Of a DNA stretch of 64,000 nt, positions 1 through 64,000 are shown in pieces; within the stretch, counting starts at the first letter, position 1; every line of letters begins with the position of its first letter. This stretch comes from Pseudomonas serboccidentalis. Lineage in GTDB: Bacteria; Pseudomonadota; Gammaproteobacteria; Pseudomonadales; Pseudomonadaceae. Below the pieces are notes generated by a model. The model saw nothing but the letters and a program-made list of their open reading frames with translations, was not told where the DNA came from and searched no databases. The DNA lies in contig NZ_CP101655.1 in NCBI RefSeq assembly GCF_028830055.1, positions 3,854,553-3,918,552 on the forward strand, read 5' to 3'. The position numbers were made by a program, and so were the translations under genes.

Positions 1-342
1 AAGCCTGCACTGGTCGACGGGCTTTTCTGCGAAGCACAACTACCTTATGGTCATTGGAAACTGCCACGGCTATCGCCGTTTACCTGGGCAATTATCCTTC
101 GCGTCTTATGGCTGTGCGGTTACTCACGCAACGTCGAATCCGCCGGCGTTGCGAGGAGGCGCGCCAGTACGGCAGCCAAGCGATTGCAGTCCATTGCCAG
201 CGATGGACCGGTTTTGCTGCTCGGTCATGGCTTGATGAATCGAATGATCGCCAAACAACTGATGGCCGATGGGTGGGCACGCCAAAAACGTAACGGCAGC
301 CAGTATTGGAGTGCGACTGTGTACCAATATGGCGGTGTGTAA
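1..342 (+). CDS. Histidine phosphatase family protein, C-terminal part (5' end outside window)
   Basis: Frame 1 is open from the first base to the TAA at 340-342, giving 113 residues. The tail contains GPVLLLGHGLMNRMIA, which fits the second-histidine segment of the phosphoglycerate-mutase-like phosphatase fold (consensus near 'vlvvsHGgfir'). The start and the N-terminal RHG motif lie upstream of the window, so substrate and length cannot be judged. An imperfect match to better-known members leaves the exact function open. A strong terminator follows 50 bases downstream. Confidence 0.6.
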   Translation, partial: KPALVDGLFCEAQLPYGHWKLPRLSPFTWAIILRVLWLCGYSRNVESAGVARRRASTAAKRLQSIASDGPVLLLGHGLMNRMIAKQLMADGWARQKRNGSQYWSATVYQYGGV

Positions 343-392
343 GAGGCGCCAACTGATCGGTTCTGCCGAACGAAAAAATCCAGACCCAATAA

Positions 393-418
393 ATAGGCCC
401 GCTCAGCGGCGGGCCTAT
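393..418. terminator. Rho-independent-type hairpin between converging genes
   Basis: A perfect 10-bp stem (ATAGGCCCGC / GCGGGCCTAT) with a 6-base loop sits between the phosphatase gene (+) and the acyltransferase gene (-). The two genes converge, so it could serve both. There is no long T tract on either side. Confidence 0.6.
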
Positions 419-423
419 CCGGC

Positions 424-1485
424 CTAAATGTGAGAAAGCTCTCTGCGCTCTGGCCGCTTCATCACGCGGTGTATCCAGTTCTGGCTTGGTTTCTCGATCA
501 CCTGATAGCTCAGGAACCCAAAAGCCAGGGCGATCACGCCCCAGATGAACAAGATCAGCAGACCGGGCAACACATCAAAAAGGCCTGACATTTCGGTCAG
601 CTTGAGCAATATCGCCAGCACCAGTTGGTGCCAGATGTAGATCGAGTAGGACGAGTCGCCCACCTTCTGCAACCAGGCCGGTAGTGTAACGCCGCTGGAT
701 ATTTCAATGGCGATGGCGCCATAAACAATCAACGCGCAAGGGATAGTGAAGTACAGCGAGCGCCACCACGGTGCCCAGTTACCATTTTGAGAGTGAGCCC
801 AGACCGCAACGCAAAACAGCGCCACACCCGCCATCAGGGACTGCCAGCCATACGCCTTTACGCCACGATCCACCATGAAGGCCAGGATGCATCCGGCGCC
901 GAACTCAAGAATCAGCGGGCTCAGTGGCACGTAGTTGAACATTTGCAAGCCGCCGCCACTGGCCCAGATGGTCAGGCCGATCTGTAAAGCGATCCATCCA
1001 AGCACCAGCTCATACACCTGCTTTGGCCGAATCAGGATGATCAGCGCCAGCACCAAATAGAAGAACAGCTCGTAACAAAGTGTCCAGGCCAGTACCACAC
1101 GGTTGTTGTTCGTAGTGGCCAGCGTCACCAGCCGCCAAACGCGCTCGGCTGCCATGCCTGGGTCAGCAGTCTGCACGTATGGCGCCAGGGCAAAGGATAC
1201 TGCCAGGACGATCCAGTAGACGGGATACACCCGGAACAGGCGTTTAATGCCGAAGCGAGTTGCTGCCGTGATTGGGGCAAGATCCTCCCGACCGGCCTTC
1301 GCCGCCGTGTAGCAGACGATGAAGCCCGATATGACGAAGAACAGATCCACGCCAGCCGGGCCCACCCACCACCATTTGAAAAGAAACCAGTCAGCGCCCA
1401 AGCCGTGCTTGGTGCTGAGCAGATGAATTAGAAAGACCATGCAAGCCGCAACGCCGCGCATGGCCTGGAGGTTGTAGAATTTCAT
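424..1485 (-). CDS. Acyltransferase family 3 membrane protein (OafA/YrhL type)
   Basis: The 353-residue protein has about ten hydrophobic segments. It opens with LQAMRGVAACMVFLIH, the family-3 acyltransferase signature in which an Arg and a His flank the first helix, followed by GVDLFFVISGFIV. Members move acetyl or other acyl groups onto sugars of LPS, exopolysaccharide or Nod factors at the inner membrane. The C-terminal half keeps the typical SYSIYIWH motif, so the protein looks complete. It stands alone on the minus strand and no polysaccharide genes are visible beside it, so the acceptor is unknown. Confidence 0.85.
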   Translation of the reverse strand: MKFYNLQAMRGVAACMVFLIHLLSTKHGLGADWFLFKWWWVGPAGVDLFFVISGFIVCYTAAKAGREDLAPITAATRFGIKRLFRVYPVYWIVLAVSFALAPYVQTADPGMAAERVWRLVTLATTNNNRVVLAWTLCYELFFYLVLALIILIRPKQVYELVLGWIALQIGLTIWASGGGLQMFNYVPLSPLILEFGAGCILAFMVDRGVKAYGWQSLMAGVALFCVAVWAHSQNGNWAPWWRSLYFTIPCALIVYGAIAIEISSGVTLPAWLQKVGDSSYSIYIWHQLVLAILLKLTEMSGLFDVLPGLLILFIWGVIALAFGFLSYQVIEKPSQNWIHRVMKRPERRELSHI

Positions 1486-1940
1486 TCCCTGATCCTTTTT
1501 TAATTGCGCGGATCATATACACAACCGCATGTATCCTCCAGCTATCGGCCTCCCGGTGGTGCTGACGCCGGATTGGCCCAAGAATGGCGGGCCCCGGCCA
1601 CGCCGAAAGAATGCACCGAGCAGATGGTCCTGCACCAGGGCGAGCCGACAGCGGTTTTCGAATGGTTCAAGGTTGATCGGGCTGTAGGGAATGTCCGCAA
1701 CCAAGGCTCGGAGCTAATCAGACCAGCCGACTGACTCAGCTCTTCGTCAGCATCTTCAGGCGCTCCACCAGCGCAACTTCAAAAATGATGTACAGCCTTT
1801 CAGCTGTCGCCGGCGCGCAATCAAGGTCAACACCGGTTGCCGGGAGCAGGAGGTTTACAAAGCTTCAGTGGAATCGGGAAATTGCGGTATCGGAACTGGG
1901 AACAAGTGTGTTCTTGATCCCGGCAGGGTTTGGGGGCAGT
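1486..1940. other. Non-coding or decayed stretch
   Basis: I see no credible complete gene here. Short open frames (76 codons at 1504-1734 +, 63 codons at 1513-1704 -) resemble no family I recognise and have no good ribosome-binding site. Base use is less GC-biased at third positions than in the flanking genes. The stretch lies next to tRNA-Pro and may be the eroded remainder of an inserted element. Confidence 0.4.
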
Positions 1941-2033
1941 AGCGCCAGGTCTGGCGTGAAGAACCGAGACGAACGTCCGGTCATTTTGAACGACGTGGCC
2001 AAGTTCGTGATCGAGAAACCATTCGGGCGCTGA
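1941..2033 (+). pseudogene. Possible remnant of a phage-type tyrosine integrase
   Basis: The end of a short frame reads SGVKNRDERPVILNDVAKF. This resembles the 'TKN..eRlVvLNdvAr.vve' segment in the catalytic domain of phage-type tyrosine recombinases. It is only about 30 residues long and has no intact R-H-R-Y set around it. It lies 98 bases beyond the 3' end of tRNA-Pro, where integrases of tRNA-inserted elements are usually found. The identification rests on this short similarity recalled by eye and could be chance. Confidence 0.35.
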
Positions 2034-2130
2034 GCCAGGGCATTTGATCGAGTTTTGCGCGGGTTTTGCGCAGGCACAAAAAAGCCGATCTTACTGATCG
2101 GCTCAAGTGTCTGATTTTACTCAGGAATAA

Positions 2131-2207
2131 TGGTCGGGACGGAGTGATTCGAACACTCGCCCCCTAGCACCCCATGCTAGTGCGCTACCGGACTGCGCTA
2201 CGCCCCG
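2131..2207 (-). tRNA. tRNA-Pro (anticodon GGG)
   Basis: The minus strand gives a 77-nt cloverleaf. The 7-bp acceptor stem begins CGGGGCG, and the anticodon stem CTAGC/GCTAG encloses loop ATGGGGT, so the anticodon is GGG. The T arm contains GTTCGAATC, and CCA is encoded. The gene ends 90 bases before the start of the MerR-type/ihfA block, read on the opposite side. Confidence 0.96.
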
Positions 2208-2296
2208 ACTGGTTTGGAACCTTGCCCTTCATCTCGAAGAGCGCTCAAGAATATATCGCAAGCTTTTGAAAACTGGAAGTATTTAAAAGCCGCTTT

Positions 2297-2653
2297 TTAT
2301 TTCTTGAGAACCACCAGTACATCTTCAAGCTCAGCGATCATCTGGCGGATCATTTGCTTGTATTGGGTGGTGTCGTCTTTGGCTTCATCGCCGGACAAAC
2401 GCAGGCGCGCGCCGCCGATGGTGAACCCCTGATCGTAAAGGAGCGCGCGGATCTGCCGGATCATCAGCACGTCCTGGCGCTGATAATACCGGCGGTTTCC
2501 GCGGCGTTTGACGGGGTTGAGTTGAGGAAACTCCTGCTCCCAGTAGCGCAGCACGTGTGGTTTTACCGCACACAGCTCGCTGACTTCACCAATGGTGAAG
2601 TAGCGTTTGCCCGGGATGACGGGTAGTTCGTCGTTATGACTTGGTTCCAGCAT
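2297..2653 (-). CDS. MerR-family transcriptional regulator downstream of ihfA
   Basis: The 118-residue protein starts at [11 protein letters not shown] winged-helix MerR domain covers about residues 17-85 ([20 protein letters not shown], then [13 protein letters not shown]). A short C-terminal helix without cysteines follows, so it is unlikely to be a metal sensor. The start overlaps the end of ihfA by 20 bases, indicating translational coupling. An alternative ATG three codons upstream is possible. This MerR-ihfA arrangement is conserved in Pseudomonas, but the effector and targets are unknown. Confidence 0.88.
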
Positions 2654-2936
2654 AAGCCTCAACTCGGGCCTTCAACTTCTGCCCTGGACGAAAGGTGACC
2701 ACACGGCGAGCCGTGATCGGGATTTCTTCCCCCGTTTTCGGGTTGCGGCCAGGCCGCTGGCGTTTGTCCCGAAGGTCGAAATTGCCGAAACCGGACAATT
2801 TGACCTGCTCGTTGTCTTCAAGAGCGTGCCTGATTTCCTCGAAAAACAGTTCAACCAATTCCTTGGCTTCCCGCTTGTTCAGGCCCAGCTCTTCATACAG
2901 ACGTTCCGCCATCTCAGCTTTCGTCAAAGCCCCCAT
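2634..2936 (-). CDS. ihfA: Integration host factor subunit alpha
   Basis: The 100-residue HU/IHF-family protein opens [20 protein letters not shown]. It has the DNA-bending arm motif [20 protein letters not shown] near residues 62-82. As a heterodimer with IhfB it binds and sharply bends DNA in recombination, replication and sigma-54 promoter activation. The gene follows pheT by 3 bases, the standard pheST-ihfA operon order of gamma-proteobacteria. Its length matches the family norm. Confidence 0.97.
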
Positions 2937-2939
2937 ACG

Positions 2940-5318
2940 TCACTTCCTTAACGTGGCGTTCAACCTTTGTTCGAGCGAGGTGAGGATATTTTGCGTCGTC
3001 GAATTCACCTCATCGTCATTAAGAGTGCGCGATGGATGCTGCCAGGTCAAGCCAACTGCAAGGCTTTTTCTATCAGGATCAATACCTTTACCCTGATACA
3101 CGTCAAACAGCCTGAGATCCGTGAGCCATTCGCCTGCATTTTCACGGATTACGTCCAGCACTGCCGAGGCCGCGACGTCTTTGTGCGCGATCAGGGCAAG
3201 GTCACGACGCACTTCAGGAAAGCGCGACAACTCGTGGAATTGCGGCATTTTTCCGGCTGCCACTTCCGCCAGAACCAGCTCAAAGACGAAGACTGGACGA
3301 TCCAGACCCAAGGCTTTGGACAATTCAGGGTGGATTGCGCCGATAAAGCCGACTTCACGCCCGTCACGTTCGATGCGCGCGGTCTGACCCGGGTGCAGCG
3401 CCGGGTGTTTGCCCGGGGCGAAAGTGAAGGTATCCAGAGCACCGGCGAAACCCAGCACGGCTTCAACGTCAGCCTTGACGTCGAAGAAATCGACCGTGTC
3501 ACGACCTTGCGCCCAGCCTTCCGGCAGGCGGCTGCCGCACACGACACCCGACAGCATCGGTTCTTGCTTCAGGCCTTCCAGCTGACCGACGAAGCGCAGA
3601 CCGCTTTCGAACAGACGCACGCGATCCTGCTGACGGTTCAGGTTATGTTGCAACGCCTTGACCAGACCGGGCCACAGCGACGAACGCATGGCGGCCATGT
3701 CATTGGAAATCGGGTTGGCCAACAACAGCGGCTCGACGCCTGGGTTGAACAGTTCGAACTGCTTCGGATCGATGAAGCTGTAAGTGATCGCTTCCTGATA
3801 GCCACGGGCTACCAGCAGACGACGCAGCTCAGGCAATTCGCTGCGCGCTTCAGTCTTGGCTTGTGGCGCCAGACGCGCTTGCGGGTAACGAACCGGCAGA
3901 CGGTTGTAACCGTACAGGCGAGCCAGTTCTTCGATCAGATCGACTTCCAGGCTGATGTCGAAGCGATGGCTTGGCACGTCTACGCGCCACTGCCCTGCTC
4001 CGTCAGCGGTAATTTTCAGCCCCAGGCCGCTGAGCAGACGCTCGACCTGAGCCGAATCCATTTCCATGCCCAGCATCTGGGTGATGCGTTGGGCACGCAG
4101 GGTGATCGGCGCGATCGACGGCAGGTGCTGCTCGCTGACGGTCTCGATGATCGGACCGGCTTCGCCACCAGTGATTTCCAGCAGCAGGCCAGTGGCGCGC
4201 TCCATGGCTTCACGGGCCAGTTGCCAGTCCACGCCACGCTCGTAACGGTGCGAAGCGTCGGTGTGCAGGCCGTAGGAACGTGCCTTGCCAGCCACAGCGA
4301 TCTGATCGAAGAACGCCGACTCAAGGAATACGTCGCGCGTGGTCGCAGACACACCGCTGTGCTCGCCACCCATCACGCCGGCAATCGCCAACGCACGAGT
4401 GTGGTCGGCGATCACCAGCGTATCGCTACGCAGACTGACTTCCTGACCGTCGAGCAAAACCAGTTTCTCGCCCTCTTCCGCCATGCGCACACGGATGCCG
4501 CCATTGATTTCGGCGAGATCGAAGGCATGCAGCGGTTGACCCAGCTCGAGCATCACATAGTTAGTGATGTCGACGGCAGCGTCGATGCTGCGTACTTCGG
4601 CGCGGCGCAGACGCTCAACCATCCACAGCGGGGTTGGCCTGGACAGGTCGACGTTGCGGATGACGCGGCCCAGGTAACGCGGGCAGGCGGCTGGTGCCAG
4701 CACTTCTACCGATCGCACTTCGTCGTGCACGGCTGGAATGGCCATGACCACCGGACGGGTGACCGGAGCAGCGTACAGAGCGCCGACTTCACGGGCCAGA
4801 CCGGCCAGCGACAGGCAGTCGCCACGGTTCGGGGTCAGGTCGACCTCGATGCTGGCGTCTTCCAGGTCCAGATACACGCGGAAGTCTTCGCCCACCGGCG
4901 CATCGGCCGGCAGCTCCATCAAACCGTCGTTGCCCTCACCGACCTGCAGCTCGGTTTGCGAGCAGAGCATGCCGTTGGACTCGACACCACGCAGCTTGGC
5001 CTTCTTGATCTTGAAGTCGCCCGGCAGCTCGGCGCCGATCATGGCGAACGGAATCTTCAGGCCCGGACGCACGTTTGGCGCACCGCATACGACCTGGAAG
5101 GTTTCCGCGCCATTGCTGACCTGGCACACACGCAGCTTGTCGGCGTCAGGGTGCTGCTCGGTGCTCAGCACCTCGCCCACCACCACGCCGCTGAATACAC
5201 CGGCGGCCGGGGTCACGCTATCGACCTCCAGGCCCGCCATCGACAGACGAGCAACCAGCTCGTCGCGACTTACCTGCGGGCTAACCCAGCCACGCAGCCA
5301 TTGTTCACTGAATTTCAT
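2940..5318 (-). CDS. pheT: Phenylalanyl-tRNA synthetase beta subunit
   Basis: The 792-residue protein opens MKFSEQWLRGWVSPQVSRDE. Its order is a tRNA-binding EMAP-like domain (about 40-150), B3/B4 editing domain (about 210-370), B5 domain, catalytic-like core, and a C-terminal ferredoxin-fold anticodon-binding domain (about 700-792). With PheS it forms the alpha2-beta2 enzyme that charges tRNA-Phe in the cytosol and edits misacylated Tyr. It lies 26 bases downstream of pheS and is full length. Confidence 0.98.
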   Translation of the reverse strand: MKFSEQWLRGWVSPQVSRDELVARLSMAGLEVDSVTPAAGVFSGVVVGEVLSTEQHPDADKLRVCQVSNGAETFQVVCGAPNVRPGLKIPFAMIGAELPGDFKIKKAKLRGVESNGMLCSQTELQVGEGNDGLMELPADAPVGEDFRVYLDLEDASIEVDLTPNRGDCLSLAGLAREVGALYAAPVTRPVVMAIPAVHDEVRSVEVLAPAACPRYLGRVIRNVDLSRPTPLWMVERLRRAEVRSIDAAVDITNYVMLELGQPLHAFDLAEINGGIRVRMAEEGEKLVLLDGQEVSLRSDTLVIADHTRALAIAGVMGGEHSGVSATTRDVFLESAFFDQIAVAGKARSYGLHTDASHRYERGVDWQLAREAMERATGLLLEITGGEAGPIIETVSEQHLPSIAPITLRAQRITQMLGMEMDSAQVERLLSGLGLKITADGAGQWRVDVPSHRFDISLEVDLIEELARLYGYNRLPVRYPQARLAPQAKTEARSELPELRRLLVARGYQEAITYSFIDPKQFELFNPGVEPLLLANPISNDMAAMRSSLWPGLVKALQHNLNRQQDRVRLFESGLRFVGQLEGLKQEPMLSGVVCGSRLPEGWAQGRDTVDFFDVKADVEAVLGFAGALDTFTFAPGKHPALHPGQTARIERDGREVGFIGAIHPELSKALGLDRPVFVFELVLAEVAAGKMPQFHELSRFPEVRRDLALIAHKDVAASAVLDVIRENAGEWLTDLRLFDVYQGKGIDPDRKSLAVGLTWQHPSRTLNDDEVNSTTQNILTSLEQRLNATLRK

Positions 5319-5344
5319 CCTGCTCTCCTAAGAATTCGTTACGA

Positions 5345-6415
<1,071 letters not shown>

Positions 6416-6470
6416 ATGACGTTTAACACCTGGCCCCACAGAGGTGAGGCCGGGTGACTGTCGGGGGTAC

Positions 6471-6827
6471 TTAAGCCAAGGTGGCTTTAGCTTTCTCGAC
6501 AATCGCAGCAAACGCCGCTTTTTCGTTCACTGCCAGATCAGCCAGAACCTTACGGTCGATCTCGATGGACGCTTTTTTCAGGCCAGCGATGAAACGGCTG
6601 TAGGACAGACCGTTAACACGAGCACCAGCGTTGATACGAGCGATCCACAGAGCGCGGAACTGACGTTTTTTCTGACGACGGTCACGGTAGGCGTATTGGC
6701 CTGCCTTGATTACCGCTTGCTTGGCAACACGGAATACGCGGGAGCGTGCACCGTAGTAGCCTTTAGCAAGTTTCAGAATTTTTTTGTGACGTTTACGGGC
6801 AATGACGCCACGCTTTACACGAGCCAT
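6471..6827 (-). CDS. rplT: 50S ribosomal protein L20
   Basis: The 118-residue, strongly basic protein opens [20 protein letters not shown] and carries the L20 signature around [20 protein letters not shown]. It is an early-assembly protein binding 23S rRNA. In E. coli it also represses rpmI-rplT translation by binding the mRNA. It sits 30 bases downstream of rpmI in the infC-rpmI-rplT order. Confidence 0.98.
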
Positions 6828-6857
6828 GAGTTACTTCCTCTATTCTTGATCCAAAAA

Positions 6858-7052
6858 TTAACGAAGGCGCAGCATGCGCTCGACTTTTGCCACGTCAGAC
6901 GGATGCAGCAAGCTGCTACCGCGCAGTTGACGCTTACGCTTGGTCGACATTTTGGTCAGGATGTGGCTCTTGAAAGCGTGCTTGTGCTTGATACCGTTAG
7001 CAGTTTTCAGAAACCGCTTAGCAGCACCACTTTTGGTTTTCATCTTTGGCAT
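6858..7052 (-). CDS. rpmI: 50S ribosomal protein L35
   Basis: This is a 64-residue basic protein, [20 protein letters not shown] at the start, with the typical L35 tail [20 protein letters not shown]. Length and sequence are standard for the family. It lies 60 bases after infC. Confidence 0.98.
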
Positions 7053-7112
7053 GTTCGGATACTCCGCATTCAGTTGATAAACATAATCAGAAGGCCTGCC
7101 GTGCCCTGTTGA

Positions 7113-7664
7113 TTACTTCTTCTTTTTCGGGGCGATGACCATGATCAGCTGGCGTCCTTCCATCTTAGGATGCTGTTCGACCGAACCGTACTCGAGCAGG
7201 TCAGCTTCAACCCGCTTGAGGAGTTCCATCCCCAGCTCCTGGTGGGCCATCTCACGGCCGCGGAATCGCAAGGATACCTTGGCCCTGTCCCCGTCACTCA
7301 GGAAACGTACCAGGTTGCGCAGTTTTACCTGGTAATCCCCTTCCTCCGTCCCTGGACGAAACTTGATTTCTTTTACCTGAATCTGCTTCTGGTTTTTCTT
7401 CGCCGCTGCAATCTGCTTCTTCTTTTCGAAGATCGATTTGCCGTAGTCCATCACCCGGCAAACCGGTGGGACTGCGTCAGCAGAGATTTCTACCAGATCA
7501 AGCTTTGCTTCTTCAGCAATACGAAGCGCTTCATCAATCGAGACGATGCCAATCTGCTCGCCATCAGCGCCAATTAACCGAACCTCGCGTGCCGAGATAT
7601 TCTCGTTGATCGGGGCTTTCGGTGCAGCTCGTTTATCTTGTCTCATTTCACGCTTAATAATAAT
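7113..7664 (-). CDS. infC: Translation initiation factor IF-3, ATT start codon
   Basis: IF-3 binds the 30S subunit, keeps it apart from 50S and discriminates against non-AUG starts. The N-domain ([20 protein letters not shown]) and C-domain ([20 protein letters not shown]) are both present. I extended the start beyond the ATG at 7644-7646. Three consecutive in-frame ATT codons (7664-7656) follow a GGAG inside the end of thrS, giving up to 183 residues (M-I-I-K-R-E-M-R-Q). SD spacing is 2, 5 or 8 bases to the first, second and third ATT, so which one is used cannot be fixed. A rare start is the known basis of infC autoregulation. The first ATT overlaps the thrS stop by one base. Confidence 0.93.
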
Positions 7665-9586
7665 TACTCCGAATCTGGGCGACCACGCCGGGAAACCGCT
7701 TGCGCGAGAAACTCAGCGAACTGGGCGACGGGCATCGAGCCCAGGTCAGCACCTTCACGAGTACGCACAGCGACAGTCTGCATCTCGACTTCCTTATCTC
7801 CGATAACCAAAAGATAGGGAACCTTGAGCAAAGTATGCTCGCGGATTTTAAAGCCGATCTTTTCATTTCTCAAGTCGGACTTGGCACGAAATCCGCTTTC
7901 GTTGAGAGTTTTTTCAACCTGGGCGACGAAATCTGCCTGTTTATCAGTGATATTCATGATCACTGCCTGGGTTGGCGCCAGCCACGCAGGGAACGCACCT
8001 TCGTAGTGCTCGATCAGAATCCCGACGAAACGCTCGAACGAACCGAGGATCGCACGGTGCAGCATCACCGGGTGTTTGCGGCTGTTGTCTTCGGAGACGT
8101 ATTCGGCGCCGAGACGGACAGGCAGGTTGAAATCGAGCTGCAAGGTACCACACTGCCACACGCGGCCGAGGCAATCTTTCAGCGAGAACTCGATCTTCGG
8201 ACCGTAGAACGCACCTTCACCCGGCTGCAGATCGTACGGCAGGCCCGCGGAATCAAGGGCTGCAGCCAGTGCCGCTTCGGCGCGGTCCCACAATTCGTCG
8301 GAACCGACGCGCTTTTCCGGACGAGTGGACAACTTCATCTCGACATCGGTAAAGCCGAAGTCGCGGTAAACGTCCATGGTCAGTTTGATGAACGCAGCGG
8401 ATTCAGCCTGCATCTGCTCTTCGGTGCAGAAAATGTGGGCGTCGTCCTGGGTGAACGCACGTACACGCATGATGCCGTGCAGCGCACCCGACGGCTCGTT
8501 ACGGTGGCAGGCACCGAACTCGGCCAGGCGCATCGGCAGCTCGCGGTAGCTCTTCAGGCCCTGATTGAACACCTGCACGTGGCACGGGCAGTTCATTGGC
8601 TTGATGGCGTAGTCGCGGCTTTCCGACTCGGTGGTGAACATGTTGTCGGCGTAGTTGGCCCAGTGCCCGGATTTCTCCCACAGGCTGCGATCGACCACTT
8701 GCGGGGTCTTGATCTCGAGGTAGCCGTTGTCACGCTGCACCTTGCGCATGTACTGCTCGAGCACTTGGTACAGGGTCCAGCCGTTCGGGTGCCAGAACAC
8801 CATGCCCGGCGCTTCTTCCTGGGTGTGGAACAGGCCCAGGCGCTTGCCGATCTTGCGGTGATCGCGCTTTTCCGCTTCTTCGATGCGTTGGATGTAAGCC
8901 GCCAACTGCTTCTTGTCAGCCCAGGCTGTGCCGTAAACGCGCTGCAATTGCTCGTTCTTGGCATCGCCACGCCAGTAGGCGCCGGACAACTTGGTCAGCT
9001 TGAAGGATTTCAGGAAGCGGGTGTTCGGCACGTGCGGACCGCGGCACATGTCGACGTATTCTTCGTGGTAGTACAGGCCCATGGCCTGTTCATTCGGCAT
9101 GTCCTCGACCAGGCGTAGCTTGTAGTCTTCGCCACGGGCCTTGAACACTTCGATCACTTCGGCGCGCGGAGTGACTTTCTTGATGACGTCGTAATCTTTG
9201 TCGATCAGCTGATGCATGCGCTGCTCGATGGCGGCCATGTCGTCCGGCGTGAAAGGACGTTCGAAGGCGATGTCGTAATAGAAGCCTTCGTCGATGACCG
9301 GACCGATGACCATTTTGGCCGTCGGGTACAACTGCTTGACCGCGTGGCCAACCAGGTGCGCGCAAGAGTGGCGAATGATCTCCAGCCCCTCTTCATCCTT
9401 TGGCGTGATGATTTGCAGCGTCGCGTCGCTGTCGATGATGTCGCAGGCGTCGACCAGCTTGCCGTTGACCTTGCCGGCCACGGTGGCCTTGGCCAGGCCT
9501 GCACCAATGGATGCGGCGACCTCGGCTACGGAAACCGGGTGATCGAATGAACGTTGACTGCCGTCGGGAAGAGTAATAGTTGGCAT
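7664..9586 (-). CDS. thrS: Threonyl-tRNA synthetase
   Basis: The 640-residue class II synthetase starts [14 protein letters not shown]; an upstream ATG was rejected because GGAGG lies 5 bases before this one. Domains are TGS (1-62), the editing/second additional domain (about 65-225), the catalytic core (about 243-535; motif 2 region [20 protein letters not shown], with zinc-binding Cys/His residues) and the C-terminal anticodon-binding domain. It charges tRNA-Thr and edits Ser-tRNA-Thr. It is the first gene of the operon that continues into infC. Confidence 0.98.
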
Positions 9587-9967
9587 GGCGCCTCCTCTCC
9601 TAGTGGTGACCCCTACCAAAGGTCACGTGGGTTGGGATGAGCCAGTACAAGATCCGATCCAGGCCATTCAATGACGAACGCCTGCCTTACAGCGGCAGGA
9701 GCCTTGCGGCCAACCGGAAAACCGAACCAGAGTGACTGGGATTCAAATCAGAATGTTCGCACGCTGACCGCTGCCGGGGCTGAAGGCCGTCCGGAGCCTG
9801 AGAGCGCTTGAGCCCGGCATGCTAGCACAGATGAGCGGTCATCGACTCGAACGATTTGCAGCGCTGAAGATTTGTGCATTTTTGCGGCGCGAAGTGAACT
9901 TGGGATATACGCTTTGCCTCAAATAGGCTGAGAATCGTCGCCGATATCACACCAAGGAGTTTCAGAC
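9587..9967. promoter_or_regulatory. thrS leader and divergent intergenic region
   Basis: These 381 bases separate thrS (-) from a small secreted-protein gene (+). They must hold the thrS-infC operon promoter. I see GC-rich short inverted segments around 9680-9720 but no convincing anticodon-mimic operator of the E. coli thrS type. An AAGGAG ribosome-binding site for the plus-strand gene lies at 9953-9958. Confidence 0.4.
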
Positions 9968-10273
9968 ATGCGCCTTATCCGACTTTTTGCTTTCGCGGCC
10001 CCGCTGGCCCTGCTGCTGCCGCTGAGCGCCAACGCTGCGTGGCCTGCTGGCGTCAAAGCCCAGTACATGAAGGACTGTACAGCTGCTGCAAGTCAAAATA
10101 ACAAAGTCAACACGGCCGAAGCCGAAAAACACTGCGGCTGCGGCGCCGACGTTTTGGAGAAGAAATTCACCACGCAGGAAATCTCGCAACTCATGGATCC
10201 AAAAACGCCGCCAACTGCAGAACTGGGTCAGCGCGCACTGAAAGAAATCTCGGTTTGCCGAGTGCAGAAATAA
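9968..10273 (+). CDS. Small exported hypothetical protein with cysteine pairs
   Basis: The 101-residue protein has a clear signal peptide (MRLIRLFAFAAPLALLLPLS, cleavage likely after ANA). The mature part of about 77 residues carries C..., a CGCG motif and a late Cys (VCRVQK), so it is probably a disulfide-bonded periplasmic or secreted protein. It has an AAGGAG site 9 bases ahead of the ATG. I do not recognise a named family. Similar short proteins are common in Pseudomonas. Confidence 0.8.
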   Translation: MRLIRLFAFAAPLALLLPLSANAAWPAGVKAQYMKDCTAAASQNNKVNTAEAEKHCGCGADVLEKKFTTQEISQLMDPKTPPTAELGQRALKEISVCRVQK

Positions 10274-10565
10274 GCGCTGACGATTGCTTTTTCGGGTCTG
10301 CGACAGCCTTAAAACCGCCAAAAAGACCCTGATTTCGATAATTTACGCAGGTTTTATAGCTTTTTTTACGCCCTTGAATCTCGGCTGAAAGCCTCTGAAA
10401 CCGGGGCCTGCAGACATTTCAGAGACTGAAATGAATGCAATATGAAAGCAAACAGCACGTCCAGGGGGCTACCAAAGCGAACATTTCGACTATGATACCC
10501 GGGTGTGCCCAGTTGGCCTGAGCAGCACAGTACTACTGAAAATATATGTTTCTTGGAGATACACC
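10274..10565 (+). promoter_or_regulatory. Long leader region of the cold-shock gene
   Basis: The 292 bases before the cold-shock gene include a good -10 hexamer TATGAT at 10491-10496. This would give an untranslated leader of about 60-70 bases ending in a TTGGAG ribosome-binding site. Long structured leaders are typical of temperature-regulated csp genes. The -35 is weak. Confidence 0.4.
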
Positions 10566-10778
10566 ATGTCTAATCGCCAAACCGGCACCGTTAAATGGTT
10601 CAACGATGAAAAAGGCTTCGGCTTCATCACTCCTCAAGGTGGCGGTGACGACCTGTTCGTACACTTCAAAGCTATCGAATCCGACGGTTTCAAAAGCCTG
10701 AAAGAAGGCCAGACCGTCTCCTTCGTGGCTGAGAAAGGCCAAAAGGGTATGCAAGCTGCACAAGTTCGCCCAGAGTAA
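10566..10778 (+). CDS. Cold-shock domain protein (CspA/Cap family)
   Basis: The 70-residue single cold-shock domain protein opens [23 protein letters not shown]1 (KGFGFI) and RNP2 (LFVHF) are both intact. It is an OB-fold single-strand nucleic-acid chaperone. The start was placed at this ATG rather than an in-frame GTG upstream, because a TTGGAG site precedes it and the length then fits the family. It most resembles the Pseudomonas CapA/CapB proteins. Several paralogues exist per genome, so no symbol is given. Confidence 0.95.
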
Positions 10779-10793
10779 TTTCCCGGCGCACTA

Positions 10794-10824
10794 AAAAAAC
10801 CCCGTCCATGTGACGGGGTTTTTT
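10794..10824. terminator. Bidirectional rho-independent terminator
   Basis: A perfect 13-bp stem AAAAAACCCCGTC / GACGGGGTTTTTT with loop CATGT sits between the cold-shock gene (+) and the lipoprotein gene (-). The flanking A and T runs allow use in both directions. Confidence 0.92.
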
Positions 10825-10850
10825 ATGCCTGCAACAAAAGCTTTCTGTGA

Positions 10851-11168
10851 TCAGCCGCAGTTGACGCGGGTGACCACCAGATTGGCGTCTGTGTTCAGGT
10901 TCAGGCGATCGGAACGATACTCCAGGGTGATCATGTCGGTCGGCTTGAGAAATCGGGCATTTTGCGCGCCAGCCTTGGCGCGAGCTTGATCCAGCAGCTC
11001 AGGCGAAGCCTTTTTACCAATGGCAAATTCCGCTGCCTTTGCTTCACAGCGGCTATGACCGGCATCGGTCGCCACAGGATCCTTTGCCGACTCGCTGGAG
11101 GTTGTGCTGCAACCGGCCAACATGGCAACGGCCATAAGTGCACCCAGAGACGCGAACTTCAAAGGCAT
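10851..11168 (-). CDS. Lipoprotein with peptidase-inhibitor I78-like domain
   Basis: The 105-residue protein has a lipoprotein signal with lipobox LAGC (MPLKFASLGALMAVAMLAGC). The mature part contains C..KAAEFAIGK, ARAKAGAQNARFLKP and a tail SDRLNLNTDANLVVTRVNCG. This is the pattern of the I78 family of small serine-protease inhibitors. I set the start at this ATG because AAGGAGG lies just upstream. It is presumably anchored in the outer or inner membrane. Its target protease is unknown. Confidence 0.82.
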   Translation of the reverse strand: MPLKFASLGALMAVAMLAGCSTTSSESAKDPVATDAGHSRCEAKAAEFAIGKKASPELLDQARAKAGAQNARFLKPTDMITLEYRSDRLNLNTDANLVVTRVNCG

Positions 11169-11336
11169 GAAGCCTCCTTCTTTCAAATGGTTAAGCTGAG
11201 ATCGTGCGACCGCCAATCCGGCGTTTGGTTTCACAGCGAGTGCCATCACCCTGCCCCACGATCCGGAAAAACGCTGAGTCTGCCTGAACAGCAGGCAATG
11301 CATCCTCAGACAATCGTCACCGAATATTAACCAAGC

Positions 11337-11642
11337 TCAGTAGATGTCGATGTAGTCGAGCGGTGGATTCGGCCAGTTGTCCTTGAGCGCATTGAAAATC
11401 TGCATGACCCAGACTTCATCACTGGCCGCGACGTTGCCTACATAACCCGAACCCTTGGCCCAGGTCTCCAGCCGAAACAATAGGCCGTCAATGTCCTGGC
11501 CACCCGTCACGCCCGAAGAAATATAGGCAATCCCGCCCTTGGTCACGCGCAACTGCGTGTGCACATCATCGCTGGCCGAGGCCAGCAACTGGCGCACCGC
11601 CTCGAGTGTCAGGCCGTCGGGGGCGTTCAAATCAATCTGCAC
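11337..11642 (-). CDS. Conserved hypothetical protein, 101 residues
   Basis: This is a small acidic soluble protein, MQIDLNAPDGLTLEAVRQLL at the start, ending PNPPLDYIDIY. There is no signal peptide or membrane segment. Codon use is typical of the chromosome, which supports its being real. I do not recognise a characterised family. It is divergent from the next small gene, with about 130 bases between. Confidence 0.7.
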   Translation of the reverse strand: MQIDLNAPDGLTLEAVRQLLASASDDVHTQLRVTKGGIAYISSGVTGGQDIDGLLFRLETWAKGSGYVGNVAASDEVWVMQIFNALKDNWPNPPLDYIDIY

Positions 11643-11774
11643 AGCGCATTCCTTGGATCAGTCGGAAAAGACCAAGTGTCGCATAGCGTCGCGCTCATGC
11701 CTAAGTCGCAGTGCCAAATGCCCGCCAAAGTGGTTAACTCAACTCCAAGATCTTCCGATTTTTCGAGCGCTCTC

Positions 11775-11987
11775 ATGACCACCATCAGCATCGACGCCGA
11801 CATCAAAGCCAAATGGGCAGACGGACACAGCTCTTACAGCCCGGGAAACACCGAAGAACTGGCGCTGATTGGTATCGATCTATTGGTCAAAGAGCTGGGC
11901 ACTGAAGCGGCCCAGCAATTCATAAAGCAGATTTTCGAGCGTTACCCGACCGAACAGGTCGACCATGAACACGCAAAGAAGGGATAA
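11775..11987 (+). CDS. Small hypothetical protein, 70 residues
   Basis: The protein opens MTTISIDADIKAKWADGHSS and ends EQVDHEHAKKG. The ATG at 11775 is preferred to upstream in-frame starts because the residues before it look non-coding. It is acidic and helical, probably cytosolic. Function is unknown. A hairpin follows directly. Confidence 0.65.
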   Translation: MTTISIDADIKAKWADGHSSYSPGNTEELALIGIDLLVKELGTEAAQQFIKQIFERYPTEQVDHEHAKKG

Positions 11988-11989
11988 AA

Positions 11990-12011
11990 CCCGCAGGCTG
12001 GCACCTGCGGG
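11990..12011. terminator. Hairpin terminator between convergent genes
   Basis: Stem CCCGCAGG / CCTGCGGG with a 6-base loop lies between the 70-residue protein gene (+) and the nucleoside hydrolase gene (-). Confidence 0.7.
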
Positions 12012-12019
12012 CGAATAAT

Positions 12020-13048
12020 TTACTTCAGGCGTTTCAGACGCTCGGTCAGCAAGTCAAAGAAACCCTGCGCATCGCCATTTTCAACCCAAAAGGCGTTCTT
12101 GGGTGCCTTCAGGCCGTCGTACCAATCGACAATGGTCTGGCCGAAAGTCGGCCCTTCACGGCTATCGACAACGACATTCACCGAACGGCCGGTGAACAAT
12201 TCTGGCTTGAGCAGGTAGGCGATGACGGTAGCGTCATGCACCGGGCCACCCGGAATACCGTAGTGTTCCATATCACCCTTGATGTACTCATTGAGAATGT
12301 CGCCCACAATCTTGCTCGCATTATTGTTGAGCGCAGCAATCTGCTTCAGGCGGGCGTCGCTGGTGAGGATCTTGTGGGTCACGTCCAGCGGCAAGTAGGT
12401 CAGTTTCACGCCGCTCTTGAGTACCACTTCTGCCGCTTGCGGGTCGGCAAACAGGTTGAACTCGGCCACCGGGGTGATGTTGCCGCCATTGAAGTGCGCA
12501 CCGCCCATGATCACCACTTCCTTGATGCCCTGAACGATCTCCGGTTCCTGGATCAGCGCCAGCGCCAGGTTGGTCTGCGGGCCGAGCATGGCGATGGTGA
12601 TGCTGTGCGGCTTGGCCTTTTTCAGGGTGTCGATCAGGTAGTTGACCGCATTGCCTTCGGCCAGGCCTTTTTTCGGCTCATGCACCGTAACACCCGACAG
12701 GCCTTCCTTGCCGTGGATGTTCTCGGCATAGATCGGCGTGCGCATCAGCGGCTTTGGCGCGCCGGCGTAGACCGGGACGTCCTCGCGCCCTGCCCACTCG
12801 CGAGCCAGGCGCGCGTTGCGCGAGGTCTTGTCGAGCCGCACGTTGCCGGCCACGGTGGTCAATGCGCGAATGTTCAGTTCCTCCGGCGATGCCAGGGCAA
12901 ACAGCAAGGCGACCACGTCGTCAGCACCCGGATCGGTGTCGATGATCAGATCGATCTTTTCAGCGGCCTGAGCGCCGGTGGCGGAGATAAAAGACAAAAG
13001 CAGCAGACTCCGAAGCAATTGGTGCAGTTTTTGAGCGTAGCGGTGCAT
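12020..13048 (-). CDS. Exported inosine/uridine-preferring nucleoside hydrolase
   Basis: The 342-residue protein has a signal peptide (cleavage near GAQA). The nucleoside-hydrolase calcium-binding motif DTDPGADDVVALLFAL follows at the mature N-terminus, and HDATVIAYLL lies near residue 270. The enzyme splits ribonucleosides into base and ribose. It is the last gene of the rbs operon, 45 bases after rbsD. This suggests that ribose is released from nucleosides in the periplasm and then taken up by RbsABC. Most bacterial relatives are cytosolic, so the export signal is notable. Confidence 0.9.
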   Translation of the reverse strand: MHRYAQKLHQLLRSLLLLSFISATGAQAAEKIDLIIDTDPGADDVVALLFALASPEELNIRALTTVAGNVRLDKTSRNARLAREWAGREDVPVYAGAPKPLMRTPIYAENIHGKEGLSGVTVHEPKKGLAEGNAVNYLIDTLKKAKPHSITIAMLGPQTNLALALIQEPEIVQGIKEVVIMGGAHFNGGNITPVAEFNLFADPQAAEVVLKSGVKLTYLPLDVTHKILTSDARLKQIAALNNNASKIVGDILNEYIKGDMEHYGIPGGPVHDATVIAYLLKPELFTGRSVNVVVDSREGPTFGQTIVDWYDGLKAPKNAFWVENGDAQGFFDLLTERLKRLK

Positions 13049-13093
13049 GGCGCATTCCTTGTGCTTATGAAAATTTAAGGGGCGAAACCCCGA

Positions 13094-13498
13094 TTAGAAG
13101 ATAACTCCCGCCACGAGCACGATGTTGCAGTACGGCTGACATTCGCCTGTACGAACAATCGCCCGTGCCTGTCGGCTGAGTACCTTGAATTGCTCATGAG
13201 TCAGCAGATCACGCCGACCGAGGGCGCCCTCTTCTTGCAACTCATCCAGCGTGCTCAACGCCGTCGGCTGCTTGTCGAGAATTTCGTTGGCCAGCACATG
13301 GCTTTCCACCTGCATCTCGCTGAGCACGACTTTCAGGGTGCTGATGAAATCCGGAACGCCGTGAGTCAACGCCAGATCGATCAATTCAACACCCGGCGGC
13401 ACCGGCAGCCCGGCATCACCGATGACCACCATGTCGCCATGCCCCAGGGAGGCGATCAGCCGCGACAAGGCGACATTGAGTAAAGGAGTCTTTTTCAT
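13094..13498 (-). CDS. rbsD: D-ribose pyranase
   Basis: The 134-residue protein opens [20 protein letters not shown] and has the RbsD catalytic region [16 protein letters not shown]. It interconverts the beta-pyranose and beta-furanose forms of ribose, supplying the form used by RbsK. The start overlaps the end of rbsK by 4 bases. Confidence 0.95.
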
Positions 13499-14412
13499 GC
13501 GGGTTTGAACGCCTGTACGTCGGACATGGTTGGAATGGAAGGCTGCGCACCAGCCCGGGTCACAGACAGCGCCGCAGCAATCTGCCCGTAACGGATGGCT
13601 TCGGCCTCGGACTTGCCACTGGCGAGCGCCGCCGCAAACCCGCCAACGAAGGTGTCCCCCGCTGCCGTGGTATCGACCGCTTTCACTTTGGGTGCCGGAA
13701 AATGCTCGAACCCCTGTCCATTGGCGAACAGCGAGCCTTGCGCACCGAGGGTGATGATGACCTTGCCTGCGCCCATGGCAATCAGGTGGCTGGCCGCGCT
13801 TTCAGCGGTTTCCAGCGAATCCACTGGCAACCCGCTCAACGCAGCGGCTTCGCTTTCGTTGGGAATCAGGTAGTCAATCGCCGCAAACCAGTCTGCCGGC
13901 AGCGGACGACTGGCCGGTGCCGGGTTGAGGATCACTGTCTTGCCCAGCTCACGCGCACGCTTGAGCGCATGGCCCACCGTTGCATCCGGAATCTCGAGCT
14001 GACAGATCACCACATCGGCGGCCTGCAGCACGGCATCAAAGCGGTCAATCACTGCGGGGGTCATCGCACCGTTGGCGCCGGCGACAATCACAATGGCGTT
14101 CTGACTGTTGTCGTCCACGATGATCAGCGCCACCCCACTGGAATCCTCCACCGTGCTCACTGCCCGGCAATCGATCTGCTCGGCCAGCAATGCGTCGCGC
14201 AATTGCACCCCGTAATCATCGTTGCCAACACAGCCGACCATCGCGACCTGCGCCCCCAGGCGCGCAGCAGCCACCGCCTGATTGGCGCCCTTGCCGCCGG
14301 ACACCGTGGCAAAGGAATGACCGATCAGCGTTTCACCGCCCTTGGGCAGCCGCGGCGCCCGGGTCACCAGATCCATGTTCAGGCTGCCTATTACCACTAC
14401 ATTTGCTGGCAT
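13495..14412 (-). CDS. rbsK: Ribokinase
   Basis: The 305-residue PfkB-family kinase has the N-terminal signature [20 protein letters not shown] and the C-terminal [20 protein letters not shown], which holds the catalytic Asp and anion hole. It makes ribose 5-phosphate from ribose and ATP. It lies 24 bases downstream of rbsR. Confidence 0.96.
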
Positions 14413-14436
14413 ACATCGCTACTCGTCAATTCGGTT

Positions 14437-15456
14437 TCAGCGGTACTCGGTGAATACGCCGGACAGCGGCGCAGTCGATTCGCGCAAGACAATACTCGGG
14501 GTCACGATCCGTTGATCGGTGACCAGGCTCGGGGTGGCAATTCTTCGCAGCAACACTTCGGCAGCCATCTCGCCCAATTGCAAGATCGACTGGCCGACTG
14601 TGGTCAGCGCCGGGTACACATAACGGCTCATCTGGATATCGTCGAAGCCGATCACCGACAGCTCGCTCGGCACCCGCACATTGCGCTCGGCCGCCGCACG
14701 GAGCACGCCGATACCGATCATGTCGTTACCGGCGAAAATCGCGCTCGGTGGGCGGCTTTCGAGCAGGATCGCTGCTGCGTTGTAGCCGCCGGTGCTGGTG
14801 AAATCGCTTTCCAGCATGCGCTCCGGGCGCACCTTGATGCCAGCCTCCTTCAATGCCCGGCAAAAACCGGCCTGACGCATTTGCGCCACGCTGGTACTCG
14901 ACGGACCGCCGATGGTGGCGATGTCGCGATGCCCCAACTCCAGCAGGTGCCGGGTCGCCAGATACGCGCCATATTCATGGTCGATGCGCACCAGATCCGC
15001 ATCCACGCCTTCCAGCCCCCGGTCGACAATGACCATCGGCGTTTTCACGCCAGCCAACCCTTGCGCCAGGCCGATGTCGCCACCGGCGGAAGCGACGATC
15101 AGACCGTCGATGCGTTTCTCCAGCAGCACTCGTAAATAGCTGCGCTGTTTTTCCGGGTTGTCGTCAGAGTTGCAGAGGATCACGCAGTAGCCGTTACGCT
15201 CGCAGTAATCCTCGATACCCCGAGCCAACTCGGCAAAATACGGGTTTAGGCTGTTGGGCACCAATAAGCCAATGGTCGCAGTGGTCTTGGCTTTCAGCGA
15301 GCGCGCCACGGCACTGGGCACGTAGTCGAGGCTTTTGATGGCCGCCTCGACCTTCAGCCGCACTTCCTGGCTGACCGGGCGCGTCTTGTTCACCACATGC
15401 GAGACGGTCGTGTAGGAAATCCCTGCGAGCGCCGCCACATCCTTGATCGTTGCCAT
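14437..15456 (-). CDS. rbsR: LacI-family ribose operon repressor
   Basis: The 339-residue protein has an N-terminal LacI helix-turn-helix (MATIKDVAALAGISYTTVSH) followed by a hinge with AVARSLK and a periplasmic-binding-protein-like effector domain. The gene sits inside the operon between rbsC and rbsK. The palindrome CGCAAACGTTTGCG in front of rbsB is the obvious operator, so it is likely autoregulated together with the transport genes. Confidence 0.93.
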   Translation of the reverse strand: MATIKDVAALAGISYTTVSHVVNKTRPVSQEVRLKVEAAIKSLDYVPSAVARSLKAKTTATIGLLVPNSLNPYFAELARGIEDYCERNGYCVILCNSDDNPEKQRSYLRVLLEKRIDGLIVASAGGDIGLAQGLAGVKTPMVIVDRGLEGVDADLVRIDHEYGAYLATRHLLELGHRDIATIGGPSSTSVAQMRQAGFCRALKEAGIKVRPERMLESDFTSTGGYNAAAILLESRPPSAIFAGNDMIGIGVLRAAAERNVRVPSELSVIGFDDIQMSRYVYPALTTVGQSILQLGEMAAEVLLRRIATPSLVTDQRIVTPSIVLRESTAPLSGVFTEYR

Positions 15457-15459
15457 GAC

Positions 15460-16437
15460 TTAGCCCCGTCGACTGGCGCGTTGACTGCGATAGGTATCAA
15501 GCACGACCGCGATGACAATCACCGCGCCGGTGATGATGCGTTTGGTGGGCTCAGTCGCACCGATTTGCGCCAGGCCGGCAGCCAGTACCGAGATGATCAA
15601 CACACCAAAGAAAGTACTGATCACCGAGCCGCGCCCGCCCATCAGACTGGTCCCGCCGATGACCACGGCAGCGATCACTTGCAGCTCCAGGCCGGAGCCG
15701 GCATTCGGATCTGCCGCTTCCAGACGGGAAATCTGGAACAGTGCGGCGATGCCGGCCAGCAACCCCATCAGGCTGAACACCAGAATCTTGTACGGTTTGG
15801 GGTTGATCCCGGCCAGACGCACGGCTTCTTCGTTGGTGCCGATACCGATCAGGTAGCGCCCGAACACCGTGCGAGTCAGAACGGCCTGCGCAATGAAGAT
15901 CACCAGCAAGGCAATGATGAACGACGGCGAAATACCGAAGGCGATCGGGTTCGAAAGCCAGGCAAACGAGTCACCGATGTAGGCGGTGCGCGAACCGGTC
16001 ATCTGGTACGCCAGGCCCCGCGCCATTTCCAGCACACCCAGCGAAACGATGAACGACGGAATCCGCCACGCCACAGTAATCGACCCGGTGACCGTACCGG
16101 CCAGTGCCGCCACCGCCATGCCGAGCAACGCGGCCGGCAACACGCTCCAGCCCCAACCGAGAATCGCCACGCTGACCGTCGAGGCGGCAAGCGCCAGCAC
16201 CGAACCCACCGACAGATCGATGCCGCCGATGATCAACACGAAGGTCATGCCCACCGCCAGCACCATCAGATCGGGGATCTGGTTGGCCAGGGTGCTGAAG
16301 GTGTTATAGGACAGAAAGTGGCTGCTCATCACCGAGAACAGCGCCACCATCGCCAACAAGGCACCGGCCAGGCCCAGATAGGTGCCCAGACCGTAGAAAT
16401 TGCCACTACGTTTGCCGGCAGAAGATGCAGTTTTCAT
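15460..16437 (-). CDS. rbsC: Ribose ABC transporter permease
   Basis: The 325-residue protein has about eight to ten membrane helices and the family segment LIIGGIDLSVGSVLALAA, with the cytoplasmic coupling motif GTNEEAVRLAGI. It forms the inner-membrane channel with RbsA. The start overlaps the rbsA stop by 4 bases. Confidence 0.95.
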   Translation of the reverse strand: MKTASSAGKRSGNFYGLGTYLGLAGALLAMVALFSVMSSHFLSYNTFSTLANQIPDLMVLAVGMTFVLIIGGIDLSVGSVLALAASTVSVAILGWGWSVLPAALLGMAVAALAGTVTGSITVAWRIPSFIVSLGVLEMARGLAYQMTGSRTAYIGDSFAWLSNPIAFGISPSFIIALLVIFIAQAVLTRTVFGRYLIGIGTNEEAVRLAGINPKPYKILVFSLMGLLAGIAALFQISRLEAADPNAGSGLELQVIAAVVIGGTSLMGGRGSVISTFFGVLIISVLAAGLAQIGATEPTKRIITGAVIVIAVVLDTYRSQRASRRG

Positions 16438-17987
16438 GGGAGTTCCCTAGGCGCCGCTTCATTGAGCAACGCATCACGTTTTTGGTAGCCGGCGAACGCG
16501 GCGGCAAGCAAATCATCCTGAGTCCAGCTGTCGCGCTCGAAGGTATCGATCAAACGCCCTGCCGACAGCACACCGATCCGGTCGCAGATCAGCATCAGCT
16601 CGCGCAGGTCACTGGAGACCACCACCAGCGCCTTGCCCTGACGCGTCAACTCGCCAAGCAAGGCATAGATGTCGAACTTGGCACCCACGTCGATGCCACG
16701 GGTCGGCTCGTCGAACAACAGCACCGAACAATCGCGCTCCAGCCAGCGACCGATCACCACTTTCTGCTGATTGCCGCCGGACAGTTCCGACACCAGCTGA
16801 GTGGGGCTCGAACTGCGGATGCGCATGGCATCGATCTGGCGCTGCGCCAGGGAGGTTTCGTCGCTGTTATTGACGATCCCGGCCCTGGAAATTTCCGGCA
16901 TGTTGCCCAAGGCGATGTTGGCGCTGATCGACTGACTGAGCAGCAGGCCTTCGCCCTTGCGGTCTTCGGTAATCAAGGCAATGCCATGGTTCACCGCATC
17001 AACCGGGGAACGCACACTGACCACCTGCGCCGGCGAACCCAAAGCGATCGTGCCGCTGTCGGCCAGATCGGCGCCGAAAATCAGCCGCAGCAATTCCGTG
17101 CGTCCGGCCCCGATCAGCCCGGAAATCCCGAAGATCTCGCCGGCACGCACTTCGAAGGAAACATCGCGCACCTTGTCGGAGCGGGTCAGCCCCTTGACCG
17201 TCAGGGCCGGCGCACCAATCTTGCGTGGACCCATGTCGATGTGTTCGCCCAGTTCGCGACCGACCATCAAGGTGACCAGTTGCTCACTGTTGTAGTTGGC
17301 CATCGGCTCGACGCAGACCAGATTGCCGTCACGCAGTACGGCAATGCGTTGCGCGACTCGCGCCAGCTCTTCAAGACGATGGGAGATATAGATGATCGAG
17401 ACACCGCGCGCCTGCAAGCGAGTGATCTGCTCGAAGAGCATTTCCACTTCACGGGCGGTGAGCATCGCCGTTGGCTCATCAAGAATCAGCACATGGCAAT
17501 CGCCGATCAGGTTGCGCGCGATCTCGACCATCTGCTGATGCCCGATACCCAGCTCGCCGACCAGAGTGTCTGGATCGATGGCATCGAGGCCGACCTGAGC
17601 CATGGCTTCGATAGCAGCTTTGCGCAATTGCTTGCGGCTGATCCAGCCACCGTTGCTCGGCAGATTGTCGAGAAACAGGTTTTCCGCCACCGACAGGGTC
17701 GGCAACAGATTGAGTTCTTGCATGACCATGCGCACGCCCAGCTCTTCAGCCAGGGTACGGCTGCCCGGGCGGTAGTCCTTGCCCTGGAACTGCATCTGGC
17801 CCGTGGTTGGCGTGACCAGACCACCGATGATCTTGGACAGCGTGCTTTTACCGGCACCATTTTCGCCGGTCAGCGCCAGCACTTCACCGCGCATCAGCGT
17901 CAAGTCGATGCCTGTGAGCACCGGTTGCGCATAGGTCTTACCGATACCGCTGACCGAGAGGACAGCGTTCGGGGCGGAAACTGACAT
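16434..17987 (-). CDS. rbsA: Ribose ABC transporter ATP-binding protein
   Basis: The 517-residue protein holds two fused nucleotide-binding domains. The first has Walker A GENGAGKST and a Walker B ending LDEPTAML. The second has a degenerate Walker A (GLIGAGRTE) but signature ELSGGNQQK and FDEPTRGID. This asymmetric pattern is normal for sugar importers of the RbsA/MglA type. It lies 57 bases after rbsB. Confidence 0.96.
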   Translation of the reverse strand: MSVSAPNAVLSVSGIGKTYAQPVLTGIDLTLMRGEVLALTGENGAGKSTLSKIIGGLVTPTTGQMQFQGKDYRPGSRTLAEELGVRMVMQELNLLPTLSVAENLFLDNLPSNGGWISRKQLRKAAIEAMAQVGLDAIDPDTLVGELGIGHQQMVEIARNLIGDCHVLILDEPTAMLTAREVEMLFEQITRLQARGVSIIYISHRLEELARVAQRIAVLRDGNLVCVEPMANYNSEQLVTLMVGRELGEHIDMGPRKIGAPALTVKGLTRSDKVRDVSFEVRAGEIFGISGLIGAGRTELLRLIFGADLADSGTIALGSPAQVVSVRSPVDAVNHGIALITEDRKGEGLLLSQSISANIALGNMPEISRAGIVNNSDETSLAQRQIDAMRIRSSSPTQLVSELSGGNQQKVVIGRWLERDCSVLLFDEPTRGIDVGAKFDIYALLGELTRQGKALVVVSSDLRELMLICDRIGVLSAGRLIDTFERDSWTQDDLLAAAFAGYQKRDALLNEAAPRELP

Positions 17988-18044
17988 AAAAAACTCTCCA
18001 TGCGCTCGCCCGGACGGACGAGCGCCGTTGTGTCGCCAGAAGAC

Positions 18045-19001
18045 TTACTGGGTGACCAGCTCGACCGGCGTTTCGATCACGCCATTGACGCCGCTGTCGA
18101 TTTTCTCGCCCTTGAGGATTTTCAGCGCGGTCTGGATACCGAACACCGCCTGCTTGGCGGCGAACTGATCGGCAGTCGCCAGTACACGGCCATCCTTGAG
18201 CATCGGTTTGATGGCGTTGATGTTGTCGTAGCCGACCACTTGCACCTGCCCCGCCTTGCCGGCAGCACGCACCGCAGAAACGGCGCCGACGGCCATGCTG
18301 TCGTTACCCGCCAGCAGTGCTTTTACATCCGGGTATTCGCTGAGAATCGACGCGGCCACCTTGTTGCCCTTGTCGATCTCCCAGTCACCGGATTGCAAAG
18401 AGACCACCTTGATCTGCGCCGCTTCCATTGCATCCTTGAAGCCTGCGGTGCGCTGCTGGGCGTTGGTGGTGGTGGACACGCCTTCGATAATGCCGACTTC
18501 GTCACCGGCCTTCAGTTTTTTGGCCAGGTACTCACCGACCAGACGCGCACCCTTGCGGTTGTCCGGGCCTACGAATGGCACGCTGATGTTCTTGCTTTTG
18601 ACGATCTGCGGGTCGAGCTGGTTGTCGATGTTGATCACGGTGATACCGGCATCGACGGCTTTCTTGATCACCGGCACCATGGCCTTGGAATCGGACGGTG
18701 CGATGACCAGCGCATTGACTTTCGCCAGAATCATTTGCTCGACGATACGGGTCTGGCCAGCGGTATCGGTCTCGTCCTTGATGCCGTTGGAGATCAGGTC
18801 GAAATCGGCGGAGTGTTCTTTCTGGTAGGCCTTGGCGCCATCTTCCATGGTCAGGAAGAATTCGTTGGCCAGGGATTTCATGACCAGCGCGACTTTGGGT
18901 TTTTCCGGGGACTCGGCGAAGGCCGAAGAGACAGGTAGTGCGGCGGCTGCAGCAGCCAGCATAGCGACAGCAAGAAGACGTCCAGCAAATGGCAGCTTCA
19001 T
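18045..19001 (-). CDS. rbsB: Ribose ABC transporter substrate-binding protein
   Basis: The 318-residue periplasmic binding protein has a signal peptide ending near SSAFA and the type-1 fold motifs KVALVMKSLANEFFLTMEDG and NGIKDETDTAGQ. It is the first gene of the operon. The upstream region carries the RbsR-type palindrome. The protein delivers ribose to RbsCA. Confidence 0.95.
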   Translation of the reverse strand: MKLPFAGRLLAVAMLAAAAAALPVSSAFAESPEKPKVALVMKSLANEFFLTMEDGAKAYQKEHSADFDLISNGIKDETDTAGQTRIVEQMILAKVNALVIAPSDSKAMVPVIKKAVDAGITVINIDNQLDPQIVKSKNISVPFVGPDNRKGARLVGEYLAKKLKAGDEVGIIEGVSTTTNAQQRTAGFKDAMEAAQIKVVSLQSGDWEIDKGNKVAASILSEYPDVKALLAGNDSMAVGAVSAVRAAGKAGQVQVVGYDNINAIKPMLKDGRVLATADQFAAKQAVFGIQTALKILKGEKIDSGVNGVIETPVELVTQ

Positions 19002-19095
19002 GGGTTCACTCCGATCTTATGATTATTGTGAGCAACGCTCGCGCTGGCGTAAGCTTGATCGCTTTCTTCCGGGCAATACTGCATCGGGAAAGCCG

Positions 19096-19109
19096 CGCAA
19101 ACGTTTGCG
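19096..19109. promoter_or_regulatory. RbsR operator (LacI-type palindrome)
   Basis: CGCAAACGTTTGCG is a perfect 14-bp palindrome with the central CG step and GCAAACG half-site typical of LacI/GalR/RbsR operators. It lies about 95 bases ahead of rbsB, where it would overlap or adjoin the operon promoter. Confidence 0.8.
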
Positions 19110-19202
19110 TAGACCGAACTATGCGAATCCAGCCGACATTTGTCAACAATCAGAAATCGGTATTGATTTCGGGGCGTATCCGCCGATTCGCCCCTTCGAT
19201 GC

Positions 19203-19658
19203 TCACGCCGTGGTGTTGACCATGCTGCCGCTGGTGGAACCCTTGGACATTTCCTTGAGCAGCGCAGCCGAGACCTCCATCAGCGCCCCGCTGGTTTGCG
19301 CGATCTGCCCCTGAATGGACATGACTGCCTGCGACTTGGCCTCCGGTGTCGGATAGCTCGCAGCCTGAGCCGCCGCCAGTTGCTGTTGTTGCTCCTGCAG
19401 TTGCTTTTGCAGCTCCTTCATCCGCTTGAGCAACATTTTGACGGTGACGTTCAGGCTATCGCCGCTGTCAGCGCTATCAGCCTTGTTGGCTTCTTGCGCA
19501 GGACCACCGGTTCTGACCTCTTTGCTCGGTTCCTTTTCGACGCCCAGCGCTTCGGCAGAAGCATCCGCTTCCGCCTGATTCATCGCCTTGATCGTCGCTG
19601 CGGTTTTACCGCCAATGGTGACTGCGCCGGGATTTGAAAGACCGATCGTCAGTGACAT
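19203..19658 (-). CDS. Hypothetical protein with Gln-rich coiled coil
   Basis: The 151-residue protein opens MSLTIGLSNPGAVTIGGKTA. Its middle is a strong coiled coil rich in Gln (MKELQKQLQEQQQQLAAAQA), and the tail is Ser/Gly-rich. There is no signal peptide and no membrane segment. It lies between rbsB and the ansB control region. Function is unknown. Similar single-copy proteins occur in fluorescent pseudomonads. Confidence 0.75.
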   Translation of the reverse strand: MSLTIGLSNPGAVTIGGKTAATIKAMNQAEADASAEALGVEKEPSKEVRTGGPAQEANKADSADSGDSLNVTVKMLLKRMKELQKQLQEQQQQLAAAQAASYPTPEAKSQAVMSIQGQIAQTSGALMEVSAALLKEMSKGSTSGSMVNTTA

Positions 19659-19771
19659 GTGAACTCCCTAAATTAGCGTTTCCTTGAACACCCATCGGCC
19701 TGCAGACGGGTTTCTTTAGCAGAAAAACTGAAACCGGCAAGCTGTTTCGTTCGCCAGGAGCTGTAGTCCCT

Positions 19772-19785
19772 TTCGGTAAGCCGAA
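19772..19785. promoter_or_regulatory. AauR-type activator site (perfect)
   Basis: TTCGGTAAGCCGAA matches the inverted repeat TTCGG-N4-CCGAA described for AauR, the acidic-amino-acid response regulator of Pseudomonas. It lies about 130 bases upstream of a sigma-54 promoter, the usual distance for an enhancer-binding protein. Confidence 0.75.
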
Positions 19786-19802
19786 CGCGAAAGCTTCCAA
19801 TG

Positions 19803-19816
19803 TTCGGAAACCCGGA
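19803..19816. promoter_or_regulatory. Second AauR-type site (one mismatch)
   Basis: TTCGGAAACCCGGA has one mismatch to TTCGG-N4-CCGAA. It is spaced 31 bases (three helical turns) from the first site, so both lie on the same DNA face. Confidence 0.6.
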
Positions 19817-19901
19817 TGAGCGATGCGTTCCCTGGTTTGACCACTTATAAAAACTTGATATAAATCATGAAGTTAAACATTTCTCTGAAGCAAAGTACGG
19901 C

Positions 19902-19917
19902 TGGTACAGATCCTGCT
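19902..19917 (+). promoter_or_regulatory. Sigma-54 promoter of ansB
   Basis: TGGTACAGATCCTGCT matches the -24/-12 consensus TGGCACRNNNNTTGCW at 14 of 16 positions, including the essential GG and GC spaced correctly. A CCCCGAGC/GCTCGGGG hairpin (19930-19955) follows in the leader, and the gene starts about 90 bases downstream. Confidence 0.75.
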
Positions 19918-19968
19918 CCCTAGCCTGCACCCCGAGCATTCAGATGGGCTCGGGGCGCATCTAGATGA

Positions 19969-21096
<1,128 letters not shown>

Positions 21097-21291
21097 TTGA
21101 CCCTCGCCTGACCCTTTCCGGGTCGGGCAGCTTGCTCACCACTCGCCCGCGCGGCGGGTGGTACTGCCACCTACGCTGAGCGCGACTTTTTCGCACAAAA
21201 TAATCGACCCGACTTACACCAAAACCGGAAAAGCGCTGTCAGAGGATTTTCTTGAATTTTAAGCAGTTGCGAAAATGCTTACAGTTAAATA

Positions 21292-21307
21292 CTGTATGCA
21301 CGTACAG
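21292..21307. promoter_or_regulatory. LexA (SOS) box overlapping a promoter
   Basis: CTGTATGCACGTACAG is a 16-bp CTG-N10-CAG LexA site. It overlaps the -10 of a good sigma-70 promoter: TTGCGA (21267-21272), 17-base spacer, TACTGT (21290-21295). Binding there would block the polymerase. The controlled transcript carries the DUF1654 gene and endonuclease I. Confidence 0.8.
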
Positions 21308-21325
21308 CTTAATAAGGATAACCTC

Positions 21326-21565
21326 GTGGCCACCTCTCCTGATGCTCCTGACGCTTACGAACGCATGGGCATGCGCGTTCAGAAAATCATCAATTCTCCC
21401 ACCGCACAAAAAGCCAAAGCCGCACTGATCTTCCGTCTGCCGGACGAGCCGATGGATGCCTGGGAGCAACTGCTCGAGGAAATCGACGAGAACGACAACG
21501 TCACACTCGCCTATCGCGACGATGGCGGCGTGCAGATTTTTTGGGTTGTGCCGAAGGAAGATTGA
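21326..21565 (+). CDS. DUF1654-type small protein, LexA-controlled
   Basis: The 79-residue protein starts at a GTG preceded by AAGGA (7 bases' spacing). An upstream ATG at 21275 is rejected because it lies inside the promoter and LexA box. The sequence (SPDAPDAYERMGMRVQKIIN, then LRLPDEPMDAWEQLLEEIDE-like) resembles the DUF1654 family found in pseudomonads and their phages. Function is unknown. It is the first gene of an SOS transcript and 4 bases ahead of endonuclease I, so a DNA-repair or phage-response role is inferred. Confidence 0.82.
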   Translation: MATSPDAPDAYERMGMRVQKIINSPTAQKAKAALIFRLPDEPMDAWEQLLEEIDENDNVTLAYRDDGGVQIFWVVPKED

Positions 21566-21569
21566 TTCA

Positions 21570-22259
21570 ATGAGTGTCCGCTGTTTTGCTTTGCTGTTGC
21601 TGTTCATCGCGTGTGGTGCCCAGGCTGGCGCGCCCCGCACCTTTACCGAAGCCAAGAAGGTCGCCTGGAAACTGTATGCACCACAATCCACCGAGTTTTA
21701 CTGCGGGTGCAAGTACACCGGCAACAAGGTGGACTTGAAGGCTTGCGGCTACGTGCCGCGCAAAAATGCCAAGCGCGCTTCGCGCATTGAATGGGAACAC
21801 ATTGTGCCGGCGTGGGAATTCGGCCATCAGCGCCAATGCTGGCAGTCGGGCGGGCGCAAGAACTGCACGCGCTATGACCCGGGCTATCAGAAAGCCGAAG
21901 CCGACCTGCACAACCTGGTGCCGAGCATCGGCGAGGTCAACGGTGACCGCAGCAACTTCAGCTATGGTTGGCTACCGGTGCAATCCGGCCAATACGGTTC
22001 CTGCCTGACCCAGGTCGACTTCAAGGCCAAGAAGGTCATGCCCCGCCCGTCGATTCGCGGCATGATCGCTCGCACCTACTTCTACATGAGCAAGCAGTAC
22101 GGTTTGCGCCTGTCGAAACAGGATCGACAGCTATATGAGGCATGGGACAAGACTTACCCGGTGCAAGACTGGGAACGCCAGCGCAACCAGAGCGTGGCGT
22201 GCGTGATGGGACGCGGCAATGAGTTTGTCGGCCCCGTGAATCTGAAAGCCTGCGGTTGA
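21570..22259 (+). CDS. endA: Endonuclease I (exported/periplasmic DNase)
   Basis: The 229-residue protein has a signal peptide (MSVRCFALLLLFIACGAQA). The endonuclease I beta-beta-alpha-metal nuclease motif is RIEWEHIVPAWEFGHQRQCW, followed by EADLHNLVPSIGEVNGDRSN. Paired cysteines (FYCGCKYTG, KACGYV) form disulfides that control activity in E. coli EndA. It is cotranscribed with the LexA-controlled small gene, so the nuclease should rise after DNA damage. GAAGGAAG precedes the ATG. Confidence 0.95.
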   Translation: MSVRCFALLLLFIACGAQAGAPRTFTEAKKVAWKLYAPQSTEFYCGCKYTGNKVDLKACGYVPRKNAKRASRIEWEHIVPAWEFGHQRQCWQSGGRKNCTRYDPGYQKAEADLHNLVPSIGEVNGDRSNFSYGWLPVQSGQYGSCLTQVDFKAKKVMPRPSIRGMIARTYFYMSKQYGLRLSKQDRQLYEAWDKTYPVQDWERQRNQSVACVMGRGNEFVGPVNLKACG

Positions 22260-22274
22260 TTGTCCCACTAAAAG

Positions 22275-22307
22275 AAAAGGCCTCGAACGTGGTGTTCGAG
22301 GCCTTTT
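22275..22307. terminator. Rho-independent terminator between endA and the SIP gene
   Basis: A 14-bp stem (AAAAGGCCTCGAAC with its complement) with a 5-base loop and flanking A and T runs lies between the converging genes and can stop both. Confidence 0.93.
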
Positions 22308-22313
22308 TTGTGC

Positions 22314-23225
22314 CTAGCTGCCTGGCTTGTTGTGGCGCCAATACCCCATCAGGTTGAGCGAGTCGCGCGGGATCCCGCACACCTTGATCAGGTACTTGCG
22401 CAGTTGCATGACCGCCGCGCTTTCTCCGGCAATCCAGCCATAGAATCCTTCAGGGGCGGTATTGGCGATCTCCCAGAGAATGTCTTTGTCGATATCGACC
22501 TCAGCCAGTTCGGCAGCCTGACCGACTGATGGATCATCGGCCGGCAGGAAGGCTTGCTGCACCGCCTGCACCATCAGCGCTCCAGCGACGGTTGCCGGCG
22601 CCTGATCACGAACCAGCCACTGCACCGACAGCCCAGGCCAGTCTGGCACCGGGAGCATGTCTGGCACGCTGTCCACTTCAAAGTACGCCTGAGTCCGGGG
22701 CGGTTCGGCCATGGCGGCCAACTCTTCGAGAATGCCCATGGCTGCCGGCAATGCCGTGGCATCGGCCACCAGCAACACCTGCCTGAGCACCTGCGGTGGC
22801 TTCCATTCGAACCCGCCAGCGTCCTGTGCCGAGAAACCGCTGTCGGGAGCGAGAATCTGCATCGACGCGCCCGGCTGCGCATGCAGCGCCCAGCGCGAAG
22901 CGGGACCGGTCTCGCCATGCAGGACAAAATCGATGTCGACTTCGCCTTGTTCGGCGCGCAAATGACGGAGGGTGTAAGTGCGCATTGCCGGTCGACGGCT
23001 CGCGAGCATCGAACGAAAACGCGCGTACCAACCCTCCTCCTGCGCGAGCCTTGCAGGCGATCCGTCTTCGGCAGGGAAGAACAATTTGACACGCTGGTCC
23101 GGCGCCCAGGTGGCCATGCCACTGATCGAAGGGTCGGCGAGCGTGATCCGCATCATGTGCGGACTTACCAGCGTCTTGCGGTGCAGAACCGCATTGAAGA
23201 GCTTGTAGGGAGCGATGGAAGCCAT
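22314..23225 (-). CDS. Siderophore-interacting protein (FAD ferric-chelate reductase)
   Basis: The 303-residue protein opens MASIAPYKLFNAVLHRKTLV. It has the FAD-binding segment MRTYTLRHLRAEQGEVDIDF near residue 85-105, ending GPASRWALHA, and the C-terminal NAD(P)H-binding half with GEAAVMQLRKYLI-like text and a GYWRHN tail. This is the ViuB/YqjH type, which reduces ferric siderophores in the cytosol to release iron. The start follows CAGGAG. No siderophore genes adjoin it. A 7-bp palindrome lies 28 bases upstream. Confidence 0.9.
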   Translation of the reverse strand: MASIAPYKLFNAVLHRKTLVSPHMMRITLADPSISGMATWAPDQRVKLFFPAEDGSPARLAQEEGWYARFRSMLASRRPAMRTYTLRHLRAEQGEVDIDFVLHGETGPASRWALHAQPGASMQILAPDSGFSAQDAGGFEWKPPQVLRQVLLVADATALPAAMGILEELAAMAEPPRTQAYFEVDSVPDMLPVPDWPGLSVQWLVRDQAPATVAGALMVQAVQQAFLPADDPSVGQAAELAEVDIDKDILWEIANTAPEGFYGWIAGESAAVMQLRKYLIKVCGIPRDSLNLMGYWRHNKPGS

Positions 23226-23252
23226 GCGGAGCTCCTGCAAAAAATCGTGATT

Positions 23253-23271
23253 GACTCGTATAAGACGAGTC
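23253..23271. promoter_or_regulatory. Palindrome upstream of the SIP gene
   Basis: GACTCGT-ATAAG-ACGAGTC is a perfect 7-bp inverted repeat located 28-46 bases ahead of the siderophore-interacting gene. It is short for a terminator, has no T run, and fits a dimeric repressor operator. It does not resemble a Fur box. Confidence 0.45.
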
Positions 23272-23311
23272 GCCTGCGATCTCCTTTAGGCCGCTCCGCC
23301 GAATGTGCTGC

Positions 23312-23680
23312 TTACGGTGCGAGCGGATGCTCCACGATCACCGACTCGACGTTCTGTTTCTTGGCCTTCACCAACGCTGCATCCACTTGCACCTTGCGCG
23401 CTTCAGCCTCGGCCTGGGAGCTGAACGGGCCAATCAGGATCCGCGTCTTGCCGCTGCTGTCCTTGATCACGGTCGGCACGAAAGCGTGCTCGATCAACCA
23501 GCCACTCAGGTCGCTGACAGCCTGAGGCGTTTCGCCGCGTACTTCGAGATCCCACTGCGGAGCGGACGCAGCCGCAGGCGCGGCCGCAACGGCCGTTTTC
23601 GGCTTCTGCACGTCTACACTCTTGCCTTCACCACATCCTGCCAATGCCAGTGCCGCGACCATCCAGACCAATTTGCGCAC
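23312..23680 (-). CDS. SPOR-domain lipoprotein
   Basis: The 122-residue protein has a lipobox (ALALAGC), a short Ala/Pro-rich linker and a C-terminal SPOR-like domain with KTRILIGPFSSQAEAEARKV. SPOR domains bind denuded peptidoglycan glycan at the division septum. The protein is probably an envelope lipoprotein tethered near septal murein. It stands between the SIP gene and rsmE as a single gene. Confidence 0.85.
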   Translation of the reverse strand: MRKLVWMVAALALAGCGEGKSVDVQKPKTAVAAAPAAASAPQWDLEVRGETPQAVSDLSGWLIEHAFVPTVIKDSSGKTRILIGPFSSQAEAEARKVQVDAALVKAKKQNVESVIVEHPLAP

Positions 23681-23930
23681 AACGCTTTCCTCGAAAATCT
23701 CAAAGCGGCGATCTTAACATTCATAAATACTTCGCGAGGCCCGCAAAATGGGCACAAAACAACGAGATTGATGATTGCAGCCTCTGTATAGTTACGCCCT
23801 GGGAATTAATGCCGCATCTGCACGTCAGAAAGAGGCACCCAAACCGTGAGACTTCGCACTAATCTATACGTACCACCGACCTCTGCACTGTCTGAATCAG
23901 GTGCCCTACAAAGCAATCAAGGAGAAGACC

Positions 23931-24125
23931 ATGCTGATACTCACCCGCAAAGTCGGTGAAAGCATAAACATTGGTGATGACATTACGATCACCATCCTCG
24001 GCGTAAGCGGTCAGCAAGTCCGCATCGGCATCAACGCCCCGAAAAACGTTGCCGTACACCGTGAAGAGATTTATCAGCGCATTCAGGCTGGCCTGACCGC
24101 CCCGGACAAGCCACAAACTCCCTGA
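23931..24125 (+). CDS. rsmE: CsrA/RsmE-type post-transcriptional regulator
   Basis: The 64-residue protein [20 protein letters not shown]... keeps the CsrA RNA-binding strands and the [10 protein letters not shown] helix. It binds ANGGA motifs in leaders to block translation and is antagonised by RsmX/Y/Z RNAs under Gac/Rsm control. The 64-residue length and [20 protein letters not shown] core fit RsmE rather than the 62-residue RsmA of fluorescent pseudomonads. Its own SD is AAGGA, an ANGGA site, so autoregulation is possible. I exclude upstream in-frame starts because of the SD position. Confidence 0.9.
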
Positions 24126-24349
24126 GCCGCATCGCAGTCAGTAGCCAGTTCGTTTGCTCTGCGTAATGACTGGCTAAAGATTCACGCGCCGTACTTGCCA
24201 TCCGCGCCCCAGTCCACTGGGCACGGCGCCTGATATACCCTCGCCTGCGCTTCATTTGCTTCCTTTCCCCTCTTGCAGCGCGATACTACCTGCGGCTGCC
24301 CAGCCTGGCTGTCAGACATTTCCGAGAGAACACAGGGAATTGCTCCCTG

Positions 24350-24805
24350 TTAGCTGAACGTCACGCCTCGCGCCATGCCGGTGGCTGCAATCACCATCAG
24401 CACCAACAGCAGCGCCTCGACGTGACTGATCCGCGCATACAGCTTTGCACGTCCGGTATCGAGCGCCTTGCCTCGCGATAATGCGATCCGCCATTTGACC
24501 AGCGTGATCATCGGCGCCAGCTCTATCAGCAGAATCAACACGAACAGCGTCATCTTCAAATGAAACAGCGGTTGATGCAGATAGTAGTCAGTACCTTTTT
24601 CAAAGCCGCCGAAGGCGCGCATGCCACCGGTTACCAGCAACACCAGCGCGGCAATCCCCCATAGATTATCGGCAAGCAAAACCTGCCTCGCTTCGCCGAC
24701 GCCAGCAGCCAGACGACTGAACGCCGTGCCACGGGCCAACACAGCCCAGAAGCCCAAGGCAAAAGCCAGTAGATGGACAGCAGCAAGAAACCAGTGAACC
24801 AGCAT
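24350..24805 (-). CDS. DUF2214-type four-helix inner-membrane protein
   Basis: The 151-residue protein has four hydrophobic helices (LVHWFLAAVHLLAFALGFWA first, ending VEALLLVLMVIAATGMA). It has no cofactor motif beyond two early histidines. The start is placed at MLVHW, 9 bases after AAGGAG. The pattern matches the DUF2214 family of uncharacterised membrane proteins. It stands alone. Confidence 0.8.
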   Translation of the reverse strand: MLVHWFLAAVHLLAFALGFWAVLARGTAFSRLAAGVGEARQVLLADNLWGIAALVLLVTGGMRAFGGFEKGTDYYLHQPLFHLKMTLFVLILLIELAPMITLVKWRIALSRGKALDTGRAKLYARISHVEALLLVLMVIAATGMARGVTFS

Positions 24806-24954
24806 CGACGAACTCCTTTGAGAAAGCCCTGGAAAACGCCAGTCAGTAGTAGTCGAAAAAACTCGATTACGCCTGCACACAATGATGGGGCTGGAAGGCC
24901 TCGCGCAGGAAGCAGGGAAACAGAAAGCGCGATTCGCCAAATCGCAGGCAAAAA

Positions 24955-24987
24955 AAATCCCAAGCAGCTGATGGAAGCTTGGGATTT
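24955..24987. terminator. Isolated hairpin terminator
   Basis: A perfect 11-bp stem AAATCCCAAGC / GCTTGGGATTT with a run of A on its left side would end a minus-strand transcript. No gene is recognised immediately to its right (24988-25245), so it may have served a gene lost when the adjacent island arrived, or an unannotated small RNA. Confidence 0.6.
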
Positions 24988-25245
24988 AAAAATGCATAAA
25001 CCGTGGTGGTGAACGCGGGGCGAATGTTACTGAAGTTCACGATAAGCAACAACATTTTTTTGATAACCGACCGGTTAAAAATACCGGTAACCCCTTAAAT
25101 ATCCACACTTTTTTAACGGATCAAAAAAAGGAAAGAAAATTATATGAGCAGGCCGTGTTATTTCGAAACACGCTAAGCGCTCAGGGTAACGACAGATGCG
25201 AAGGCGTCGATGAAAGCGACTGGAGCAAGGCCTTGGGTAAATCGC
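24988..25245. other. AT-rich spacer left of the island
   Basis: I see no coding frame here. It contains short ACCGGT repeats near 25070-25095 and otherwise unremarkable sequence before the left direct repeat. Confidence 0.4.
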
Positions 25246-25356
25246 AGACAACAAAAAAGGGCCCACCTTTCGGTGAGCCCTTCTAGACCGCCCAGCAGAG
25301 CGGATTTTGTTTGGTAGGCGCGATTGGACTCGAACCAACGACCCCCACCATGTCAA
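25246..25356. repeat. Left 111-bp direct repeat (attachment-site copy with tRNA-Val 3' end)
   Basis: The block is identical to 31561-31671. It contains the last 45 nt of tRNA-Val(GAC) and the downstream terminator hairpin (GGGCCCACC/GGTGAGCCC). The match stops abruptly inside the anticodon arm, after GTCAA. This is the displaced half of the tRNA left by integration of an element at the tRNA 3' end. Confidence 0.95.
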
Positions 25357-25433
25357 TGTCTGCTTGAGCAAGCTGCAAGCTATGGTGTTCAAGGGCTTCA
25401 CAGAACGCCCATTCACATTATGAGGCGTCAAAA

Positions 25434-25611
25434 ATGGCCACTTTCCGCCCACTCCCCTCCGGCAACTGGAACGCCCAGGTACGGATAAAGGGTAAATCTC
25501 CCCAGTCGAAAACCTTCAGCACTAAGTCAGAAGCAGAGTCATGGGCGAAACAGATCGAAGCCGTAACGATGGATCACAAGCATCACACTATATATACGCT
25601 GGGCGATTCAA
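25434..25611 (+). pseudogene. Tyrosine-type integrase, N-terminal stub only
   Basis: About 59 residues (MATFRPLPSGNWNAQVRIKG, then KTFSTKSEAESWAKQIE) match the N-terminal arm-type DNA-binding domain of island and phage integrases. After HTIYTLGDS the similarity ends and the frame runs into unrelated sequence. The core-binding and catalytic R-H-R-Y domains are absent. The gene begins 78 bases inside the left repeat, the normal place for an island integrase. The element can therefore not excise by itself. Confidence 0.82.
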
Positions 25612-25651
25612 CCAGTGACGCCACAATCCACAACCGTTGCCATCCATTCAT
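25612..25651 (-). pseudogene. Start of a small membrane-protein gene, truncated at the integrase junction
   Basis: On the minus strand a GGAG site and ATG (25649-25651) begin MNGWQRLWIVASL, which looks like the first helix of a small inner-membrane protein. It then runs into the integrase stub near 25612. Two converging gene starts joined tail-less indicate that a deletion removed the sequence between them. Confidence 0.45.
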
Positions 25652-25908
25652 GTTGGTCTCCGTTGGAATGTCTTCATTATCTACCTGGTGGCCGTGCTGT
25701 AGGCGGCTTTGAGTAATCCAGCTACAGCAGGTAAGAACATGATCGCCATCCCCGCTGGGATTCTCAAGCTCCGTCATTCGCCGCTATCAACGCAGTAGAA
25801 GCGCCACGACTTATGCAGGCTGTTCGGCGACGCGGGAATCAATTGGTGAGGGGCATGAATAAGGTCAAAATGCGTTTAACCGCGAATGGTAGACCTCATA
25901 AAACCCTT

Positions 25909-25948
25909 ATAGAATCTATTGTGATTCTATAAAGACTCTGCGTAGAAT
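25909..25948 (+). promoter_or_regulatory. Promoter with overlapping inverted repeat for the RHH-EVE gene
   Basis: The inverted repeat ATAGAATC-N6-GATTCTAT (25909-25930) overlaps the -35 TTGTGA (25919-25924). An 18-base spacer leads to TAGAAT (25943-25948). The next gene carries a ribbon-helix-helix domain, so this may be its own operator. Confidence 0.5.
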
Positions 25949-25998
25949 GCGATACGGACCTGTGTTGGGTCTTTGGATAATCTATGTGGAGTATTTTT

Positions 25999-26622
25999 AT
26001 GAGCGATTTTTTCTCGAAGTTGGAAGCCAAGCGGAAAAGGGCTGCTTTGACTGAGTCGATGACCATACGAGTCACTGTGGAAGAGGATGCCGCAATCAAG
26101 GAGCTGGCGAATGTCTACGACCTTACACGGCAAGATTTAATACACGACTTGATCGTCGAGTACGTACTTCCAGCGTGGAAGAAGGTTGAGTCAGATGCTG
26201 CTAGTCAGATGGCTCCGCCGCCCAGGGATGATGGAAGACTGTTCCATTACGTATTGAATACGAACAAAGCAAACAGCTCTGAAGACCATGAATGGATGAT
26301 CGCAGACGGCATCGCGGCGGCGTTCGAGGATGGGTACAAGGAAAAGATTGACCGTATTAAGAAAGATGACGTCGTGTTTCTTTATGAGTCCGGCAAGGGC
26401 ATCGTGGGCTACGGTAAGGCCAATGGCGAGACCGAGGAGCGTGATCATTTTGGTGTCCCTGGCAAAACTAGATTCCAGCGACTTGATGGCTTTGTTCGGC
26501 TCGAAAAGCCGGTGTCTGCAAAAGATATCTGTGTTCGCTTGGGTCGCACTATCAAGTTTGCTCAGACACTGACCTATATATTCGATGGGAAGAAGCTGCT
26601 CGAATCCCTCGACGGCAAGTGA
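25999..26622 (+). CDS. Ribbon-helix-helix domain fused to an EVE/PUA-like domain
   Basis: This 207-residue protein looks like a two-part fusion. Residues about 18-55 (TIRVTVEEDAAIKELANVYD, then TRQDLIHDLIVEY) have the strand-helix-helix pattern of CopG/Arc repressors. Residues about 75-205 (FHYVLNTNKAN, DHEWMIADGIAAAF, KKDDVVFLYESGKGIVGYGK) resemble EVE/PUA-like domains, which read modified bases in DNA or RNA and are often linked to restriction systems. No nuclease motif is present. The start follows TGGAG; an in-frame ATG five codons upstream is less likely. It is island DNA of lower GC. The assignment is by pattern only. Confidence 0.65.
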   Translation: MSDFFSKLEAKRKRAALTESMTIRVTVEEDAAIKELANVYDLTRQDLIHDLIVEYVLPAWKKVESDAASQMAPPPRDDGRLFHYVLNTNKANSSEDHEWMIADGIAAAFEDGYKEKIDRIKKDDVVFLYESGKGIVGYGKANGETEERDHFGVPGKTRFQRLDGFVRLEKPVSAKDICVRLGRTIKFAQTLTYIFDGKKLLESLDGK

Positions 26623-26696
26623 ATTCGATAAAGGGACGTCTCCGGACGTCCATCGCATTCATTTGGGTACACCCTAGTGACCGTGCGCCGGAAAAT

Positions 26697-26760
26697 ACAA
26701 AATATGTATTCAATAGGGTTTGATTGAGATTATGAATACGTTCATATTTCAAGCCTCTGG
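26697..26760. repeat. Possible resolvase recombination site
   Basis: TATGTATTC and GAATACGTTCATA form an imperfect inverted pair about 20 bases apart, with a further GAATAC just before the resolvase gene. Serine resolvases usually act on such AT-rich inverted subsites directly upstream of their gene. This is suggestive only. Confidence 0.3.
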
Positions 26761-26785
26761 AGGCAAATGAATACAGAGGGCGGGT

Positions 26786-27337
26786 ATGTCGAGCATTGGC
26801 TATGTACGGGTTTCATCCAACGATCAAAACACGGATCGTCAATTGGATGGTGCTGCACTGGATGAGGTGTTCACTGACAAGGTGTCAGGCGCTACAACAG
26901 AACGTCCAGAGTTGCAGGCGATGCTTCGTCACATTCGCAAAGGTGATGTTCTCCACGTCCACAGCATCGACCGTCTGGCTCGTTCATTGGAAGACTTGCT
27001 GTCTTTGGTGAAAGGAATGATTGCAAAGGGTGTCGAGGTGCAGTTCCACAAGGAGGGGCTCCACTTCACTGGTGAAGCCAGTCCTATGCAGGAACTCATG
27101 CTCGGCCTGCTGGGAAGCGTTGCTCAGTTCGAGCGTGCATTGATCCGAGAGCGTCAGGCGGAAGGTATCCAGAAGGCCAAGGCAGCGGGCGTTTACAAAG
27201 GACGTGTAAAGACGGTGAATGATGAAGCCATTCGCAAGGCTATGGCAGAAGACGGGGCTTCATTTCGCAAAGTAGCAAAAGCTCTTGGCGTGAGTCTGAG
27301 CAGTGTACAACGGGCTATGAAAAACCAGCCTCTCTGA
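26786..27337 (+). CDS. Serine recombinase (resolvase/invertase)
   Basis: The 183-residue protein has the catalytic serine in YVRVSSNDQNTDRQLDG and the active-site region HSIDRLARSLEDLL. The long helix segment GSVAQFERALIRERQAEG and a C-terminal helix-turn-helix (SFRKVAKALGVSLSSVQRAM) follow. All expected residues are present and the length is that of Tn3 resolvases and DNA invertases. No transposase accompanies it. It may resolve dimers, act on the inverted repeats upstream, or be a leftover of a transposon. Confidence 0.93.
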   Translation: MSSIGYVRVSSNDQNTDRQLDGAALDEVFTDKVSGATTERPELQAMLRHIRKGDVLHVHSIDRLARSLEDLLSLVKGMIAKGVEVQFHKEGLHFTGEASPMQELMLGLLGSVAQFERALIRERQAEGIQKAKAAGVYKGRVKTVNDEAIRKAMAEDGASFRKVAKALGVSLSSVQRAMKNQPL

Positions 27338-27693
27338 AGACCCCACAAGTTCGCTCAAGGTGAGCTTTGTTGGCCTAGCCCGTTGACTGGGCCTGAAGAG
27401 GCGGTCTCTGAGGGGGCTTGAGAGGCCTCTGGTGACAGAGGGTTATTTCTATATTACTTAGCTTTCTATTTACTTCCGTTGCGCTGTGTTAAGCACCCCA
27501 GATAGGTCGCAAGATTATTTTCTGGCTGGAAAACCCAGACGAGTCTCGAATTGCATCGAAAAAAATCGGCGGGTATGGGGTAGTTTGGCAGGAGGGGCAC
27601 GCTGGGGGGGGCAAGCTGTAGCTTTTTCTATTCGCTTCTCATACTCTCCGACAAGAATCTATCACACAGTGCTGGCAGCAGGGACGAAATCAA
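27338..27693. other. 356-bp intergenic region with hairpins
   Basis: No convincing gene is present. It contains a hairpin GGCCTAGCCCG/TGGGCC near 27372-27395 and the palindrome AGAGGCCTCT near 27421-27432. A GTG-started frame of 71 codons (27486-27701) ends inside the start of the next gene, but it has no ribosome-binding site and a G-run-rich sequence, so I do not call it. The promoter of the Rel-like gene must lie here. Confidence 0.4.
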
Positions 27694-28716
27694 TTGAATG
27701 ACATGGTTGTAGGTTTCCCAGGTGGTTCAAAGTCACGCGTTAATGCTGCTGGCTATAGCATCCGTGACCAGCGTGCGAGCATTGAAGATATGCACGTAAT
27801 TGACGAGTGGCGAGCCGCCCACCGTATCGTTTTGAACACCTTTCAAGCGAGCCTACGAAGTCGCACTCGAGGCAAGCAAATCGTTGTCGCTCAAAGGCAT
27901 AAACGTAAGAACACGATTTTCCATAAATTGATGCGACTTCCAAAGATGGAATTGTCCCGCATGGATGATGTAGCGGGGTGTCGCCTTATATTTCGCTCGA
28001 TTGAAGAGCTATATGAGTTTCGAGAGAGTTTTCATAAAGCACGATTCAACCATAAACGGAAAAATGAAGTAGATAAGTATGACTACATCAAGCGCCCAAA
28101 ACAAACGGGCTACAGGGGTATTCATGATGTCTACTCATATGACGTGCGGTCAAAAAACGGTGATCAGTACCGCGGGCTTTTGCTCGAAATCCAGTATCGA
28201 ACGTTAGTTCAGCATGCTTGGGCAACGGCAGTTGAAGTGATTGGATTTATCACTGAAAGTCAGCCTAAGTTCCAGCAGGGCGATAAACGATATGAAAATT
28301 GCATGGCTCTCGCTAGCGAGATTCTCAGTAGAGCTCACGAAGGAAAGACTGGCCCATTTCCTGACTATAGCAATGGGGAGCTGCTTCAGCGATTTGAAGA
28401 TGTCGATAAAGAGATTCATATTATCAGAACCCTCACAGGGCTGAATTCTTCGGAAACTGTGTACACAGATAGTCGTAACTCCATTCTTATATTCAAGGAT
28501 GATGGTAGTCTCGAAGTGAAGAGCTTTAAAGAAGCGCCAGACGCATTAAGGGAGCTATTTCGATTGGAGAGAGACTTTCCCACACTTGATGTAGTTCTGG
28601 TTAAGGCGGACACGAACGAAGAAATTCGAATGGCATTTAAGAACTACTTCTCTGACGCAAAGGATTTCATCAAGCTGCTGACGGACGGACAGCGAATCCT
28701 TGAGTTGATTGCCTGA
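27694..28716 (+). CDS. Stand-alone RelA/SpoT synthetase-domain protein
   Basis: This 340-residue protein has a nucleotide pyrophosphokinase domain at about residues 50-190. Motifs are HKRKNTIFHKLMR (ATP-binding basic residues), RMDDVAGCRLIF (metal Asp), TGYRGIHDVY (Tyr and His) and LLLEIQYRTLVQHAW (catalytic Glu in ExQ), so the site looks intact. There is no HD hydrolase and no TGS/ACT domain. A C-terminal domain (about 200-340) of unknown type follows. Such proteins include small alarmone synthetases and toxic synthetases of toxin-antitoxin or phage-defence systems. The start is TTG with AGGGA upstream, or ATG three codons later. No separate antitoxin gene adjoins it. Confidence 0.85.
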   Translation: MNDMVVGFPGGSKSRVNAAGYSIRDQRASIEDMHVIDEWRAAHRIVLNTFQASLRSRTRGKQIVVAQRHKRKNTIFHKLMRLPKMELSRMDDVAGCRLIFRSIEELYEFRESFHKARFNHKRKNEVDKYDYIKRPKQTGYRGIHDVYSYDVRSKNGDQYRGLLLEIQYRTLVQHAWATAVEVIGFITESQPKFQQGDKRYENCMALASEILSRAHEGKTGPFPDYSNGELLQRFEDVDKEIHIIRTLTGLNSSETVYTDSRNSILIFKDDGSLEVKSFKEAPDALRELFRLERDFPTLDVVLVKADTNEEIRMAFKNYFSDAKDFIKLLTDGQRILELIA

Positions 28717-28732
28717 GCCTGCAAGAGCCCAG

Positions 28733-28756
28733 AGCCCGCCGTTGAGCGGGCTTTTC
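28733..28756. terminator. Terminator between the Rel-like and immunity genes
   Basis: Stem AGCCCGC / GCGGGCT with a 10-base-or-shorter loop, followed by a T-rich tract, lies between the two converging genes. Confidence 0.8.
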
Positions 28757-28763
28757 TTTTCTC

Positions 28764-29015
28764 TCAGCTCTTAAAGCCCGGTAGATTATGCTCACAGCAA
28801 TAGTCACCTACGGTGCGTGTCACTCCATCTGCTGAATCATCCTCGCCAGCCTCTGGGTAGAACAGTAAGTCGCTTCCTGCCGGATGGGGAACAATCTTGT
28901 TGAAGTGATCGACAAGCTCGCCCCGTTCATCCTCGGTCTTTGCGTCTTCAATCGCCTGAATCAGCGACTTGAATTCCTGTTCGGTGTAGTCAGCCAACTG
29001 GCTCTTCAATTCCAT
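28764..29015 (-). CDS. Colicin/pyocin DNase immunity protein
   Basis: The 83-residue acidic protein has MELKSQLADYTEQEFKSLIQ at the start and PAGSDLLFYPEAGEDDSADG in the middle. This is the signature of immunity proteins to colicin E-type and pyocin S-type nucleases, whose 'HPxGSDLIYYP' loop plugs the HNH nuclease. The start codon overlaps the toxin stop by one base (TAATG), giving coupled synthesis. It protects the producer and kin. Confidence 0.95.
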   Translation of the reverse strand: MELKSQLADYTEQEFKSLIQAIEDAKTEDERGELVDHFNKIVPHPAGSDLLFYPEAGEDDSADGVTRTVGDYCCEHNLPGFKS

Positions 29016-30361
29016 TACTCAACTCCCCTGTGAATGTCGATATGGCGTCTTGGGGTGACGACATTGATGTTGTCGGTATCGTATACCGCACCACCATCCT
29101 TGATTAGTTCGATGTGGTGCAGCTCGAATGCGATTCGCTTTCCTGCATGTCCGGCCCTCGGTGTAACAGGTGCCAGACCATTTAGCATTCCTTTCAGATT
29201 ACGTTCGTTGAATTGCTGACTGAGCTCTGGGTCTTTAGCTACAAGCACCCAGAAGGTTTGCCGGAAAGTGTCGAAGTCCTTGAATTCCCGTCCCCGCAGT
29301 TGGTTTGCGATCTGTGAGGGAACAGGTACGCCAAGCCCCACACCAGCGCCTGCAAGCCAGATTCCTACTACGTCCTGCCCTTGGCCTGTAACAGTGCCTG
29401 GCTTTCGACGGACGTTCATCACGATGTAAAGCGGCTGCACTCCCGAGTCGGCAGGGAATACCAGAATGAAGTCTTTGTACTCGGGCGGGTAGATCGGGTT
29501 AACGATGATGCTATCTGCTTTCTCAGACGGTGGATAAATCCATATCTGCGGGGCTTGAGGTGCACCCTCTAACGGTGGGATTCCATTCGTACTGGATGGG
29601 TCAACGGCTGGTGTCCAGATCAGGGTTATACCATCTCCGAATTCTGCCACCTGCTGAGAGCCTTGCTCAACAAATTGCACCACGGGAATCATCTCCCAGT
29701 CAGTGCGCCTCTGTGTGTTGTAGCCGTATCCCTTTAAGGTGCCATCGGCCTGTTGCTCGACGTGAATCCGAAGCCGTGTGCGACCTTGCTTAAGGGATTG
29801 AAGCTGTTCATCTGTGTACAGGCTGCTATCACCCAGACTGGAAGGCCACAGCAGGGCTACAAAGCCAGCTAACGCACCAGCAGCAACACCAGTAGTGATC
29901 ACACCGCCAGTTGCTCCCGTAGCGCCTATGCCCGTTGCAGCACTTCCACCAGCAGCACCGGCACCAGCCACCCCGGCTGTACACAGACCACCACAGGACA
30001 CGCCAGCAGCCGTCGCAGCAGCGCCGCCCAACATGAGTGTTCCAAGGGTTGCCGGTAGCGCACCACTCACTTTCTTTAGGGGAATGTTCCCCTGTGCGTC
30101 CGTCTCACGGCCACCGAGGATGGCAAGCTCACCGTAGTTGCTCACCTTCTCGACAGGGATGAATCCGGCTGGTTTCTCGTGGTCGATCACGCCGTCTGGA
30201 AGATCGCAGCTCTTGGCGAACACACACCCCAAGCTATTTGGCTTGGCTTCCTCTTTGGGGGTAAGGTCTTTGTATTCAGCCCAACGCTGGGCGTGGATAT
30301 CGACAGGCTCAACACCGCTGTAGCGGTAGCCCTTCGGTGGGTTGGGTACATAACCAGACAT
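29015..30361 (-). CDS. S-type pyocin with HNH DNase domain
   Basis: The 448-residue bacteriocin starts MSGYVPNPPKGYRYSGVEPV after AAGGAAG. A Gly/Ala-rich hydrophobic segment lies at about 135-200. The pyocin-S translocation domain follows at about 210-350 (LRIHVEQQADGTLKGYGYNT to FPADSGVQPLYIVM). The C-terminal HNH nuclease carries FELHHIELIKDGGAVYDTDN and ends RRHIDIHRGVE, with all catalytic histidines present. The N-terminus is too short for the usual large TonB-dependent receptor-binding domain. It is encoded with its immunity gene and should degrade DNA of related strains. Confidence 0.92.
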   Translation of the reverse strand: MSGYVPNPPKGYRYSGVEPVDIHAQRWAEYKDLTPKEEAKPNSLGCVFAKSCDLPDGVIDHEKPAGFIPVEKVSNYGELAILGGRETDAQGNIPLKKVSGALPATLGTLMLGGAAATAAGVSCGGLCTAGVAGAGAAGGSAATGIGATGATGGVITTGVAAGALAGFVALLWPSSLGDSSLYTDEQLQSLKQGRTRLRIHVEQQADGTLKGYGYNTQRRTDWEMIPVVQFVEQGSQQVAEFGDGITLIWTPAVDPSSTNGIPPLEGAPQAPQIWIYPPSEKADSIIVNPIYPPEYKDFILVFPADSGVQPLYIVMNVRRKPGTVTGQGQDVVGIWLAGAGVGLGVPVPSQIANQLRGREFKDFDTFRQTFWVLVAKDPELSQQFNERNLKGMLNGLAPVTPRAGHAGKRIAFELHHIELIKDGGAVYDTDNINVVTPRRHIDIHRGVE

Positions 30362-30655
30362 GCAGCTTCCTTTCGTCCTTGGGAATTCCAGCCGTAGCTG
30401 GGGCAACATTGACGTTATCGAGAAGCGCACGCAATGGCTGTAGGACTAATCCCAAAAGCCCTGCAGATGGTTCTCTGTATTCCGTGTCGTTTGCTGAGGG
30501 AGCGAAGGATAAATGGTTGGGGCGAGACTTTGAATGGTGGCTACAGGCCAGTTCAAAACACTTTTGATTAACTAAATCTCTTCGTGGGGAAGGTGCTTGG
30601 CTAGGAATCTCAATCGCTTCCGGCTAGTCTCCGGCCTTAATCAAAAGGAGTTGTC
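30362..30655. promoter_or_regulatory. Divergent control region of the pyocin gene
   Basis: These 294 bases separate the pyocin gene (-) from the membrane-protein gene (+). Near 30407-30440 there is an imperfect inverted pair CATTG...CAATG. I find no convincing LexA box and no clear repeated PrtN P-box. The plus-strand gene has AAAAGGAG 9 bases before its ATG. Confidence 0.35.
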
Positions 30656-31243
30656 ATGAGTCCGAGATTCATACTGATTGTTGCGGGCGTCGCCCTGTCG
30701 CTCATGGCAGCAGTCGTTACAGCTTACCTCGATATGTACGGCGTCAGTCGCGTATATGACCAAGCAATGTGGGGCGCATTCGGTGATTACTTCGGCGGAA
30801 TCTTGAATCCGATATTTGCGTTGTTTGCCTTTCTCGGCGTGCTTTGGTCGCTTGACGTGCAAATGAAGCAGGTTCGGCAGCTTGCATTGGACAAAAAGGC
30901 GGACGAAATCTTGCAAGTTGTGAAGGATATCGATGCGCGTCTTTCCGAATTACTCCAAACGCATTTAGGGCAAACGTCTGGTTTCGATATTCACATTTCG
31001 CACATGGTTGCAGAAGCAGGTCGGGGGGCTAAACAAAAAGGGGATTCGAATAGCTACAACCAGTTTCTACAGATATCCATCGATCCAGGGTCATTGGTGG
31101 AGGCAGCAGTCAGAGAAATTCTGACATCAAGTTTCAACAATGTGCGAATTCCTACAGAGCTACCCTCAGCAACAAGGTGGCGGGTAAACACCGATAATCG
31201 AGTACTACGCCAGCAAAACCTCCCGCTTGATTCCGATGCTTAA
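30656..31243 (+). CDS. Two-helix membrane protein resembling putative phage abortive-infection proteins
   Basis: The 195-residue protein has two N-terminal membrane helices (FILIVAGVALSLMAAVVTAY and NPIFALFAFLGVLWSL). Between them is MWGAFGDYFGGIL, a feature of a family labelled putative phage abortive infection (putAbiC). A charged helix (VRQLALDKKADEILQVVKDI) and a soluble tail follow. Related proteins are usually longer, so the C-terminus may be truncated; it ends shortly before a decayed stretch. No experimental function can be claimed. Confidence 0.6.
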   Translation: MSPRFILIVAGVALSLMAAVVTAYLDMYGVSRVYDQAMWGAFGDYFGGILNPIFALFAFLGVLWSLDVQMKQVRQLALDKKADEILQVVKDIDARLSELLQTHLGQTSGFDIHISHMVAEAGRGAKQKGDSNSYNQFLQISIDPGSLVEAAVREILTSSFNNVRIPTELPSATRWRVNTDNRVLRQQNLPLDSDA

Positions 31244-31350
31244 TGACTTGGGCGGCTTACCCGATTCCACCCGAGCTTTTTTCGCCCTAAGGAAAAGGAG
31301 CGGAGGTAACGGCTTTCAAACATCACTGTAGGGAATTCCAAAGCTACTGG
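31244..31350. other. Decayed or non-coding stretch before the tandem repeat
   Basis: A plus frame is open from 31291 through the repeat to 31485 (GKGAEVTAFKHHCREFQSYW then repeated VQE) but has no start codon or ribosome-binding site. It may be the remnant of a gene. Confidence 0.35.
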
Positions 31351-31404
31351 GTGCAGGAAGTGCAGGAAGTGCAGGAAGTGCAGGAAGTGCAGGAAGTGCA
31401 GGAA
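31351..31404. repeat. Tandem repeat, 9-bp unit x 6
   Basis: Six perfect copies of GTGCAGGAA run head to tail. The unit length is a multiple of three, so any frame through it stays open: Val-Gln-Glu on plus, Phe-Leu-His on minus. It lies between the membrane-protein gene and the right island end, in no credible gene. Confidence 0.95.
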
Positions 31405-31500
31405 GGTACAGTCGAAATGCACAATGAAATTGTTATTTTCGGTATGAACCTCAACGAACATTGCCTGACACCCACTCTACCGTGACCGCAGCAATACCAA

Positions 31501-31524
31501 CGTTCACATTGCCGGGTGTGAACG
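31501..31524. repeat. Inverted repeat at the right island end
   Basis: CGTTCACA and TGTGAACG are 8-bp perfect arms 8 bases apart. They lie 37 bases inside the right direct repeat. They could be a binding site for an excision factor or integrase arm, or a chance hairpin. Confidence 0.4.
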
Positions 31525-31560
31525 AACTCGATATTTTGCGAACGTTCTGCAAGAAATCCA

Positions 31561-31671
31561 AGACAACAAAAAAGGGCCCACCTTTCGGTGAGCCCTTCTA
31601 GACCGCCCAGCAGAGCGGATTTTGTTTGGTAGGCGCGATTGGACTCGAACCAACGACCCCCACCATGTCAA
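31561..31671. repeat. Right 111-bp direct repeat (attachment site within tRNA-Val)
   Basis: This is identical to 25246-25356. It covers the 3' 45 nt of the intact tRNA-Val(GAC) gene plus 66 bases beyond it, including the tRNA terminator hairpin (31573-31594). The 6.2 kb between the two copies is the inserted island. Confidence 0.95.
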
Positions 31672-31703
31672 GGTGGTGCTCTAACCAACTGAGCTACGTG
31701 CCT
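31627..31703 (-). tRNA. tRNA-Val (anticodon GAC), intact
   Basis: The minus strand gives a 77-nt cloverleaf with encoded CCA. Anticodon stem CCACC/GGTGG encloses loop TTGACAT, so the anticodon is GAC. Its 3' part is duplicated 6.3 kb to the left, showing that this gene was the integration target and was rebuilt by the element. Confidence 0.96.
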
Positions 31704-31887
31704 GCTGTGAGGCGGCATTCTACGGAATTCCGGAGGGGTGTCAACACCTTTTTTTCACCTAACCCTATGAATATGCAAAATATTTAATTTCGGGCCGGCG
31801 AAGAAGATTTTTCCGGTGGCTGGCGGAGGTTTTTCAACTCGGGTAGGATCGGTGCACTCGTAAAATATATTAAACAGAGGCTGCAGG

Positions 31888-33171
31888 ATGGCGAACACCC
31901 CTTACCCAGAGTCTTATTACGCTGCGTCGGCTAATGCCGTACCGCCACGTCCGACCTTGCAGGATGATGTGGAGACGGATGTCTGTGTGATCGGCGCCGG
32001 GTACACCGGGCTGTCCTCGGCGTTGTTTCTGCTGGAGAACGGTTTTCGCGTGACGGTGCTGGAAGCGGCCAAGGTCGGTTTCGGTGCTTCAGGGCGTAAT
32101 GGCGGGCAGATCGTCAACAGCTATAGCCGCGACATCGACGTTATCGAACGCACTGTCGGCCCCAGGCAGGCGCAACTGCTCGGGCAGATGGCTTTTGAAG
32201 GCGGCCGGATCATCCGTGAGCGCGTTGCCAAGTACAACATCCAGTGTGACCTGAAGGATGGCGGCGTGTTCGCCGCCCTCTCCGCCAAGCAGATGGGCCA
32301 CCTCGAATCGCAGAAGCGCCTGTGGGAACGCTTCGGCCACACGCAACTGGAACTGCTCGACGAGCGCCGCATTCGCGAAGTGGTGGCCTGCGATCAGTAC
32401 GTCGGCGGCATGCTCGATATGAGCGGCGGCCACATCCATCCGCTGAACCTGGCGCTGGGTGAGGCCGCCGCGGTGGAATCCCTCGGCGGCACCATTTACG
32501 AACAATCGCCCGCCGTACGCATCGAGCGCGGCGCCAACCCGGTGGTGCACACGCCGCAGGGCAAGGTCAGGGCCAAGTTCATCATCGTCGCCGGCAACGC
32601 CTACCTCGGCAATCTGGTGCCGGAACTCGCGGCCAAATCCATGCCATGCGGCACCCAGGTGATCACCACCGAACCGCTGGGCGAAGAACTGGCAAAATCC
32701 CTGCTGCCACAGGATTACTGCGTCGAAGACTGTAATTACCTGCTCGACTATTACCGCCTGACCGGCGACAAGCGCCTGATCTTCGGTGGCGGCGTGGTTT
32801 ATGGCGCGCGGGACCCGGCGAACATCGAAGCGATCATCCGCCCGAAAATGCTCAAGGCGTTCCCACAACTGAAAGACGTGAAGATTGATTACGCGTGGAC
32901 GGGTAACTTCCTGCTGACCCTGTCGCGCCTGCCGCAGGTCGGTCGCCTGGGCGACAACATCTATTACTCGCAGGGCTGCAGCGGCCACGGCGTGACCTAC
33001 ACACACCTGGCGGGCAAGGTGCTGGCCGAAGCGTTGCGCGGTCAGGCTGAGCGTTTCGATGCGTTTGCCGACCTGCCACACTACCCGTTCCCCGGCGGGC
33101 AGTTGCTGCGTACGCCGTTCGCCGCGCTGGGCGCGTGGTATTACGGCTTGCGTGACAAACTGGGCTTCTGA
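31888..33171 (+). CDS. puuB: FAD-dependent amine oxidoreductase, gamma-glutamylputrescine oxidase type
   Basis: The 427-residue DAO-family flavoprotein has the dinucleotide-binding motif VCVIGAGYTGLSSALFLLEN at about residues 31-50 and FGASGRNGGQIVNSYS after it. The C-terminal LPQVGRLGDNIYYSQGCSGH completes the FAD fold. It resembles PuuB, which oxidises gamma-glutamylputrescine to the aldehyde in polyamine catabolism. No other puu genes are visible nearby, so another amine or amino acid remains possible. Confidence 0.75.
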   Translation: MANTPYPESYYAASANAVPPRPTLQDDVETDVCVIGAGYTGLSSALFLLENGFRVTVLEAAKVGFGASGRNGGQIVNSYSRDIDVIERTVGPRQAQLLGQMAFEGGRIIRERVAKYNIQCDLKDGGVFAALSAKQMGHLESQKRLWERFGHTQLELLDERRIREVVACDQYVGGMLDMSGGHIHPLNLALGEAAAVESLGGTIYEQSPAVRIERGANPVVHTPQGKVRAKFIIVAGNAYLGNLVPELAAKSMPCGTQVITTEPLGEELAKSLLPQDYCVEDCNYLLDYYRLTGDKRLIFGGGVVYGARDPANIEAIIRPKMLKAFPQLKDVKIDYAWTGNFLLTLSRLPQVGRLGDNIYYSQGCSGHGVTYTHLAGKVLAEALRGQAERFDAFADLPHYPFPGGQLLRTPFAALGAWYYGLRDKLGF

Positions 33172-33183
33172 CCGCAGAAAAAA

Positions 33184-33215
33184 TTGTGGCGAGGGGATTT
33201 ACCCCCTCGCCACAA
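33184..33215. terminator. Hairpin terminator between puuB-like and xdhC genes
   Basis: A perfect 13-bp stem TTGTGGCGAGGGG with its complement and a 6-base loop lies between the converging genes. The core also resembles the GTGGCGAGGGG-type repeats common in fluorescent pseudomonads. Confidence 0.8.
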
Positions 33216-33233
33216 AAGCGCTATCAGATCGTT

Positions 33234-34205
33234 TCAGAGTTGGTCTCGGGCAATCCCGCTACGGATCCGCAAGATATCCGCCAGCACCGCCAGGGCGATT
33301 TCCGCCGGTGTCTTGCTGCCCAGGTTCAAGCCGATCGGCGCATGGATCCGCGCCAGTTCAACCTCCCCCAACCCGCCAATCCTGCGCAGGCGCTCGAAGC
33401 GCTTCTGCGAGGTCTGTTGCGAGCCCATGACGCCGATGTAAAACGCCTCGGTGCGCACCGCCTCCATCATCGCCAGATCGTCGATACGCGGATCGTGAGT
33501 CAGCGCCACCACCGCGGTATCGCGGTGACAGCCGCCGTCGGCAATAAACACCGATGGCAACTGCCGACGAATCTCCACGCCATTCAGCACTACGCCTTCG
33601 AGCACTTCATCGCGCGGATCGCAGAGAATCACTTCGAAGCCAAGACCGACCGCGAACTCGGCGCAGGCCTGCGCCACGCTGGAGTACCCCGCCAATAGCA
33701 AGCGCTGAGCGGCACCCACGCGAATCCGCACCCGGTCGATCTCGCGCTCGATGCGCGCGCCCTGCTCGCGATCAGCGAACAGACTGCGCGCACCACTGGC
33801 CAGATCGACTTCGCGAATCAAGCGGTGCTGACCGAGCAGCGCCGATTCGAGCTCACGCAGATGCGCCTGCACCTCGCAGCCGGCGTCAAATTTCTCTACC
33901 AGTACGTCGAGGATGCCGCCACAGGGCAGGCTGACCCGCGAGCGCGGATCATCACCTTCGCCGTAGCGCACCACGCTGACCGCATCGAGAAACGCGCCTT
34001 CCGCCACGCGCTCGAGAAAGTCCTCCTCGACGCAGCCACCGGACAGCGACCCGATCCACTGTCCGCCATCGTTCACTGCGAGCAGTGAGCCCGGCGCACG
34101 CGGCGCCGAGCCGTAGGTGGTCAGCACCGTGCAGAGCCAGATGCGCTGCCCCGCCACCGACCACTCCAGCGCCCGTCGCACCACTTGCAGATCGAGATGC
34201 TGCAT
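33234..34205 (-). CDS. XdhC-family molybdenum cofactor insertion protein
   Basis: The 323-residue protein has the N-terminal XdhC segment VLTTYGSAPRAPGSLLAVND with SGGCVEEDFLERV, and a C-terminal Rossmann half ending VALTHDPRIDDLAMMEAV and YIGVMGSQQTSQKRFERL. XdhC proteins bind and load sulfurated molybdenum cofactor into xanthine-dehydrogenase-family enzymes. It is the last gene of the cluster, one base after the cytochrome stop codon, and surely serves the molybdenum subunit upstream. Confidence 0.93.
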   Translation of the reverse strand: MQHLDLQVVRRALEWSVAGQRIWLCTVLTTYGSAPRAPGSLLAVNDGGQWIGSLSGGCVEEDFLERVAEGAFLDAVSVVRYGEGDDPRSRVSLPCGGILDVLVEKFDAGCEVQAHLRELESALLGQHRLIREVDLASGARSLFADREQGARIEREIDRVRIRVGAAQRLLLAGYSSVAQACAEFAVGLGFEVILCDPRDEVLEGVVLNGVEIRRQLPSVFIADGGCHRDTAVVALTHDPRIDDLAMMEAVRTEAFYIGVMGSQQTSQKRFERLRRIGGLGEVELARIHAPIGLNLGSKTPAEIALAVLADILRIRSGIARDQL

Positions 34206-34206
34206 G

Positions 34207-35442
34207 TCAGTGCGCCTTGTGCTCGACGGCCGGAACTTGCGCTTGCAGCTTCTGCACATCGCTGACCGCCAGCTCCGCCGATTGACCGCCCCAGCCTTGA
34301 CGCAGGTAGTTCAGCAGATCGGTCAGTTGTTCAGCGCTGAGCTTGTCGGCAAAACCCGGCATCGGCTGCATGTGCTCGAACCCGGCGAATTTCTGTTCGC
34401 CGATGCCGTCCTCGATCACCCGCACCAGGTTGCGCGGATCCTCCAGACGCAGCGTGGTATTGCCACGCATGGCCACGGCGATGTGCGGCTTGCCTTCACC
34501 ACCGGCGGCATGGCAACCGGCGCAGACGTTCAAATATTCCTGACGGCCGCGCTGGGCGCTCGGGCTGAGCTTGTCCACCGATACCTCAACGAGCTCTTTG
34601 GCTGCAGGCGGCTTGTCACCAAGCAGGAACGTCGCCATCGCCGCCAGATCCTGATCGTTCAGGCCTTGGGTGCTGTTGTGGAATACCGGGAACATCTCGT
34701 TGAACATCGTGCCCTGGGCGCTCATGCCGTGCTTGAGGAACGTGCTCAGGTCCTGCTGATTCCAGCCGCGCGCCGCCAGATCAGTGGCGAGCAGGCTCGG
34801 CGCCAGATAGCCATTGAGGATACCCCCAGTCAGACGCTTGTCCAGTTGCATCGCACCCGGCAGGCCGCGTGGCGTATGGCATTCGCCGCAGTGACCGAGC
34901 ACTTCGACCATGTACTGGCCGCGCTTCCAGGCCTCGCTTTTGCCTTCGCCAGGCTCCAGCTTCAAGGCTTTGCCGTAGAGCATGTTCCAGCCCATCAGAC
35001 CCAGACGCACGTTGAACGGAAAGCTCAGACTGGTGACCGGCGCGGCGCGCTCGATCGGCTCGATGGTTTTCAGGTACGCGTGGATCGCATCCGAATCTTC
35101 CCGCGGCACCAGGTGATACGAGGTATACGGCATTGCCGGGTACAGATTCGCCCCGTCGCGACGCTTGCCTTCGGTCAGCGCCGCGAAGAACTCGTCATCG
35201 CTGTACAGGCCGATGCCGTGCTCTTTGCTCGGGGTGATGTTGGTGCCGTAGATCGTGCCGAACGGCGAGACGATCGGCAGCCCGCCAGCAAACGGCGCGC
35301 CACCCGGTGCGGTGTGGCACGCCATGCAGTCGGCGGCGCGGGCGAGGTATTCGCCGCGCTTGACCTGATCGTCGGCGTGGGCAAACACCACCGGCGCAGC
35401 CAGCCCGACCGCCAGGGTCAGGCGGGTCAGTAGATGCTTCAT
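34207..35442 (-). CDS. Tri-heme cytochrome c subunit of a membrane-linked dehydrogenase
   Basis: The 411-residue protein has a signal peptide (MKHLLTRLTLAVGLAAPVVF) and three CXXCH heme sites: CMACH (about 38), CGECH (about 184) and CAGCH (about 305). This pattern matches the cytochrome subunits of acetic-acid-bacteria-type alcohol/aldehyde dehydrogenases and isoquinoline oxidoreductase-like enzymes. It takes electrons from the molybdenum hydroxylase to the respiratory chain. The start follows AAGGAGG, and the gene is 2 bases after the iron-sulfur subunit. Confidence 0.92.
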   Translation of the reverse strand: MKHLLTRLTLAVGLAAPVVFAHADDQVKRGEYLARAADCMACHTAPGGAPFAGGLPIVSPFGTIYGTNITPSKEHGIGLYSDDEFFAALTEGKRRDGANLYPAMPYTSYHLVPREDSDAIHAYLKTIEPIERAAPVTSLSFPFNVRLGLMGWNMLYGKALKLEPGEGKSEAWKRGQYMVEVLGHCGECHTPRGLPGAMQLDKRLTGGILNGYLAPSLLATDLAARGWNQQDLSTFLKHGMSAQGTMFNEMFPVFHNSTQGLNDQDLAAMATFLLGDKPPAAKELVEVSVDKLSPSAQRGRQEYLNVCAGCHAAGGEGKPHIAVAMRGNTTLRLEDPRNLVRVIEDGIGEQKFAGFEHMQPMPGFADKLSAEQLTDLLNYLRQGWGGQSAELAVSDVQKLQAQVPAVEHKAH

Positions 35443-35444
35443 GC

Positions 35445-35984
35445 TCAACCCTCCTTGACCAGGCCGAGATCGGTCAGCACGTTGCGGGTGGCGTTGTAAT
35501 AACGCACGTACCCGGTGCAACGGCAGACGTGATGGCCGAGGCTGTCCTCGATGACCTGTTCCAGCTTGCTCTTGGCGATCGGCTGGCGCTGCAGCTTCTC
35601 CACCAGCACCGTCGCGGCGTTGACGAAGCCCGGTGCGCAATAGCTGCACTGGAAGGCGAATTCGTCGACGAAGCGTTGCTGGATCGGGTTCAGCTCAGTG
35701 ACCTGACCCTGCTCGTCACGCTTGGCGTGGGCTTCGATGGTGCGCACTTTCTTGCCTTCGAAGTAATGCGCGCCGGTGATGCAGGTACGCACTTCTTCGC
35801 TGGTGCCGTCGGGGTTGTCGACGATCACCACGCAGGCGTGGCAGATGCCCTGACCGCAGCCCAGGCGCGAACCGGTGAGGTTCTTGTATTCGTGCAGGTA
35901 GTCGATCATCGGCAGGTCATCAGGGATGTCCACCGGGCCGACGGATTGACCGTTGAGGGTCAGTTGAAGCGGACGGTTAGCCAT
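35445..35984 (-). CDS. [2Fe-2S] subunit of molybdenum hydroxylase
   Basis: The 179-residue protein has the plant-type cluster motif GCGQGICHACVV with a later Cys (RTC) at the N-terminus. The C-terminal cluster motif is CSYCAPG...CRCTGY, typical of the small subunit of xanthine-oxidase-family enzymes. It relays electrons from the molybdenum site to the cytochrome. Its start overlaps the end of the large subunit gene by 8 bases after AAGGAGG. Confidence 0.94.
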   Translation of the reverse strand: MANRPLQLTLNGQSVGPVDIPDDLPMIDYLHEYKNLTGSRLGCGQGICHACVVIVDNPDGTSEEVRTCITGAHYFEGKKVRTIEAHAKRDEQGQVTELNPIQQRFVDEFAFQCSYCAPGFVNAATVLVEKLQRQPIAKSKLEQVIEDSLGHHVCRCTGYVRYYNATRNVLTDLGLVKEG

Positions 35985-38808
35985 TGAGGGCCTCCTTGAT
36001 GCGCGCAGCAGTGATTGGCAGATCGCGAACACGTTTACCGATGGCGTGTGCCACGGCGTTACCGATGGCACCGACCACCGGGATCATCACCACTTCGGCG
36101 ATGCCTTTGGACGGATCGCTCGGCGACAGCGGCGGCAGAATCTCCGCGGTCTGCTTCCACACCGCAACGTGGCGGGCCATCGGCAGGCGATAACGGTTGA
36201 AGTTCCAGTCACCCTCCCCCGGTCCGCCTTCGTACAGCGGCATCTCTTCCATCAGCGCGTGACCGATGCCCATGGCGATCCCGCCTTCGAGCTGGCCCTT
36301 GACCAGTTCTTCGACCAGCACCCGACCGCACTCGACCCACGAGTGGTGGTTGAGCACTTCGACTTCCGCCGAGCCTTTGTTGACCTTCAGCTCTACCAGC
36401 GTCGCGACCGGGCTGTAGTAAGTCACAGCAGCGTTGTTCAACTGGACAACCGGGTAGTTGATGTTCTGGCGATCCAGCAGGTGGAAACCCGCCGTGCTCA
36501 TCAGCGCTTTCTTCGCCTTCGGCGCGCCATCGCCGTACTTCACCGCCAGACCGTCGAGCGGCAGACGCTCGCGCACGCCGTCGATGCTGTATTCGGCCTC
36601 GGCCCAGCTCCAGCGGTTGAACGCATGAACGGTGGCGCCGGTCACCAGACCACGCTCGTGAGCGTGCTTGGCCAGCTCTTCGAAGCTCAACGGCTGCATG
36701 CCGTTGGCGGTGAGCTTGCCGTCGACCCAATGCGCATCTTCGCGACGTACCACGTAAGGGTTGGCTTGACCGCCATAAGGGCCCTGACGCCAGATCTCCA
36801 TGGCCGCCGGCCACAGACCGTTGTTGAACAGCACGCGTGCCGCTTCACGGGTGGCGTGGCTGAAGTAGTAAGCCGAGTTGGTCGCGGACGATGCCGAGGC
36901 CAGCTTGCCGACCCAGCGCGGATTGCGCAGCAGGTTGTCCTGCTCGGCCTGACTCATGATGTAAGGGTTGCCGCTGGTGATCAGCTGCATTTCCTTCCAT
37001 TCGGTTTCGCCGGTCTTCACGTCATGCGCCGGGCTGCCGAGGAAGTCGGCCACCACCAGCGCTTGCGAAGTGGACATGCCGGTGCCGATTTCAATGCCGA
37101 TGTGGCGCAGGGTGATGCGACCTTCAGCGCTGAATTCGATGCTGGCCATCGGCGCTTCGGAACCGGTGCCGAAGTCTTTTTGGCAAATGGCAAAACCCAC
37201 GCCGTACCAGTTATCCGGGTCCGCAGCTTCGCGCTGCTGCTTGATCGCGTCGCGGTTTTTCCAGACTTCGTGCACCGAGGCCTTGTCGAGAATCTCGTGC
37301 AGGCGCAAGGCACCGGCCGGGATCGCGCCCTGGGTGTTTTTCATGCCCGAACGCAGGGCGTTCTTGCGACGCAGATCGATCGCGTCGATACCGAGGCGAT
37401 TGGCGATTTCGTCGACCATCATTTCGGTCGAGGCCATGCTTTGCAGCGTGCCGTAGCCGCGCATCGAACCCGCTTCAACACCACGGGAGTGGTAGGCGGT
37501 GACCTGCAGATCGTTCTGCGGCATGTAGTAAATCGACTGCGCCGCCGTGGCGCCCACCGCCGCCACCGACGGGCTGTAGTTGATCCGACCGCCGCCGTCG
37601 ACGCTCATTTCAGCGCGGAAAATCTTGAAGCTGTAGTCGTTCTTGTCCACCGCCAGTTGGTAGCGGATATCGAACGGGTGGCGCTTGATGCCGCTCTGGA
37701 ACTGCTCGTAGCGATCGTTGGCCAGACGTATCGGCACACCAGCGCCGTACAGCGCCGCGAGGGCGGCGTAGTAGACGAAGATGTTGTGGTCTTTGGAACC
37801 GTAACCCACGGTGTAACCCGGGTGCATGTTCAGGTTGGCCAGACCGAAGCGCGACGGCGCGATCATTTTCGCGGTCTCGGTCGCCGCTTCCAGCGGGCAC
37901 TGGGTGGCAACCACGAAGTGCAGGGTCTTGGTTTTCGGGTCGTACCAGCCGTTGCCGTTGTCCGGCTCCATCGCGGCCGGTTCGATCGACGGGGTCTTGT
38001 AACGCTCATCGAACACCAGCCAGTTGTCCGGCGGTGTATCGATCTCTTTCTTCATGCGGTCAGCGTAAAACAGACCACGTTCGGTCAGGTTGCCGTGCAG
38101 GTTCGGCTGGGAATTCCACACCGGACGACGGTTCTTCAGCATCGGGAACAGGATCGAGTCCTTGAGGCTGGCGAATTCGTCTTCGTCGGCCGAGGTGGGA
38201 CCGCCCACGCGCACGTAGCGGAAGCTGCCATAAGGGTCGCCTTCGTAGTACGGCACTTGCGCACCGTAACGAATCGCCTTGTCATTGAATTTGAGTTTGT
38301 TCTTGGCCTGGCGGAAACGCTCGAAATCGTTCCAGATCAGGATCGCTACCGGATGACCGATGAACATCGGCACTTTGCCTTCAGGCAGCAATGGGTCCGG
38401 CGCGTGCTCTTCCGGGAACACAATACCGTCCTTGTCCAGGTCGGCTGCGGTGACGATGCGGTCAGGTTGCAGATCAGCGCCGAGCCACGACAGGTCGTAG
38501 CCATCGTAGATTCGGTCGGCCTTGATGGTTTTGAGCAGCATGGCGTGGCCCTGTTGCTCAGGCCAGCCCGGCATGTCCTTGGAACGAATGTCACGGGCAA
38601 ATACTTTGCTGCCACAGACTTTGGACAATGCGTCGTTACGTTGGCGCGCCTTGCCATTGTTGCCGAGCCACTTCTCGGACGGCACGGTCACGCTGTTTTC
38701 CATCAAGGCAGCCAGCGCCTGACTGCTGAGCGGCGCAAGCGTAACGCTCACACCCGCCACCAGCCCGCCCTGAAGGAACGAGCGCCGGGATATATCACGG
38801 TTGGACAT
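35977..38808 (-). CDS. Molybdopterin-binding aldehyde/N-heterocycle oxidoreductase, large subunit
   Basis: The 943-residue protein has a twin-arginine signal (SRRSFLQGGLVAGVSVTLAP), so the folded enzyme is exported. The body is the IorB/aldehyde-oxidase-type molybdenum subunit, with GAGVPIRLANDRYEQFQSGI and SRGVEAGSMRGYGTLQS in the cofactor region, and EVVMIPVVGAIGNAVAHAIG near the C-terminus. With the [2Fe-2S] and cytochrome subunits it forms a periplasmic hydroxylase. The substrate (aldehyde, isoquinoline, nicotinate or other) cannot be told from sequence alone. Confidence 0.9.
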   Translation of the reverse strand: MSNRDISRRSFLQGGLVAGVSVTLAPLSSQALAALMENSVTVPSEKWLGNNGKARQRNDALSKVCGSKVFARDIRSKDMPGWPEQQGHAMLLKTIKADRIYDGYDLSWLGADLQPDRIVTAADLDKDGIVFPEEHAPDPLLPEGKVPMFIGHPVAILIWNDFERFRQAKNKLKFNDKAIRYGAQVPYYEGDPYGSFRYVRVGGPTSADEDEFASLKDSILFPMLKNRRPVWNSQPNLHGNLTERGLFYADRMKKEIDTPPDNWLVFDERYKTPSIEPAAMEPDNGNGWYDPKTKTLHFVVATQCPLEAATETAKMIAPSRFGLANLNMHPGYTVGYGSKDHNIFVYYAALAALYGAGVPIRLANDRYEQFQSGIKRHPFDIRYQLAVDKNDYSFKIFRAEMSVDGGGRINYSPSVAAVGATAAQSIYYMPQNDLQVTAYHSRGVEAGSMRGYGTLQSMASTEMMVDEIANRLGIDAIDLRRKNALRSGMKNTQGAIPAGALRLHEILDKASVHEVWKNRDAIKQQREAADPDNWYGVGFAICQKDFGTGSEAPMASIEFSAEGRITLRHIGIEIGTGMSTSQALVVADFLGSPAHDVKTGETEWKEMQLITSGNPYIMSQAEQDNLLRNPRWVGKLASASSATNSAYYFSHATREAARVLFNNGLWPAAMEIWRQGPYGGQANPYVVRREDAHWVDGKLTANGMQPLSFEELAKHAHERGLVTGATVHAFNRWSWAEAEYSIDGVRERLPLDGLAVKYGDGAPKAKKALMSTAGFHLLDRQNINYPVVQLNNAAVTYYSPVATLVELKVNKGSAEVEVLNHHSWVECGRVLVEELVKGQLEGGIAMGIGHALMEEMPLYEGGPGEGDWNFNRYRLPMARHVAVWKQTAEILPPLSPSDPSKGIAEVVMIPVVGAIGNAVAHAIGKRVRDLPITAARIKEALNG

Positions 38809-39035
38809 GGATCATCCTCTGGGCGGTTATGTGTCCGCCCTTCTGGTTATCTACTGGGAATCTCGAGTCTTGCAGAAGCCCTTTTTGGCTAAACAAAGGG
38901 CGTAATGACAGTGCAAAGCTGACCGAAAGGTTAACTTTAAAGGTTTCCGGGCTCGCAGCAAACAACCAGTTACAAAAATTTGACTAAAGAATCAAAAAAT
39001 CAATGCGACGTGGCACCGCAGCAAACAGCAAAAAA

Positions 39036-39133
39036 CCCTGTAGGCGCTGCGGCACGCTGCGATCTTTTGATGTCGATCTTGAAAAATCAGAATCAGGATC
39101 AAAAGATCGCAGCGTGCCGCAGCGCCTACAGGG
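39036..39133. repeat. Long perfect inverted repeat (REP doublet)
   Basis: Two 36-bp arms (39036-39071 and 39098-39133) are perfect reverse complements, separated by 26 bases. The core AAAAGATCGCAGC...CCTACAG recurs at 56224-56299. This is the paired REP/REPIN pattern of fluorescent pseudomonads. It lies in the region ahead of the molybdenum gene promoter. Confidence 0.9.
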
Positions 39134-39280
39134 CTTGGGCATGAAGCAGGAAATGGGAGAAGGTCAAATTTCAGACACAAAAAACCCCGGTCTTTCGACC
39201 AGGGTCTTTGCTATCGATTCCGAACCAACCAAAGGTTGCTTTCGGTGTTCCAAGGCGTTCAGTGGTCCTTGAAACAGATA

Positions 39281-39357
39281 TGGCGCAGCGGACGGGACTC
39301 GAACCCGCGACCCCCGGCGTGACAGGCCGGTATTCTAACCGACTGAACTACCGCTGC
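39281..39357 (-). tRNA. tRNA-Asp (anticodon GTC), copy 1
   Basis: The minus strand gives a 77-nt cloverleaf with stem CCGGC/GCCGG around loop CTGTCAC, so the anticodon is GTC; CCA is encoded. It is identical to the neighbouring copy at 39452-39528. Confidence 0.97.
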
Positions 39358-39451
39358 GTATCGCTTTGAGCTTGCGCTCAAGTAACTCGTTTTGATTGAA
39401 AGCTTCGGTGCTTTTCAATCGCGAACCAGACAATGCCTGACTCGTAAAATA

Positions 39452-39528
39452 TGGCGCAGCGGACGGGACTCGAACCCGCGACCCCCGGCGTGACAGGCCG
39501 GTATTCTAACCGACTGAACTACCGCTGC
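39452..39528 (-). tRNA. tRNA-Asp (anticodon GTC), copy 2
   Basis: This is identical in sequence to copy 1, 94 bases away. The three tRNA genes here (Val-Asp-Asp in transcription order) are probably one transcript on the minus strand. Confidence 0.97.
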
Positions 39529-39582
39529 GCGTCGGTGGAGGCACTTTCAGCCTACCTCTTGCTTTCGCAAGTCTCTCGGGAG

Positions 39583-39658
39583 TGGTGGGTGATGACGGGA
39601 TCGAACCGCCGACATTCTGCTTGTAAGGCAGACGCTCTCCCAGCTGAGCTAATCACCC
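39583..39658 (-). tRNA. tRNA-Val (anticodon TAC)
   Basis: The 76-nt cloverleaf on the minus strand has stem TCTGC/GCAGA around loop CTTACAA, so the anticodon is TAC; CCA is encoded. It precedes the two tRNA-Asp genes in the transcript. Confidence 0.97.
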
Positions 39659-39841
39659 GTTTGCATCTCCGAGGCCGCGAAATTTACGCAGGTAGCGAAC
39701 CTAAGTCAATAGCAGGATTGAAGTTTTTTTCAAAAACAGTTTTTAGCGGCAAGTCTCAAGCTGCAAGAAAAAGCATAAACATCTAAACCAGATACACCGT
39801 GATCTCGCCTCAACTTGCAGCTCGACGCTTGCAGCTGCCTC

Positions 39842-40618
39842 TCACTGCTCGTAAATCATCTTTTTCGTCATGCCACCGTCGACGACAAATTCCTGCCCGG
39901 TCACAAACCCGGCATTGCGCGACAGCAGCCACGCCACCATCGCCGCCACATCCTCGACCGTCCCTACCCTGCCCGCCGGATGCTGAGCATGATCGGTATC
40001 GGCCAATGGCTCGGCACGCCGCGCCGACGGATCGCGCGCATCGATCCAGCCTGGGCTGACCGCATTGACGCGGATCTCCGGCCCAAGGCTGATCGCCAGT
40101 GCATGCGTGAGCGCCAACAGCCCGCCCTTGCTCGCCGCATAAGCCTCGGTATCCGGCTCGGACTGGGCCGCACGGGTCGACGCCAGATTGACGATCGAGC
40201 CGTTGTGCGCCCGCAGATACGGCGCACAGTGCTTGGCCAGCAGCATCGGCCCGCTGAGATTCACCGCCAGCACCCGGTTCCAGTAAGCCAGATCAAGGCT
40301 TTCCAGAGTGATGTTGTGCGGATCCGCCACCGCCGCGTTGCACACCAGCGCATCCAGACGACCGAATTGCCCGAGCACTTCGGCAACGCCGAGCGCTACC
40401 TGGCTTTCATCCGCCACGTCCATGGCGATGAACCAGGCATTCTCGCCCAGCACCTTCGCCACTTTCGAACCACGCACACGATCAAGATCCGTCAGCACCA
40501 CTTGCCAGCCTTCGCTGATCAGCCACGCCGCGATACCCAGACCGATGCCGCGCGCAGCACCCGTGACCAGCGCGACGCGGCCATGAGTGCCTGCTGTCGG
40601 AGTAGACAACTCGATCAC
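39842..40618 (-). CDS. Short-chain dehydrogenase/reductase
   Basis: The 258-residue classical SDR has the NAD(P) motif [12 protein letters not shown] near residue 19, the structural NAAVAD segment (NNAG equivalent), and catalytic Ser with YAASK. The gene start overlaps the end of metZ by 4 bases, so it is cotranscribed with it. The substrate is unknown. Nothing in it points specifically to methionine metabolism. Confidence 0.9.
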
Positions 40619-41826
40619 AACGCCGCCAGACCGCGCGACAGATCGGCCTGCAGGTCCGCCACGTCTTCCAGACCGACCGCAATGCGGATCAGGCTGTCAC
40701 GAATTCCCGCCGCTTCACGTTCCTGCGGCGCCAGACGGCCGTGGGAGGTAGTGCTCGGGTGGGTGATGGTGGTTTTGCTGTCACCGAGATTGGCGGTGAT
40801 CGAAATCAACCGGGTCGCATCGATAAAGCGCCAGGCGCCCTCTTTGCCGCCCTTGACCTCAAAACTCACCACCGCACCGAAGCCTTTCTGCTGACGCTGG
40901 GCCAGTTCGTGCTGCGGATGGCTCTTGAGACCGGCGTAATGGACTTTCTCAATACCGTCCTGCTGCTCCAGCCATTCGGCCAGTTGCTGGGCGTTGGCGC
41001 AGTGCGCCTTCATCCGCAGGTTCAGGGTTTCCAGGCCCTTGAGGAAGATCCACGCGTTGAACGGGCTCAGGGTCGGCCCGGCGGTGCGCAGGAAACCGAC
41101 GACTTCCTTCATCTGCTCGCTGCGACCGGCCACCACACCTCCCATGCAACGACCCTGGCCGTCGATGAACTTGGTCGCCGAGTGCACGACGATGTCCGCA
41201 CCGAGTTTCAGCGGTTGCTGCAGCGCAGGCGTGCAGAAGCAGTTGTCGACCACCAGCATCGCGCCTTTGGCGTGAGCGATTTCTGCCAGCGCGGTGATAT
41301 CCACCAGCTCGGCCAGCGGGTTCGACGGCGACTCGACGAAAAGCAGTTTGGTGTTCGGTTTGATCGCCGCGTCCCACGCCGACAGATCGGCCAGCGGCAC
41401 GTAATCGACTTCCACACCGAAGCGCTTGAAATATTTCTCGAACAGGCTGATGGTCGAACCGAACACGCTGCGCGACACCAGTACGTGATCGCCAGCGCTG
41501 CACAGGCTCATCACCACGGCCATGATCGCAGCCATACCGGTGGCGGTCGCAACGGCTTGCTCGGCGCTTTCCAGCGCAGCAATACGCTCTTCGAACGCGC
41601 GCACGGTCGGGTTGGTGTAACGCGAGTAAACGTTGCCCGGCACTTCCCCGGCAAACCGTGCAGCCGCGTCGGCAGCGGTGCGGAACACGTAGCTGGAAGT
41701 GAAGAACATCGGATCACCGTGTTCGCCTTCCGGCGTACGGTGCTGACCGGCACGTACGGCCAGGGTATCGAACGCTACGCCTTCGAGGTCGCTATCCAGC
41801 CGACCGGCATCCCATTCCTGACTCAT
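40615..41826 (-). CDS. metZ: O-succinylhomoserine sulfhydrylase
   Basis: The 403-residue PLP enzyme of the Cys/Met metabolism family has the lysine motif [17 protein letters not shown]. It opens [20 protein letters not shown]. MetZ makes homocysteine directly from O-succinylhomoserine and sulfide, the route used by Pseudomonas. Its position after purF is the conserved Pseudomonas arrangement and supports MetZ over MetB. A terminator separates it from purF. Confidence 0.95.
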
Positions 41827-41880
41827 GCTGTCACTCCTTGCCCTGTTCTGAATAAGTAAAAGTCTTTTGCCAGATACAAA

Positions 41881-41900
41881 ACCGGCCCCTCAGGGCCGGT
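41881..41900 (-). terminator. Terminator after purF
   Basis: Perfect 8-bp stem ACCGGCCC / GGGCCGGT with loop CTCA, followed on the minus strand by TTTTG. It lies 6 bases after the purF stop and before metZ. Confidence 0.85.
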
Positions 41901-41906
41901 AGAAAC

Positions 41907-43412
41907 TCAGTTGTTGTACAGATCAATGATCGCACTGACCGCCTGGGTCTTGACCTTGGAGGCATCGTTGCGCGCCTGCTCGATCTTGTTCAGGTAAGCC
42001 TCATCGACATCGCCGGTGACGTACTTGCCGTCGAACACCGCGCAATCGAAGTGCTCGATCTTGATCTTGCCGCCACCGACCGCTTCGATCAAGTCAGGCA
42101 GGTCCTGATAGATCAGCCAGTCCGCGCCGATCAGATCCGCCACGTCTTGTGTCGAACGATTGTGCGCGATCAGCTCGTGAGCGCTCGGCATGTCGATGCC
42201 GTAGACGTTCGGGAAGCGTACTGCCGGAGCAGCCGAGCAGAAGTAGACGTTTTTCGCGCCGGCTTCGCGGGCCATCTGGATGATCTGCTTGCAGGTGGTG
42301 CCGCGCACGATCGAGTCGTCGACCAGCATCACGTTCTTGCCGCGGAATTCCAGTTCGATGGCGTTGAGCTTCTGCCGAACCGACTTCTTGCGCGCAGCCT
42401 GGCCCGGCATGATGAAGGTACGACCGATGTAACGGTTCTTGACGAAACCTTCGCGGAATTTCACGCCCAGATGGTTCGCCAGCTCCAGCGCAGCGGTGCG
42501 GCTGGTGTCCGGAATCGGGATGACCACGTCGATGTCGTGCTCTGGACGCTCGCGCAGGATCTTCTCGGCGAGCTTCTCACCCATGCGCAGACGGGCCTTG
42601 TACACCGACACGCCGTCGATGATCGAGTCCGGACGCGCCAGGTAGACGTGTTCGAAGATGCACGGGGTCAGGGACGGGTTGGTCGCGCACTGACGGGTGT
42701 GCAGCTTGCCGTCTTCAGTGATGTAGACCGCTTCGCCCGGAGCCAGGTCGCGAATCAGGGTAAAGCCGAGCACGTCCAGCGAAACGCTTTCGGAGGCGAT
42801 CATGTACTCGACGCCTTCGTCGGTGTGACGCTGGCCGAACACGATCGGACGAATGCCGTGCGGGTCACGGAAACCGACGATGCCGTAACCGGTGACCATC
42901 GCGACCACCGCGTAACCGCCGACACAACGATTGTGCACGTCGGTCACGGCGGCAAACACGTCTTCTTCGGTCGGCTGCAGCTTGCCGCGCTGGGCCAGCT
43001 CGTGAGCGAACACGTTCAGCAGCACTTCCGAGTCGGAACTGGTGTTGACGTGACGCAGGTCGGATTCGTAAATCTCCTTGGCCAACTGTTCAACGTTGGT
43101 CAGGTTGCCGTTGTGCGCCAGGGTGATGCCGTACGGCGAGTTGACGTAAAACGGCTGAGCCTCGGCCGAGGTCGAGCTGCCGGCGGTCGGGTAACGCACG
43201 TGGCCAATACCCATGTGGCCGACCAGGCGCTGCATGTGACGCTGATGAAACACGTCACGCACCAGGCCATTGTCCTTGCGCAAGAACAACCGGCCATCAT
43301 GGCTGGTCACGATACCGGCAGCGTCCTGGCCGCGGTGCTGGAGCACGGTTAGCGCGTCATACAGCGCCTGATTGACGTTCGACTTACCGACGATACCGAC
43401 GATGCCACACAT
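41907..43412 (-). CDS. purF: Amidophosphoribosyltransferase
   Basis: The 501-residue enzyme starts [20 protein letters not shown]. The start is set so that Cys follows the initiator Met, because mature PurF needs an N-terminal cysteine nucleophile. The PRPP-binding motif [17 protein letters not shown] lies near residue 365. It catalyses the first step of purine synthesis. It follows cvpA by 41 bases, the common cvpA-purF order. Confidence 0.98.
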
Positions 43413-43453
43413 GCGACGCAACCCCTACTTAATGGATCTGAACTGAACAACAC

Positions 43454-44014
43454 TCACTGTGGCGTTTTGGCCGACGGCAAGAGCTGCTCCTTGAACGGAA
43501 TATCAGCGGGTACGCTGATTCCGCTGGCAAGCCACTGACTGCTCCACCCGAGAATCAGGTTTTTGGACCAGTCGGCGACCAATAGAAACTTTGGCACGAG
43601 CTGTGATTCTTTCCACCACCCGTCCTGCTGTACCGGCCCCAGGCTCAACAGCCCGACTGCCACGACCACCAGCAACACGCCACGCGCTGCGCCGAAGGCC
43701 ATGCCCAGGAATCGGTCGGTGCCGGACAACCCGGTCACGCGAACCAACTCGCCGATAAGATAATTGATCATTGCGCCCACGATCAGTGTGGCGACAAACA
43801 TGATGGCACAGCCCGCGATCACGCGAGCCGATGGGGTTTCGATGTATCCGGCGAGGTACTCGGACAGTGAGCCACCGAACATCCAGGCAACGGCTCCTGC
43901 AATGATCCAGGTCACCAGCGATAGTGCTTCCTTGACGAAGCCGCGGCTCAAACTGATCAAAGCGGAGATGGCGATGATTGCAACGATCGCCCAGTCAACC
44001 AGGGTAAATGGCAC
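43454..44014 (-). CDS. cvpA: CvpA family inner-membrane protein
   Basis: The 186-residue protein has four membrane helices and the CvpA opening VDWAIVAIIAISALISLSRG followed by GFVKEALSL. CvpA is linked to colicin V export and purine control in E. coli, but its activity is unsettled. Its placement immediately before purF is conserved. Confidence 0.93.
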   Translation of the reverse strand: MPFTLVDWAIVAIIAISALISLSRGFVKEALSLVTWIIAGAVAWMFGGSLSEYLAGYIETPSARVIAGCAIMFVATLIVGAMINYLIGELVRVTGLSGTDRFLGMAFGAARGVLLVVVAVGLLSLGPVQQDGWWKESQLVPKFLLVADWSKNLILGWSSQWLASGISVPADIPFKEQLLPSAKTPQ

Positions 44015-44112
44015 AGTGCAGCCTACAGACGGATAAGGCGGCGCATTTTAGCAGAGCGCATGGCTGTCGGTAAGCTGCGATTTTCAGTGCATTTCAATCG
44101 AATCGATAGATC

Positions 44113-44766
44113 CTAGCCGCGCTCGGGCTGGAAGCGCACGACAAAACCCTTGAGGTTCTGCTGACGGCTCAACAAATCACGCAGACGATCGGCCTCGGCA
44201 CGTTCGATCAGCGGACCAACGAACACCCGATTTTTGCCATCGGCAGAGCGGATGTAAGCGTTGTAGCCCTGGCTGCGCAGGGTTTTCTGCAGGCTCTCGG
44301 CGCTGGCACGACTCGACAGGCTGGCCAGTTGCACCGACCAGCTGACCGACAGACCGTTGGCGTCGACGCGGCTCTGCGTGGTGTCAGGCTTGGTCGGGGC
44401 CGCCGCAATCGGCTGGGCCGGTGCCGTTGTCGGCTTGGCCACCGGCGCTGGCGCCGGTGCAACCGGTTTGGCGACTGGAGCAGGCGCTGGCGCAGGCGCA
44501 ATCGGCAGCGACGGCGCCGATTGCTCGGCCACTTCGTCATCGCTCGGCACTGGTTCTTGCGGCAGCGTTTGCGGCTCAGGCACGGCGACCGGCTCAAGCT
44601 GCACTTGCGGCACAGCCGGCGCTTGCGGCGCGGCGGGCGCCTCAACCGTCACCTGACGCTGCTCGTCCTGGCGGGAAAACAGCATCGGCAGGAAAATCAC
44701 CGCCAGCGCCACCAGCACCAGCGCGCCAACCATGCGCTGCTTGTACGCTTTATCCAGCAAAGCCAT
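44113..44766 (-). CDS. SPOR-domain protein (DedD type)
   Basis: The 217-residue protein has one N-terminal membrane helix (MVGALVLVALAVIFLPMLF). A long Pro/Ala-rich periplasmic linker with repeated APAPVAKP follows, then a C-terminal SPOR domain (SVQLASLSSRASAESLQKTL, with NRVFVGPLIERAEADRL). It probably acts at the division septum. The start overlaps the folC end by 17 bases, matching the folC-dedD-cvpA-purF order of gamma-proteobacteria. Confidence 0.9.
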   Translation of the reverse strand: MALLDKAYKQRMVGALVLVALAVIFLPMLFSRQDEQRQVTVEAPAAPQAPAVPQVQLEPVAVPEPQTLPQEPVPSDDEVAEQSAPSLPIAPAPAPAPVAKPVAPAPAPVAKPTTAPAQPIAAAPTKPDTTQSRVDANGLSVSWSVQLASLSSRASAESLQKTLRSQGYNAYIRSADGKNRVFVGPLIERAEADRLRDLLSRQQNLKGFVVRFQPERG

Positions 44767-46057
44767 TTGCCGCTTCCTCCGTGGAGCGCCGGGCCAGCCA
44801 TTCGAGGGCCTCGGCGACACAATAAAATGATCCGAACAACAGAATCTCGTCGTCGCTGGTGGCCACTGCACATTGCCCTTCCAGCGCCGCCGCAACACTG
44901 TCATAGGACGTGACGGACGCGCCAAGGTTCTGCAGCGCAGCGTGCAATTCACTGGCCGGGCGCGAACGCGGCGAATCCAGTGGCGCGACCGCCCACTGCT
45001 GGACACTAGCATTCAATTCGCCGACAACGCCATCCAGATCCTTGTCGGCAAGCAAGCCGAACACCGCCAGGCGCTTGCCCACCGGTGGCCGACTGGCCAG
45101 GCGCCGCGCCAGATACTCCGCCGCGTGCGGGTTATGCCCCACGTCCAGCAGCAGGTTCAGACGCTTGCCATTGAACTGAAACGAGCGACGATCCAGGCGA
45201 CCCACCACGCGAGTCGCCTGCAAGGCCGCCACGATCTGCGCTGCATCCCACGGCAGACCGAGCAACAGATATGCCTGCAATGCCAGCGCCGCGTTTTCCA
45301 TCGGCAAATCCAGCAGCGGCAGGTCGTGCAATTCGACCTGCTGACCTTGCGCATCGGTACCGCGCCACTGCCAATGCTGATCGGAAATACCGAGGTCGAA
45401 ATCACGCCCACGCAGGAAAAACGGGCACGCCAGTTCACGCGCCTTGTCGAGCAGGGGTTGCGGAGGGTTCAGATCGCCGCACAAGGCAGGTTTGCCCTGA
45501 CGGAAAATCCCAGCCTTCTCGAAGGCTACGGATTCGCGGGTATTACCCAGGTACTCGGCATGATCGACGCCAATGCTGGTGACCAGCGCGATATCGGCGT
45601 CCACCACATTGACCGTATCCAGACGCCCACCCAGACCGACTTCCAGCACCACCGCATCGAGCCCGGCCTGCTGAAACAGCCAGAACGCCGCCAGGGTGCC
45701 CATTTCGAAGTAAGTCAGCGAGGTTTCGCCACGGCCGGCTTCAACCGCCGCAAAGGCGTCGCACAGCTGTGCGTCAGTGGCTTCGACGCCATTGAGCTGC
45801 ACCCGCTCGTTGTAACGCAGCAGGTGCGGAGAATTGTAGACACCCACGCTCAGGCCCTGCGCCCGCAGCAACGAAGCCACGAATGCGCAGGTCGAACCCT
45901 TGCCGTTGGTGCCGGTGACCGTAATCACCCGAGGCGCCGGCTGGCCCAGCCCCATGCGGGACGCTACCTGTTGCGAACGCTCCAGCCCCATGTCGATGGC
46001 CGATGGATGCAACTGCTCAAGGTAGGCGAGCCACTCGCCAAGGGTACGCTCGGTCAT
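44750..46057 (-). CDS. folC: Folylpolyglutamate/dihydrofolate synthase
   Basis: The 435-residue Mur-ligase-family enzyme has ATP-binding [18 protein letters not shown] near residue 47 and [20 protein letters not shown] with the carbamylated-lysine region. It adds Glu to dihydropteroate and folates in the cytosol. Its start overlaps the accD stop by 4 bases. Confidence 0.96.
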
Positions 46058-46974
46058 ACGTTGGCAGGCACCGGCGGAACGACGATTGGCTCGACTGGAG
46101 CGGCGATGTAGGTCGGTGTCGGCTGGCCGGTCAGTTGCGCCAGCAGATTGCCCAGACGCGGACGCAGTTCACGACGATCGATGATCAGGTCGATGGCGCC
46201 GTGCTCCAGCAGGAATTCGCTGCGCTGGAAGCCTTCCGGCAGTTTTTCCCGCACGGTCTGCTCGATCACACGTGGACCGGCGAAGCCGATCAGTGCTTTC
46301 GGCTCACCGACGATCACGTCGCCGAGCATCGCCAGACTGGCGGAAACGCCGCCGTAGACCGGGTCGGTCAGTACCGAGATGAACGGGATGCCTTCTTCAC
46401 GCAGACGCGCCAGCACCGCCGAAGTCTTGGCCATCTGCATCAGCGAGATCAGCGCTTCCTGCATCCGCGCACCACCGGAAGCGGCGAAGCAGATCATCGG
46501 GCAACGGTTTTCCAGGGCGTAGTTGGCGGCGCGCACGAAGCGCTCACCGACGATGGCACCCATGGAACCGCCCATGAAGCTGAATTCGAACGCCGAAACC
46601 ACCACCGGCATGCCCAGCAGGGTGCCGCTGACGGAGATCAGCGCGTCTTTTTCGCCGGTCTGCTTCTGTGCAGCGACCAGACGGTCCTTGTACTTCTTGC
46701 CGTCACGGAATTTCAGACGGTCAACCGGCTCCAGATCGGCACCCAGCTCGTTGCGGCCTTCGGCATCCAGGAAGATGTCGATGCGCGCCCGTGCGCCGAT
46801 GCGCATGTGGTGGTTGCACTTGGGGCAAACGTCCAGGGTCTTTTCCAGCTCAGGGCGATACAGCACAGCCTCGCAGGACGGGCATTTGTGCCACAGACCT
46901 TCAGGCACCGAGCTCTTCTTGACCTCCGAACGCATGATCGAAGGGATCAGTTTGTCTACCAACCAGTTGCTCAT
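46054..46974 (-). CDS. accD: Acetyl-CoA carboxylase carboxyltransferase subunit beta
   Basis: The 306-residue protein has a Cys4 zinc ribbon near the N-terminus ([15 protein letters not shown], then [12 protein letters not shown]) and a carboxyltransferase core with [20 protein letters not shown]. With AccA it transfers carboxyl from biotin to acetyl-CoA for fatty-acid synthesis. Confidence 0.97.
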
Positions 46975-47174
46975 GCTTTCTTTCTCCAGTACCGGCGGCC
47001 CGAACGCTCTGGTTCGCAGCCCCGCGTATGCCCTTCAGCTAAATTCATGTGTGTGGCGATGGTCGGTGGAACCCCGCGGTCAGCGCGAAACATGACCTGC
47101 GTGCAACTCCAAAAACCCTCAGCCTCGCCTGCTTTGTGCAAGTGCATTGATGGACGGCGGCAGACTGCCAGCCG

Positions 47175-47819
47175 TCACATCGAAATAGGCGCTCCCTGTG
47201 AGCTTCTACGTACGGCATCGATGAACGCGCGGATCTTCGCATGATCCTTGATGCCCTTGCTCGCCTCTACCCCACCGCTGACATCGACCGCGTACGGCTT
47301 GACCCGGGCTACGGCGTCAGCGACGTTGTCCGGCGTCAGACCACCGGCCAGGATCAGCGGCTTGCTCAACTGTTGCGGAATCAATGACCAGTCGAACGCC
47401 TCGCCAGTTCCGCCAGGCACGCCTTCGACGTAGGTGTCGAGCAACACGCCACTGGCGCTCGGATAGGCATCGACGGCGGCCGCGATGTCGTCGCCGGCCT
47501 TGACCCGCAACGCCTTGATGTAGGGACGATGCCAGCCCTCGCACTCTTGCGCACTTTCATCGCCATGAAACTGCAGCAGATCCAGCGGCACGGCATCGAG
47601 GATTTCCCCCAACTCGCAGCGGCTGGCATTGACGAACAGGCCGACGGTGGTCACGAACGGCGGCAAGGCCCGGATGATCGCCCTCGCCTGCTGCGCGCTC
47701 ACCGCCCGCGGGCTTTTCGCATAAAACACGAAACCGATGGCATCGGCCCCGGCCTCGACCGCTGCCAACGCATCTTCTATGCGGGTAATCCCGCAAATCT
47801 TGCTGCGAACGGCGGACAT
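47175..47819 (-). CDS. trpF: Phosphoribosylanthranilate isomerase
   Basis: The 214-residue TIM-barrel enzyme opens [20 protein letters not shown] (catalytic Cys in KICGI) and has [19 protein letters not shown] near the C-terminus with the phosphate-binding Gly residues. It catalyses the third step from anthranilate to tryptophan. In Pseudomonas trpF stands apart from trpBA, between truA and accD, as here. The 200 bases to accD contain no visible gene. Confidence 0.97.
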
Positions 47820-47884
47820 GTCGATAAAAACCTCAAGGTAAAAACCGGGAAAGTCCCGGATGGTAACAAAAGCGTCCGGGGGCG

Positions 47885-48739
47885 TCAGCCGTCGAGGCCA
47901 GAGAAACCCGTAAGGAAATGTGGCCCGATGAAACGCTCAGGCAACGGGAACTCGTCGTGGTACTCGACCTGCACCAGATACAACCCATACGGATGCGCTG
48001 TCACACCGCCGGAACGCCGCTCGCGACTCTCCAGCACTTCCTTCATCCACTCCACCGGGCGCTCGCCAGCGCCAATCGTCATCAGAACACCGGCGATGTT
48101 GCGCACCATGTGGTGCAGGAATGCGTTGGCGCGGATATCGAGCACGATCATCTTGCCGTGACGGGTCACGCGCAGGTGGTGCATTTTCTTGATCGGCGAC
48201 TTCGCCTGGCACTGGCCGGCGCGAAACGCACTGAAATCGTGGGTGCCGATCAGGTACTGCGCCGCTTCAGCCATGCGCTCGACGTCCAGCGGGCGATGGT
48301 TCCAGGTGATTTCTTCGTTGAGATGCGCCGGACGAATCTGATCGTTATAGATCACGTAGCGATAACGTCGGGCGATAGCCTTGAACCGCGCATGGAAATG
48401 CGCCGGCATCACCCTGGCCCAGCTGACACTGATGTCGTGGGGCAGATTGATGTTGGCACCCATCACCCAGGCTTTCAGCGAGCGATCGACCGGCGTGTCG
48501 AAATGCACCACTTGCCCGCACGCATGCACCCCGGCATCGGTGCGACCGGCGCACTGCAACGAAATCGGCGAGTTGGCGACTTTCGACAAGGCTTTTTCGA
48601 GCTCTTCCTGCACCGTGGCGACACCCGTCAACTGACGCTGCCAGCCGCTGTAACGCGAGCCTTTGTACTCGACGCCCAGTGCCACGCGGTAAAAGCCTTC
48701 GGGTGCCATTTCGGCGACCGGGTTATCTATGTTTGCCAA
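47885..48739 (-). CDS. truA: tRNA pseudouridine synthase A
   Basis: The catalytic motif [20 protein letters not shown] carries the nucleophile Asp near residue 60-70. TruA modifies U38-U40 in the anticodon arm of many tRNAs. The start is uncertain. A TTG at 48737-48739 after AGG gives 284 residues ([16 protein letters not shown]), and an ATG at 48707-48709 gives 274. The far-upstream ATG of the open frame is rejected because it would run through the REP repeat. Confidence 0.92.
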
Positions 48740-48826
48740 GGTGGGACAGCCTGCTGATCTACAAAGGCGGGCATTATAAGGCGGTGGACCGGGGATGCCA
48801 GAATTCTCTATCAGCGGTTCGGCCGC

Positions 48827-48893
48827 CATCGCGAGCAGGCTCACTCCTACAGGGGAAAGCATTCCAACTGTAGGAGTGAGCCTGCTCGCGATG
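48827..48893. repeat. REP doublet between truA and fimV
   Basis: Two perfect 26-bp arms (48827-48852 and 48868-48893) with the core CATCGCGAGCAGGCTCACTC and a 15-base loop. The same core recurs at 52938-53036. This is a typical fluorescens-group REP sequence. Confidence 0.92.
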
Positions 48894-48931
48894 ACGATAG
48901 CGCAGCCGCTACAGATACCCACCCAAACAAA

Positions 48932-48957
48932 AACGGCAGCCTCAATGGGCTGCCGTT
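48932..48957 (-). terminator. Terminator after fimV
   Basis: Perfect 10-bp stem AACGGCAGCC with its complement and a 6-base loop, followed on the minus strand by a T-rich stretch, 20 bases past the fimV stop. Confidence 0.85.
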
Positions 48958-48978
48958 CTGTTTACTGCTGACGCTGAA

Positions 48979-51624
48979 TCAAGCCAGGTGCGACAGCATT
49001 TCCTTGGCTTCGCCACGCTGCTTCTCGTCACCCTCGGTCAACACTTCGTTGAGGATGTCGCGGGCACCGTCGTTGTCACCCATGTCGATGTAGGCCTGGG
49101 CCAGATCGAGCTTGGTGGCCGCTTCATCAGTGCCGGCGAGGAAGTCGAAATCGTCTTCGCCCAGGTCATCACCCATCGCCGCATCGGCTTCGGTGAAGGT
49201 CGGCTCGGCAATGCTCTGCGACAGGCGATCCAGCTCGGCGTTGACGTCATTCAGCTCGGCGGCGAAGGCATCCGGTTCGGCCGGATTGCTGTCCATCTCG
49301 TCAGCCAGTGACAGATCGAAATCTGCCGGCAGCTCCAGATCGTCCTGTGGCGCTTCGTTCACCACGGCAGGCTCGACCGGCGACAAATCTTTCACGCCTT
49401 CGTCCAGATCCAGCAGGAAGTCATCGTCCGCCAGGTCAGCCGCAGGGGCTGGCGCAGGTTCGGCACCGAGGTCCAGATCCAGGTCGAAGTCCGACAAGTC
49501 GTCGAGGTTTTCCTTGATTTCGGTCTGCTGCTGCAGCACCGATTCAAAGCTCAGATCGTCGTCTGCCGGGAATTCGTCCAGCTCCACCGGCGCTTCAGGC
49601 TCCACGACAGGGGCCGGCTCTACCGGAGTAATGTTGTCGAGGTCATCCAGGCTCAGCTCGAACGCGCTGTCCAGATCGTCTGCCACTGGCGCAGGCTCAG
49701 GTGCAGGCGCCTCAGGCTCGTCGAGCAGCAGGTCCTTGACGTATTGCGCGTCCAGCTCGGCAGCGACCGCCGCTGCTGCCAGACCCGCAACAGCCACGAC
49801 GGCCATGGCCGGGAAGCGTTTTTTCAGTTCTTCGACCTTGGCGAAGTTGTCGCCATTGGCCACCAGCTGACGCTCCTGACCGACGAACGCATCGCGGTCG
49901 CCCTGCTGACCGTAGACTTCCATCAGTTTCAGGCGCAGGTCGCTGCGTTGCGGCTCAAGGCTGACACCCTCTTCCAGCAGCGCAGCAGCCTGATTCAGGC
50001 GACCGGCGTTGATGTGCGACTGGGCCTTGTCCAGCACGTCATCGGAACGCTCGGCAGCCGGCGCAACCAGTGGCGCCGCAATCGGCTCAGCCATCACCAC
50101 TGGCGTCACGACCGCTGCCGGGGCTGGAGCAAGCGCGGGTGCTGCGGTATTCAGCTTGACGCTGGCGGCAGGCACTTCCAGGCCTTCGAAGCTGCTTTCC
50201 GGCAGATCCTGTTCGGCGGAGAACTCTTGTTCCTCAGCCAGGGCACGCGCCATGCGCAGGTGCTTCTCGGCTTCCTGCTGGGCTTTACGGCGACGCGCCA
50301 GCAGCAACAGCAGAAGCAGCAGCACCACCGCACCGCCACCGATCAGACCCAACAGGATCGGATTGGTCAGCAGCTCGTTGAAAGTCTTGTCTTCATCGAC
50401 AGCCGGTTTCGGCGCGACGACTGGCGTCTCGGCAGGCGTGTCGACCGGTGGCGCAATCGCCGATTCCGGGGTAGGCGCAGCTTCTGCCGGGGTCGCTGGC
50501 GGTGTCGCGGCCAGTTCGGCCGTGATCGCCGGCACGGCAGCGTTGGCGGCTGGCGCAGCGCCCGTACCGTCAGCCTGCATTTTCGCCAGTTGGTTGTTCT
50601 TCAGCTCGATCAGGCGTTGCAGCTTGTCCAGCTGGCTTTGCAGATCGGACATGCGGCTTTTCAGTTCCTCGTTGTCACGACGGGTCGTGTCGAGGCTTTC
50701 CTGAGTGACCGCCAGCTTGTTGCTCAAGGCCTTGGCATCGCCGGCCGGGCCCTTGCCTCGCGCCTTGGCGCTTTCGGCGGAAACCAGGCTCAGGTTGTCT
50801 TTGGCATTCTGGCCGGCACCGGCATTGCTGCGACCCCGTTTGGTGGCATCGAGCTGCTGCTGGCCGGTACCCGGCTTGGCGACATAACGACGGCCCTGAC
50901 GCCAGGCTTCGTTCTGCGCGGCCACTTCAGCGATCGCTTTCGATTGCGGCAGCGCGGTGCTTTCGACCGAGTCCGGCAGACGCAGCACCTGACCGGTTTT
51001 CAGCCGGTTGATGTTGCCGTCGATGAACGCGTCCGGGTTCAGCGCCTGAATCGCCAGCATGGTTTGCTGCACGGAGCCACCGGTGCGCGCCTTCGCGGCG
51101 ATTTCCCACAGGGTATCGCGCGGCGTGGTGGTGTATTGATTCGGGTGTGTGGCCCCGGTGGTCGGCGCCGTGATGGTCTGCGACGGTGCCGGTTGCGCGG
51201 CGGCGTCAGCGGTTTGCGGCGAGAACTTCGACGGATCGAGCAGCACGCTGTAGTCGCGCAGCAGACGGCCGTTGGGCCACATCACCTGCACGAGGAATTT
51301 CACCATCGGTTCCGACAGCGGTTTGCTCGAGGTCACGCGCAGTACGCTTTTGCCGCTGGCGTTGAGCACCGGGGTGAAGGTCAGATCGTTGAGGAAGGCC
51401 TGGCGATCGACGCCGGCCTTGGCGAAATCTTCCGGCGAAGCCAGGCTCGGCACCACTTCGGCAGCGGTGAGATCCTTGACGTCGAGCAGCTCGATTTCGG
51501 CCACCAGCGGCTGGTTCAGGGTCGACTTCAGGGTCAGCTCCCCGAGCCCGAGGGCATGCGCCATACCGGAGGACAGCGCCGAGGCGGCCGCTATTGCTAA
51601 CACCAGTTTGCGAACTTGAACCAT
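48979..51624 (-). CDS. fimV: FimV/HubP-type polar peptidoglycan-binding protein
   Basis: The 881-residue protein has a signal peptide (LVLAIAAASALSSGMAHA), the FimV N-terminal domain (about 25-150), and a LysM-like motif (TTTPRDTLWEIAAKARTGGS) near 165-220. A coiled coil (about 300-350) and one membrane helix (ILLGLIGGGAVVLLLLLLLL near 430) follow. A long acidic cytoplasmic tail comes next, and the conserved FimV C-terminal motif ends ATKLDLAQAYIDMGDNDGAR. It organises type IV pili, twitching and polar signalling in Pseudomonas. Repeat count in the acidic part varies between strains. Confidence 0.94.
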   Translation of the reverse strand: MVQVRKLVLAIAAASALSSGMAHALGLGELTLKSTLNQPLVAEIELLDVKDLTAAEVVPSLASPEDFAKAGVDRQAFLNDLTFTPVLNASGKSVLRVTSSKPLSEPMVKFLVQVMWPNGRLLRDYSVLLDPSKFSPQTADAAAQPAPSQTITAPTTGATHPNQYTTTPRDTLWEIAAKARTGGSVQQTMLAIQALNPDAFIDGNINRLKTGQVLRLPDSVESTALPQSKAIAEVAAQNEAWRQGRRYVAKPGTGQQQLDATKRGRSNAGAGQNAKDNLSLVSAESAKARGKGPAGDAKALSNKLAVTQESLDTTRRDNEELKSRMSDLQSQLDKLQRLIELKNNQLAKMQADGTGAAPAANAAVPAITAELAATPPATPAEAAPTPESAIAPPVDTPAETPVVAPKPAVDEDKTFNELLTNPILLGLIGGGAVVLLLLLLLLARRRKAQQEAEKHLRMARALAEEQEFSAEQDLPESSFEGLEVPAASVKLNTAAPALAPAPAAVVTPVVMAEPIAAPLVAPAAERSDDVLDKAQSHINAGRLNQAAALLEEGVSLEPQRSDLRLKLMEVYGQQGDRDAFVGQERQLVANGDNFAKVEELKKRFPAMAVVAVAGLAAAAVAAELDAQYVKDLLLDEPEAPAPEPAPVADDLDSAFELSLDDLDNITPVEPAPVVEPEAPVELDEFPADDDLSFESVLQQQTEIKENLDDLSDFDLDLDLGAEPAPAPAADLADDDFLLDLDEGVKDLSPVEPAVVNEAPQDDLELPADFDLSLADEMDSNPAEPDAFAAELNDVNAELDRLSQSIAEPTFTEADAAMGDDLGEDDFDFLAGTDEAATKLDLAQAYIDMGDNDGARDILNEVLTEGDEKQRGEAKEMLSHLA

Positions 51625-51833
51625 AGCCTCATCCTTTGTTTGAACGTTCCTCGGCCAGCGAGAAGATGTTGATTGCCGCTGCCGTAAGGCATTGCGCGCG
51701 ACGACGACAGACTGCCGCGCGCGATCATTTCTTTGATGCCCCGGAAAGTCCCGGAGGGTGACACGTTATCAAGTGCTCCGGGCAAGCATAGCGCTCACCT
51801 AGAATCAGTCGACAAATTGTTGCCAAGTATCTT

Positions 51834-52844
51834 TTACAGCAGGTCTTTTATCAACAATTCAGCAACCTGCACAGCATTGAGGGCTGCGCCTTTGCGTACG
51901 TTATCTGACGTCAGCCACAGATTAAGTTCCGCCGGGTCGTCGACTCCGCTGCGCACGCGACCGACATAGACCACGTCCTGCCCCACCGCGTCACCCACCG
52001 CCGTCGGGTAATCGCCGGCTTCGACCAGCTCTATGCCGGGTGCATCTTCAAGTGCAGCGTTGACCTTTTCCAGGTCGACCGCGCTCGCTGACTGCAAGGT
52101 CACGCTATAGCTATCGCCAAAAAACACCGGGGCTTGAACGCAAGTTGCGGAAATCTTTAATAAAGGCTGCGCCAGCACCTGACGCAACTCGCGCACCAGG
52201 CGTTTTTCCAGCAACGTGTGGCCGTGGGCGTCCGGGGTGCCGACCTGGGCCAGCAGGTTGAAGGCCATCTGCCGATCGAAGAAAGTCGGCTCCAGCGGAC
52301 GCATATTCAGCAGCTCGGCGGTCTGCCGCGCCAGCTCGGTCACGGCTTCGCGACCTTGCGCGGACACGGCCAGATTGGCGGTAACGTTGACGTATTGCAG
52401 GTCGATCAAGTCCAGCAGCGGCGCCAGCACCACAGCCAGCGTCGTGGCCGACGGGCTTGGGCTGCTGACCTGGAACGGCGCTTTCAGACCGGCGATGACC
52501 TCAGCATTGGCTTCCGGCACCACTTGCGGCGCCTGCTCGGCCGGCAATGCGCCGGAGAGGTCGATCAACGAGCAACCGGCCGCATGGACCCGCGCCGCGT
52601 AGCTCAGCGAGATCGCCGGGCCGGCGGCGAAGAACACCAGTTTGACCTTGCTGAAATCGAACTCGTCGACTTCGCGCACGCGCACGTTCTTGTTGCGGAA
52701 CAGCACCGAACTGCCGGCGGATTCGCTGCTGGCCAGCAGGTGCAGGTTGCCGACCGGGAAGTCGCGCTCTTCGAGAATCTGTACGAGGGTTTCGCCGACA
52801 GTACCGGTGGCGCCGACGACGGCAATATCAAGGGTCTGGGTCAT
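51834..52844 (-). CDS. Aspartate-semialdehyde dehydrogenase paralogue lacking the catalytic cysteine (Usg type)
   Basis: The 336-residue protein keeps the NADP motif VVGATGTVGETLVQILEERD and the Asd fold. At the position where Asd has the catalytic Cys (GNCT in the neighbour gene) it reads VSSPSPSATTLAVVLAPLLD, with no Cys. It therefore should not act as a dehydrogenase. It lies between asd and fimV, as in other pseudomonads, and resembles E. coli Usg. The start ATG follows GAGGTAGCACC; longer in-frame starts run into REP sequence. Confidence 0.92.
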   Translation of the reverse strand: MTQTLDIAVVGATGTVGETLVQILEERDFPVGNLHLLASSESAGSSVLFRNKNVRVREVDEFDFSKVKLVFFAAGPAISLSYAARVHAAGCSLIDLSGALPAEQAPQVVPEANAEVIAGLKAPFQVSSPSPSATTLAVVLAPLLDLIDLQYVNVTANLAVSAQGREAVTELARQTAELLNMRPLEPTFFDRQMAFNLLAQVGTPDAHGHTLLEKRLVRELRQVLAQPLLKISATCVQAPVFFGDSYSVTLQSASAVDLEKVNAALEDAPGIELVEAGDYPTAVGDAVGQDVVYVGRVRSGVDDPAELNLWLTSDNVRKGAALNAVQVAELLIKDLL

Positions 52845-52937
52845 GGTGCTACCTCTGGCGAAACGGGGGGAGCGGCACTTTACCGGGTGACTGCCATGCA
52901 GGCAATTTCTGCCGGGCATTTGCGGCGTCTGCACCGG

Positions 52938-53036
52938 CCTCATCGCGAGCAGGCTCACTCCTACAGTGATCGGTGTTGATCAGAAAATTTGTGTACACCA
53001 CCCTCCTTTGTAGGAATGGGCCTGCTCGCGATGAGG
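52938..53036. repeat. REP doublet between the Usg-type gene and asd
   Basis: Imperfect 29-bp arms (52938-52966 and 53008-53036) share the TCGCGAGCAGGC core with the truA/fimV doublet; a 41-base spacer lies between. Confidence 0.85.
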
Positions 53037-53072
53037 CCCGCCCGGGCAACCGAGAACCATCAGCCATAAAAA

Positions 53073-53100
53073 AACCCGCACCTCTCACAAGGCGCGGGTT
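53073..53100 (-). terminator. Terminator after asd
   Basis: Stem AACCCGC / GCGGGTT with a 14-base loop and a run of seven A on the plus strand (T on the minus strand) lies 19 bases past the asd stop. Confidence 0.82.
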
Positions 53101-53118
53101 CTTTCACGGCTCAAGCGA

Positions 53119-54231
53119 TCAACGCTCCAGCAGGATCCGCAGCATGCGGCGCAGCGGTTCGGCCGCGCCCCACAGCAGTTGGTCGCCGACGGTGAAAGCA
53201 CCGACGAATTGCGAACCCATGTTCAGCTTGCGCAGACGACCCACCGGGACATTCAGGGTGCCGGTAACCTTGGTCGGGCTCAGCTCCTGCATGCTGATGT
53301 CGCGGTTGTTCGGCACCAGTTTGACCCAAGGGTTGTGCTGGCTGATCAGCCCTTCGATGTCGGCGATCGGTACGTCTTTGTTCAGTTTGATGGTCAGCGC
53401 CTGGCTGTGGCAACGCATGGCGCCGATGCGCACGCAGATGCCGTCGACCGGGATCGGGCTCTTGAAGCGGCCGAGGATCTTGTTGGTCTCGGCCTGGGCC
53501 TTCCACTCTTCGCGGCTCTGGCCGTTCGGCAGTTCCTTGTCGATCCACGGGATCAGGCTGCCGGCCAGCGGTACGCCGAAGTTTTCGGTCGGGTATGCGT
53601 CGCTGCGCATGGCTTCGGCAACACGACGGTCGATGTCGAGGATCGCGCTGGCCGGATCGGCCAGTTGATCGGCAACTGCCGCGTGGGTCGCGCCCATCTG
53701 CTTGATCAGTTCACGCATGTTCTGCGCGCCGGCACCAGAGGCCGCCTGATACGTCATGGCGCTCATCCACTCGACCAGACCGGCTTCGAACAGGCCGCCC
53801 AGGCCCATCAGCATCAGGCTGACGGTGCAGTTGCCGCCGATGTAGTTCTTGGTGCCCGCGTCCAGTTGCTGGTCGATGACCTTGCGGTTGACCGGATCGA
53901 GAATGATCACCGCGTCATCGTTCATCCGCAGGCTGGAGGCCGCGTCGATCCAGTAACCCTGCCAGCCGGCTTCGCGCAGCTTCGGGAACACTTCGCTGGT
54001 GTAGTCGCCACCCTGGCAGGTCAGGATCACGTCGAGGGTTTTCAGCTCTTCAATGCTGTAAGCGTCCTTGAGCGGAGCAATGTCCTTGCCCACGGACGGG
54101 CCTTGGCCACCGACATTGGAAGTGGTGAAAAACACCGGCTCGATAAGATCGAAATCCTGCTCTTCCAGCATCCGCTGCATGAGCACGGAACCGACCATGC
54201 CGCGCCAACCGATCAGACCTACACGTTTCAT
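53119..54231 (-). CDS. asd: Aspartate-semialdehyde dehydrogenase
   Basis: The 370-residue protein has the NADP motif [20 protein letters not shown], the catalytic cysteine in [18 protein letters not shown] near residue 135, and HLRPGGSEREWK-region equivalents later. It makes aspartate semialdehyde for Lys, Met, Thr and diaminopimelate. Its length and E. coli-like N-terminus mark the long gamma-proteobacterial form. It lies 66 bases after leuB. Confidence 0.97.
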
Positions 54232-54297
54232 CGCAACTACACCTTCTTGAAAAGTGGGCCACTGCTTTGTATTGAATTTCGCAGTGGGCCCGAGAGA

Positions 54298-55380
<1,083 letters not shown>

Positions 55381-55434
55381 GCTTTCCTCGTGTCTTCAGT
55401 CGGTGCGCCACTGGTGGCGCGCCGGGAAAAATGC

Positions 55435-56202
55435 TTAGCGTTCAGCCATCAATACGATTACATCTGTACTGAACGAGCCGTCGGCATCAATCTCAAAATA
55501 TTCGCGCACTTCGTTGCCCATCGACTGCTGCAACTGGCGGATCGCCGCGCGCATCACTTCGGGGGTGCGCATGCGCTCGACCCAACTGCTGTACTCCAGA
55601 CGCAGCCGCTGACGGGTGGTGCTGCGGGTGTGCAGCCCGGCCTCGCTGACCTGGCGCAACCACTCACCGGCGGAATAATCGCGCACATGGCTGGTGTCGC
55701 GCAGCACTTCAACGCTCTGCAGGTAAGTGTCGAACAATGGGCTGCCCGGTGACAACACGTCGACGAACGCCGCCACGCCACCCGGTTTCAGCACCCGACG
55801 CACTTCGCGCAGGGCCACGCCGAGATCGCTCCAATGGTGCGCCGAATAACGGCTGAACACGAAGTCGAACTCGCCATCGGCAAACGGCAGACGCTCGGCG
55901 GCGCCGTTGACCGTGGCAATGTTGGCAAACCCGCGATCCACGGCAGCGGCGGCAACCACGTCGAGCATCTGCTGCGACAGGTCGTAGGCCACCACTTCCT
56001 TGACCAGCGGCGCCACATGAAAACTCACATGACCGGCACCGCAACCCAAATCCAGCACCCGGGCGTCGCCCTGCCCCGCCAGCTCAGCCTGTAGCAGCGC
56101 AAATTCAGTGCCTTGAGCGTGAACGGCGCTGCTCAGGTAGGCGGCGGCCTGTTCACCGAATTGCTTCTGTACGACCTGAGTGTGCTGGGCGGTGCTGGTC
56201 AT
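55435..56202 (-). CDS. SAM-dependent class I methyltransferase
   Basis: The 255-residue protein has SAM motif I VLDLGCGAGHVSFHVAPLVK near residue 50 and EFDFVFSRYSAHHW (motif IV). The fold matches UbiE/YafE-like methyltransferases. It is inserted between leuD and leuB, an order also seen in other pseudomonads. Its substrate is unknown, and its cotranscription with leu genes does not prove a role in leucine synthesis. Confidence 0.9.
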   Translation of the reverse strand: MTSTAQHTQVVQKQFGEQAAAYLSSAVHAQGTEFALLQAELAGQGDARVLDLGCGAGHVSFHVAPLVKEVVAYDLSQQMLDVVAAAAVDRGFANIATVNGAAERLPFADGEFDFVFSRYSAHHWSDLGVALREVRRVLKPGGVAAFVDVLSPGSPLFDTYLQSVEVLRDTSHVRDYSAGEWLRQVSEAGLHTRSTTRQRLRLEYSSWVERMRTPEVMRAAIRQLQQSMGNEVREYFEIDADGSFSTDVIVLMAER

Positions 56203-56223
56203 TGGAACCTCCTTTTCAAGATC

Positions 56224-56299
56224 AAAAGATCGCAGCCTTCGGCAGCTCCTACAGGTGTACGACGCTCCATGTAGGAGCTGCCGAAGGCTGCGATCTTTT
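56224..56299. repeat. REP doublet between the methyltransferase gene and leuD
   Basis: Two perfect 30-bp arms (56224-56253 and 56270-56299) with a 16-base spacer. They share the AAAAGATCGCAGC core with the repeat at 39036-39133. Confidence 0.93.
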
Positions 56300-56314
56300 C
56301 GGTGTCACCTCAAA

Positions 56315-56959
56315 TCAAGCGTCGCGGAACAACCAAGGCTGGCTCACGCGATGCCTGGCTTCGAACGCCGCAATTGCATCGCCGTCCTGCAAGGTCAGAC
56401 CGATATCGTCCAGACCATTGAGCAAGCAATGCTTGCGGAACGCGTCGATCTCGAAGCTGTAGACCTTGCCATCCGGACGGGTCACGGTCTGCGCCTGCAG
56501 ATCGATCTGCAATTGATAGCCCGGCTCGGCTTCAACCTGCTTGAACAATTCATCGACTTCAGCGTCACTCAAGATGATCGGCAGCAAGCCGTTCTTGAAG
56601 CTGTTGTTGAAGAAGATGTCGGCGTAGCTCGGCGCGATGATGCTGCGGAAGCCGTATTCCTCCAGCGCCCATGGCGCGTGTTCACGGCTGGAGCCGCAAC
56701 CGAAGTTCTCGCGGGCCAACAATACACTGGCGCCTTGATAACGCTCGGCGTTGAGCACGAACTCCTTGTTCAGCGGGCGCTTGGAGTTGTCCTGGTACGG
56801 CTGGCCGACATCCAGATAACGCCACTCGTCAAACAGGTTCGGACCGAAACCGGTGCGCTTGATCGACTTCAAAAACTGCTTCGGAATGATCTGGTCGGTG
56901 TCGACGTTGGCACGATCCAGAGGCGCGACAAGACCCGTGTGCTGAGTAAAAGCCTTCAT
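56315..56959 (-). CDS. leuD: 3-isopropylmalate dehydratase small subunit
   Basis: The 214-residue protein has the swivel-domain motif [20 protein letters not shown] and [15 protein letters not shown]. It pairs with LeuC to isomerise 2- to 3-isopropylmalate. It lies 2 bases after leuC. Confidence 0.97.
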
Positions 56960-56961
56960 CG

Positions 56962-58392
56962 TTACTGTGCTCCTTGGATCAATTCACGAACGTCGATGAA
57001 ACGACCGTTCACCGCCGCCGCAGCGGCCATGGCCGGGCTGACGAGGTGGGTACGACCACCGGCGCCCTGACGGCCTTCAAAGTTGCGGTTGGAGGTCGAG
57101 GCGCAATGCTCGCCCGATTCCAAACGGTCCGGGTTCATCGCCAGGCACATCGAGCAACCCGGCTCGCGCCATTCGAAACCGGCTTCGAGGAAAATCTTGT
57201 CCAGACCTTCGGCCTCGGCTTGCGCCTTCACCAGACCCGAGCCCGGCACGACGATGGCCTGCTTGATGGTCGAGGCCACTTTGCGACCCTTGGCGATCAC
57301 GGCCGCCGCACGCAAGTCCTCGATGCGCGAGTTGGTGCAGGAGCCGATGAACACGCGGTCCAGTTGAATGTCGGTGATTGCCTGATTGGCGCTCAAACCC
57401 ATGTATTTCAAGGCGCGGACGATCGAGTCGCGCTTGACCAGGTCCAGCTCTTTGGCCGGGTCCGGCACGTTCTGGTCAACCGCCAACACCATTTCCGGGG
57501 ACGTACCCCAGCTGACTTGCGGCTTGATCTGCGCAGCGTCCAGTTCGACTACGGTGTCGAATTTGGCGTCGGCATCGGACACCAGGTCTTTCCAGGCTTC
57601 GACGGCCTGATCCCACTGCGCGCCTTTGGGGGCGAACGGACGGCCCTTGACGTACTCGACGGTCTTCTCGTCGGCCGCCACCAGGCCCACACGGGCGCCG
57701 GCTTCGATGGACATGTTGCAGATGGTCATGCGGCCTTCGACGGACAGGTCGCGGATCGCGCTGCCAGCGAATTCGATGGCATGGCCGTTACCGCCGGCGG
57801 TGCCGATCTTGCCGATCACCGCGAGGACGATGTCCTTGGCGGTCACGCCGAACGGCAACTGGCCTTCAACGCGCACCAGCATGTTCTTCATTTTTTTGGC
57901 GACCAGGCACTGAGTGGCGAGCACGTGCTCGACCTCGGAGGTGCCGATACCGTGCGCCAGTGCACCGAAGGCGCCGTGGGTCGAGGTGTGCGAGTCACCG
58001 CAGACCACAGTCATGCCCGGCAAGGTCGCGCCCTGTTCCGGGCTGATCACGTGAACGATGCCCTGACGGATGTCGTTCATCTTGAACTCGACGATGCCGT
58101 ATTCATCACAGTTGTCATCGAGGGTCTGAACCTGCAAACGCGAAACCTGATCGGCAATGGCTGCGATGCCGCCCTTGCGCTCCGGGGTCGTCGGTACGTT
58201 GTGGTCCGGGGTCGCGATGTTGGCATCGATGCGCCAAGGCTTGCGCCCGGCCAGACGCAGGCCTTCGAAGGCTTGCGGCGAGGTCACTTCGTGGATGATG
58301 TGACGATCGATATAGATCAGCGCCGAGCCATCGTCGCGCTGCTTGACCAAATGCGAATCCCAGAGCTTGTCGTAGAGCGTTTTGCCGGCCAT
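56962..58392 (-). CDS. leuC: 3-isopropylmalate dehydratase large subunit
   Basis: The 476-residue aconitase-family protein has the [4Fe-4S] ligands in [17 protein letters not shown] and [15 protein letters not shown], and [20 protein letters not shown]. The start [20 protein letters not shown] is preceded by TGAGGA. It is divergent from a LysR regulator that may control it. Confidence 0.97.
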
Positions 58393-58533
58393 CAGACGGT
58401 TCCTCATCAGCTTGTTTCTATGCCCTGGGCTTATCAATAACCCTTTGGCTTGTGAGGCCGATCCTATGGGGTTAGATTAAATAACTCAAATTCATATTTT
58501 TTATGCTTTGGATAACAAACTGGAATACGACTC

Positions 58534-59424
58534 ATGGATCTGGCCAACCTCAACGCTTTTATCGCCATCGCCGAGACCGGCAGCTTCTCCGGCGCCGGAG
58601 AACGCCTGCATTTGACGCAGCCGGCGATCAGCAAACGCATCGCCGGGCTGGAGCAACAATTGAAGGTGCGGCTGTTCGATCGACTGGGCCGTGAGGTCGG
58701 TCTGACCGAGGCCGGCCGTGCCCTGCTGCCCCGGGCTTATCAGATTCTCAACGTGCTGGACGACACCCGCCGCGCCCTGACCAACCTGACCGGCGAAGTC
58801 AGCGGCCGCCTGACGCTGGCCACCAGTCACCACATCGGCCTGCACCGCTTGCCGCCGCTGTTAAGGGAGTTCACCCGCCGCTACCCACAAGTGGCGCTGG
58901 ATATTCAGTTCCTCGATTCGGAAGTGGCCTACGAGGAAATTCTCCATGGCCGCGCCGAACTGGCGGTCATCACCCTGGCGCCAGAGCCGCACACCCTGGT
59001 CAAAGCCACACCGGTGTGGGACGACCCGCTGGATTTCGTGGTGGCACCGGAGCATTCGCTGATCAGCAACGGCGCGGTGAATCTGGCGGACATTGCCGGT
59101 CATCCGGCGGTTTTCCCCGGCGGCAACACCTTTACCCACCATATTGTCCAACGCTTATTCGAGGCTCAGGGGCTGACGCCGAACATCGCCATGAGTACCA
59201 ATTACCTGGAAACCATCAAAATGATGGTCTCCATCGGTCTGGCCTGGAGTGTTCTGCCGCGCACCATGCTTGATGAACAGGTCGCGCGCATACCTTTGCC
59301 GGGCATACAGCTCAGTCGCCAGCTAGGCTATATCGTGCACACCGAACGGACGCTGTCGAACGCGGCAAGGGCTTTCATGGCCTTGCTGGATGCACAAATC
59401 GATCTGCCAGGGACTCCCGGCTAA
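58534..59424 (+). CDS. LysR-family regulator divergent from leuCD
   Basis: The 296-residue protein has the N-terminal winged helix MDLANLNAFIAIAETGSFSG with LTQPAISKRIAGLEQQLKVR, and a type 2 periplasmic-binding effector domain. LysR proteins usually control the divergent gene from sites in the shared spacer (58393-58533 here). Leucine or an intermediate such as isopropylmalate is the natural guess for its ligand. Confidence 0.93.
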   Translation: MDLANLNAFIAIAETGSFSGAGERLHLTQPAISKRIAGLEQQLKVRLFDRLGREVGLTEAGRALLPRAYQILNVLDDTRRALTNLTGEVSGRLTLATSHHIGLHRLPPLLREFTRRYPQVALDIQFLDSEVAYEEILHGRAELAVITLAPEPHTLVKATPVWDDPLDFVVAPEHSLISNGAVNLADIAGHPAVFPGGNTFTHHIVQRLFEAQGLTPNIAMSTNYLETIKMMVSIGLAWSVLPRTMLDEQVARIPLPGIQLSRQLGYIVHTERTLSNAARAFMALLDAQIDLPGTPG

Positions 59425-59492
59425 CTTGTGCTAGTTCTATAGAGCCGCTGTCCCTGTGCCTAACGCCACCATCCGCTCAAGGCCCGTTAACA

Positions 59493-62400
59493 ATGCCGAA
59501 ATCTGTTGACCGAATTCCGCCGATGCCGCGTATTCAGGCCATTGATCCACGACGTTCCGAGCAGAGCTGGGAGAGTGCGCCGCAATTGCTCGCTGCGCTC
59601 AATGGCGCCCGGCTCGGCGCCTGGTATTGGGACATCGAGCGCGGGCAGATCAGCTGGTCACGGGGCACCCAGGCGCTGTTCGGCTTCGATCCACGGCAAC
59701 CGCTGCCGCAGGATCTGGAATACCTCGACCTGTTGCCGCCCGAAGACCGGGCCAAAACCGTTCGCGCCTTCCACGCAGTGATTGCCGGCGCGCCGCTGGA
59801 ACAGGCGATGCACCACCGCATCCGCTGGCCTGACGGCAGCCTGCACTGGCTGGAGATCAGCGGCAGTCTGCTACCGGACAAACACGGCCGCCCCCGAATG
59901 ATCGGGGTGATTCGCGAAATCACCCACCAGCGCCAACGCGAGCAGGCTCTGAGCAGTTCGGAGAAACGTTTTGCCACACTCTTTCATCTATGCCCGAACA
60001 TGGTGCTGCTGACACGCCAGGAAGACGGCCTGATCACCGAGGCCAACCAGTATTTCGAAAGCCTGTTCGGCTGGCCGGTGCAGAGCGCCATTGGCCGCAC
60101 TACCCTGGAACTGGGCTTGTGGGTGTACCCGGAACAACGCGCAGAACTGGTGAAAAAGACCAAGGCCAAAGGCGAACTGGTGAGCATGGAAGTGCAGTTC
60201 CGCGCCAGCAACGGACAGATTCATGACGGCATCCTCAGCGCGCAGAAGGTCGAACTCGAAGGCCAGCCCTACCTGCTCAGCACCTTTCTCGACACCACCG
60301 AACGCAAAGCCGCCGAACACGCCCTCAAAGACAGCCAGGAACGCCTCGATCTGGCGCTGGACTCGGCGCAGCTCGGCACCTGGGACTGGCACATCCCCAG
60401 CGGCATGCTCTACGGCTCGGCGCGCGCCGCGCAGCTGCACGGGCTGGAGCCGATCCCGTTTCACGAGTCGTTCGAAGAATTTTTCGAAGGTGTACCCGGC
60501 GAAGAGCGCGACAGCATGCGCGATGCCTATCGCAGCCTGCGCGAAGGCCCGGCCGGCAACTATCAACTGACTTATCGCGTGCAACTGCCGGACGGCAGCT
60601 CGCGCTATCTGGAAAGCCGCGCCCGCCTCTACCGCGATGACAACGGCGCGCCGCTGCGCATGGCCGGGACGTTGCTGGACATCACCGATCAGGTCGAGCG
60701 CGAGCAACGCCTGGTGGCTTCGGAAGAGAAATTCGCCACGTTGTTCCAGGTCAGCCCCGACCCGATCTGCGTGACCCGACAGGACAGCGGCGAATTCATC
60801 GAAATCAATAACAGCTTCACCCAGACCTTCGGCTGGAGCGCCGCCGATGTGATCGGCCGCACCGCCGAAGACATCGGCCTGTGGGACGCTTCGGCGAAGA
60901 GCCTGCAACGCATCGAACGGGTGATCCGCGAACAGGGCCTGAGCAACGTCGCGATCATCGTCCAGCACAAGGACGGCCAGTCGCTGACCTGCGTGATTTC
61001 CAGTCGGCAGATCAGCGTCGGTGACCAGCCATGCATCGTCACCACCCTGCGCGACATCACCCAACAGCAGCGCTCCGAAGCCGCACTCAAGGCCAGCGAA
61101 GAGAAATTCGCCAAGGCGTTTCACTCCAGCCCCGATGCGATCACCATCACCGAGCGCGACACCGGACGCTACCTGGAGGTCAACGACGGTTTCTGCCGCC
61201 TCACCGGCTATCGGGCCGACGAGGTGGTGGGCAAAACCGTGTACCAGATCGGCATCTGGGCCGAGGAAAAACAACGCTCGGCGCTGCTCGCCGAACTGCA
61301 GATCAAGGGCCGCGTGCACCATCAGGAAATGCTCGGGCGCAACAAGCGCGGCGAGTTGCTGACCGTCGAAGTGTCGATCGAACCGATCACCCTCAACGAA
61401 ACTGCGTGCCTGCTGTTGACGGCCCGGGACGTCAGCCTGCTGAAAAACGCCGAAGCGCAGATCCGTCATCTGGCCTATCACGACCCGCTGACCAACCTGC
61501 CCAACCGCGCCTTGCTGATGGATCGCCTGAGCCAGCAGATCGCCCTGCTCAAACGGCACAATCTGCGCGGGGCGCTACTGTTCCTCGACCTCGATCACTT
61601 CAAGCACATCAACGACTCGCTGGGTCACCCGGTCGGCGACACGGTGCTGAAAATCATCACCGCGCGGCTCGAAGCCAGCGTGCGCATGGAAGACACCGTT
61701 GCGCGTCTGGGTGGCGATGAATTCGTGGTACTGCTCAGTGGTCTGGAGGGCACGCGCAACGAGGTCAGCGCACAGGTGCGGGAACTGGCCGATACCCTCC
61801 GCGAACTGCTGTCGGAACCGATGTTCCTCGACGGCCAGCGCCTGCAAGTGACGCCGAGCATCGGCGTGGCGCTGATCCCCGACCACGGCTCGACCCCGAC
61901 CGACCTGCTCAAACGCGCCGACATCGCGCTGTACCGGGCCAAGGATTCCGGGCGCAACACCACGCAGATGTACCACAACACCATGCAGAAAGCGGCCAGC
62001 GAACGGCTGCGCATGGAGACCGATCTGCGTCTGGCGCTGTCCCGGGGCGAATTCAACGTGCACTACCAGCCGCAGGTCGACGCGCAGGACAACCGTATCA
62101 TCGGCGCCGAAGCCCTGGTGCGCTGGAACCACCCGGAACTCGGCGCGCAATCGCCCACCGAATTCATCAAGGTGCTGGAGGACAGCGGCCTGATTCTGGA
62201 GGTCGGCACCTGGATCCTCGACGAGGCTTGCAAGGCATTCAAACAATTGATCGCCTTGAAACTGGTCGACCCGCTCAATTTCAGCCTGTGCGTGAACATC
62301 AGCCCGCGGCAGTTCCGCCAGAACGACTTCGTCGAACGCATCGAACACAGCATGAGCAGCCATGGCCTGCCCTGCTCACTGCTGAAACTGGAGATCACCG

Positions 62401-62798
62401 AAGGCATCGTCATCCAGAACCTGGACGACACCATCAGCAAGATGCGCCGCCTGAAAAAACTCGGCGTGAGTTTCGCCATGGACGACTTCGGCACCGGTTA
62501 TTCATCGCTGACCTACCTCAAGCGCCTGCCCGTGGACACCTTGAAAATCGATCAGTCGTTCGTCCGCGATGCGACCACCGACCCTAACGACGCCGAGATC
62601 ATCCGCGCCATCGTCGCCATGGCTCGCAGTCTGGAGCTGGAGGTGATTGCCGAAGGCGTGGAAACACCGGAACAACTGGTGTTTTTGCAGGGGCTCGGCT
62701 GCCATTTGTATCAGGGTTATCTGCACAGTCGGCCGGTGGCGCTGGAGGAACTGAAAACGATGCTGGCGAGACGCGTGCAGCTTGCAACAGATCAATAA
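59493..62798 (+). CDS. Five-PAS GGDEF-EAL cyclic-di-GMP protein
   Basis: The 1101-residue soluble protein has five PAS/PAC domains in series (about 30-150, 150-275, 275-400, 405-530, 530-655). A GGDEF domain follows (RLGGDEFVVLL near 737) with an intact inhibitory site RMED five residues before the motif. An EAL domain completes it (GAEALVRWNHPELG near 870; DDFGTGYSSLTYLKRLPVDT near 1000). Both catalytic motifs are intact, so it could make or break c-di-GMP, probably depending on PAS signals. No membrane helices are seen. Start could also be Met-11. Confidence 0.95.
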   Translation: MPKSVDRIPPMPRIQAIDPRRSEQSWESAPQLLAALNGARLGAWYWDIERGQISWSRGTQALFGFDPRQPLPQDLEYLDLLPPEDRAKTVRAFHAVIAGAPLEQAMHHRIRWPDGSLHWLEISGSLLPDKHGRPRMIGVIREITHQRQREQALSSSEKRFATLFHLCPNMVLLTRQEDGLITEANQYFESLFGWPVQSAIGRTTLELGLWVYPEQRAELVKKTKAKGELVSMEVQFRASNGQIHDGILSAQKVELEGQPYLLSTFLDTTERKAAEHALKDSQERLDLALDSAQLGTWDWHIPSGMLYGSARAAQLHGLEPIPFHESFEEFFEGVPGEERDSMRDAYRSLREGPAGNYQLTYRVQLPDGSSRYLESRARLYRDDNGAPLRMAGTLLDITDQVEREQRLVASEEKFATLFQVSPDPICVTRQDSGEFIEINNSFTQTFGWSAADVIGRTAEDIGLWDASAKSLQRIERVIREQGLSNVAIIVQHKDGQSLTCVISSRQISVGDQPCIVTTLRDITQQQRSEAALKASEEKFAKAFHSSPDAITITERDTGRYLEVNDGFCRLTGYRADEVVGKTVYQIGIWAEEKQRSALLAELQIKGRVHHQEMLGRNKRGELLTVEVSIEPITLNETACLLLTARDVSLLKNAEAQIRHLAYHDPLTNLPNRALLMDRLSQQIALLKRHNLRGALLFLDLDHFKHINDSLGHPVGDTVLKIITARLEASVRMEDTVARLGGDEFVVLLSGLEGTRNEVSAQVRELADTLRELLSEPMFLDGQRLQVTPSIGVALIPDHGSTPTDLLKRADIALYRAKDSGRNTTQMYHNTMQKAASERLRMETDLRLALSRGEFNVHYQPQVDAQDNRIIGAEALVRWNHPELGAQSPTEFIKVLEDSGLILEVGTWILDEACKAFKQLIALKLVDPLNFSLCVNISPRQFRQNDFVERIEHSMSSHGLPCSLLKLEITEGIVIQNLDDTISKMRRLKKLGVSFAMDDFGTGYSSLTYLKRLPVDTLKIDQSFVRDATTDPNDAEIIRAIVAMARSLELEVIAEGVETPEQLVFLQGLGCHLYQGYLHSRPVALEELKTMLARRVQLATDQ

Positions 62799-62858
62799 TT
62801 GTCAGGATTTGCGACAACCTGTAGGGTCGCGTTTTTTGCGCCGTTTCGAGATCGATCA

Positions 62859-64000
62859 TGCAGGATGCATCCCTTCCCCGCCCAGCCCTGCTGGGCATTG
62901 ACCTTGGCACCACCAACAGCTTGATCGCCGTCTGGCAGGACGGTCAGGCCCGCTTGATTCCCAACGCCCTCGGCGAAGTGCTGACCCCGTCAGTGGTCAG
63001 CCTCGATGACGACGACACGATTCTGGTGGGCAAAGCTGCCCGCGCCCGCCTGACCACACATCCCGAGCGCACAGCGGCTGCGTTCAAGCGCTTCATGGGC
63101 AGCGACAGGCAGATCGAACTCGCAAGTCGCCACTTCAGCCCGCAAGAGTTGTCGGCGCTGGTGCTCGGCTCGCTCAAACAGGACGCCGAAGCCTTTCTCG
63201 GCCACCCGGTCTCTGAAGCGGTGATTTCGGTGCCGGCGTATTTCAGCGACGAGCAACGCAAACGCACGCTGTTTGCCGCCGAACTGGCGGGCCTCTCGGT
63301 GACACGCCTGATCAACGAACCGACCGCTGCCGCGATGGCCTACGGGCTGCACGAGCAAAAGTTCGAACGCACACTGATCTTCGATCTGGGCGGCGGTACG
63401 TTCGACGTCACGGTGCTGGAATACGCACTGCCGCTGATCGAAGTTCACGCCTCCACCGGTGACAACTTTCTCGGCGGCGAAGACTTCACTGCCGCGCTGT
63501 TGCAGGCCTGCCTGAAACACTGGCAACTGACCCCATCGTTGATCGACGCGCAAAGCATGGCCAGCCTTTGCGATGCGCTGGAACAGCTCAAGTGCAAACT
63601 CGGTGAAGGCACCCAACAACTGAGCTGGCGTCATGCCGACCGGTCATTTGAATGGTCGCTGGACGAAGCCGCCGCCGTGAAGATCTGGGAGCCACTGCTC
63701 GCCCGCCTGCGCGCCCCCATCGAACAGGCCCTGCGCGATGCGCGCCTGAAACCAAGAGATCTCGACAACCTGGTGCTGGTGGGTGGTGCAACGCGGATGC
63801 CGGCGGTGCAGCAAATGGTCGCCACGCTGTTCGGACGCCTGCCGTATCGGCATCTTGATCCGGATACAATTGTTGCGCTGGGGGCAGCGACGCAAGCGGC
63901 GTGCAAGGCGCGCGATGGGGCGGTGGAAGAACTGATCCTGACCGATGTCTGCCCGTACACGCTGGGAATTTCGACCATGCGTGGCGAAGGCATCAAAGGG
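62859..64000 (+). CDS. hscC: Hsp70-family chaperone HscC, N-terminal part (runs off window)
   Basis: The frame from ATG 62859 is open to the window end (380 complete codons). It has the Hsp70 phosphate-1 motif GIDLGTTNSLIAVWQDGQ, INEPTAAAMAYGLHEQ and IFDLGGGTFDVTVLEYALP, and VLVGGATRMPAVQQMVATLF. It lacks the long helical insertions of DnaK and matches E. coli HscC closely (GDNFLGGEDFT, LTDVCPYTLGIS). HscC works with DjlB/DjlC-type J-proteins; any partner would lie outside this window. Confidence 0.9.

Follow-up and report, generated by a model that had tools for sequence, protein, structure and literature searches.

A small mosaic island with a broken integrase, CapRel-like and pyocin genes at the 3' end of tRNA-Val(GAC) in Pseudomonas serboccidentalis

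Among the genomic islands that carry defence genes in bacteria, those inserted at tmRNA or tRNA genes are already known, and many of them use tRNA genes according to the available text of PMC12595487. The islands I23, I44 and I55 of P. fluorescens SBW25, as described in that text, resemble the locus reported here in encoding a tyrosine integrase, in being bounded by direct repeats located at a small RNA gene's 3' end, in carrying putative phage-defence cargo with no recognised transfer genes, and in being widespread in Pseudomonas. They differ in that their target is tmRNA, the repeat is 14 bp, the length is 23-55 kb and AlpA is found at the far end, whereas here the target is tRNA-Val, the repeat is 111 bp long and includes the terminator, and the islands measure 2.6-13.7 kb and carry the integrase at the tRNA-distal end; AlpA was absent among the window island proteins scanned. 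The P. aeruginosa loci cDHS1 and cDHS2 (available text of PMC10250203) likewise combine variable defence cargo with fixed core genes and adjoin tRNA-Pro or tmRNA, but they are not described there as the home of a single element family, whereas many occupants of the site described here are marked by a single integrase family and a single right-end signature. Strain UW4 has one island at a tRNA-Val (available text of PMC3596284), and the titles and abstract beginnings among the literature matches listed never name the tRNA-Val island family described below.

The window, i.e., the whole stretch of DNA that was analysed, is 64,000 nucleotides long. In it, as an earlier note on this DNA had read correctly, a segment is bracketed by an exact 111-bp repeat containing the 3' 45 nt of a tRNA-Val gene (25246-25356 = 31561-31671, spacing 6315), a repeat for which about 3e-58 occurrences are expected by chance in 64 kb. 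The GC content is 50.5% inside the 6.3-kb segment and 59.8% elsewhere in the window. Taken as a whole, the segment is very likely an integrated, integrase-broken, mosaic member of a family of small islands that occupy the 3' end of tRNA-Val(GAC). Its features are as follows:

25246..25356, no strand: tRNA-distal att copy, 111-bp repeat (45 nt of the tRNA-Val 3' end plus terminator)
25434..25604, plus strand: integrase stub, the start of a tyrosine integrase of the ~318-aa family, just inside the distal repeat
25744..25779, plus strand: 33-35 bp match that in G353 directly precedes the left edge of the resolvase block
25999..26622, plus strand: 207-aa protein, RHH-like N terminus and EVE/YTH-like C-terminal domain
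26654..26785, plus strand: conserved left boundary of the block with the resolvase and CapRel-like genes, containing GTATTCA-type repeats; putative res/crossover region
26786..27337, plus strand: small serine resolvase, 183 aa (PF00239, E 4e-39)
27694..28716, plus strand: CapRel-like protein, 340 aa (RelA_SpoT domain, PADLOC PDC-S33)
28764..29015, minus strand: colicin/pyocin immunity protein, 83 aa (PF01320, E 7e-22)
29015..30361, minus strand: S-type-pyocin-like DNase bacteriocin, 448 aa (Pyocin_S and Col-Pyo_DNase)
30362..30549, minus strand: conserved pyocin upstream region, recurrent right edge near 30549
30656..31243, plus strand: membrane protein, some homologs of which a source terms 'phage abortive infection protein'
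31351..31404, plus strand: 9-bp tandem repeat, six copies
31501..31560, no strand: island right-end signature common to the family, three GTTCACA/TGTGAAC-type motifs (one altered in the window)
31561..31671, no strand: tRNA-proximal att copy, 111-bp repeat
31627..31703, minus strand: tRNA-Val(GAC), integration target

The repeat consists of the last 45 nt of tRNA-Val(GAC) followed by the 66 bp downstream, whose transcript is predicted by folding to form a strong hairpin and then a run of T. The att repeats restore the 3' end of tRNA-Val, as in other islands at tRNA genes, and the outer flank of the distal copy ends in AAATCGC, as it does at most single-copy sites. In an Rfam scan of window positions 24000-33000, only the tRNA and four sub-threshold matches were returned. 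For comparison, 398 Pseudomonas genomes (species representatives only) were searched; in the homology searches for the island and the integrase each was scored on its two to three or five best candidates, so that the counts and absences from these searches are lower bounds. Empty sites with a single repeat copy are present in relatives (L077, L078 and L130), and related islands of 2.6-13.7 kb have the same ends and, inward of the tRNA-distal repeat, a gene for the tyrosine integrase of ~318 aa. Among the resolvable carriers of this genus set, at least 16 family integrases are intact and full-length and at least 8 are broken, a count from which matches below 40% identity, which are other integrases, and the second piece found in G101 (66 residues) were left out. 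Twenty island pieces were fetched, and in all 19 that reach the tRNA the order is distal repeat, second repeat, tRNA-Val and window-type right flank, and the integrase, be it complete or broken, lies immediately inward of the distal repeat. What nine subfamily-A islands have in common is the two ends only. A 45-bp right-end signature was found in 30 of the 398 genomes (backward control pattern, 0 of 398) and is absent from the single-copy sites L077 and L078.

By both marks the window island belongs to this family: its signature, one mismatch from the pattern, lies inside the tRNA-proximal repeat, and the start of a family integrase lies inside the distal one. In this stub the DNA homology to subfamily-A integrases ends at 25604, the protein match at 25613, and the reading frame is open to 25712; since only ~57-60 codons of the 318-aa family are left (residues 1-60 at most), the window island is a broken member and not an active island. 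The stub was the sole family integrase match among the matches listed for its own genome, and the whole window island was not found in a second genome among the matches listed (one search with the first half only). The earlier note's reading of an acquired island with a broken integrase is borne out by single-copy sites and by complete islands with full integrases in the genus; these, together with the lack of a second whole copy among the matches listed, argue against core DNA, which it had named as the alternative.

The insertion at the tRNA end can be seen in the anatomy and in the single-copy and filled sites. A tyrosine integrase encoded inside the distal repeat would have recombined an island-borne tRNA 3' end and terminator with the chromosomal copy, so that the tRNA-Val gene remained whole and terminated. 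The ~60-bp right end with its three GTTCACA-type motifs is probably a binding region for the integrase or an excisionase. Later the integrase gene lost most of its length, so that the element should be unable to leave without help. Across the genus the tRNA-Val locus is a defined landing site that can be counted in its single-copy, intact, broken and collapsed states and whose occupants are recognisable by a single integrase and a single 45-bp signature of the end. It allows one to ask how frequently a mobile defence island is captured permanently.

The repeats do not date the insertion. Identical copies had been taken in the earlier note as a sign of recent arrival, a clock that we rejected because the repeat differs little from species to species and shows no relation to the integrase state: copies in 8 of 9 small-gap or single-copy loci are 97-100% identical to the window copy (93% in L078), and repeat pairs are 87-100% identical irrespective of the integrase (100% in four islands with intact integrases, 98-99% in another three and 87-92% in a further eight; 88, 90, 94, 99 and 100% in the broken islands other than that of the window). 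Pair identity mostly reflects the version of attP carried by the island. The idea that the right ends of broken islands are visibly decaying was dropped as well. The signature has no mismatch in G086 and G274, one in G000, G337, G351 and G316, and two in G269, and the right ends of the broken islands G192 and G363 fall outside two mismatches; with intact integrases there is no mismatch in ten islands and one in three, while G331, G370 and G151's own right end are outside two mismatches. Such similar counts indicate neither decay nor upkeep of the right end.

Alignment with other genomes shows the island to be mosaic, with ends from the tRNA-Val family and a block that also occurs in other genomic settings. 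The resolvase, CapRel-like, immunity and pyocin genes form one 3866-bp block that is 84% identical at an unrelated site in G395 (another species), where no tRNA was found within the surrounding 20 kb; the own tRNA-Val sites of G395 and G353 have a single repeat and no integrase. The block starts at the putative recombination region of the small serine resolvase, and the resolvase may have placed or may exchange the cargo at this conserved upstream region, as a cassette riding several island types, an explanation that we hold only tentatively but that is our best lead. Homology to G395, G353, G363 and G017 starts within 6 bp of one position that precedes the resolvase gene by ~130 bp, and the DNA on the far side of that position is unrelated. 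In P. sputi the homology begins ~43 bp closer to the gene, at 26697, and no second res site emerged on the right side of the block. The resolvase-CapRel pair occurs in three settings, i.e., the tRNA-Val island, G353, where a large serine recombinase lies ~3 kb away, and P. sputi, where its neighbours are a comM-like fragment and a large serine recombinase; in G086 the integrase ORF runs on into a resolvase-type C terminus; the other CapRel-like loci, however, have no small resolvase (L110), a different one (L111) or none at E 1e-6 (L112-L114). The block edges could alternatively come from ordinary homologous recombination or transposition, and the resolvase may merely resolve dimers or cointegrates. 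What small serine recombinases located next to defence genes contribute to phage defence is, in the available text of PMC12529663, said to be unknown, and the locus allows one to ask whether they act as cassette exchangers.

It is unlikely that the element is non-autonomous without being stranded, that is, that the integrase of an incoming relative could excise or move it in trans. The exact repeats and the signature one mismatch off the pattern would suit such a use, both repeats are kept in the eight islands with broken integrases, and G269 has both repeats and the signature, yet no family integrase. Islands meeting in tandem would fit G137, where a signature adjoins a partial-tRNA repeat copy, and G151, where one lies outside the distal repeat. 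Against this, the own genome yielded no intact family integrase and no second genome a close copy of the whole island, both among the matches listed, and signature mismatches do not differ clearly between broken and intact islands. A two-layer system that combines both ideas is decidedly unlikely: an integrase layer would fix the ends, with integrase-less derivatives persisting or moving in trans via the kept att and arm sites, and a resolvase cassette layer would exchange blocks, for example resolvase-CapRel-immunity-bacteriocin, among unrelated types of island (the tRNA-Val, G353 and P. sputi large-serine-recombinase settings).

That the segment is what remains of a prophage or of a phage satellite is very unlikely, and this reading was rejected, since the island DNA had no match in 50,697 phage records and no structural or packaging gene was present among the window island proteins scanned. 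A tyrosine integrase at a tRNA would be expected of such a remnant too, subfamily-B islands at the same tRNA-Val site have phage-like genes (PHROG matches), and distant relatives of the CapRel-like gene are encoded in six phage records; the subfamily-A relatives, however, are variable cargo between the same ends, although some genes of G274 and G294 match phage families (HNH endonuclease, phrog_3360). The interior of the island likewise matched no plasmid DNA, and in the tRNA-like stretch of the subfamily-B islands 0 of 33 predicted pairs had changed on both sides, which gives no support to an RNA structure. An old duplication of the tRNA end around core genes is hardly credible in spite of tandem tRNA-Val copies in the congeners L104 and L106, being excluded by the single-copy sites and opposed by the integrase stub, the low GC content and the lack of the right end in L077 and L078.

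In the preferred reading, a broken and mosaic tRNA-Val island, the cargo most likely serves against phages and other bacteria, as judged by homology. The 340-aa protein had been read as a lone Rel synthetase; the RelA_SpoT domain is there, but 'lone' was rejected because CapRel-SJ46 aligns over 94% of its length (residues 12-330, 27% identity). Both proteins join a RelA/SpoT-type toxin domain to a C-terminal extension (for CapRel-SJ46, available text of PMC9712102), which in the window protein is a putative antitoxin (pseudo-ZFD) region. The catalytic residues R79, R116 and Y155 given there have kept equivalents in R68, R97 and Y140, i.e., the G-loop Tyr and two adenine-coordinating Arg. The neutralising motif YXXY of the same text is FXXY at 315-318 here and in eight other homologs aligned beside SJ46, and for this reason we call the protein CapRel-like. 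It would be an abortive anti-phage sensor and toxin that modifies tRNA once a phage protein displaces the antitoxin domain.

The bacteriocin, probably a DNase that acts against other bacteria, shares with S-type pyocins and DNase colicins a Pyocin_S domain, a Col-Pyo DNase domain and an adjoining cognate PF01320 immunity gene, and is called S-type-pyocin-like. It differs in its length of 448 aa, in the lack of a recognised receptor-binding domain (no domain before residue ~184 in the Pfam scan) and in a resemblance to the VPA1263 T6SS effector model that, at 247 bits against a cut-off of 900, falls short of family membership. Its start is likely the ATG at 30361, by comparison with G086, G053 and G395. 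Homologs of this pyocin, the only ones counted, occur in 3 of 8 integrase-broken and 0 of 15 integrase-intact islands examined whole (Fisher p 0.03), a weak association from a post hoc count in related genomes that has p 0.09 when one broken pyocin island is removed. The count omits G178 (piece short of the tRNA), G030 and G212 (pieces of integrase at the ends of contigs) and G269 (no integrase, no pyocin).

The accessory content listed in the earlier note stands for the integrase stub, the resolvase, the pyocin and immunity genes and the EVE part of the 25999-26622 protein, residues 78-207 of which have an EVE/YTH-like fold; its RHH part has sub-threshold Pfam matches only and is barely covered by the fold comparison, and a sequence search of the protein against solved structures gave nothing at E 1. 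Family matches were missing for 7 of 10 proteins in Pfam (E 0.01), 5 of 10 in PHROGs and 6 of 10 in PADLOC (E 0.001), and P0005, a 216-aa relative of the ORF at 30656, is among the proteins with no family match. In its final portion the membrane protein encoded by that ORF diverges from the 216-aa family, which a frame change, as read in the DNA, would account for. This divergence of a cargo gene weakens the earlier note's suggestion that the cargo may be kept for its benefit. The counterpart in G353 of the short match at 25744..25779 is the 3' end of a small ORF, as judged by eye.

The interest of the island lies mainly in the recurrent decapitation of its integrase and in a gene block that appears to be mobile. 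The sequences show the anatomy of its integration, the family it belongs to, the loss of the integrase and the presence of the block in other settings; phage defence and killing are putative roles of the cargo. It belongs to an already known kind of element, the tmRNA islands of P. fluorescens, which are described as having a tyrosine integrase, repeats and defence genes, with no recognised transfer genes, one such island having been shown to be moved by a jumbo phage (PMC12595487). In P. aeruginosa, core defence hotspots adjoin tRNA-Pro and tmRNA (PMC10250203). No description of this tRNA-Val island family was found in the literature searched, as far as the accessible text of those papers goes.

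The window lies on a single contig of 5,997,322 bp. The perfect 111-bp direct repeat described in the earlier note is exact (25246-25356 = 31561-31671, spacing 6315), and its second copy overlaps the tRNA gene:

31627-31703, minus strand, tRNA-Val(GAC)

The repeat consists of the final 45 nt of the tRNA gene and 66 bp past its end, in which a strong hairpin followed by a T run is predicted; the simple reading of its length is therefore that the island itself supplies the tRNA 3' end and terminator. GC content is 50.5% within the island versus 59.8% across the remaining window. Six copies of a 9-bp tandem repeat (31351-31404) lie in the gap that separates the Abi-like ORF from the right end.

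The empty and complete forms of the site that the earlier note proposed to look for were both found. Among 99 Pseudomonas genomes including the window's own (best three candidates per genome), the flanking genes, encoding a DUF2214 protein and an oxidase (assigned by reading the sequence), are kept with variable spacing between them, and the content at the tRNA-Val site differs in other species. Two loci (L078 of genome G047 and L077 of G074) carry one repeat and no island, and the tRNA-Val site of G353 (L130) likewise has one repeat. In other relatives a full tyrosine integrase of ~318 aa is encoded downstream of the tRNA-distal repeat; the integrase stub noticed earlier is the first 57-60 codons of this family integrase, and DNA homology to the family genes ends at 25604.

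A search of 398 genus genomes including the window's own (best five candidates per genome; matches below 40% identity excluded as other integrases) yielded at least 16 intact and at least 8 damaged family integrases including that of the window. One of the 8 (G030) is split across contigs and a piece in G212 lies at a contig end; both are left out of the adjusted tally. A 36-codon stub between both repeats in G363 fell below the threshold of this search. The adjusted tally, again from the best five per genome, is 16 intact versus 8 clearly broken (G000, the window's own genome, G086, G192, G274, G316, G337, G351 and G363). The stubs match 36, 60, 90, 148, 210 and 277 residues, and there are two frame breaks; with break points at different places, most losses look like separate events. 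G269 has both repeats and the right-end signature described below, and no family integrase. In G086 (L069:3828-4604) the integrase ORF is cut, and its continuation encodes a C terminus of the serine-resolvase type, as would result from recombination between an integrase gene and a resolvase gene. Of 20 pieces fetched, 19 reach the tRNA, and in each of them the distal repeat is followed by the second repeat, the tRNA and the right flank seen in the window; a whole or broken integrase lies directly inside the distal repeat. Island length from distal repeat to tRNA is 2.6 to 13.7 kb. By identity to the G213 integrase there are two subfamilies, A (about 83-100%, including the window) and B (about 68-77%).

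The identical repeats had been taken as a sign of recent insertion, for which we found no support. Pairs are 100% identical over the aligned part in the window and in four islands with intact integrases (G256, G294, G139, G151), 98-99% in three more (G213, G301, G370) and 87-92% in a further eight; among the other broken islands they are 88% (G337), 90% (G086), 94% (G192), 99% (G274) and, with just 70 bases aligned, 100% (G351). Identity between the repeats is not a clock for insertion.

In all 36 pairs of nine subfamily-A islands including the window, two parts are common throughout: a left end of at least ~358 bp, which comprises the repeat and the start of the integrase gene, and a right end of ~200 bp. 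The DNA between is patchy or unrelated. At the right end, next to the repeat on its island side, many islands have three GTTCACA-type motifs at constant spacing (exact motifs are absent from G151, G370 and G192), and we infer that the integrase or an excisionase probably binds here. A 45-bp signature from this end was found at up to 2 mismatches in 30 of 398 genomes (backward control pattern, 0/398), 9 of which lack the family integrase among the best five candidates per genome; in 8 of these 9 the tRNA repeat follows it immediately, and in G137 it is followed by a partial-tRNA copy. It is absent from the single-copy sites L077 and L078; a single repeat with a small gap and a version of the signature in G011 (L010) looks like a collapsed island. 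G151 has a signature match outside its distal repeat, adjoining host-side DNA, and all three motifs of its own right end are changed in the same way; this suggests that an island was there earlier and that the protein binding the motifs has shifted its target. In G129 the signature occurs again to the left of the island. The positions in G137 (L117), G129 (L125) and G151 (L103) are signs of successive insertions. Just outside the G151 distal repeat, L103:14826-15024 matches C4 antisense RNA and its a1/b1 targets. In G098 (L079-L081) two copies of the tRNA-Val repeat bracket a ~56-kb element that has no signature.

The resolvase, CapRel-like, immunity and pyocin genes (26654-30498) are collinear in G395 (84% over 3866 bp), within a 20-kb stretch in which no tRNA gene was found; at its own tRNA-Val site G395 carries a single repeat and lacks the family integrase. 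In G353 the resolvase and CapRel genes (83%) lie upstream of a NACHT-like gene (assigned by reading the sequence), and on the opposite side, about 3 kb away, is an ORF for a large serine recombinase; in P. sputi (L109) they adjoin a large serine recombinase and a comM-like fragment (likewise assigned by reading). The left edge of the block falls at the same point within 6 bp in G395, G353, G363 and G017, and ~43 bp further in in P. sputi. As this edge, ~130 bp upstream of the resolvase gene, is where the res site on which the resolvase would act is expected, it is plausible that the block moves by cassette exchange. Against this, L111, one of five other CapRel-like loci, has a different small resolvase, and in the others (L110, L112-L114) no small resolvase was found at E 1e-6.

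The region upstream of the pyocin gene, whose product would serve in killing, recurs (30370-30549, 72-80% identity) in G269, G183, G363 and G086 (L123, L120, L128, L069), near a PAAR-like ORF in G269; it can be read as a shared control region or a recombination joint for competition toxins. Elsewhere in the own genome, two further loci (C1:612031-612470 and 4976358-4976808) have 65% DNA identity to the part of the pyocin gene that encodes the DNase end. Ten cargo proteins were chosen from islands at this tRNA in four relatives; four matched PADLOC models for defence genes (two RT proteins in G294, PDC-S15 in G301, PDC-S60 in G256) and six had no match at E 0.001.

Twelve subfamily-B islands (L095-L106) share a conserved stretch oriented opposite to the tRNA (e.g., L095:12077-12247, minus). 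At its start stand the initial 24 nt of tRNA-Val (0-2 mismatches, 12/12); it includes part of the tRNA-Val 5' leader in 11 and lies 368-371 bp from the 5' end of the tRNA gene in 10. By eye, the remainder looks like a degenerate tRNA into which a segment has been inserted. In the window and the subfamily-A islands that were compared, the best match had 8-10 mismatches, and covariation gave no support for an RNA structure in the stretch. Eleven of these islands are 6.4-7.1 kb long (4.7 kb in G192). Small DNA-binding-like ORFs recur in the four with ORFs inspected (L095, L097, L104, L106), and a helicase-like ORF is present in G290, G129 and G370, matching phrog_2467 in G290 and G370; the subfamily-B islands are possibly a phage-satellite family.
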